Below are positions 1 to 34,110 of a stretch of 34,110 bases of DNA, piece by piece. Positions within the stretch are counted from its first letter, which is position 1. Every line of letters begins with the position of its first letter. Position numbers and translations under genes: made by a program. The stretch is from Metallosphaera yellowstonensis MK1 (GTDB lineage Archaea; Thermoproteota; Thermoprotei_A; Sulfolobales; Sulfolobaceae), in the NCBI RefSeq assembly GCF_000243315.1, contig NZ_JH597761.1:934844-968953 (forward strand), given 5' to 3'. Below the pieces are notes generated by a model. That model worked only from the letters and a program-made list of their open reading frames with translations, did not search any database and was not told where the DNA came from.

Positions 1-309
1 AGGAGGAGGTTCGGGAAGTGCCACTCCCCCTGGAGGACCGGATCGCCCGGGCCATAGCCCTCAACTACAACCTCTCGACCTGTTATCTCATCATTGTAAT
101 AATATTACAAGAGCCCTTATTTCTTCGTGATATGATCAAATATATTCAGTAATTCCTCCATTGAATAAGTCCAAATCAACAGAGATATTACAATTCGCAA
201 AGGAGCCCTGAATCGCCCGGAGTTTGGGCCTTCATAAGATTTCTAAGACTTCTTTTCATAAGATTTTACGGGAATCAACTTTTAATTGAAGACCCACAAC
301 AGAGTTATT
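1..309. other. Left-edge region, no complete gene
   Basis: No complete gene is visible. A frame open from base 3 to the TAA at about 150 on the + strand reads like the tail of a protein cut by the window edge (…LPLEDRIARAIALNYN…), but I do not recognise it. Bases 1-60 are much richer in G+C than the following AT-rich stretch, as in the transposase debris at the other end of the window, so an insertion-sequence tail is possible. Bases 280-286 (CTTTTAA) form a TATA-like box for the next gene. Confidence 0.4.
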
Positions 310-1278
310 GTGGGTCTATTTAAGAAAAACAAGGACTCAATCTCGAACTTGTTTAAGATCATGTTCACCACCGACATTCACGGATCCGACGTAATTTTTA
401 AGAAGTTCCTCAATGCCGGGAAGATGTATAAGGTAGATGCGTTGATCATAGGAGGAGACATAGCAGGTAAGGCCCTAATACCGGTCGTGGAGATCGGAGA
501 GGGAAAGTACGAAATAGACGGCAAAGTGTACGGCCCCGAGGGAATGAAACAGATGGTCGATAACATAAGGAAGGAGGGAAACTACTACGTGATTGTAGAC
601 AAGAAAGGATTAGAGGACCTCAAGAACGACAAGAGGAAAGTAGATGAAGCGTTTAGGACGGCCATGAGTGAGGTCGTCAGAGGATGGGTTAGAGTAGCAG
701 AGGAGAAGCTGAAGGATTACAACATACCTCTATACGTAAACTTGGGGAATGACGATCCAACGTACCTATTCGAGATACTCGACGAGAGCAAAATAATGAG
801 GAGATGTGAAGGGTTGGTAGTGGAACTTGGAGGTCACGAGATGATCTCCTTTGGGTACGTCAATCCTACTCCTTGGAACACGCCTAGGGAGTTACCAGAG
901 GATGAGATATACAGGAGGTTGAGGGATGAGGCCTTGAAGCTCAAGGATCCTTACAAGGCTATATTTAACGTGCACGCTCCACCCTTAAACACCAACCTAG
1001 ATCTAGCTCCACTTTTGGACGACAATTTGAAGCCTGTAGTAAGAGGAGGAGAACTAGTCATGGTTCACGTTGGTTCCTCGTCCGTCAGGAAAGTCATAGA
1101 GGAGTTTCAGCCTCTCATAGGCCTTCACGGTCATATCCATGAGTCTAGGGCATTCGATAAACTAGGAAGAACCCTGGTGTTGAACCCAGGGAGTGAGCAC
1201 TCGGAGGGCATCCTTCACGCCGCTTACGTGGTCCTTGAGAGTGATAAGGTCAAGGCCCATCAGTTCATAATAGGTTAA
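310..1278 (+). CDS. Metallophosphoesterase (calcineurin-like)
   Basis: Predicted cytosolic metal-dependent phosphoesterase of the calcineurin-like superfamily; the substrate is unknown. The metal-binding motifs appear in the usual order: TTDIHG (D-x-H), GGDIAG (GD), GNDDP (GN[H/D]), NVHAPP (histidine motif) and GLHGHIHES (GHxH) near the C-terminus. An extra segment rich in Lys and Glu lies between the second and third motifs. I chose GTG 310 because the CTTTTAA box centred near 283 puts a leaderless start there. The alternatives are TTG 286, which lies on top of the TATA box, and ATG 361, which begins directly at MFTTDIHG. There is no SD sequence and the gene appears monocistronic. The family call is firm; the start is not. 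Confidence 0.85.
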
Positions 1279-1430
1279 CCACGAAGATGCTTTGTAGGCT
1301 GTTCAATTTTCTTAGACGGTGAATCTAATGAGTTTTCTTAAATTCAAAATCTAGTGTAAGATTAAAAGTAGACCTCACGTCGTCTCTGCTAAAAATTGAA
1401 GTATCTCACAAACCACCACGAAGGACAATG

Positions 1431-1438
1431 TTTTTTAA
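1431..1438 (+). promoter_or_regulatory. TATA box of the CBS/zinc-ribbon gene
   Basis: TTTTTTAA is centred 25.5 bp before ATG 1460, the spacing expected for a leaderless transcript in Sulfolobales. Confidence 0.6.
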
Positions 1439-1459
1439 CGGTAGAGAGAAACTAGTCCT

Positions 1460-1954
1460 ATGACGGTCAAAGTATCCCAGGTTTCTTCCAGGTTAGTAAA
1501 GGTGATAAGAGATGAGGATCCTGTATTCCTGGCGGCGGCGGAGATGAGAAATCATAACATGGGCTCTATGCTGGTTGTGGATAACAAAGGAAAAGTAGTA
1601 GGAATAATAACCGAAAGGGATGTAGTGAGAGCTGCAGCTGAGAAGAGGGTCGACTCTCGGGTCTCTGAATATATGACGGAGGAAGTGAAGGGAGTCACAG
1701 AGGACACGACAGTGGAGGAGGCACTTGCAGTTATGTTAGAGAATGGATTCAGACATCTACCAGTGGTCGGTAAGGATGGGAAGGTAACCGGCATAATCTC
1801 CATAAGGGACTTGGCCAAGGCACTCACAGACTCGCATTTTCTTCAATATGGGAAGGAGTGGGTCGACGTGAAAGGTTCCGGGATGATCTGTCCCGTGTGT
1901 GGTCTTGAAATAGACGAATATGGCTACTGTAACTGCGGCACAGGCTCGAGCTAA
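1460..1954 (+). CDS. CBS-domain pair protein with C-terminal zinc ribbon
   Basis: This 164-residue protein has two CBS domains (about residues 8-60 and 70-125), each with the GIITERD/GIISIRDL-type signature (VVGIITERDVV, VTGIISIRDLA). CBS pairs bind adenine nucleotides or SAM and act as energy or ligand sensors. The tail holds a zinc-ribbon-like set, CPVCGLEIDEYGYCNCG (CxxC and CxC). Such a tail is known on archaeal CBS proteins and may bind metal, nucleic acid or a partner. A TTTTTTAA box 26 bp before ATG 1460 indicates a leaderless start. It is followed after 32 bp by a gene with its own promoter, so an operon is not required. The ligand cannot be named from sequence. Confidence 0.88.
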   Translation: MTVKVSQVSSRLVKVIRDEDPVFLAAAEMRNHNMGSMLVVDNKGKVVGIITERDVVRAAAEKRVDSRVSEYMTEEVKGVTEDTTVEEALAVMLENGFRHLPVVGKDGKVTGIISIRDLAKALTDSHFLQYGKEWVDVKGSGMICPVCGLEIDEYGYCNCGTGSS

Positions 1955-1955
1955 A

Positions 1956-1963
1956 CTTTTAAG
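1956..1963 (+). promoter_or_regulatory. TATA box of the 1987 gene
   Basis: CTTTTAAG lies 27 bp upstream of ATG 1987, directly after the stop codon of the CBS gene, so the small downstream gene probably has its own leaderless promoter. Confidence 0.55.
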
Positions 1964-1986
1964 ACGGTATAGGCTGTTTTCTGCAT

Positions 1987-2313
1987 ATGATAATATTTTA
2001 CGCCATAGGAGAGAAAGATAGGGCCAAGGAACTGGTAAGAATAATAACTAAGACAAGGTGGAAGACCATATCCAGGCACGCAGTGAAAATATCGAGCTCC
2101 TCCATAGGACCATCAATAGTCATCTTTAAGCCTACAATGGCTGCACTAGCAGTCGCCCTATGGTTAAAGGATAGAGCTGAGGAATTAGGGATGTCTACCT
2201 CAGTGGGCTGGTTCACACCAATAGGCAATGTACCTGAACCTGTTCACGATGCTGTGAGGACAGACCTCAATAAGATGCTCATGAGGAAGCTTGAGATACC
2301 CTGGAGCCCATAA
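1987..2313 (+). CDS. Conserved-looking hypothetical protein, 108 aa
   Basis: I do not recognise this family. The 108-residue product has no signal peptide, membrane span or cysteine pair. The central stretch (SIVIFKPTMAALAVALWLKDRAEELGM) looks like a strand followed by an amphipathic helix, in an alpha/beta fold. The Arg/Lys-rich N-terminal half and the tail (VRTDLNKMLMRKLEIPW) would suit a small cytosolic protein. The start is supported by CTTTTAAG 27 bp upstream, so it is probably translated leaderlessly. It follows the CBS/zinc-ribbon gene by 32 bp on the same strand. Confidence 0.65.
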   Translation: MIIFYAIGEKDRAKELVRIITKTRWKTISRHAVKISSSSIGPSIVIFKPTMAALAVALWLKDRAEELGMSTSVGWFTPIGNVPEPVHDAVRTDLNKMLMRKLEIPWSP

Positions 2314-2482
2314 ATCACAATTCGTTTTTCCTGAAACAACTTGCACGTTTGCGGTAGTAGAACTTTAGAAGAACCAGTTACACTGTTAAGGATTGATTTA
2401 AACCCCTTAAATAAAATACAGTAATTTTAGCTCAGATTAGAGACTCCCAAAGTTCGTCGCTCTCTCCAGCATCGGTGGTAAG

Positions 2483-2504
2483 GGGTAGTTAGGTTAAACT
2501 ACCC
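2483..2504. terminator. Hairpin between convergent genes
   Basis: GGGTAGTT and AACTACCC form a perfect 8-bp stem with a 6-base loop, in the gap between two convergent genes (ends at 2313 and 2537). It could be a shared 3'-end structure. Archaeal termination depends mostly on T-runs, so a terminator role is only inferred. Confidence 0.3.
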
Positions 2505-2536
2505 TCACTCGAAGTTCTTTCCTAGGGGACAATTTT

Positions 2537-4288
2537 TTAGGAAGTTGTAACTTGAGTCTCTGCCTCTTCTCTAACTATGTTTATATTGTCGTCGCTCCTA
2601 GTTATAATGACGTAGTCTGTTATTCCATTTAGATATTCGACCAGTTTCTGGAGCCTCCTCTGATCGAAGGTCATGAAGGACTCATCGACAATGAAGAACG
2701 GGGTCTTGAAGTAAGACTTTAACGCCGTAACTACCAATATGAGAGCCAACGTGGTCCTCTCTGAAGAGGAGAGTTTCTTAAGATCTAAGAACGTACCGCT
2801 CCTCTTCACCGTAAGAGTATAATTCGGCGTTATTTCTGCCTCAAGATTGAAGTCCAATTCCTTCAGGAGCGAGTTAGCCACTCTCGTGAACTCCTCCTTG
2901 GCCACCGTCAACCTCTTGATGTATTCTTGTTGTAAGTTCTCAGCCTGCTTCTCTAACTCTTCTATCTCTTTCTCTTTCTCCTTTATCTTATTCAGGGTTG
3001 AAGCAGGTATCCCCAGGGTAGAAAGTTCATATTCCAGCTGGTTCTTTTTGTTCATCAGCTCCTGTATCCTCTTTGAGACGGCGTCCTCGGGCCCAGATAT
3101 CCTTATGAGGTCTGATGTCTTGTTAAACCTGTCCTCCATCTCTCTCCTCTGTCTCTCCAAGTCGCTTATCTGCTCCTTCACCATCTCCATTCTACTCAAT
3201 AGTTCCTGTTTCTTTTGCTTGAGTCTAGCAACTTCGTTCTTTACGTTCTCGAACTCACCGAGCTTTCTCTGAAGCTCTTCCTTTTTCCTGTTGAGCTCGT
3301 CTATCTCCTTTTTTATGCTTTCGAAACTGTTCTGCCTCATTCTCAACTCTCCGGTAATTACGTCCACCCTTACCTTCCAATTTGAAGGATCTACGTGACT
3401 TCCGCACACGTAACAAGTGTCCGAGTGGTTCTTCTCAGCCTCCTTTATCTCGTCCAAGACTCTCTCTAACAACCTTATGCCTATCTCCGCCTCATTTCTC
3501 AGCGACGATTTCCTCTGTAACTCCTCGTTTATCTGATTTATCTGGTCTTCAAATATCTTCTTTATTTCGGGTTTGATCATGAGCTCTTTCTGTTGGATCT
3601 CCAGCTCCAGTTTGGTATGTTTAGATTGAAGGTCCACTAACTCCTTCTTCTTCTGTTCTATCTTACTATTGAGCTCAAGGAGTTTGTTCTGCCTCGTTAC
3701 CGATATGGACTGGGTGGTACTGTTAATAAGTCTGTCGCTCTCCTTCTCCTTTTTAAGAGACTCGATCTCGTTTTCTATGTTCCTTATCTCAGCTTGAATA
3801 CTCACCGCGTCCTTGTATTTATTCTTCAGTTCCTCGTGTTCCTCTTTTAAGATCTTGAGTTTCTCTTCAACCCCAACTTTCAACTGTTTGATCTTCTCGA
3901 TCTCAGAGGTAGCAGAGATGAACCACTCTATGTTTTCCTGACCTCCAAGTATCTGGTTGAGCAACTTGTTCTCTGGTGAAAAATAGGACAGAAGTAAGGC
4001 CCTACTGTCGTCCATGATGAGCTTAGCACTCTCCACAAGCTTATTTTTCACCCTCCTTATCCTCCTATAGTATTCCTTATCATTGAGCCTAACTTCCACG
4101 TAGCCTGAGTCTGCGAAGACGTTGAGGAGATCCTCAGGTTTTATCTCAGAGGTCAGCATTGAGACTAGTGCTCTCGCTAGTGAGGTTTTACCGTAAGCGT
4201 TAGGCGCATTGTATAAGTTAACTCCCTTAGACAGTTCTATATCGAGGGGGTTGCTTATACCACCTATATTGTTAATTCTAACTTTCAT
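2537..4288 (-). CDS. SMC/Rad50-like ATPase with zinc hook (coalescin-like?)
   Basis: This 583-residue protein has SMC-family architecture: N-terminal P-loop half, long heptad-rich coiled coil, a CxxC zinc hook (CYVCG, about residue 290), returning coiled coil, then the ABC signature ([14 protein letters not shown], about 500) and Walker B (FFIVDES, about 529). The two ATPase halves would join and the hook would dimerise two molecules. It is far shorter than the 861-residue Rad50 encoded in this window, so it is a separate paralog. Sulfolobales carry an SMC-like chromosome-organising protein, coalescin (ClsN), and archaeal SMC-related proteins with hooks are known; this could be one. The Walker A is atypical (APNAYGKTS, residues 28-36). 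The gene stands alone, with its start at ATG 4288. Confidence 0.8.
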
Positions 4289-4338
4289 CAGGTAAGAGTA
4301 TTATTTATCCTTTAAAAAAATTACCCCACTAGTTTAAA

Positions 4339-4590
4339 CCGTTTGTCCCCTACACTTTGACTCCACTCATATTGTGTTTAATCGTGATCTAGTGTAGGGA
4401 CTTAGCCCTCAACCACCTACTTACGGTAGGTGAGTTGTTGGAATCCTTGGAGCCCGACGGCACGGGGCTCACACCTTTGCCATCACTCCCTTCTGGGCAC
4501 AGCCCACATCGGCCAGAGAGCCTATATTTTATAAAAAATGTAATAAATGAATATAAAAATATTTTTGTTAATGTGGAAAAGGATTCAGCC
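4339..4590 (-). repeat. TnpB-right-end-like repeat, copy A
   Basis: About 250 bp matching 29185-29445 over its whole length, with shared blocks such as GGACTTAGCCCTCAACCAC, ACGGCACG, AGCCCACATCGG and AAAGGATTCAGCC. Read on the minus strand it runs from GGCTGAATCC through an AT-rich part to a hairpin (CACCTAC, 5-base loop, GTAGGTG, 4414-4432), then ends with a 9-bp inverted repeat CCCTACACT/AGTGTAGGG (4348-4356 and 4391-4399). The order hairpin, short spacer, terminal palindrome recalls the right end and guide-RNA scaffold of IS200/IS605 TnpB elements. No transposase is left, so it is either a non-autonomous derivative or a solo RNA locus. The minus-strand translation of both copies ends in …WLRAKS[LV]H, so a coding tail is also possible. 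Confidence 0.55.
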
Positions 4591-5094
4591 TTTTCTGCAA
4601 CAAAACCCATGAGGAGCAAAATCCCCTCAACAAAGTGACGAATCCATCCAGATTCGGCTGACATTTTCTTCTGTTGTTCATGAGAAGGGGTTTGGGCTTC
4701 ACTGGATTTTCATGAATTTATATCCAATCATCAGCCCATGGGCTTCACCGGAGTCAGGACTGACACGTTCATTCTCCTCCCTTAGCGGGATGACCACCCA
4801 ACGGAGTGTCTCCTATCCTTTGGGGAAAACCTAGATATCTTAAGTTACTGTCACATCTCGTCAGGTCGTCTTCAACTCATCTGATGTAACTATATTTATC
4901 TCTTCTGAAAAATAACAAAACTTTACGAGTTATCTGAAACTGCTGGCAACGACGTTAACAGTTCCCGTTCCTCCTACCTAACGGGTTTACCAAGGGGAAA
5001 ACCAGGAAGACGTAAACATTTCAACCCTCAAAGCGTTTACTAGGAGCTCAGGACACACCGCTCATTTTATCACCTGCAAAGTGGAAGGATAACC

Positions 5095-5100
5095 AGTGAT
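5095..5100 (+). promoter_or_regulatory. Shine-Dalgarno site for the nucleoside hydrolase
   Basis: GTGATC is complementary to the GAUCAC near the 3' end of crenarchaeal 16S rRNA and lies 5 bases before TTG 5106. It decides that start and marks this gene as leadered, unlike most neighbours. Confidence 0.5.
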
Positions 5101-5105
5101 CAAAT

Positions 5106-6023
5106 TTGGGGAGAAAGGTCATTTTAGATTCTGATACTGCATCTGACGACACTATCGCCATTCTACTCTCCTCAAGATTATTCGACCTCTTGGGGGTGAC
5201 CATTGTAGCAGGAAACGTTGATTACGACAGCCAAGTTAAGAATTGTCTCTTTTCCCTAGAATACTTCAGATGCTCTGACGTCCCAGTGTTCTTAGGAAGT
5301 AAAAGGCCCATAATGGGACAATGGAGGACTGTTCCTGAAGTCCACGGCAAGAACGGACTGGGTGATTGGGACTATCCTGAACCTAAGAAGATACCCGAAA
5401 AGGAGGACGCGGTGGACGCGATACTGAGACTTTCCAGGGAATATGATGGGGAACTCGAGGTGTTAGCAATTTCCCCTCTTACTAACTTAGCTCTGGCTTA
5501 CCTTAAGGACCCGTCAATCGCCACCAGAGTGAAGAAGGTATGGATTATGGGAGGGGCATTCAGCAGGGGGAACACTACCCCTTTCGCTGAATTTAATTTC
5601 TGGGTGGATCCAGAGGCAGCGAAGATAGTTTTAGACGCAGGATTTGACGTGACCATAGTACCTTGGGAGGTGACTGAGGAATACGGTGTCATAGATACAG
5701 AAACATGGAAAAAAATAGAGACCATGGGAACCAAACTATCGGAGTTTTTCGTGAGGGCAAACAGGACTCTCAGGGACTTCTCCATAAGCCAAGGGAATCC
5801 TGGGAGTGTACATCCAGACTCCCTCACCGTCTACCTAGCCTACGACAACTCCTCTGTGATAGAGAGTAGAAGGCTTCGTGTGGATATAGAAACCTGTTCC
5901 AAAACTAGAGGCGGAATGATCGTTGATTGGTATAGTAAAGAGAACGCCAACGCCGAGGTAGTCTTGAAGGCCGATGGGAAGAAATTTAGGGATACGCTTC
6001 TTTCAATTCTTTCTTCATTTTAG
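5106..6023 (+). CDS. Inosine/uridine-preferring nucleoside hydrolase
   Basis: Cytosolic N-ribohydrolase that cleaves nucleosides to base and ribose for salvage. At 305 residues it is normal length. The N-terminal calcium-binding signature is DSDTASDD (residues 8-15; family D-x-D-x-x-x-D-D). Further family motifs are [27 protein letters not shown] (ligands Asn and Asp) and the late VHPDSL histidine. The exact nucleoside preference cannot be read from sequence. The start is TTG with a GTGATC SD. The 3' end overlaps the convergent Fur-like gene by 38 bp, so transcripts of the two genes are complementary at their ends. Confidence 0.9.
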
Positions 6024-6408
6024 AACATTCTGCATAGACAATTACACTAAGATTCTTCGTTTCTATACCCTCTTCTTGGAGGGACTTCATTACACCTGAA
6101 AGATCCACGTCGACGTCTACTATTTCATCCATGTCTTCACAATAAACGTTCACATGCGGTTCCAATCTGACCTCATACCAGGTCTTTCCTCCAGCTTCGA
6201 AGGATCTAACTACTCCGGCCCTCTGAAGGATCTCGAGAGCATTATAGACAGTGGAAAGACTTATGCTAGGTTCTGTTTTCCTGAGCTCACTAAATATTTG
6301 CTCGCCGCTGTAATGTCCTCCTTTGCTCATGATCTTGAGGACTGCCAACCTCTGTGGGGTGACCTTCAGTCCGCGACTCCTAAGCAACTCAGCAGTGTCC
6401 ATTTCCAT
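5986..6408 (-). CDS. Fur/PerR-family transcriptional regulator
   Basis: 140 residues with a winged helix at the N-terminus ([29 protein letters not shown]…[14 protein letters not shown]) and a C-terminal dimerisation domain ([19 protein letters not shown]). Fur-family proteins bind operator DNA in response to Fe, Zn, Mn or peroxide. Here the usual structural zinc pair is missing: the first CxxC is reduced to CEDM, and only one more cysteine (AECSK) follows. The metal response may therefore differ. The nearby ferritin-like protein and peroxiredoxin are possible but unproven targets. ATG 6408 is preceded by an AT-rich TATA-like stretch near 6431-6443. It overlaps the nucleoside hydrolase 3' end. 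Confidence 0.88.
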
Positions 6409-6766
6409 TCTATAGTCATTCTTAAGTTGAAGTAATTAAGATTTACCCCATGTTCCATGTTGCTTCGGGCAAGAGGAATTATGTGAGCCTGGTAATGGCG
6501 TTATTATGGGCCATGATCGACTCTCGTGTGCAAGCTACTGCCTTGTGTACCCCCTGTCATGTCAAGGAGTGTGAGGGCCTCGGTAAGAGGTACTTCTTCT
6601 CCACCTACCTCGACGACAGGGGCGAGGACATCTTGACCACCTGGGATCGTTAAGGGAAGACCCAGAATTCTGAGGAACCCGATGAACTCCTGACGATCCA
6701 CGTCCTATATAGTTATTTTAGTTGGAAAAGCTCAAGTAGAACACAAAACACACAGCCTAACGATGT
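6409..6766. other. Intergenic region with a weak minus-strand ORF
   Basis: This holds the fur promoter at its left side. A minus-strand frame (6701-6504, 65 codons, …QDVLAPVVEVGGEEVPLTEALTLLD…) looks like protein and may be the tail of a degraded gene, possibly insertion-derived. It has no start signal and no recognised family, so I do not call it a gene. Confidence 0.35.
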
Positions 6767-7576
6767 TTAAAAGGAGGATGTATACATCTTTATTTCGTAC
6801 AAGTACTTTTTGACACTCTGATCCATCATAGCTCTAATAACGTCAGTCGTTGTGACAATACCACTCAGTTTACCGTCCTTTCCCATAACAGGTATTCCCT
6901 TTATTTTCCTGGAGGCCATCAATCTTGCCGCATGGGCCATGTCCTCTTCTCCGTCAACTACGATGACGTTAGGACTCATAACGTCTCTGACCTCAACTTT
7001 AAGTTCCTTAAACTTGATCACTGGAGCTAAATACAGGAGATCTGTTGTCGTTATGACCCCCTGTACTCTTCCAGACGAGTAGACCACGAGTCTGCTTAAG
7101 TTTCGCTCTATTAATACAGATACTGCCTCACTGAGCCTGGTGCTGGGCTCTATAGTGACCACAGGTGAACTCATGTAGTCTTTGACTTTCTGAAGGCCTT
7201 TCACTTGAGAAGCGTAGAAGTTACTCAGGTCACTCTTTATAATTATACCAATAGCTTTCCCCGACTCATCACAGACCGCCAGGAGTGGCTGTCTCTTGTC
7301 TACTAGGATCTGGGCCGCCTCAAACGGATCTATGCTTGGGCTCACACAAACTAAATCCTTCCTCATGACCTCAGATACCATCACGTTCTCTATCGGTCTA
7401 TCCTCTCCCATGCTATAGATAAAGTTTATAATATCTTTTTGAGTGAGAGTCCCTACCGGTTCTCCCTTCTCGTCTATCACAATGGACTTGGGCACCTGTT
7501 CCATCACCATTATCTTGGACGCATACAACAGAGTATCGAAAGGCCTCAGGATCATGAACTCCCTGATTATTCCCAT
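6767..7576 (-). CDS. Protein with four CBS domains
   Basis: 269 residues made of two CBS pairs, each repeat ending in the usual strand-turn motif (EPVGTLTQKDII, KAIGIIIKSDLS, RVQGVITTTDLL, KLSGIVTTTDVI). No catalytic domain is attached, so it is probably a nucleotide-sensing regulator of a partner protein. I start at ATG 7576 (MGIIREFMILRPFDTL) rather than the upstream ATG 7642, because a TTTTTAAG box on the minus strand lies 25 bp before it, giving a leaderless start. The added N-terminus would be basic and unlike a CBS domain. Confidence 0.88.
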   Translation of the reverse strand: MGIIREFMILRPFDTLLYASKIMVMEQVPKSIVIDEKGEPVGTLTQKDIINFIYSMGEDRPIENVMVSEVMRKDLVCVSPSIDPFEAAQILVDKRQPLLAVCDESGKAIGIIIKSDLSNFYASQVKGLQKVKDYMSSPVVTIEPSTRLSEAVSVLIERNLSRLVVYSSGRVQGVITTTDLLYLAPVIKFKELKVEVRDVMSPNVIVVDGEEDMAHAARLMASRKIKGIPVMGKDGKLSGIVTTTDVIRAMMDQSVKKYLYEIKMYTSSF

Positions 7577-7898
7577 GTGACTTAATATGGTGATCTGCTT
7601 AAAAACTCTGAGCCTTCCCGAGTTCCAGGATTTGCGCTTCATGGGATTTCATCATATTTCGTGTCAATCCGTTCCCGCCTCAGACGCTAGGCTTTCCACC
7701 CTTTGGACCCCCTCTTCTATAACAATTGTATCTTGGCCTCGAGAGGTTATCCTTTCGCAATATGGAAGGGAAAAACAATTAACCTTCCAAACACTATTAT
7801 CTTATCAGATGGACGGATTCAGGGCTATAATAATTGACGTATTTCTCTCATCCAGGGTATCAGATTATAGTAAGATCCAGGAGGAAGGGTCAGTTAGG

Positions 7899-8267
7899 AT
7901 GAGAAAATGTAATCACTTCAACGGTAAAAGTTGCAACCTAGTGCTCACTGAGGATTCTTTGCTGTGTTCCTGGAGAGAGGGAGAGAGTGTGTCCCCTCAT
8001 CCGGTTCTCTGTTATCTTTGCCCCTTTTACTCCACAAATAGGGAGGGAAAGACTAAAGTTGGTCTCCTGGAGCTCTTGGGTTACTACACAACAATAAAGA
8101 GAAATTTGGAGAGGGAACTCATCCACATTGAGAGCAAAATCGGAGAGACTTTGTACTCCTCAATAGCTCTCAAGAGGAGAAGAGAGGAACTTATCAATAT
8201 CATGGACCAGACTGACAGGAGAATCTCCCTGATTAAGACCCTCATGAGACTGGAGGGAGAGTCATGA
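7899..8267 (+). CDS. Small Cys-rich protein coupled to a methyltransferase
   Basis: Not a family I can name. The first 45 of 122 residues contain five cysteines and several histidines (MRKCNHFNGKSC…LLCSWRE…VLCYLCPFY), suggesting zinc or Fe-S binding. The rest is a basic coiled helix pair (IKRNLERELIHIESKI…LKRRREELINIMDQTDRR). The start ATG 7899 is chosen for the purine-rich GGAGGAAGG 10 bases upstream and because the open frame back to 7587 does not look like protein. Its stop overlaps the next start by ATGA, so it is translationally coupled to the methyltransferase and may act with it. Confidence 0.6.
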   Translation: MRKCNHFNGKSCNLVLTEDSLLCSWREGESVSPHPVLCYLCPFYSTNREGKTKVGLLELLGYYTTIKRNLERELIHIESKIGETLYSSIALKRRREELINIMDQTDRRISLIKTLMRLEGES

Positions 8268-8893
8268 GTTTCGATGACCCTCAGGGTTATGCCCAATGGT
8301 ATAAGATCCACAGTGTAACCTATGAGAACGAATTGGCAGTAGTTAGAGCGCTAGGTCTTCACGATTGCTTAGATGTGGGTTCCGGACCTTCAGTGTTCCA
8401 CGAAGTCATCGAGGGGGAAGTGGTGTCATTAGATCTTTCTGAGATAACCTTACTTTACGCTAGGGAGGGAGAGGAGAGGGTTCAGGCCGATGCCCTTCAT
8501 ATGCCCTTTAGGGACGAGGCTTTTCCTTGCGTGTTCAGCTCTGTCACGTTCTGCTTCATCAAGGATTTGGATACATTGATGAAGGAGATCCATAGGGTAA
8601 CTAGACAAACCTTTGCAGGCTGTATTGTAGTCCTTGACTCAGAGTGGGGAAGGCATTACTCAGAACTAGCAGGTAGGGGCCACAAGTACTACTCCAAGGC
8701 TAGATTTCTTAGTAGAGAAGAGTTCTTCGGACTAGTAAAACGTTACTTCAGGATTGACAAGATAGTCTCAACCTTGAGTTACGGCCCCGATCAGAGGGAG
8801 GTGAGGGAGGCACCTAGGGAAGATTGGCAGGGGGCCTTTCTCTGCCTCAAGGGAACCAAGTTAAGGTGGACTCCTGGTCACGGGGAGCCCTGA
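8264..8893 (+). CDS. Class I SAM-dependent methyltransferase
   Basis: 209 residues with the Rossmann methyltransferase motifs: LDVGSGPSVF (motif I, SAM binding, about residue 34), SLDLSEITLLYARE (acidic strand 2), ADALHMPFRDEAFPCVFSS (motif III/IV, as in the Methyltransf_11 group) and LDTLMKEIHRVTR. The acceptor is unknown; small molecules, quinones and proteins are all possible for this family. It begins at ATG overlapping the stop of the Cys-rich gene by ATGA, with purine-rich GAGGGAGA before it, so the pair is an operon. Confidence 0.85.
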   Translation: MSFDDPQGYAQWYKIHSVTYENELAVVRALGLHDCLDVGSGPSVFHEVIEGEVVSLDLSEITLLYAREGEERVQADALHMPFRDEAFPCVFSSVTFCFIKDLDTLMKEIHRVTRQTFAGCIVVLDSEWGRHYSELAGRGHKYYSKARFLSREEFFGLVKRYFRIDKIVSTLSYGPDQREVREAPREDWQGAFLCLKGTKLRWTPGHGEP

Positions 8894-9308
8894 TGGGCAT
8901 CCTCCCAGGAGTGATCCTGCCTAAGTTAAAGGCTGCTTTGGGGATTTTTAAATGTAGCTTTAACTAAGTAACCGTCCTACCACCTGTTGGTGAAGTTCCA
9001 GTCATGGGTTCACGAGTAGCATTTTATTGTTTTCTCCTTCTCTTGAACAATTGTTTGACACCACCGGCCTTTCGGTAAATATCGTTCACCAGCCTGGACA
9101 GCCTCTTTGTGACCTGGTTAAGACCCGTGAAGACTTAAAGGCCAGGAGGACCAGGAGAGAGTGCCTTCAGGACGACGAACCCCCTGTTCCTCAACCAGGT
9201 CAGGAATTAGCTCCTCTAGAGTCCAGGCTTGAGCTCCCTGATCACGACCTCCGAGGTAAAATCCCATAACTACTGTTCATTGGAGATAGTTCCAGCAAGC
9301 CTCATGGT
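8894..9308. other. Intergenic region downstream of nurA
   Basis: No supported gene. Bases 8943-8951 (ATTTTTAAA) resemble a TATA box but lead to no clear ORF. A minus-strand frame interrupted by stops (about 9240-9030, …WLRNRGFVVLKALSPG…KQLFKRRRKQ) looks like a decayed gene. The first phrase faintly recalls Holliday-junction resolvase N-termini, but not enough to assign it. Confidence 0.35.
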
Positions 9309-10304
9309 TCATGAGAATTGGCTCGGCCACCAATTTACTCCCCTCCTGTTCCGTAATCCCAATATGTCCATTATCCTTTTTCTATCCACTGTTGACACCT
9401 TGACATCGTAATGTACCTGAACCAACGGATAGGGATAGCCCCTTATGGACACTGAACTCAAGTCATTCATGAGATCCTTAACCCACTGTTCGTCAACTTC
9501 CCTGGTAACGTCTACTCTTAATACCCTCTCACCTTTCTCCAGTCTAGTGTAGAAACTACAGACCTTACTCTCTCCCAGTTTTTCCCTCTGGTCCCCTATC
9601 CCAAGATACGTGGGCGTGAGTTTTCTGCACCATACAGTCGAGAATCCTGGACTTCTTGTCATGGTTTCCAGGAGAACCGCATCGGAGACCTCTTCCTTAA
9701 ACAGCTCCCTACCCCTGCTCACCTTAGATATCCATACAGTTCTCTCACCGTACCTTTCCAGTAATCTCGATAGCAGAACTTGTTTCTCGTAGACCATAAA
9801 GTTCAGCATGAGATCCTCATCGCTCTGGTCCAAAGATTGTAACGTGTCATCCCTAACTTCGAAAGGTGGATCAATTTCCCTTATCTCCCCTACCTTCTTC
9901 TTGATGCTTCCGTCCATGAGTATCCAGTCTGCCTTATTTCCGTGGTTAAGGGCCAACTTCGCCTCCAACAGTGCCATCAGCTCTCCAACCCTCTCCTTGG
10001 CCTTGTTACCTGGCCTGAATACTCCAGCTCTAACGTCTCCTTCCTTCTCAAGGACTTTCTCCCCCAGGGTGATCAGGATCTCGGCGTCAACTACATATAC
10101 CATTCCCACCCTTAGTTCCTTGTGGAATTCCCCTCCGTCTATGGCCGCAAACTTTTTCCTGTTCCTAGAGGAAGGGGTGAACTCTTTCCAGTTGTTTTTG
10201 ACTTCTTCTATTGTTTTTTTATCAAATTCATTACCAGACAGGGTAAGCTTTCTCAGGATGAGTTGTCTGTCTGAGGCCAACCTCTCGTAAGCCTCATTTA
10301 TCAC
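9309..10304 (-). CDS. nurA: NurA 5'-3' nuclease
   Basis: NurA works with the HerA translocase to resect DNA ends with Mre11-Rad50, giving 3' tails for RadA. This 331-residue protein has the NurA core: FAAIDGGEFHKEL (metal-binding Asp), WILMDGSI (second Asp), a long helical middle and the C-terminal VQVHYDVKV strand with histidine. The start is GTG overlapping the rad50 stop (GTGA), so translation is coupled. It is last in a herA-mre11-rad50-nurA operon, the standard order in Sulfolobales. Confidence 0.93.
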   Translation of the reverse strand: MINEAYERLASDRQLILRKLTLSGNEFDKKTIEEVKNNWKEFTPSSRNRKKFAAIDGGEFHKELRVGMVYVVDAEILITLGEKVLEKEGDVRAGVFRPGNKAKERVGELMALLEAKLALNHGNKADWILMDGSIKKKVGEIREIDPPFEVRDDTLQSLDQSDEDLMLNFMVYEKQVLLSRLLERYGERTVWISKVSRGRELFKEEVSDAVLLETMTRSPGFSTVWCRKLTPTYLGIGDQREKLGESKVCSFYTRLEKGERVLRVDVTREVDEQWVKDLMNDLSSVSIRGYPYPLVQVHYDVKVSTVDRKRIMDILGLRNRRGVNWWPSQFS

Positions 10305-12886
10305 TGGTTTACCCCCTCCCTGACCTTGCTCACGTCTCCCAATTTCTCGACCCTTATGACGTAGTCCGCTATCCTAAGCACCTCCTCGTCGTGGGTGACC
10401 ACTATTATCTGAGGCACTGCGTTGGTTGACTCCTTTATTACGTTGAGGAGCTCCGATCTCCTCTGGGAATCGAGGTGTATGGTGGGTTCGTCCAATATCA
10501 TGAAGCCCAACTCCCCCATGAGGGCTCTCGCTATAGCCAACCTCAAACCTAAGGCTATAGCTATGCGCTCACCTCCGCTGAGCATTTCCACGTTAAGCTG
10601 TTGTCCAGACATGCCGTAGGCCCTCAGGAGTGACTTGGAGTTCATTCCCTTCCCTTCCTCAAAGTTCAGGGTAACCCTTACGAACGATAGGTTGAACAGC
10701 GAGAGGAGGTCATTTAGGTTGTTCTCTATCCTCCCCCTCACAGTGGAAATGAGATACCTCTGCATCATGTTTTCTCCCAGTATCTTCCTCAACCTCTCCA
10801 ACCTCTCCTGTGCCCTCCTGTACTTGGTTATTTGACTCATCTCCTCACTGAGTTGCCTCTCCCTCTCCCCGTTGATTCTCAACCTCTCCTCTACTTTTGC
10901 CTTCTCACCTCTCACCTTCGCTAGTTCCAGCTCCGCTCTCCGTATGCTCTCAGTCAACGCCTCCAGATCTCCCTTAAACCTGGTGTAATCTTCCTCGGTG
11001 AAGTTCAGTGACTTGAGCTCCTCCTCCAATCTAGTGAGAAGTTCCCTCAACTCTTCCTCCTTCCTCAGAAGTACTTCCCTTTCACCTACCTGTCTTTGGA
11101 TGTTGTCCCTCTCCTTCCTGAGATTGACGAGTCTCCTGAGGTTCACTTCAACCTGCTCTCTGGTAGTCCCTCCTAGTCTCTCCTCGACCTCTTTTACCTC
11201 CCTCTTCAAGAGAGTGAGGTCTTGGATCACTCTGCCCAGCCTTCCCTCAAGTTCCTCGACCTCCTGTTCGTCCACTCCAGCCACCTTGGTGAACTGTCTC
11301 TCAACTTCCAGTAGTTCAAGCTCTTGACCCCTCAACGAGCTATACTCGTCCTCCTTGTCCTTGACGTCCTCTAACTCCCTTGTTCTCCTCCTCAACTCGG
11401 TCTCGAAGTTGCTTAAAGTCTTCTCGATCTGCTCTCTCCGTGCCTTCAATTCTCTGGCCCTGTCTAATCTCCTCCTGATGTCTCCCCTCCTACCCTCCAG
11501 CTCTCTCACTTCCCTCCTCAGTTCCTCGATCCTCTTCCTGGACTCACTGAGCTTCTTCTCAGTGTCGGTTATCAGGAGAATCCTATGCTCCTCGTCTAGG
11601 GGACCGCCGCATACGGGACACTTCCCTCCTTTGGCCTCCCTGAGCGACTCGAGGCTCCTCATTAGTTCCTGTTGCAAGTTCTCAGTAGCCTCTTGGGATG
11701 ACCTCGCTATAGTCAGCCTCTCCTCCAGTTCCTCCAGTTCCCTCTGCAGTGAGTCCAGGTTCACTTGAGGGAGTTCCTCCAATTCCCTCCTCTGTTCTGC
11801 CAACTTCCTCTCTATATCGTCCACAAGGGACTTCAGGCTCTGATACCTTTGATGATCTTGCTCCAGCTCCCTAATCCTTACCCTAACCCTCTGTAGGTTG
11901 GCATATTTAGGCTCCAGCTTTCTCTTGATCTCCAAGCTCGACGTAAGCTTTGTCAAGTTCCTCTCCAACTGTCCCTTCACGCCCTCAAGGTCGTTGAGAC
12001 GTCTTCTCTTCTCCTGAAGGACGTCTAGGAGTGCCTTCTTCTCCTCGTACTTTTGTAAGTCCCCTATCTCCTTTTCCAACTCCTTCAGCCTCCTCTCCAG
12101 GTCCTGAGTTAGCTTCAATCTGTCCTGGGTGATCCTCAACTCCGAGGCTGCTCCCTCCAACCTGGAGCGTAACTCAATGAATTTACTGCGCTTTTCCTCG
12201 AGGCTGGACAACTGGTTCTTCAGCTTAGCCTCGTCAACCCTGAGTTTGCTCGTCTTACTCTCCAAGGAACTCTCCAACTCCTCTAACCCCCTGAGTTCCT
12301 GCCTGTCCCTCTCCATCTCCTCCCTCAACTTCCTCAACTCCTGGTCCATCTCCTCGGCCCTTTGTGCCTTTAGCTCATACTCCTTGGAGAGTTGCCTGAG
12401 TTTACCGTTGGAGTCGGTGAGTTTCTCTAGATTAGTTATCATGAGTATCCTCTTTATTACTTCCCCGAGATCCTCAAAGACGGACTCTATCTCCCCTTGC
12501 CTTACCAATACTGTGTTGAGGAGTACACCCTCGTCGAGGTTCATCTCCCTCAACTTTTCCGTGACGGCGTTGGAACTCCTCGCTTCTAGCTTCCCGTTTA
12601 TGTAGAGCAGATCAGACCTTGTGGGGATGCCCCTCACTATCCTTATCTCCCCCCTATCTGTTCGCAACGTCAAGTCAACCTCCGCGCTACTGGCTCCCTG
12701 TCTTATCATGTCCTCCCTGTTACCCCTACCCTTCTTGAAGAGGGCAAAGGTTATGCCGTCTATTAAAGAACTCTTTCCAGCCCCGTTATGACCTATTATA
12801 ACGTTGATGTCCCCGGGAAAGGTAACTACGGTGTCCTGATGGCTCAGGAAGTCCTTCAACCTAAGCCTGACTATCCTCATGGTCAC
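10301..12886 (-). CDS. rad50: Rad50 double-strand break repair ATPase
   Basis: SMC-type ATPase that binds Mre11 and tethers and processes DNA ends. Of its 861 residues, the N-terminal Walker A is GHNGAGKSS (about 33-41). Long coiled coils flank a zinc hook CPVCGGPLD (about 421-429). The C-terminus carries the ABC signature MLSGGERIAIALGLR and Walker B/D-loop FMILDEPTIHLDSQRR. The GTG start overlaps the mre11 stop, although ATG 12880 (MRIVRLRL) is an equally good start. Glu, Arg and Leu dominate, and the complementary strand is therefore open for long Ser/Leu-rich stretches that are not genes. Confidence 0.96.
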   Translation of the reverse strand: MTMRIVRLRLKDFLSHQDTVVTFPGDINVIIGHNGAGKSSLIDGITFALFKKGRGNREDMIRQGASSAEVDLTLRTDRGEIRIVRGIPTRSDLLYINGKLEARSSNAVTEKLREMNLDEGVLLNTVLVRQGEIESVFEDLGEVIKRILMITNLEKLTDSNGKLRQLSKEYELKAQRAEEMDQELRKLREEMERDRQELRGLEELESSLESKTSKLRVDEAKLKNQLSSLEEKRSKFIELRSRLEGAASELRITQDRLKLTQDLERRLKELEKEIGDLQKYEEKKALLDVLQEKRRRLNDLEGVKGQLERNLTKLTSSLEIKRKLEPKYANLQRVRVRIRELEQDHQRYQSLKSLVDDIERKLAEQRRELEELPQVNLDSLQRELEELEERLTIARSSQEATENLQQELMRSLESLREAKGGKCPVCGGPLDEEHRILLITDTEKKLSESRKRIEELRREVRELEGRRGDIRRRLDRARELKARREQIEKTLSNFETELRRRTRELEDVKDKEDEYSSLRGQELELLEVERQFTKVAGVDEQEVEELEGRLGRVIQDLTLLKREVKEVEERLGGTTREQVEVNLRRLVNLRKERDNIQRQVGEREVLLRKEEELRELLTRLEEELKSLNFTEEDYTRFKGDLEALTESIRRAELELAKVRGEKAKVEERLRINGERERQLSEEMSQITKYRRAQERLERLRKILGENMMQRYLISTVRGRIENNLNDLLSLFNLSFVRVTLNFEEGKGMNSKSLLRAYGMSGQQLNVEMLSGGERIAIALGLRLAIARALMGELGFMILDEPTIHLDSQRRSELLNVIKESTNAVPQIIVVTHDEEVLRIADYVIRVEKLGDVSKVREGVNQ

Positions 12887-14028
12887 ATCTCCGCAAACTT
12901 CCTTAGGATCTCTAGGGCCTCATCTGAATCGTACTTCTCCACGGCCTCCAAGATCAACTTGACCTCTCCTTCGTTGTAACCTTGAGCCTTGAGATAGGAG
13001 GCCATAAGTTCTTCCACACTCCCTTGGGTTTGTGGAGGGGAGACCTTCTCCCTTACGTCAATCGTCTCATCCTTATAAACCCTGTAGAAGTCCACATACC
13101 CCTCCAGTCTCGAGAGTCTCTTGAGGGCGACGGCCCTCCTGGCCGAGTCCCCCTCCAGTATCAAGTGGAGGATAGGTTTACGCTTAGAGCTAAGACCCTG
13201 CAACTTACTCAGTAACCTGTCGATCTCCGAGTCTACGTCGTCTACCCTCACTTTCTCCACCAATTGTGGTCTCACATCAACGTTGATCGGCTGAGTCAGG
13301 GGTTCCTTTCCGCTTAGGTCGACCAAGTAACCACCCTTCCCCTTCTTAGCCCAAGGTTCTATCTCCTCTTCTCTTATTATTTCTGGAGAGCCAGCTACCA
13401 CCAGTCTGCTTCCGTCTGGGAGCACATTCTCTATCCTGGAGTGGACATGACCGCAGGCGTAGTACTGGAAACCTTTAGGTAGGTTTCCAATCTCAAGTTG
13501 CCACGCGTTGTCGTATGGCAACATTTCCCTGAACCCCTGGTGTAGCATTAGCACGTTCCTGTCCCCGTCAGGCTTGAGGGAGCCGAGGATTTGGAGTAAC
13601 CTCTCCTTGAAGACATTACTCATGTTCCTAATGCCGTAAATCTTAACGGACAGGTTGTCCTCCCTCAGTTCGTAGAAGGACTTCTCGGAATCCCCTAGTA
13701 ACACCTTAATGAGGCCCAATGAATCCCCAAGGAGCCTCTGCGGATATACCTCCTCCCTCACCTTTGGAGTGTCGTGGTCTCCAGGTATAGTTATGAAGGG
13801 GACTCCATTTTCCCTGAGCACCCTAGTCTCGTCGACGAACACCTTGAGTGCCCTGTTGCTCGGCTTATACACGTCAAAGAGGTCTCCAGTATGTATTACT
13901 GCCTTCACGTGCTCCCTCACTGCGATCTCCATTAATTGATGGAAGGCGTTGTAGACGTCCTCCTCTCTGGACTCCCTATTATATCTTCTGCTCCCCAGGT
14001 GAGTGTCAGATATGTGGAGTATCTGCAT
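12883..14028 (-). CDS. mre11: Mre11 nuclease
   Basis: Mn-dependent 3'-5' exonuclease and endonuclease, partner of Rad50. All phosphoesterase motifs are present: HISDTHLG (residues 4-11), GDLFDVYKP, IPGDHDTPK (in place of GNHD), LHQGF and YYACGHVHS. The C-terminal part (about 300-381), ending in helices, would bind Rad50. I start at ATG 14028 (MQILHISDTHLG), two bases after the herA stop. A longer frame from 14079 would overlap herA by 49 bp and add a tail that is not family-like. Product length 381 is normal for Sulfolobales. Confidence 0.95.
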   Translation of the reverse strand: MQILHISDTHLGSRRYNRESREEDVYNAFHQLMEIAVREHVKAVIHTGDLFDVYKPSNRALKVFVDETRVLRENGVPFITIPGDHDTPKVREEVYPQRLLGDSLGLIKVLLGDSEKSFYELREDNLSVKIYGIRNMSNVFKERLLQILGSLKPDGDRNVLMLHQGFREMLPYDNAWQLEIGNLPKGFQYYACGHVHSRIENVLPDGSRLVVAGSPEIIREEEIEPWAKKGKGGYLVDLSGKEPLTQPINVDVRPQLVEKVRVDDVDSEIDRLLSKLQGLSSKRKPILHLILEGDSARRAVALKRLSRLEGYVDFYRVYKDETIDVREKVSPPQTQGSVEELMASYLKAQGYNEGEVKLILEAVEKYDSDEALEILRKFAEM

Positions 14029-14030
14029 GC

Positions 14031-15521
14031 TCAACCGAACTCCGTGTCCTGGATGCCCGATTGCATTAAGGAACTCCACTCCCCTTTCATGTCAGGGTCC
14101 GCACCACCGAGCTTCCCCTTGAACTTCGCTATCTTGACGAACGCGGGCAGTCTCACCAGTCCGCCTATCACTATGGCCTCACCAGTGCCCAATGACGAGA
14201 GTTGCTCCACAAGGTCCTCAGTCAGGTTATCGCTGGCCTCTAGGACGTACTTCTTGTCTGTAGGTTCCACTATCCTCAAGATGATCTTGTTGGTCATCTG
14301 ACTGAGGATGTTCTCATCTAATCCCTTGGGTCTCTGGCTAACTATTATCATGCTCACCCCGAACTTTCTCCCCTCTCTGGCTATCTTGGAGGCCCAATAC
14401 TTGGTCAAGGTGTCCTGGTTCTTGGAAAGGAACACGTGAGCTTCTTCTATTATCGTGATGACGGGGAACCTCAGGCCTGATCCCTTTGTCTTATATTCCT
14501 TCCTTGAGTCCAAGAGTTTCCTAAGGTAGTGGGAGGCCACTGCGTCCATTCCGTCCTCGTCCAGGTGACTGATATCTACGACGTTGACCGTGGCGTGTTT
14601 TATCCTTGACGTTATGTCAGGTGCGGTCAAGTCTATGAGATTCCCATACCTGTCCACGAATTCGTCAAGCTTATTCTTCACCTCATCCGCTGCTTCCTTC
14701 TGAGACCTCTGCCCCTTCCCCTCCCCTTCACCCTTGAGTATCGCATCGATCTCTCTCTCCATATCCTGAACGAAGGACGAGTTAAGGGACTGGTAATCCA
14801 CCGTGCCCTCCTTTATCATGTCCCTCACCTTTTTCACATATTCCGTGAAGGCCCTCCTTAAAAATCGATACTGTATGTGTGCATTGCCTCTAATTTCTAA
14901 TAATGTCGCAAACTCTCTGGGCTTTAGATGTAAAGGATTTAATTTTGGCTCTATAATGTTTAGAGGTTTTATATCGGAGGTGTAATACTCTCCATGATAA
15001 TCAAATATTATTACAGCCCCCCCAATTTCTGCTATGCTCTGTGATAGTACTGCGACTGTGTTGGACTTTCCACTGCCTGTAGCTGCCAAGATGGCAAGAT
15101 GACGGGAAAGGGAATTCACCTTGATGGTGACCGGAATGGTCATTCCGATAACGTGACCTATGACTATGTCTCCCCCAGAGAAGATCTCCCTGAGCTCATC
15201 GTCATTAGCAAACCTGACCGGAGTTCCAGGACTAGGAGGCAGGTCTGGCTGGGAGCCTGAGTTCATGTCGTAGAGGAGTTTGATTACGGCCTTCACGAAT
15301 TGAGGTATGGCTGTTTCAAAGTCTCTCAGTCGCTGGACTATCTTAACGTCGTTGGTACTCAGGTCGAGGAACGGGCTTCCTCTGGTTACCTGAGTGATGA
15401 GTCCTAGAACCTTAGCTCCGTCATACTCTAGGATCACGTATCTCCCAACTCTAACCGGGCTCTCGGCTAGCATCAGTGCCTCCTGGGGTGAGGCCTCCCC
15501 TATCACGTATCCTATAATCAT
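14031..15521 (-). CDS. herA: HerA DNA translocase/helicase
   Basis: Hexameric FtsK/HerA-family ATPase that drives NurA along DNA. At 496 residues it has an N-terminal HAS-barrel (GYVIGEASP…VRVGRYVILEYDG), Walker A AATGSGKSN (about 144-152), Walker B ITIIEEAHVFLS, and the downstream RKFGVSMIIVSQRPKGL…SQMTNKIILR sensor/arginine region. It is the first gene of the operon, starting at ATG 15521 with a TTTATT-type box around 15547-15552. Bases 14850-15060 are clearly more AT-rich than the rest of the gene, although the frame and protein stay intact, which hints at a mosaic origin. Confidence 0.95.
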   Translation of the reverse strand: MIIGYVIGEASPQEALMLAESPVRVGRYVILEYDGAKVLGLITQVTRGSPFLDLSTNDVKIVQRLRDFETAIPQFVKAVIKLLYDMNSGSQPDLPPSPGTPVRFANDDELREIFSGGDIVIGHVIGMTIPVTIKVNSLSRHLAILAATGSGKSNTVAVLSQSIAEIGGAVIIFDYHGEYYTSDIKPLNIIEPKLNPLHLKPREFATLLEIRGNAHIQYRFLRRAFTEYVKKVRDMIKEGTVDYQSLNSSFVQDMEREIDAILKGEGEGKGQRSQKEAADEVKNKLDEFVDRYGNLIDLTAPDITSRIKHATVNVVDISHLDEDGMDAVASHYLRKLLDSRKEYKTKGSGLRFPVITIIEEAHVFLSKNQDTLTKYWASKIAREGRKFGVSMIIVSQRPKGLDENILSQMTNKIILRIVEPTDKKYVLEASDNLTEDLVEQLSSLGTGEAIVIGGLVRLPAFVKIAKFKGKLGGADPDMKGEWSSLMQSGIQDTEFG

Positions 15522-15619
15522 TAAGATAAAGAGGGGGGATCACTGCAATAAATGTTAATGTATAGGAAAAGGTATTATCCGAACTATAGAACAAAAAAGG
15601 ACAGATAGAAATCAAGAGA

Positions 15620-16177
15620 TTAAAGAGCTTTTGCGACTTTCCTCGTGGCCTCAGCTATGTCCTTCTCTTGCTCAGCGTAAGCACACAGCATTGCCTCTAT
15701 GTCGGCGTGTCCCTCCTCCTTGGCCTTCATGGCAACGTTATTGTACTCACTGACGTGTTCCTCTGCCTCCTCCTTCGTGAACTGTCCCAGCATGGCCGAG
15801 ACTTTCCTCGTGGCCTCAGCTATGTCCTTCTCTTGCTCAGCGTAAGCACACAGCATTGCCTCTATGTCGGCGTGTCCCTCCTCCTTGGCCTTCATGGCAA
15901 CGTTATTGTACTCACTGACGTGTTCCTCTGCCTCCTCCTTCGTGAACTGTCCCAGCATGCTTTCGGTTCCAGTGTGGGCGAACAGCTTCTCGAATATACC
16001 CCTGGCGTGGCCCATCTCCACTCTGGCCTTCTCCCTCAGTATCTTCGCTTCCTCCTTTCTTCCTGCAGCCTCTAGTTTGTCTGCAAGGAAGCTGAGCAGC
16101 ATGTAGTCCTCTGCGTTGGCTTTGAATAACTCTTTCAATCCCATTTCGGTTTCCTTACCCAGAACCATTTCGATCAC
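15620..16177 (-). CDS. Rubrerythrin/ferritin-like diiron protein with internal duplication
   Basis: A ferritin-like four-helix protein, probably binding two irons and handling peroxide. The first part has AEDYMLLSFLADKL and EMGHARG (Glu and ExxH ligands). The second has EEHVSEYNNVAMKAKEEGHADIEAML…AEQEKDI. No C-terminal rubredoxin domain is present. The 55-residue block MLGQFTKEEAEEHVSEY…TRKV occurs twice in tandem (from residues 74 and 129). Without the extra copy the protein would be 130 residues, a normal single-domain size. The DNA copies are identical, so the event is very recent or an assembly error. Start GTG 16177 is tentative; ATG 16168 is the alternative. Confidence 0.85.
   Translation of the reverse strand: MIEMVLGKETEMGLKELFKANAEDYMLLSFLADKLEAAGRKEEAKILREKARVEMGHARGIFEKLFAHTGTESMLGQFTKEEAEEHVSEYNNVAMKAKEEGHADIEAMLCAYAEQEKDIAEATRKVSAMLGQFTKEEAEEHVSEYNNVAMKAKEEGHADIEAMLCAYAEQEKDIAEATRKVAKAL
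15635..15959. repeat. Perfect tandem duplication, 160-bp copies, 165-bp period
   Basis: Bases 15635-15794 and 15800-15959 are identical over 160 bp by eye. They are separated by 5 bases (GCCGA) and keep the reading frame (55 codons per period) inside the ferritin-like gene. This is not CRISPR: there are only two copies, coding, with no variable spacers. Confidence 0.9.
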
Positions 16178-16376
16178 TGCATAACTACAGCCCTGAAGGT
16201 TAATAAGTCTTGATTAACATTATCATAATAATACACCTATCATATAATCACAAAATATTTAAAAAGAGAGCGAAAGGTTAATAGCGTTGTACCTATTTTT
16301 AAAGTTGGAATATTTAAGCATAGATGATGAGTGACTCCGATATTGAGAGGTGATAGGGTAACTCGACGCTGAAAAG

Positions 16377-16382
16377 TTTTTA
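16377..16382 (+). promoter_or_regulatory. TATA box of the NAD(P)HX repair gene
   Basis: TTTTTA is centred 26.5 bp before ATG 16406, predicting a leaderless transcript. An ATG seven bases upstream is followed at once by TAG and can be excluded. Confidence 0.55.
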
Positions 16383-16405
16383 CCCCTGACGCCATTTGTA
16401 TGTAG

Positions 16406-17911
16406 ATGATAACTTCCAAGAGGATGAGGGCACTGGAGATCAACAGTGACAGTCTGGGCGTCTCGACACTACAGTTGATGGAGAATGCCGGAAGGGCAGT
16501 AGTGGAGGAGATCGAAAAGGAGGTGAGCTTAGATAACGTGTCGGCGACGGTCTTCGTGGGACATGGGGGAAAAGGTGGAGATGGTCTAGTTGTTGCAAGG
16601 CAACTCGCTGGACGTGGAGCTAAAGTCAGGGTCATACTCCTAGGAGAGATAAAACATAAGGACGCCCTAGTGAACCTTAACGCCGTCATGGAGATGGACT
16701 ACAGTGTCGAGTTAAAGGAGGTGTACGACCTATCTGAGTTGACGTCTACCAAGTCTGATGTCCTGATAGACGCAATGCTCGGCACTGGAGTAAAAGGTAA
16801 GATAAGGGAACCTTTCGTGACCGCAATAGAGGTCTTTAACAAGAGTCAAGGATTTAAGGTCTCCATAGACGTTCCCTCTGGCCTAGATCCAGACACTGGA
16901 GAATCCCTCGGAGCACACGTAACCCCAGACTTGGTGGTCACATTTCACGATATGAAGGTTGGCCTACTTAAGGTGGGATTCAGAACTGTTGTAAAAAAGA
17001 TAGGTATTCCTCCAGAGGCAGAGCTCTATGTGGGGCCTGGGGATTTAATGGTAAACCTGAAGCCCAGGGACATGAAGAGTAGGAAGGGTGTCGGGGGTAG
17101 AGTACTAGTTGTGGGGGGGAGTAAGACCTTCAGTGGAGCACCTGCCCTTGCAGGAATGGCTGCCTTGAGGACTGGAGCTGATCTAGTCTATATAGCATCT
17201 CCGGAGGAGACGGCCAAGACCATAGCGTCATATTCTCCAGACTTAATTGTAGTAAAGTTAAGAGGAGAGAACTTCAATCAAAGGAACTTGGAGGAGTTGA
17301 AACCTTGGGCAGAGAAGGCCAATGCCGTGATCTTCGGACCAGGTCTCGGTCTGGATCCAGAAACCATTGAGGCTGCCTTGCCCTTTCTGGAGATGTTGAT
17401 GTCCTTGGGAAAACCGGTGGTTCTTGACGCCGATGGTCTTAAGGCAGCAAAGGGTCATAGACTCAATAAGAATGTGGTTATAACTCCCCATCCAGGCGAG
17501 TTCAAGATATTCTTCGGGGAAGACCAGGAGCTGAATGAGAGGAAGAGGATCCAACAGGTCATGAGGAAGGCAGAGGAGTGCAATTGCGTAATACTTCTCA
17601 AGGGTTATTTGGATATTATCAGTGACGGCAGAGAGTTCAGGCTCAATAAGACCGGAAATCCAGGTATGACCACTGGAGGAACGGGGGACACACTTACAGG
17701 GATTATAGGCACCCTTTTGGCACAGGGGCTTACCACGTTCGATGCTGCCTCAATCGGTGCACTAATTAATAGTTTAGCTGGAACAGTTGCATTTTCCAAT
17801 TATGGAGCCCACATAACTGCTACAGATGTGATAGCCAACATACCTTACGTCATGAACGATCCTGTTGGGGCATTCAAGAAAAAAGTGTACAAAAGAGTCA
17901 TTTCATGGTAG
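16406..17911 (+). CDS. nnrD: Bifunctional NAD(P)HX epimerase/dehydratase
   Basis: Repairs hydrated NADH and NADPH. The N-terminal half (about 1-205) is the YjeF-N epimerase: LMENAGRAVVEEI, VFVGHGGKGGDGLVVARQLAGRG, DAMLGTGVKG, VSIDVPSGLDPDTG. The C-terminal half (about 225-500) is the ADP-dependent dehydratase with ribokinase-like fold: VLVVGGSKTFSGAPALAGMAALRTGADLV, GPGLGLDPE, VLDADGLKA, ITPHPGEF, GNPGMTTGGTGDTLTGII (catalytic Asp in GTGD). Fusion of both domains (501 residues) is usual in archaea and many bacteria. The heat-driven formation of NADHX suits a thermophile. The 3' end overlaps bcp by 9 bp, tail to tail. Confidence 0.95.
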   Translation: MITSKRMRALEINSDSLGVSTLQLMENAGRAVVEEIEKEVSLDNVSATVFVGHGGKGGDGLVVARQLAGRGAKVRVILLGEIKHKDALVNLNAVMEMDYSVELKEVYDLSELTSTKSDVLIDAMLGTGVKGKIREPFVTAIEVFNKSQGFKVSIDVPSGLDPDTGESLGAHVTPDLVVTFHDMKVGLLKVGFRTVVKKIGIPPEAELYVGPGDLMVNLKPRDMKSRKGVGGRVLVVGGSKTFSGAPALAGMAALRTGADLVYIASPEETAKTIASYSPDLIVVKLRGENFNQRNLEELKPWAEKANAVIFGPGLGLDPETIEAALPFLEMLMSLGKPVVLDADGLKAAKGHRLNKNVVITPHPGEFKIFFGEDQELNERKRIQQVMRKAEECNCVILLKGYLDIISDGREFRLNKTGNPGMTTGGTGDTLTGIIGTLLAQGLTTFDAASIGALINSLAGTVAFSNYGAHITATDVIANIPYVMNDPVGAFKKKVYKRVISW

Positions 17912-18349
17912 TTTCTTGACTTCTTCCAAGGCCTTATCTGCGTGCTCCTCGGCCTTCTTTAGGTTTCTGAGGACTGATACCACTTTGCCCTCCCTGTCTA
18001 TTATGAAGGTTACCCTCTGGGCACTGCTTCCCTTCTCGTTGAGGACTCCGTACGTAGACGAAATCGCCTTATCCTTGTCCGAGACTACGGGGAACTTAGC
18101 TCCGTACTTCTCTGCGAACCTCTTTTGTGTTTCCACAGAGTCCACGCTCACACCAAGGATCTCTGCCCCCAGATTGACGAATTGCTCGTAGAGCTCTACG
18201 AACCTCTGTATCTCCCTCGTGCAGCCAGGCGTAAATGACTTGGGATAAAAGTAGAGTATCACCTTCTTCCCCTTAAGTTGGGATAGCCTCACCCTTCCCT
18301 TGCTAGAGTCAGCCTCGAAGTCGGGTGCAAGCTGGTTTGGTTCTATCAT
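17903..18349 (-). CDS. bcp: Peroxiredoxin of the Bcp/PrxQ type
   Basis: Thioredoxin-fold peroxidase reducing hydrogen peroxide and organic peroxides. At 148 residues it has LAPDFEADSSKG, the active site PKSFTPGCTREI (peroxidatic Cys within the T-P-G-C-T motif), LGVSVDSVETQKRFAEKYGAKFPVVSDKD and RVTFIIDREGKV. This is the only cysteine, so resolution must use an external thiol (1-Cys mechanism), as in some Sulfolobales Bcp proteins. The promoter is the CTTTTAAG box at 18373-18380, which also fits ppcA in the other direction. The start ATG 18349 is 27 bp from it. Confidence 0.93.
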   Translation of the reverse strand: MIEPNQLAPDFEADSSKGRVRLSQLKGKKVILYFYPKSFTPGCTREIQRFVELYEQFVNLGAEILGVSVDSVETQKRFAEKYGAKFPVVSDKDKAISSTYGVLNEKGSSAQRVTFIIDREGKVVSVLRNLKKAEEHADKALEEVKKLP

Positions 18350-18372
18350 GTTCTAAACCTTGCTGTGATAAC

Positions 18373-18380
18373 CTTAAAAG
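18373..18380. promoter_or_regulatory. Single TATA box apparently shared by bcp and ppcA
   Basis: CTTAAAAG on the + strand (CTTTTAAG on the -) sits in the 52-bp gap between two divergent start codons. Its centre is 27.5 bp from bcp ATG 18349 and 25.5 bp from ppcA ATG 18402. No other AT-rich box lies in the gap, so one TBP site may serve both leaderless genes. Confidence 0.55.
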
Positions 18381-18401
18381 CGTTCTTCGTAACAACGACC
18401 C

Positions 18402-19928
18402 ATGAGAAAGTTACCGCGGACCATGTCCACTCAACACCCAGATAACGCCAGAGTTCCAGAGTGGGCTAGGAGGGAGGTAATAGAGGGAGACGATGAAGTG
18501 CTAGAGGCCTACTTCGCCTACTCCTCCCTGGGGGTTCACGAGGTTATGTGGGACGCTGAGGGAAAGGATGTAGATACTCACGTAGTGAGAAAACTCTTCT
18601 CTTCTTTTCAAGATTATTTCAGAGAGAACGTACTTGGGGAAGACATATTCTTGACCTACAGGCTACCAAACCCAAAGATAGAGGGGGCAGAGAGGAAAGT
18701 GTTCGCCGAGACCATGGAGAGCGTACCCATAACCTTCGACGTCGCTGAGAAATTTTACGGGAAGAGGGTCGTGCCCGTATTCGAGGTCATCCTTCCCTTC
18801 ACCACGGAGGCCATGGATCTCATATCCGTGGCGAGGTACTATGAAAGGGCGGTGGCTGCTGAAGAGGACATAGAGCTCTACGATGGAGTTCGCGTGCGAG
18901 ATCTAGTGGGTGAGATCTATCCCAAGAAGATTGAGGTGATCCCCCTCATAGAGGACAGGGACTCCCTATTTAAGACCGGGGAGATCTTAGAGGGTTACTT
19001 CAAGGCTGTGAAGCCCAGCTACATGAGGGTTTTCATAGCAAGGTCAGATCCAGCCATGAACTACGGAATGTTAAGTGCAGTCCTCCTGGCCAAGTACGCC
19101 CTTAGCTCAACAGAGAAGTTCTCCAAGAAGGTCGGTATACCCGTCTTCCCCATCATAGGAGTGGGCTCGCTCCCCTTCAGGGGACATCTTAGCCCGGAGA
19201 ATTATATCAAGGTCTCTGAGGAATACTTGGGGGTCCATACTTTTACTGTCCAATCTGCATTCAAGTACGACTATCCACAGGAGAAGGTGAGAGAGGCCAT
19301 ATCCTTCCTTAACTCTCTACCGCAAAGGGAGCCAAGGATCCTGGACGAAAGGGAAGAAAAGATTCTCAAAGGGATAGTTGGAAAATATACGTCAAGGTAT
19401 CAGCCCACAATAGAGTCCATGGCAGACCTCATCAACAGGGTGTCACTCACTATACCACCCAGGAGGGCCAGGAAGCTCCACATAAGCCTGTTCGGCTACG
19501 CCAGGAGCACCGGAAGGGTTACGTTGCCCAGGGCCATCACTTTTGTAGGTGCACTTTACAGTATTGGGATTCCTCCTGAGATAATTGGCGTGGCCTCCTT
19601 GTCTGGACTCAACCAGGAGGAGTGGGAGGTCCTGGGGGAGAACTATAAGTATATGAGACATGATTTAAGCGAAGCCTCTAAGTTCTTCAGCTGGAACTCC
19701 CTAGACCTGATATCTAGCTGGATCGGGGAAGAGGTGATTAAGTCCCTGAGAGAGGACGTGAAGTTCCTGGAGGACAATCTGGGAGTAAGGGTAGGGCCTA
19801 AGGACTACGAGTCAAAGAAACACACTCTCCTCTCTGAGCTCCTCATCCTAGCCCTCAGGGAGGGGAGAATAAACGAAGCCAGAGAGTACATAAGGGAAAT
19901 GGCCATGATCAGGAGGTCAATTGGATGA
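18402..19928 (+). CDS. ppcA: Archaeal-type PEP carboxylase
   Basis: Converts phosphoenolpyruvate and bicarbonate to oxaloacetate, feeding the citric-acid and autotrophic cycles. The 508-residue length and start ([20 protein letters not shown]) are those of the archaeal PpcA family (about 500 residues), not the 900-residue bacterial enzyme. Family motifs include the catalytic [57 protein letters not shown] and the late [18 protein letters not shown]. In autotrophic Sulfolobales it lies downstream of the 3-hydroxypropionate/4-hydroxybutyrate cycle. The start is leaderless from the 18373-18380 box. The 3' end overlaps the amidase gene by 12 bp. Confidence 0.96.
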
Positions 19929-21086
19929 GATGAGGTATTTGGCCACGTCCAATACAGTTCCGTCTCTGTACGGGGGTCCACTAACCATCAGACCTACGGG
20001 TAGCCCTTCAAGCTCCAGGAAAGGAATACTTATTGATGGGGCCCCCACTAAGTTGAAAAGCTCGGTTATTCCCACCAACTTATCCCTGAACTCTTTCTCC
20101 TTCCCCAAGACATCGTGGATCTTTGGGGCCACCATCTTTGTAGTGGGAGATAGTACCACGTCTACATCCTTGAAGACCCCCACATACTCCTCAAGGAGAA
20201 GCCTCCTTTTCCTAAGGGAGTTAATATAGTCTACCGCAGTGACCGAAAGACCTGAAGATAACACCTCACGTACATCAGGGAAGTACTCCTGAGCTCTGGA
20301 GTTCAGCCAGTCCATATGGTATGACGCCCCCTCGCTCACGGCAATTGTTCTCCTCACTTTTCCTCCTTCTTTCTCTAGGTTGGGGAGACTTACCTTTACT
20401 ATGTCGAGACCAAATTCTTCCACCCTATCCCTCAGCTTCACTGACACTTCATCTTCACCAAACATAAAGAGACCTGCCCTTATCTTAGTCCCTCCCTTGC
20501 TCATGAACACTTTCCTAGTCTCCACTGGAGTTACGTTCACCACCACCCTCCATAAGACCTCGAAGTCCCTTGTCAGGAACCCTATGGTGTCTAGGGTCCA
20601 ACTGAACGGAATTACCCCAGATTTGGGTAGTATACCTGTGGTAGGTTTGTAACCTATCACCCCACAAAGGGAGGCAGGTATCCTCACAGATCCTCCAGTG
20701 TCCGTTCCCACACCTACGTCCACGATTCCTAGCCCCACGGCCACCGCAGATCCACCGCTGGAACCCCCGCTTATCCTCTCTGGATCCCTAGGATTTCTGG
20801 CGGGACCGGCTATGGAAGAGGTGTTTGTCGCACCTACAGCGAACTCGTGGGTGTTGGTCTTGCCTAAAATGGTTCCACCCAATTCCAAGACTCTCTTTAC
20901 CACCCACGCGTCATTCTTTGGTACGTAATTTGAGAGGATCCTCGAGCCAGCGGTAGTCCTGATCCCTGCGGTCTCTATAATATCCTTGATCCCAAAGGTC
21001 AGTCCGCTGAGTGGACCAGCCTTATTACCCTTCTCTTGTATAGTTATGAAAGGGGCGTATCTGGAATTCAATTTCTCTAACGACAT
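19917..21086 (-). CDS. Amidase-signature hydrolase
   Basis: 389-residue member of the amidase signature family (GatA-like fold). The Ser-cisSer-Lys triad is visible: Lys in [12 protein letters not shown], the cis-Ser in [13 protein letters not shown] and the nucleophile in [23 protein letters not shown]. It is shorter than GatA (about 470-480), lacking part of the C-terminal region. No gatB or gatC is nearby, so a free amidase acting on small amides is more likely than tRNA amidation. Substrate unknown. ATG 21086 is the start. It lies 23 bp after the 143-aa gene on the same strand, so the three minus-strand genes 22085-19917 probably form an operon. Confidence 0.88.
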
Positions 21087-21109
21087 CCTCGGTCACACAG
21101 GGGAGGGGT

Positions 21110-21541
21110 TCAGGTAGGCTCGTTGAGCTTAAGTCTCCCGAGCTCATTTAATACCTTCTCCACAAACAAATCGATTTCCTCCCTTTTAACACCTCTCCTC
21201 TCAGCCTCCTGGATAACCAGATCCTCTACCGCCGAATAGTTTTTCAATTCCTCGTTGAGTTTCCTCCAGGGAACACCCTTGAGCGATCGGGCTATCCTCT
21301 CGTCGAAGGGTAACCTCCCTTCCATCATCAGGACTGCTATTATGGGATAGCCCACATAATGTCTGAACTTAGTCCCATTATCATCACTATAGGCTAGGTC
21401 ACCCTTAACCCAGACTTCATATTCTCTGTCGCCTTCAGACGACCTCACTCTGTACTTCTCTCCCTCTTTCCTTATCCTACCATCGGCTATGGAACCCAGG
21501 GCCTCCAACACCTTTATTCTGGGAGGTCTCTTAAGCCTCAA
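21110..21541 (-). CDS. Hypothetical protein, 143 aa
   Basis: Family not recognised. It is a charged, probably cytosolic protein with no cysteine or membrane span. The first 60 residues look like beta strands (RIRKEGEKYRVRSSEGDREYEVWVKGDLAY), the middle carries GYPIIAVLMMEGRLPFDERIARSLKGVPW, and the end is helical. The start is TTG 21541, overlapping the end of the upstream membrane-protein gene by 11 bp, so it is translated by coupling. The amidase follows by 23 bp. A function linked to either neighbour is only a guess. Confidence 0.65.
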   Translation of the reverse strand: MRLKRPPRIKVLEALGSIADGRIRKEGEKYRVRSSEGDREYEVWVKGDLAYSDDNGTKFRHYVGYPIIAVLMMEGRLPFDERIARSLKGVPWRKLNEELKNYSAVEDLVIQEAERRGVKREEIDLFVEKVLNELGRLKLNEPT

Positions 21542-22085
21542 CTACTTCACCTCCCGAGATTAGGGAACCGAAGGAAGTTGCCCATATTAGATCGGGTAGA
21601 ACTATGAACCTCTCAACCCCTCCAGGACCCAAGGTTCCAAATATCTTGAAGACGAAGAGAGCCAGAGAGATCAAGGAGGTCAACCCCAAGATCGGGAAGA
21701 GAACCCTCACACTCCCCCTCACCATCCTTGTAGCCGGAAAAGAGGCCAACGAGGAGAAGAGGAATGCCAACAGAGCCGAGATCAGGTGAGGGGGCCCCGT
21801 GGTTTCAGGGAATATCCCAACCCCGATCATACCTAGCCCACCTATCACGAAAAGGGTCGTCAGTGACTTCCTCCCTATGAGTATTCCGCTCATTAGCACG
21901 AGGATCCCTAAGGCTATGACAGACCCGTTGAAGATGAAGGACGTCGGTCCAACTCCTAGGTCGCTAATATAATTGTAATTTAAGTTATATCCCTTGTAAA
22001 GCTCCTCTGCCAAAAGGGTGAACGCCCAGAACTGTGTAGTTCCTACGACGAGGAGAACGCCGGATAACCTGACTCTTCTGTTCAT
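21531..22085 (-). CDS. DUF998-like membrane protein
   Basis: 184 residues with about six hydrophobic segments: VRLSGVLLVVGTTQFWAFTLLAEEL, FIFNGSVIALGILVLMSGILI, LTTLFVIGGLGMIGVGIFP, HLISALLAFLFSSLASFPATR, VLFPILGLTSLISLALFVFKI, and the end. The pattern NYNYISDLGVGP after helix 1 and GIFPE(x)TGPPHLISA is typical of the DUF998 family. The role is unknown. I start at ATG 22085 (MNRRVRLSG) because TTTTAA lies about 27 bp upstream. The longer frame to 22187 adds a charged 34-residue leader with no support. Confidence 0.75.
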   Translation of the reverse strand: MNRRVRLSGVLLVVGTTQFWAFTLLAEELYKGYNLNYNYISDLGVGPTSFIFNGSVIALGILVLMSGILIGRKSLTTLFVIGGLGMIGVGIFPETTGPPHLISALLAFLFSSLASFPATRMVRGSVRVLFPILGLTSLISLALFVFKIFGTLGPGGVERFIVLPDLIWATSFGSLISGGEVVEA

Positions 22086-22718
22086 ATTTTTACTTACTTG
22101 TTCAAAAGTTAAAACCCTTGAAGACCTGAGGTCTAGACGTTTACGAGAGAGGACAGATTCAACGAGCGCCTCCAGTGAGGAACTCACTAGATTTCAGGGA
22201 CAGTGGCGAGGGCCCACAGAAGAAACGCGGAGTTTTACTGGAACGCCATTGGTAAGGGTAAGTGTGACCGATGAGCCTCATGAACGGAGGGTTAGGCATT
22301 CAAGGTAGAATCGTCCCTCCTAGGGACTCCCTTCTTAGCTCGCGCTCCCTACTCTCGCTCCTTCGTGGTACGCCTAAAGGAATACGTAGTCGCGAGCCCT
22401 CTTCGAGCTCAGGGGAACGTGACCCGCTCACTGAGGGACCGGATAAACGAGGAGCTCCAACACCGGTCATTGCATTACGTCTTTCTTACAGGGTGATACC
22501 CATGGGAAAATCTCGTTAGCTGGTAATTCAAATTACGCGTAGGCGAATTCCTCACAAACGTCCTAATTTATTGACGTAGTTGAGGAACTCAGTTAACAGT
22601 AAACCACTAAATCTTCCCCTCAACACTCAAATGTGATGATGAGCCTTACAAGGGCAGAACAGTGACGATATTAACTCACTGATTTACTTAGGTTTAAAAT
22701 GTCATGGGAGAATTTCAT
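22086..22718. other. 633-bp intergenic region
   Basis: No supported protein gene. Bases 22300-22490 are GC-rich. One + frame (…SFVVRLKEYVVASPLRAQGNVTRSLRDRINEELQHRSLHYVF…) looks like a fragment of a lost gene, without start or family. Bases 22636-22682 match the box C/D guide RNA layout. TTTAAA at 22693-22698 is the probable TATA box of the next gene. Confidence 0.5.
22632..22686 (+). ncRNA. Candidate box C/D methylation-guide sRNA
   Basis: In order: C box ATGATGA (22636-22642), 12-nt spacer, D'-like CAGA (22655-22658), 3-nt loop, C'-like GTGACGA (22662-22668), 10-nt spacer, D box CTGA (22679-22682). Spacers of 10-12 nt and a total near 50 nt match archaeal C/D sRNAs. D' and C' are imperfect, and no rRNA or tRNA target was identified. 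Confidence 0.4.
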
Positions 22719-23090
22719 ATGTGGATGGAGTACAAGTACTTTGACCTTAAAACCGCCAAGGAGCTCCTCCCGTGGGTCAGGGAGAAACTTAAAGAGCTCA
22801 GAGAGGCCCACTTGAACGCCGAGAGGGCACTCCTGAGCGGAAAGAAAGAATTCATAGAGCACTACTCCCTGAAGGTAGACTCAGTGGTCAGGGACATAAC
22901 GGAAAAGGGGATCATAATTAGGGACGTCTCACTAGGCTTGGTGGACTTTCCAGCTGTCATAAACGATAGGCCTGCATACCTCTGTTGGAAGGCAGACGAA
23001 GACGACATAAGGTACTGGCATTACGTTGAGGAAGGGTTTGCAGGGAGAAAGAGACTCACAGGGAGTGAGAACATCCTAAGTTATCAATAA
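22719..23090 (+). CDS. DUF2203 family protein
   Basis: Small cytosolic protein (123 residues) of the DUF2203 family, function unknown. The family signature is clear: KYFDLKTAKELLPWVREKLKELRE at the N-terminus, then GIIIRDVSLGLVDFPAVINDRPAYLCWKADEDDIRYWHYVEEGFAGRK. The conserved CW…WH residues suggest a binding site. TTTAAA at 22693-22698 lies about 24 bp before ATG 22719, giving a leaderless start (MWMEYKYFDL). ATG 22704 is possible but lies too close to the box. Confidence 0.82.
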   Translation: MWMEYKYFDLKTAKELLPWVREKLKELREAHLNAERALLSGKKEFIEHYSLKVDSVVRDITEKGIIIRDVSLGLVDFPAVINDRPAYLCWKADEDDIRYWHYVEEGFAGRKRLTGSENILSYQ

Positions 23091-23206
23091 TTCCCAGAAG
23101 TGCCAGCCTATTAGGTCTAACCGCTAACAGGATCACTTAGTTCCAAAAGTCCACTATCCGCTTCCAAAAGGTTCCTCTTATGCCGGTGATTAATGCACAA
23201 GAAATT

Positions 23207-23280
23207 AATTTCAGCATTTATGGGATTTTCCCTTAGGTACCACCCTGTAATCTAGGCGAAATCTAATAACTGCTGAAATT
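23207..23280. repeat. Small inverted-repeat element, copy 1
   Basis: AATTTCAGCA (23207-23216) and TGCTGAAATT (23271-23280) are perfect 10-bp inverted repeats flanking 54 bp. The inner part (TTTCCCTTA…CCCTGTAATC…AAATCTA.TAACTG) is closely matched at 31175-31232. It lies in the gap after the DUF2203 gene. A miniature mobile element or structured RNA is possible. Confidence 0.5.
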
Positions 23281-23306
23281 TCTCGAGTTCAGACGGGCCA
23301 TTCGGG

Positions 23307-24701
23307 CTAAGAATCTCTCACCTTAAAGTACTTCAGTATATTCTCCCTGTGGATCAACTTGCACACGTCTTTCTTGACGTACACTATTCCTGTTCCCTTC
23401 CTTATCACTCTCCCAATAACTCTTGGTTCCAGTCCATCTCTCTGCAGTCTTTGGGCCACATTATCAATTACTTTCCTAGAAGCAAACAAAACTGTAGCCC
23501 CGTTGGTTCCAGCAGTGGAGTTTGGAATTATGAAGTTCTCCGTTGCAAATTCACAGATGTCCCTGTCCACTACTGGTATGTCATAGAGTTCCACGTCGAC
23601 CTTAGCCTTATCGGCGAACTCCTTTATTACAAATATTCCCGGACCAGTGACATCTGTGGTCATGGCCACGTGAGAGTCCTTGTCAAACGTTCCCCCGAAC
23701 TCAGGAAGATGCTCGTATATAACCTTCGCCGTCGCAAAGTTAGGAACTGACATGTACCTGAGGGCCTTGCTCTTAACCTCCTCGACCTTCCCGAGGGTGA
23801 TACCTCTAGACTCCATTAGCTCCAATAACTCTGGTACTGTCAGAAGCCACATGTGAACGTTTATTGGGGTCAGCTCTCCAACTGGCCTAGTTACCAGGAT
23901 CTCCATTCCCTCGTCTACTCTGTCGTAAAAGGTTGGCAACTCGTGATCTGACCTACCTATGATCGTAGCACCTATCATCAGGGTTCCAGTGCTGGGCTGT
24001 ACTTCATCAATGACTGGTACGTTGTATCTTCTGGAGAAGTTCTCGAAGTTCCTCATCAATTTCTCCTTGAGCTCAGGATCAGGTGCGTCAGCCACCGGGA
24101 TCATCTTGAGGTCCTGAAACGCTCCCTTGGTGAAGAGATCGTTAAGGGAGTTTGAGACCCCAACGTCAACCTGCATTTGTGTACCCGGATCCTCAAGGGG
24201 ATCAACAATCTGTATGGTGTCGTTGTTGGCCAAGGTGTAAGACTTTAGCCTCCCTCCGTCCAGCTTTATGAGGTCTAGCACCGCCACCTCTCCCCTAGGG
24301 TTGGTGGTAACTATGGAGTGCCCTTTTCCTACGACGAGCCTCCTCCTCGTCTTCACGCCCGTGTAGACTCTCATGAGGAACTCAGCGAATTTCTCTGGGT
24401 TACCGGCAGTCTCTTGATTGACTTGGATCAGACTCACGGCCCTGTCGGCGTCGAATTCTCCTCCGTTTATAACCCTTTTTAAGGTCTCACTCTCCCTGCT
24501 GATGAAGATGTCCGTATCCTCCCTGGGCATAAGCTCTATGTTGTTCTCCAATAGTTTCGCCCTAATCTTCTCCAGGGCCGGGTAGACCGTGTCTATCAGA
24601 TCCACCTTTACCGCACAACCGGTTGCCAGCGAAAGCGGGTTCAGTCCCATTCTCTTGTACTTTGCCAAGTTATCCCTGAATCTCTCGAATAGATCGGTCA
24701 T
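23307..24701 (-). CDS. SelD-related protein, putative sulfur metabolism
   Basis: 464 residues related to the AIR synthase/selenophosphate synthase (SelD) fold and of the SelD-like type found in Sulfolobales, thought to act in sulfur metabolism. Visible: TGCAVKVDL near residue 28 (compare the Cys of SelD), [34 protein letters not shown], the Gly-rich [25 protein letters not shown] and [21 protein letters not shown]. The organism is not expected to make selenoproteins, so a thiophosphate or persulfide role is inferred. ATG 24701 follows a TTTTTAAA box by about 37 bp (short leader). It is divergent from a rhodanese gene, which supports sulfur transfer. Confidence 0.8.
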
Positions 24702-24838
24702 CGTTAACTACACAATTACACTTCTCTGGCGTCATTTTAAAAACTTACCTTAGACGTGAAATCTTTAAATAAAACCATTTAATTTATTTTAGAGTAATTT
24801 TTACCACTTAGGTATTAGAACAAATCAAAAGGAAAATA

Positions 24839-24844
24839 TTTAAA
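24839..24844 (+). promoter_or_regulatory. TATA box of the rhodanese gene
   Basis: TTTAAA within AATATTTAAACC is centred 25.5 bp before ATG 24867, predicting a leaderless mRNA. Confidence 0.6.
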
Positions 24845-24866
24845 CCCCCTTTAACGATGTTAACGT

Positions 24867-25268
24867 ATGCAGATTATAGAGCAGTACTCGACTCCGTTTT
24901 ACAAGAATGTTGTGGACATGCCTCCGTCCATGGTGAGGAGACTCTGGAAGAGGAACCAGTTGCTCCTTTTGGACATAAGGACACCAGAGGAGTATGTGGA
25001 CCATCACATACCTGGTGCCCTCCTAATACCCATGGACTACCTTGAGGTACTTTCAGAGTACTTCAGCGACAAGGAAGTTGCTGTGATATGCGAGCACGGC
25101 AACAGGGCTAGGGTGGCTACCTATGGGATGCCACACCTCTATAAGAAGAGAGCAGTGTACATGATAGGAGGGATGGCCCTGTGGATGTCCATGGGTTATG
25201 AAATAGTGCGAGGGATGGACGAGAACGGACTACTATGGGAGAAGTGGCTTGACGAGAAGTTAAAGTGA
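24867..25268 (+). CDS. Single-domain rhodanese (sulfurtransferase)
   Basis: 133 residues, one rhodanese fold. LLLLDIRTPEEYVDHHIPGALLIPMDYL is the CH2A/CH2 region, VAVICEHGNRARVAT the active-site loop with the persulfide-forming Cys75, and VYMIGGMALWMSMGYEIVRG the C-terminal signature. It would carry sulfane sulfur in the cytosol. It is transcribed away from the SelD-related gene across a 165-bp shared promoter region, a pairing that suggests a joint sulfur-trafficking role. Confidence 0.92.
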   Translation: MQIIEQYSTPFYKNVVDMPPSMVRRLWKRNQLLLLDIRTPEEYVDHHIPGALLIPMDYLEVLSEYFSDKEVAVICEHGNRARVATYGMPHLYKKRAVYMIGGMALWMSMGYEIVRGMDENGLLWEKWLDEKLK

Positions 25269-25372
25269 GCTCCCTTATCTCGAAAGAGGATAAGGACGTA
25301 AGCTCGGAACATACGAGCTCCTATCCCCTGTATGGGATTGAACTCTCTTACGTTTATCTTAACAAGGGGTTC

Positions 25373-25423
25373 AAAGGGGGCGGAAGACTCCATCCGTAAG
25401 GGTGGAGATGGATAGCCCCCTTT
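25373..25423 (+). ncRNA. TnpB guide-RNA-like structure 1
   Basis: A 9-bp outer stem AAAGGGGGC/GCCCCCTTT encloses an 8-bp inner stem CTCCATCC, loop GTAA, GGGTGGAG. The inner hairpin with GNNA loop resembles the 3' end of omega/reRNA scaffolds at the right end of archaeal IS200/IS605 TnpB elements. No tnpB precedes it; the rhodanese gene ends 105 bp upstream. Confidence 0.45.
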
Positions 25424-25463
25424 GTAGTTACATTTAAATGCGTATTTTTCAAATATTCTATTA

Positions 25464-25676
25464 ATGGCAGTCACTGACGGAGTAAGCGTCACTGAGACGC
25501 CTTGGTTAAAGCGAGGGTCTATGTGGTACGCCTCTGCTCCATTCAACAGTCCCATATTGGGATACTGTGGGTTCACATTAGTGCTCGGGGTCGGAACGAC
25601 CCTTAGTGCCTGTGGAGCTGAGACCTCTACCCTTTGGGCAAGCCTCGGCTTTGAAGCAGGAAGCCCTGTCCGTTAG
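25464..25676 (+). pseudogene. Probable TnpB C-terminal remnant
   Basis: 70 codons (MAVTDGVSVTETPWLKRGSMWYASAP…TSTLWASLGFEAGSPVR) resemble only the variable tail that TnpB (OrfB) proteins carry after their zinc finger and RuvC domain. The tail overlaps the scaffold hairpin at its end, as in intact IS605 elements. All catalytic parts are missing. In living elements this region is also transcribed as guide RNA, so it may survive as RNA rather than protein. Confidence 0.45.
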
Positions 25677-25698
25677 GGCGGGGTAGTTCACGAAACTA
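25640..25698 (+). ncRNA. TnpB guide-RNA-like structure 2
   Basis: CCCTGTCC (25664-25671), loop GTTA, GGGCGGGG (25676-25683) make an 8-bp stem with wobble pairs. GAAGCAGGAAGC precedes it and a short TAGTT/AACTA hairpin follows. This is the classic look of an IS200/IS605 right end with its reRNA scaffold. It follows the TnpB-tail remnant. Confidence 0.5.
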
Positions 25699-25920
25699 TC
25701 TCTACTCTTTTTACATACTAACGCGGGCGTCAGCTGAGAGAACGGTGCGAAGTCTAGGACGATGAGGCCGAACTGAAGATCTCGTGGTGGTCAGTCACGA
25801 GATAGGTTCAGGCAGAGCTTCGACTCTCCACAGAGCTACAGCGCAACAAGTGTTCAAACCGACTCAAGGGAACCATAAAATTGATTAAGGTTCAAATAAA
25901 ACGGGTGAAGGGTTTTACAG

Positions 25921-26541
25921 TTGCCCAAGATTCCAGTGAAGGTTGTGACTTGGGCTGACATAGTTAGGCTGTCAGACGAGTTGGCAGAGAAGATAAAGGT
26001 ATCCTACTCTCCAGACGTCATAATAGCAGTAGCTAGGGGAGGATTGGTGCCAGCCAGATTGTTGGCCGACGCCCTAGGTGTGGTAGACGTACTCTCCCTC
26101 AAGGTGGAGCACTGGGTGGTGACTGCTTCCCACACTCCTGAGGCGAGGATAAAGTATCCCTACAAGGTCGATCTGAGCGATAAGAAGGTACTGATAGTTG
26201 ACGACATAACAGATACAGGCGATAGCCTCATTTTGACCAGCAAGTTCGTTACGGAGAACTTCTCGCCTAAAGTCTTAAGGACTGCAACGTTACAACACAT
26301 AGCTTCCTCGTCAAAGTATCAGCCAGACTTCTTCGCCCAGATAATCACTGAATGGGCCTGGTTCATGTACCCCTGGAATTATTGGGAGGACGAAATAAAC
26401 TTGGTTAGGAAGTTGCTCGAGGAGAGGAAGGGCGTAAAGGTCAGTGAGTTGGAGAGGGACTTCGAGGAAAGCTACGGAGTCAGGCCTCCCATAAGCTTGA
26501 ACAAGATTGAGGACGAGATGAGGAGGAGGAGGCTAATTTAG
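25921..26541 (+). CDS. Purine phosphoribosyltransferase (Gpt/Hpt-like)
   Basis: 206-residue type I phosphoribosyltransferase that adds ribose phosphate from PRPP to a base. The PRPP motif is [13 protein letters not shown] (residues 90-102), and [13 protein letters not shown] forms the PPi loop. The extended C-terminal part with [15 protein letters not shown] is typical of the archaeal xanthine/guanine-type subgroup. Base specificity (hypoxanthine, guanine or xanthine) is not settled by sequence. The start TTG 25921 is leaderless, with an AAATAAAA box about 25 bp upstream. Together with the nucleoside hydrolase it suggests nucleoside salvage, though the genes are 20 kb apart. Confidence 0.88.
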
Positions 26542-26671
26542 AGGAAAGGCCTAAAGACTATAACATTCCTGCGTAACTTTTAAACATTTTAATCACTTTT
26601 AAATCCAATACGACGTGGGTTATGCTCATATGGTGTTACCAAGGAATTTCCTTTTGATGACCTCCTAACTG

Positions 26672-26821
26672 ATGACGGGCACCGCTCACGAGGACGGGAG
26701 GGTATTTAAGTTTCCCTCGACCAGCCTTATTGATCTGGGGGTGACCGTGTATGAGCCCTCAGCAGGGGTGCCCGTGGCGTATTTAGAAGTGGTTAAAGAA
26801 GGTAAGTTACGCCACGGGTAA
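26672..26821 (+). pseudogene. Transposase-associated fragment sharing a 37-bp repeat
   Basis: The frame has 49 codons. Bases 26769-26805 are identical to 32649-32685, where they lead into a broken DDE transposase, so this is probably a lost insertion's N-terminal remnant. The fragment ends in an 11-bp inverted repeat CCCGTGGCGTA (26771-26781) and TACGCCACGGG (26808-26818), absent from the other copy. Confidence 0.45.
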
Positions 26822-26905
26822 ACACATCGTCTTGATTGCTTTTCGCTTTCCATTTAGATATCGATTTTCACACGATATGATTCAAGTCACGTCTTCAGAC
26901 ACTGA

Positions 26906-26913
26906 TTTTTTAA
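26906..26913 (+). promoter_or_regulatory. TATA box of the aRF1 gene
   Basis: TTTTTTAA is centred at 26909.5. With the 25.5-27.5 bp spacing seen for other genes here, transcription would begin near 26935-26937, just upstream of ATG 26945 and well upstream of TTG 27003. Confidence 0.5.
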
Positions 26914-26944
26914 CTCCCGGCTTCCCCAATCTAATTGATCAGGG

Positions 26945-28049
26945 ATGAGTCTTTGACAGGTATCAGATAAGTAGACAGGAGCTCAAGGTCCTACTTAGGG
27001 AGTTGAAGAAATGGAGTGCTCCAGCCACCGTACTACTATCCCTTTACATACCCCCGGGCAGGCCTGTTTCAGATGTGGTGAACATGCTTAGGCAAGAGGC
27101 ATCCATAGCACAGAACATAAAGTTGAAGAGGACCAGGGACGCTGTGGAGTCAGCTATCACGTCTGCAATAGACAGGCTGGTGACCATAAACAAGGTACCA
27201 GAGACAGGTCTCGTGATGTTTTGCGGGCAAAACTTCGATACCAATGAATTCAAGTGTTACATGTTCTCCCCTCCAGAGAAGGTCACAGTGTACTTCTACA
27301 GGACAGACAAACAGTTTCACACGGAGTTCCTGGAGGACATGGTGGAGACGAGCGACGTTTACGGTCTCTTGATCGTGGAGAGAGACCAAGGCACCATAGG
27401 ATTACTTAGGGGTTCCAGGATAGAGGTACTAGACGAGGAGGAGGGCTACGTACCTGGGAAACACATGATGGGAGGACAATCACAAAGAAGGATTGACAGA
27501 ATAATAGAGGAGTTATATCATGATTTCCTGAAGAGTTTCGGAGAGAAGGTGAACAGTTACTTTCTCCCTTACTTGGAAAGCGGGAAGCTCAAGGGTATAC
27601 TGTTGGGGGGACCAGGGTACGCAAAGAAGGATTTCTACGACTCGGACTACTTGGACTACAGACTGAAGAAGCTCATCCTCCTTCCTCTGGTGGACATAGG
27701 CTATCAGGGAGAGGCAGGATTGAGGGAGATGGTAATGAAATCAAAGGATTTGCTCAAGAATCAGAAATACGTTGAGATAGAGGATCTCATCGAGGAGCTG
27801 AAGTATCACATGGCAAAGGATGACGGGTTAGTAGTGTATGGAATTGAGGAGGTCAACAAGGCCTTAAGCATGGGCGCTGTAGATAAAATGATAGTCTACG
27901 ACGAGGGTAGGCCAGAATTAGAGAAGATAGCCCAGGAAGCGGAGAAGTATGGAACTAAGGTATACATAGTTGGCGAGGAGGTACCAGAGGCTGAATGGGT
28001 TAGGAAGACCTTCGGTGGTCTAGTGGGGAAACTCAGGTACAGGGTCTAA
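26945..28049 (+). CDS. prf1: Peptide chain release factor aRF1 (apparent +1 frameshift at codon 3)
   Basis: Archaeal/eukaryotic-type class I release factor that reads all three stop codons and releases the peptide. The body shows [48 protein letters not shown], the stop-reading region with [24 protein letters not shown], and [14 protein letters not shown] (family GGPGPTK/GGQ-like region), then the aRF1 C-terminal domain. The homologous frame runs upstream of TTG 27003 ([20 protein letters not shown]) to a TGA at 26946 without any start. ATG AGT CTT TGA C at 26945 enters it only by a +1 shift on CTT, giving 367 residues, a normal length. If unshifted, the gene must start at TTG 27003 with a clipped N-terminus. 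Confidence 0.9.
26951..26957 (+). promoter_or_regulatory. Candidate +1 programmed frameshift site CTTTGAC
   Basis: CTT TGA C lies at codons 3-4 after ATG 26945. Slipping from CTT to TTT and reading GAC joins the aRF1 frame as Leu-Asp. This heptamer and dipeptide are those of the bacterial prfB (RF2) frameshift site. An AGGG six bases before the CTT could act like the stimulatory SD, but the match is weak. Confidence 0.5.
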
Positions 28050-28080
28050 CTTAGACCTAGGAAGAGATCTTAAAGCCCAC

Positions 28081-28242
28081 GTGGGCACTCTTAAGGATTT
28101 TTACGTCGAGGTTCCACAGTTTAAGTTGCACCGAACGTCCATCTACGTAATAAACGGCGAAGTCTTCGCCCTTAACTTCACTTTTAGGTCAAAAATTCTC
28201 AAGGTTCAGGAACTGGAGAGAAGTGCGGGGGGCGGGATTTGA
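28081..28242 (+). CDS. Possible small protein, 53 aa
   Basis: A frame from GTG 28081 reads MGTLKDFYVEVPQFKLHRTSIYVINGEVFALNFTFRSKILKVQELERS…, with an alternating hydrophobic pattern that looks like true beta structure. The open frame starts upstream at 28024, but GTG 28081 is the first start codon. I cannot name a family. The gene lies 31 bp after aRF1 and runs 19 bp into the opposite-strand tRNA-Leu gene. The end residues (SAGGGI) are therefore forced by the tRNA and suggest a truncated or decaying frame. Confidence 0.35.
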   Translation: MGTLKDFYVEVPQFKLHRTSIYVINGEVFALNFTFRSKILKVQELERSAGGGI

Positions 28243-28308
28243 ACCCGCGCAGGACTACTCCAGTGGAGCCTCAGTCCACCCCCTTTGGCCTAGCTCGGGC
28301 ACCCCCGC
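28224..28308 (-). tRNA. tRNA-Leu (anticodon GAG)
   Basis: 85-nt class II tRNA. The acceptor stem is GCGGGGG/CCCCCGC with discriminator A, and T8 is present. The anticodon arm is GTGGA-CTGAGGC-TCCAC with anticodon GAG. A long variable arm (TGGAGTAGTCCTGC region) and T arm GCGGG-TTCAAAT-CCCGC complete it. CCA is not encoded, and no intron is seen. Confidence 0.95.
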
Positions 28309-28369
28309 TCAAGGTTTAATCCTGCTTATCAAATAATAACGTTTTCTTCCCTACATGATCTGAACGCTT

Positions 28370-29122
28370 TCACATTCGGATGAGCCTTATTACCTCAGAG
28401 AGGCAAGTTATCACGAACACGGTCCCCAAAGACGCGTAGATTATGGAGGGTCTCAACCTATGGGCGAGCTTTGAGAAGAGATAGCCAGAACCCAACGCCG
28501 CTATTCCAATGATCAATGACGTGGCCAGATCTAAATTTCCTGAGATGGCATAGCCCAGGCTACCACTCAGGGCTGAGAGGAGCATGGCCAAAGTTCCAGT
28601 GCCTATCATGACCCTAACGTCCATGGAGTAGATCATCATCATTATGGCAATGAACATTATCCCCCCGCTGGTCCCTAGGGTTCCGGTTAATACCCCAACG
28701 CAGATACTCAAGGGAAGGGCCAGCCACCCCCTCCTCACTTTACTGATGTTATCTAACTTAACTCCCTTAATCGATCTACGGAAGGAGACCACGGCCATGA
28801 TCCCAGCAAAGAGTGAGAACGCTATCTCAAGGGGAGTCGGATTCAGGTAAAGGGCTAGTCTCACTCCCAGTTGAGCTCCTAGGACCGCCCCCACTCCCAT
28901 GAGCCCAGCCACCCTCAGCTTCACGTCTCCATATCTTAAGTAGGCATAGACCACTGAGGTCGTGGTGATGACGTCTATGGCCAGACTGACACCCACGGCC
29001 TCTTGGAACGAGTATCCAAGGAAAGTTAATACAGGCACTACCACTAGCACTCCGGAGGAACCCGTGATCCCAGTCAACGCACCTACTGCAAGACCTAATA
29101 GTATCAAGAGCAAGGGGTTCAT
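28370..29122 (-). CDS. TauE/SafE-family permease
   Basis: 250-residue membrane protein with about eight hydrophobic spans in two repeats. The first begins LLLILLGLAVGALTGITGSSGVLVVVPVLTFLGYSFQEAVGVSLAIDVI. The second is LPLSICVGVLTGTLGTSGGIMFIAIMMMIYSMDVRVMIGTGTLAMLLSALSG. The paired G-x-x-x-G-x-x-G-x-[GS]-G motifs are the TauE/SafE signature (sulfite, sulfonate or other organic anion export). In a sulfur oxidiser, sulfite or thiosulfate handling is plausible, but the substrate is not shown. ATG 29122 is preferred over 29170, because a TTTTTAAA box lies 27 bp upstream. Confidence 0.87.
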   Translation of the reverse strand: MNPLLLILLGLAVGALTGITGSSGVLVVVPVLTFLGYSFQEAVGVSLAIDVITTTSVVYAYLRYGDVKLRVAGLMGVGAVLGAQLGVRLALYLNPTPLEIAFSLFAGIMAVVSFRRSIKGVKLDNISKVRRGWLALPLSICVGVLTGTLGTSGGIMFIAIMMMIYSMDVRVMIGTGTLAMLLSALSGSLGYAISGNLDLATSLIIGIAALGSGYLFSKLAHRLRPSIIYASLGTVFVITCLSEVIRLIRM

Positions 29123-29184
29123 TTCACTAGACTGGATGGATCCAGGTTTAAAAAGGAAAGCATTGGTCACTTTTGCCGGGCTTC

Positions 29185-29445
29185 CCGTTTATCCCTACAC
29201 TTTCATTTCAATCATTTTATGTTCATTCATAATCAAGTGCACGGACTTAGCCCTCAACCACCCACTTAAGGTAGGTGGGTCATGGGACTCCTTCGAGCCA
29301 AACGGCACGTTGCTCACATCTCTGCAATCACTCCCACCCTTTTGGGCATAGCCCACATCGGTGTGGGAGGTCATTATTCATCAACAAAAGTTTGTTATAA
29401 ACAAATATAAAAAGATTTCTATCAACGTGAAAAAGGATTCAGCCC
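29185..29445 (-). repeat. TnpB-right-end-like repeat, copy B
   Basis: Homologous to 4339-4590 over its full length, same orientation. Its hairpin is ACCCACTTA, loop AGG, TAGGTGGGT, 9 bp with one wobble. The terminal palindrome CCCTACACTT/AAGTGCACGG is partly decayed. Minus-strand translation resembles copy A (…VPFGSKESHDPPTLSGWLRAKSVH), so the region might have coded for a TnpB tail. One end lies at the 3' end of the MscS gene, the other just upstream of the TauE gene's promoter. Confidence 0.55.
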
Positions 29446-30122
29446 TGTTTACTCTCCTGTGGCGGTTTAGGAGGGAAGAGATATATCTTATTCCCGAACA
29501 CGGTGTTGTTGGGGATTATGGCGACCGTCCCATCGGATTTGAGAACGTAGGTGAATAGAGTGGTTATTTCCTCTACAGTTCCCTCTTCTCCAGTGACGCT
29601 TATGTGGTCCTTTATTCTAAAGGGTCTGGAGAGGAGGAGAAAGAGGCCAGCCAAAGCCTGACCTAAAACCTGTTGGGAGGCGAAGCCTATCACTATCCCC
29701 AAGAACCCGCCCAGGGCAACTCCCGATGTCCCTCCAGCTACTCCTCCAGCTATGGCCGCCACCAGGGCTCCTACCCCTACTAATCTCAATACGCTCCTCA
29801 TGGAAGCTGCAGTTGGATGGTCATACTTTAACCTAAGGTTCCAGTAAACCACTGAGATGAAGGCTTGAAGTATGAGGTAGCCGAAAAGGAGCGAAAGGAG
29901 TACATTAACGTATGGCTGATACCCTCCGATGGAGTTAGTTATGGCTACGGAGCCCGAAGAAGTCGGTAGGTAGAACTTTAAACTCTCCAGGAAAGGGAAG
30001 ATAAGGTTGTTCACCAGTGCCTCCACCACTACGTAGAGGACTATGTAAAGCACTAGCTTTATCGTCACCTCTGCTATTTTTTTCCTAATCTGATTTATTT
30101 CCTTTACATCTTCATCTTTCAT
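29439..30122 (-). CDS. Small MscS-type mechanosensitive channel
   Basis: 227 residues. Three to four membrane spans (LVLYIVLYVVVEALVNNLIF, VNVLLSLLFGYLILQAFISVVYW, VLRLVGVGALVAAIAGGVAGGTSGVALGGFLGIVIGFASQ) lead into the MscS core: GFASQQVLGQALAGLFLLLSRPFRIKDHISVTGEEGTVEEITTLFTYVLKSDGTVAIIPNNTVFGNKI. It ends directly after the IPNN loop (…IYLFPPKPPQESKQG), without the usual C-terminal cytosolic part, and its TGA is supplied by the boundary of repeat copy B (GGCTGAATCC). Truncation by that insertion is possible; some archaeal MscS proteins are naturally short. ATG 30122. Confidence 0.85.
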   Translation of the reverse strand: MKDEDVKEINQIRKKIAEVTIKLVLYIVLYVVVEALVNNLIFPFLESLKFYLPTSSGSVAITNSIGGYQPYVNVLLSLLFGYLILQAFISVVYWNLRLKYDHPTAASMRSVLRLVGVGALVAAIAGGVAGGTSGVALGGFLGIVIGFASQQVLGQALAGLFLLLSRPFRIKDHISVTGEEGTVEEITTLFTYVLKSDGTVAIIPNNTVFGNKIYLFPPKPPQESKQG

Positions 30123-30659
30123 ATTTTTCTCCTTACAATGTTACTTTAAAAAGTTATTTTTCAAAACACGTCCGGTGATTAGGATCCTCTCAACGAATTG
30201 TAATATCTCTCCTGAATTAGGGTCGTTTATCTAGGATAAATTGAGTATAACTTGTAGCCTCTATGAGGAATACGAGAGACTGCAGTGTTATCGCCGAGAG
30301 AGGTGACGTGGCGGGACACCACTCACGTGCCTGGGGCTCTCCTCCTCGGTGTCGCTCCCCCTATACCTCTCCAATGTCCTGGAAATGCCCCAAGCACTGC
30401 TTTTAACGGAACACGAGCTCGTAATGAACAGTTAGTTGAATCGTAAACCGCTACTAGTATTGCATTGAACTTGAGCGTTTCAACACTGCACTTGGCCACC
30501 TTTCTGCCGGAAAGGGAGCGATTCACGGATCCATTGCGAATAGTTATTTCAAGCTATTATGCAATGTGAATTCTACTTCACCACAGCTGAGTCCACATTG
30601 TTGTTAGTAGTTCCGATAAACCGTGAAATTTATACTCTTTGTATGTAAGTTCAATTGTA
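30123..30659. other. 537-bp intergenic region
   Basis: No supported gene. Several short open frames around 30300-30530 (for example a 67-codon minus-strand frame) have no start signal and no recognised motifs. The stretch is likely decayed insertion DNA next to the IS607 pseudogene. Confidence 0.4.
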
Positions 30660-31170
30660 ATGCTGAAACCTAAGGAAGTGCGCCAAAACCGGAAATATCC
30701 TACCGCACGTTGCAGAGCTACGTTAAGAAGGGTTACATTAAACATGTACTAGAGACCGGGAAGTGGAGGTTCAGGGATGACGTGGAAAAGTTGATGAGAA
30801 TTGTTAGGAAGAGGAAAGTAGTATTATACGCTAGGGTATCATCAAATACACGAAAGGACGACTTGATAAACCAAGTTAAATACCTTGAGGAGAACGTTAA
30901 AGAACGACCAAGTGATAACCGACGTGGGATCTTCATTGAACGTGAAGAGGAAGGGGTTCCTCAAGTTGCTCAGGATGATACTAAACAACGAGGTGTCAAA
31001 AACCATAGCCTACCCGGACAGGCTGGTGAGGTTCGGCTTCGAGATACTTGAAGAGATGTGCAGAGCACACAACTACGAGATAGTTACTCTAAGGGAGGAC
31101 GAAACACCCGAGCGGGAACTGGTCGAAGACTTAATCTCTATAGTGGTATCATTCAGCGGAAAACTGTATG
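30660..31170 (+). pseudogene. IS607-type serine resolvase (TnpA) pseudogene
   Basis: Serine site-specific recombinase of IS607 elements, broken by two frameshifts. ATG 30660 begins the MerR-like HTH (MLKPKEVRQ…). The frame shifts near 30690, then runs YRTLQSYVKKGYIKH…GKWRFRDDVEKLMRIVRKRKVVLYARVSSNTRKDDLINQVKYLEENVK (catalytic Ser in ARVSS). It shifts back near 30905 to DQVITDVGSSLNVKRKGFLKLLRMILNNEVSKTIAYPDRLVRFGFEILEEMCRAHNYEIV…ELVEDLISIVVSFSGKLY. The C-terminal end is replaced after GKLY by a short repeat also seen at 23207. No tnpB follows. Two shifts and the loss make it inactive. Confidence 0.85.
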
Positions 31171-31174
31171 CAGC

Positions 31175-31232
31175 AGTTATGGAACTTTCCCTTAAATATC
31201 GCCCTGTAATCAAGGTCAAATCTAGTAACTGT
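31175..31232. repeat. Small repeat element, copy 2, inside the resolvase end
   Basis: It matches 23220-23272 at about 80% by eye (CAGTTATGG…TTTCCCTTA…CCCTGTAATC…AAATCTA.TAACTG). CAGTTA and TAACTG at its ends are inverted. It interrupts the resolvase reading frame right after GKLY. Confidence 0.5.
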
Positions 31233-31363
31233 CATAAATGGTCGAGGCTCACGGGAGAGATGTCCTTACCAGGATTTGAGATCTAGTCCTGTGCCACACA
31301 TGAGGGTAAAAGGCACTCGACCCCCCGTAAAGATAAAAGTGGGCGAGACATCTCTCAAAAGAC

Positions 31364-32632
31364 GTGAAGAAACTAGCGAGAGAGATAGCCTCCGAGATAG
31401 ACAGGGGAAGGTACCTTCTGGTGGTTCCGGGCTTCGACTCGAGCTTCTTGAGTTACCTGAAAGACGAGGCAGAAGATGCCGACGTTTTGCTCCCTTGGGA
31501 ACTGGGCAGATCCACAGAGGAGAAAACTGAAGTTGTGGTCAGTAACTTCGCCACTCCCTCCCTGATAGCCTGGGCAGATTACGTACTGTTTAACACCAGC
31601 GAGGAGTTGATGCTCGAGGGATATCATAAGCCCTTCCGCGTGCTCCAGTACACATATGACTCCCCAATCTCGTGGTTGAGGTACTCCGTGAGGAGGGTGG
31701 AAATCGTAGCTTCCCTTGCAGGGGAAGGATCGTTGGTTGTTCCTGCCAACTTCGAGGAAGGGAGAAGCTTGGAGAGGAAGGGAGTAGAGGTCGTGTATTC
31801 TCTCGCCAGTGTGAGGAGGACTGAAAGAGTGATACTTGCCAGGAGGCTCAGGTCCATCACAGCCTATCTTCAGGTGAGGTCTATGGTACTGGATGGAGGT
31901 ATGTTAGTGGATGTGGGAGGCAACTCGACCCACGAGGAGTGGTCCAAAGTCACTCTGGGAGAACTGGGGATGTTCCCTGCAAGGGACATGAACACTCCTC
32001 ACTCCTCCTCTACCGAGTTAAAGGAGTTCAAGTTGCTCAAGAAGTCCGAGAAGTTGGTTACCCCAAGGACTAAGCTACCCAAGTTGGTGATTCAGAGGGG
32101 GAAGTTGACCGCAGGCGGGAAGGTCATAGCGGAATACAAGATCAGGGGAGGACTGCTTCTCCTTAAACTCAAGTGCCCCACCACAACTACCCTATCCACG
32201 AAGAGGGTTCACAGGTCTGCCTTCCTACAACCTGCCTCCACGGGCCGTTGCACTTTCTATTACTCGTGTCTGAACTCACTTAGGGAAAGGGACACCTGCA
32301 AGGAGTTATCCATGAGGGCATACCTCCACTTGAGAAATCACGTCAACCGAGTTTCTAACCTCAACTTCTCAGGTATCATAAATTCGGCGTTAAAAGGAGT
32401 ATCCATGAGGGAGATCATGATGGGGAAGAGGATTACCCTGGTACTTGACGGGGAGGAGCTCCCGGTGACCTTGAGAGGTGAGGAGGGCTATATACGTGTG
32501 GAATGTTCAGACTGTTTGAAGTTCAAGAGAGCGAGCCTGAGGATAAAGGATCTGGAGACCAACTACGCGAAACTCAAGAGAGTGTTAAAGGATTTACTTT
32601 TGAAGGAGATGACCACCTGGAGGCACAGATGA
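31364..32632 (+). CDS. Hypothetical protein, 422 aa, Cys motifs
   Basis: Family not recognised. The product is soluble, basic and without signal peptide. Residues 1-200 have an alternating strand/helix pattern (YLLVVPGFDSSFLSYL, TEVVVSNFATPSLIAWADYVLFN). The second half has seven cysteines: LKLKCPTTTT, GRCTFYYSCLNSLRERDTCKEL and VECSDCLKF. These could bind zinc or an Fe-S cluster. A GATAAAAG box about 28 bp before GTG 31364 supports a leaderless start. It lies between mobile-element debris on both sides, so it may be accessory. The CxxC in VECSDC is the last motif, near residue 388. Confidence 0.7.
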   Translation: MKKLAREIASEIDRGRYLLVVPGFDSSFLSYLKDEAEDADVLLPWELGRSTEEKTEVVVSNFATPSLIAWADYVLFNTSEELMLEGYHKPFRVLQYTYDSPISWLRYSVRRVEIVASLAGEGSLVVPANFEEGRSLERKGVEVVYSLASVRRTERVILARRLRSITAYLQVRSMVLDGGMLVDVGGNSTHEEWSKVTLGELGMFPARDMNTPHSSSTELKEFKLLKKSEKLVTPRTKLPKLVIQRGKLTAGGKVIAEYKIRGGLLLLKLKCPTTTTLSTKRVHRSAFLQPASTGRCTFYYSCLNSLRERDTCKELSMRAYLHLRNHVNRVSNLNFSGIINSALKGVSMREIMMGKRITLVLDGEELPVTLRGEEGYIRVECSDCLKFKRASLRIKDLETNYAKLKRVLKDLLLKEMTTWRHR

Positions 32633-32648
32633 GCAGGGACTAAGTGTT

Positions 32649-33690
32649 TGCCCGTGGCGTATTTAGAAGTGGTTAAAGAAGGTAACAGCGGTTATGGGAA
32701 TCTTAGGGAGGTAATACGGGGAAGTCGGTATTGGCGAGAAGTTTTTCGACGTCGTCCCGCTGAAAAGGTGCGGAAAGGGACAGATCGAGTTCGCTAGGGA
32801 GAGGCCGGTCAGGGAGGTCAACAGGCTGGGCGTGGTCGGGAGGAACGGGAGGAGCAGGAAGGTTAACTGGCGCTAGTCCTCATGGTCCTGGTAGGTGGGA
32901 GGGCCAGCGTGAGGAACGCGGCCGAGACTTTCGGGTTGGACTACGCAAACCTGCTGGGGGCGTTGGGAGAACTCGACGACGCGTGGAGGGACTGGAGGTC
33001 CTGTCGGGGCTGGTGAAGGGTCAGGTCGTCATCATAGACGACACCGTTGACCACGACGCTCCGGGTAGACGTGAGCCCCCGGGAACTACTGGACCTACTG
33101 CCACACCCACGGGAGGTTCGAGAGGGCCAAGCTCCTCACGGTCGCCATAGTGGACCTCTCCACGGGCAGGACGTTCATGGTGGTTTTCCCCTACGCCGTG
33201 AGGAAGATGTTGAATATGGGGATGGTCACCGAGTTCAAGACCAAGATCGACTTGGCCAGGGAGATGTTGGACGTGCTCAAGGGGCGCTTCCGGTAGCCAG
33301 GGTCGTCTTCGACTCCAGTACTGTCCGAGAAGCTCGTGACGGACAACGTGGTGTCTGAGCTCAAGTCCAACCGAGCTCAGGGTCGAGTCGGTCCAGGGGA
33401 CCCTCGAGGAGGTGGAGGGACACCTCCCAGTGGGATACCCCCCCGGAGTCTACTACGCCGACCTGACCCTGGGAGGCCGAGCGATTACGGTAAAGTTGTT
33501 AGTCCGGGAACATAAACGTGACTCTGGGACACACGTCAGGTACCTCTACACCACCGACCTCTCGCTCAGCGAGGAGGAGATCGAGGAGGCCTGTCGGGTG
33601 GGAGATCGAGGAGCTCCACAGGGACGTCAAGGCCCTGGGACTGGGGGACTCCTCGTTCTCGGTAGACCCAAAATCATATTATGAAAAATA
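32649..33690 (+). pseudogene. GC-rich DDE transposase pseudogene
   Basis: A DDE-type transposase broken by many frameshifts. Segments in order: PVAYLEVVKEGNSGYGNLREVI; FFDVVPLKRCGKGQIEFARERPVREVNRLGVVG; ALVLMVLVGGRASVRNAAETFGLDYANLLGALGELDDAW; VKGQVVIIDDTVDHDAPG (first Asp region); FERAKLLTVAIVDLSTGRTFMVVFPYAVRKMLNMGMVTEFKTKIDLAREMLDVLKGRFPVARVVFDS; GHLPVGYPPGVYYADLTLGG; VKLLVREHKRDSGTHVRYLYTTDLS; WEIEELHRDVKALGLGDSSF (C-terminal catalytic Glu). It has the layout of the IS4/IS701-like families of Sulfolobales (ISC1217- or ISH3-like), but the exact family is uncertain. G+C is distinctly higher than in chromosomal neighbours. Confidence 0.75.
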
Positions 33691-33770
33691 ACTCCAGCAG
33701 GATAATATCGATTCATGATAGATAACAGGATTTATAAGGGTATTAAGAATTCAGTTGTAGAAAGGTTTAA

Positions 33771-33833
33771 GGTGAGGGAGATGTGGTATTACCACGTGTG
33801 AGAGCGAGATGATAATACACCATCTCCCTCACC
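33771..33833. repeat. Facing inverted repeats at an IS boundary
   Basis: Bases 33771-33791 (GGTGAGGGAGATG…) and 33813-33833 (…CATCTCCCTCACC) are inverted repeats, 19 of 21 bases matching, 21 bp apart. GTGGTA-T-TACCAC (33783-33795) is a further perfect palindrome. They look like two terminal inverted repeats facing one another, one belonging to the next element. Confidence 0.6.
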
Positions 33834-34110
33834 AAACAACGTTCAACAAATAGGATATAAATTACTTTCCATGCTGAACTTCAAGGGAAAGAGAGGGGAA
33901 GAGGTGGCGAGAACCCTCATCTCAGCGTGTTTGTGGAACGATTCAGTAGAGAACAAGTCGAGGGCGTACGGCGTGTCCCCACAGACCGTGAGGAATTACG
34001 TGGAGGAGCAAGGGGTGGAAGTTATTGAGAAACTCTTGGAACAAGTGAGGAAATGTCCTTGAAGGTACTGAAGGGAGTCAAGGAGATAGACCTCTCAATA
34101 GACTGGACAA
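33813..34110 (+). mobile_element. Left part of an ISH3-like insertion sequence
   Basis: It starts with the terminal inverted repeat at 33813-33833. The transposase frame begins 58 bp further on, and the element runs off the window. Its right end is not visible. Confidence 0.55.
33871..34110 (+). pseudogene. ISH3-like transposase N-terminus, -1 frameshift, cut by window
   Basis: MLNFKGKRGEEVARTLISACLWNDSVENKSRAYGVSPQTVRNYVEEQGVE… is the helical N-terminus of ISH3-family (ISC1225/ISC1439-like) transposases. The frame stops at 34060, but the family sequence continues in the -1 frame from about 34047-34053: EEMSLKVLKGVKEIDLSIDWT, where the Asp of DWT matches the first catalytic Asp region. Either the gene is frameshifted or it uses -1 frameshifting at AGGAAA. 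The rest lies outside the window. Confidence 0.65.

Follow-up and report, generated by a model that had tools for sequence, protein, structure and literature searches.

The ornithine decarboxylase antizyme gene of eukaryotes is controlled by a feedback +1 frameshift at a codon followed by UGA, which responds to the polyamine level. In Escherichia coli, the shift site of prfB, the gene encoding release factor RF2, is located at codon 26. The archaeal release factor aRF1 is unrelated in sequence to RF2 and reads all three stop codons. Bacterial prfB sites have the form CUU_UGA_C, with a Shine-Dalgarno (SD)-like AGGGGG element placed 3 nt upstream of the slip codon, and their stop is never TAG (PMC12421855); in the E. 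coli gene, the P-site tRNA-Leu re-pairs with UUU through a first-position G-U pair (PMC5009743). The eRF1-like genes R726 of Mimivirus and mg280 of Megavirus combine a CUU_UAG_C or CUU_UAA_C shift site with readthrough, in an autoregulatory arrangement otherwise described from bacteria only (PMC3521657), and the review of Atkins likewise places autoregulatory release-factor shifting in bacteria. The sole programmed archaeal frameshift listed in a 2021 review is the -1 event of the S. solfataricus fucosidase gene, aRF1 being unmentioned (PMC8211752). Autoregulatory frameshifting of release factors has been described as bacterial with one giant-virus exception, and cellular aRF1 and eRF1 are not known to use it.

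The DNA analysed here (the window) is a stretch of 34,110 nucleotides from the 2.8 Mb genome of Metallosphaera yellowstonensis, a member of the Sulfolobaceae. It contains an aRF1 gene, identified by a match to the TIGR03676 equivalog profile (443.6 bits; cut-off 234.7) and by the three Pfam eRF1 domains (PF03463, PF03464 and PF03465; eRF1_1/2/3), all of which exceed their cut-offs. The 5' end of this gene reads ATG (26945-26947), AGT (26948-26950), CTT (26951-26953), TGA (26954-26956) and C (26957), and the body of the gene lies one base ahead of the ATG frame, reading TGA (26946), GTC (26949), TTT (26952) and GAC (26955), then AGG TAT CAG. Because the TGA at 26946 closes the aRF1 frame, an in-frame start further upstream is excluded; between this TGA and the TTG at 27003, the frame contains no ATG, GTG or TTG. 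A +1 slip on CTT yields M-S-L-D-R-Y-Q... and a product of 367 residues, and beyond the stop of the shift site no internal stop occurs in the +1 frame. An initial annotation of this DNA had read the site in this way, and on re-reading the sequence we found its coordinates and letters correct throughout, including the frame relationship, the closing TGA, the lack of an earlier start and the predicted 367-residue product. The pattern GGGATGNNNNTTTGA occurs only once in the whole genome, at the aRF1 site. An A/T-rich box is present about 30-35 nt upstream of the ATG in most Sulfolobaceae; from its position in the window, transcription would be expected to start some 8-10 nt upstream of the ATG, close to the conserved GATCAGGG. 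The features of the locus are listed in Table 1.

Table 1. Position of the features of the aRF1 locus within the M. yellowstonensis window.
Feature	Position	Strand	Basis
TATA-like box TTTTTTAA	26906..26913	+	Sequence; similar A/T-rich box in most Sulfolobaceae
Leader GATCAGGG (GATYAGGG in most Sulfolobaceae), abutting the ATG; candidate SD-like stimulator	26937..26944	+	Alignment of relatives
Zero-frame mini-ORF ATG AGT CTT TGA (Met-Ser-Leu-stop)	26945..26956	+	Sequence and relatives
TGA closing the aRF1 frame upstream, overlapping the ATG	26946..26948	+	Sequence, relatives
Shift site CTT_TGA_C	26951..26957	+	NTT-T-stop kept in 91 aRF1 loci of 7 families
aRF1 body (archaeal peptide chain release factor 1), +1 frame, 364 codons plus stop	26955..28049	+	Frame, homology, profiles
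TTG, first start-like codon of the aRF1 frame; rejected as true start	27003..27005	+	Frame, conservation
tRNA-Leu(GAG), expected decoder of the slip codon CUU; conserved aRF1 neighbour in Sulfolobaceae	28223..28308	-	Neighbourhood comparison

The comparison covered 214 genomes in an order-wide search, and the 5' ends of 150 aRF1 loci were read, family f2 being left out of this reading. All 31 Sulfolobaceae genomes (family f1) contain an aRF1 gene whose frame is closed by a stop at, or adjoining, the equivalent position, and a protein-guided alignment revealed the block ATG AGT CTT T(GA/AG) in every one of them, with the longer block GATYAGGGATGAGTCTTTGA in most. The stop of the shift site is TGA in 29 of these genomes and TAG in the two others (CTT TAG T in G005; CTT TAG C in G001), so that what is conserved is the presence of a stop and not its letters. 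The recoded anatomy was present in 31/31 sampled members of f1, 27/27 of f4, 5/5 of f7, 22/28 of f8, 4/4 of f10 and 1/3 of f11. It was also present in the one f13 genome, from a different order of the class (a search of that order, which holds one genome, gave no others). This amounts to 91 aRF1 loci from 7 families with NTT-T-stop, to which two f8 genomes with TAT TAG may be added. The arrangement shared by these 91 loci consists of (i) a start codon, mostly ATG with GTG and TTG variants, which is kept as a start in the zero frame and lies 3-4 codons before NTT-T-stop, (ii) one or two further codons, (iii) a slip codon, which is CTT in 39 loci, ATT in 31, TTT in 19 and GTT in 2, (iv) a stop immediately after the slip codon, followed by C (68 loci) or T (20 loci), and (v) an aRF1 body in the +1 frame. 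In families f3, f9, f5 and f6 the shift site is absent and aRF1 has an ordinary, in-frame start; the site is also absent from those genomes of other classes whose aRF1 5' ends were checked. A scan of 211 genomes of the order with the consensus GGGATGRGTNTTTRRY returned 55 matches in 54 genomes, 54 of the 55 being located at aRF1 starts, as compared with 5 scattered matches for the reversed pattern used as a control. On a poorly resolved tree built from 125 N-domain columns, the recoded state requires 8 changes, which is compatible with one ancestral gain followed by several losses and likewise with several gains.

The CTTTGAC of the window is identical to the prfB site letter for letter; both are +1 shift sites close to the 5' end of a gene for a class-I release factor, with an A-site stop that the encoded factor reads, C follows the stop in most aRF1 loci, and a purine-rich element lies upstream. 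The differences are several: the aRF1 site is found at sense codon 3-4 and not at about codon 26, its slip codon may also be ATT, TTT or GTT, and its purine core, which includes AGGG in the window, is placed 6 nt before the slip codon (3 nt in prfB), where it touches or overlaps the start codon. Moreover, the stop is TAG in 61/91 aRF1 loci, TGA in 29/91 and TAA in one, whereas bacterial sites never use TAG (PMC12421855). Since the gene encodes aRF1 and not bacterial RF2, the site falls outside the prfB family, even if it works, as we read it, like prfB autoregulation, and the aRF1 frameshift is most likely independent of that of RF2. The CTTTGAC-type shift proposed in the initial annotation is supported, but its scope had been drawn too narrowly: the system extends to much of the order, its slip codon can be ATT, TTT or GTT besides CTT, and its stop is mostly UAG. 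The viral genes R726 and mg280 share with these loci an eRF1/aRF1-type product and a +1 shift, and their CUU UAG C is identical to the site of several f4 members and of G001; they differ in being viral and eukaryote-hosted, in having their site further inside the coding region, and in their additional UGA readthrough, for which no counterpart was seen in the aRF1 genes, where the frameshift stop stands alone and no further stop interrupts the coding sequence. The alpha-fucosidase gene of Saccharolobus solfataricus also undergoes programmed frameshifting, in the same archaeal family, but its shift is -1, affects another gene, is strain-restricted and forms no feedback loop. The antizyme shift resembles the aRF1 site as a feedback +1 event at a codon followed by UGA; it differs in sensing polyamines and in its gene and shift codon.

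Our preferred reading, to which we assign a probability of about 0.83, is that aRF1 is expressed through an autoregulatory programmed +1 frameshift, by which the gene responds to the level of its own product. Ribosomes would initiate at the ATG of the mini-ORF, translate AUG AGU CUU and encounter UGA as the A-site codon, the stop being reached at codon 4 (codon 5 in most f8 members). When aRF1 is plentiful, termination would follow and Met-Ser-Leu would be released; when it is scarce, the ribosome would pause and the peptidyl-tRNA-Leu(GAG) on CUU, which could re-pair with UUU by a first-position G-U, would slip by one base, so that GAC (Asp) would become the next codon and the full-length factor would be made. 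The GGG/GGTG element located 6 nt before the slip codon may assist by pairing with 16S rRNA. Comparison of the sequences shows the mini-ORF, the closed upstream frame, the conserved slip codon and stop, selection for coding in the +1 frame immediately beyond the site and the lack of a shared alternative start; the slippage and its dependence on the aRF1 level are what we infer. In 91/91 loci a stop occupies the A site of the shift, all three kinds being represented; that its presence is kept while its identity changes is as expected if the site senses a factor able to read every stop. The self-control suggested in the initial annotation gained in this respect, the switch between TGA and TAG being what is predicted for an all-stop reader, and autoregulation is still something that we infer. 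Among the points against the proposed mechanism, codon 3 is far earlier than the position of the bacterial site, the predicted SD pairing is weak in the Sulfolobaceae, re-pairing on UUU would entail a first-position mismatch where the slip codon is ATT (31 loci) or GTT (2 loci), and re-pairing is poor in the two genomes with TAT TAG.

The alternative that survives best accepts the programmed +1 shift but supposes that it runs at a fixed rate, providing a low and constant output of aRF1 that does not respond to the factor. Slippage after a pause at a slow codon in the A site would suffice for such a set-ratio shift, a strong shifty stop could be constitutive, and sequence is the only type of data used here. 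We nevertheless regard it as improbable, given that a conserved A-site stop switching between UGA, UAG and UAA in a release factor gene is the simplest design for a sensor, and that bacterial prfB and Mimivirus R726, which share this design, were described as autoregulatory (PMC12421855, PMC3521657). A more elaborate form of the autoregulatory reading is tentative and, in our estimate, falls somewhat short of even odds: the shift would occur within the initiation region, where the purine element touching the start, 6 nt ahead of codon 3 or 4, would hold the newly started ribosome, so that initiation and shifting would be combined in a compact 20-nt module; this would be an independently evolved archaeal loop, in which an omnipotent factor is sensed through any stop, ancestral to most Sulfolobales families and lost several times.

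The +1 frameshift itself is strongly supported by the comparative evidence, which indicates that the +1 frame is coding from the site onwards. At the site, TTT is the aRF1-frame triplet of all 91 loci, while phenylalanine codons further downstream in the same genes are TTC more often than TTT (536 : 285); if the site merely encoded Phe, TTC would be expected to be common. The nominal probability of this bias (~1e-47) is not a real one, as the loci share descent, but 69 distinct 25-mers are present around the site. Within codons 3-18 of the Sulfolobaceae genes, 49% of the codon differences are synonymous in the aRF1 frame, as against 13% and 10% in the two other frames. Tyr5, Glu11, Leu12, Lys13 and Leu15 are nearly invariant, and the alignment to A. 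pernix aRF1 (chain 3agk) extends from residue 3 onwards. From the previous stop to the slip site, no ATG, GTG or TTG was found in the aRF1 frame of 77/91 loci, and in the other 14 such codons occupy scattered positions; within the Sulfolobaceae, the first downstream in-frame start is likewise scattered, 9 to 43 codons on depending on the species. On these grounds, native aRF1 very probably results from a +1 shift.

A start of the aRF1 frame at a non-standard codon near the site (GTC, GTA, TTT or ATT), with the ATG and stop serving as a decoy or regulatory mini-ORF, would do without any shift. GTC directly precedes TTT GAC in the Sulfolobaceae, GTN precedes TTT in f10, f11 and parts of f4, f7 and f8, the f11 genome G211 has at this point GTG, a real start, and the SD-like core 6 nt before the slip codon has an initiation-like spacing. 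The codon before TTT is, however, often GCA, GGA, ATA, GCT, GCC, CTG or CTA, so that no start-like codon is common to all loci, the ATG/GTG/TTG of the zero frame being the shared one, and a decoy mini-ORF leaves unexplained why the aRF1 frame always has TTT and never TTC; we hold this alternative to be very unlikely. Still less credible is that the Met-Ser-Leu mini-ORF acts as an upstream ORF, with aRF1 produced by reinitiation at the TTG at 27003 or at another internal start. This TTG, a start at which the initial annotation had considered damaging to its own proposal, is the first standard start in the aRF1 frame, but residues 3-18 in front of it are conserved (Y, E, L, K and L nearly invariant) and align with the amino end of A. 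pernix 3agk, about half of their codon differences are synonymous (10-13% in the other frames), and the position of the first internal start varies by species. A sequencing error or a pseudogene can be dismissed with similar confidence: one extra T, the weak point conceded in the initial annotation, would give an identical picture in a single genome, but the worry is gone since CTT-T-stop is shared by all 31 Sulfolobaceae (many of them single-contig genomes) and the architecture recurs in other families, the requested alignment of the 5' ends having found an unshifted ATG frame in none of the 31, and no genome carries a second intact aRF1, the other match in each being a weak pelota-like paralogue. 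Slippage of the RNA polymerase was also considered and seems unlikely, the T run being just 3-5 long, and 3 in most loci.

A spacing of 6 nt separates the purine core (GGG, GAGGG or GGTG) from the slip codon downstream of it in 30/31 Sulfolobaceae and in most of the other families. Its pairing was predicted for the 12 nt before the slip codon against an assumed 16S tail, GGCUGGAUCACCUCA. With this assumed tail, the Sulfolobaceae sequences reached -6.2 kcal/mol, hardly better than the -5.7 kcal/mol of their shuffles, whereas the predicted pairing was clear in f8, f10 and f7 and modest in f4. Members of f4 and f7 (e.g. L137, L103 and L143) have a second GGTG about 8 nt before the ATG, besides the GAGGG or AAGGG touching it; as this second GGTG sits at normal SD distance from the ATG, it suggests that separate elements may serve in these families, one for starting and one for shifting.

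In the window, the gene for tRNA-Leu(GAG) lies 0.2 kb from aRF1. Among the Sulfolobaceae, the two genes are no more than about 1.5 kb apart in 13 loci and up to 8 kb apart in another 8; the tRNA gene is often the immediate upstream neighbour, in divergent orientation. Near the aRF1 genes of the other families that were checked, it was not found, so that the linkage is probably plain synteny and not a part of the mechanism.

A search of the open-access literature, which leaves out most subscription journals and preprints, returned no earlier report of a shift site in aRF1. The accessible parts of the GeneTack survey (1106 genomes) report prfB and contain no archaeal aRF1 case that we could find; a method of this kind would hardly be expected to see a first frame of 3 codons. 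Similarly, the shift site is not mentioned in the accessible portion of a cryo-EM study for which aRF1 of S. acidocaldarius was cloned for expression in E. coli. If the preferred reading is true, the aRF1 site would represent, within the literature covered, the first case of +1 programmed frameshifting among archaeal cellular genes and also among cellular factors reading all stops, and a striking convergence, across an archaeal order, of a non-homologous protein on the same shift site. For well-studied Sulfolobus species, the annotated N-terminus of aRF1 is probably wrong, and the site offers a small system in which archaeal recoding can be tested genetically.

Several individual loci depart from the common arrangement. 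The two f8 genomes with TAT TAG, G174 and G175 (L077 and L076), read GGTG ATG AAG TAT TAG C, with the same geometry and the same need for a +1 shift but another slip codon; TAT would re-pair poorly on ATT, and either the shift proceeds without re-pairing or another route is used. Within the f8 genus g65, G181, G185 and G183 (L101, L113 and L114) have apparently gained an in-frame GTG while ATTTAG was kept, and some of the Phe-Ser codon conservation could for this reason be inertia; a further member, G182 (L106), lacks a standard start in the aRF1 frame and in the zero frame alike. The aRF1 gene of G198 (L054/L120; family f9) has no in-frame start, its close relative G199 having an ATG; a zero-frame GTG leads, about 11 codons on, to GGT TGA C. 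This may be a shift site of independent origin, or the runs of G may contain a sequence error. The sole match to GGGATGRGTNTTTRRY outside aRF1 in the 211 genomes is GGGATGAGTTTTTAAT, at G016:C1:691028-691043 on the minus strand. Finally, L037 (Desulfurococcaceae archaeon AG1) reads GGGG ATT TCT ATT TAG C, with the spacing intact and ATT at the position of the ATG, and a TTG is present in the same frame two codons further upstream.
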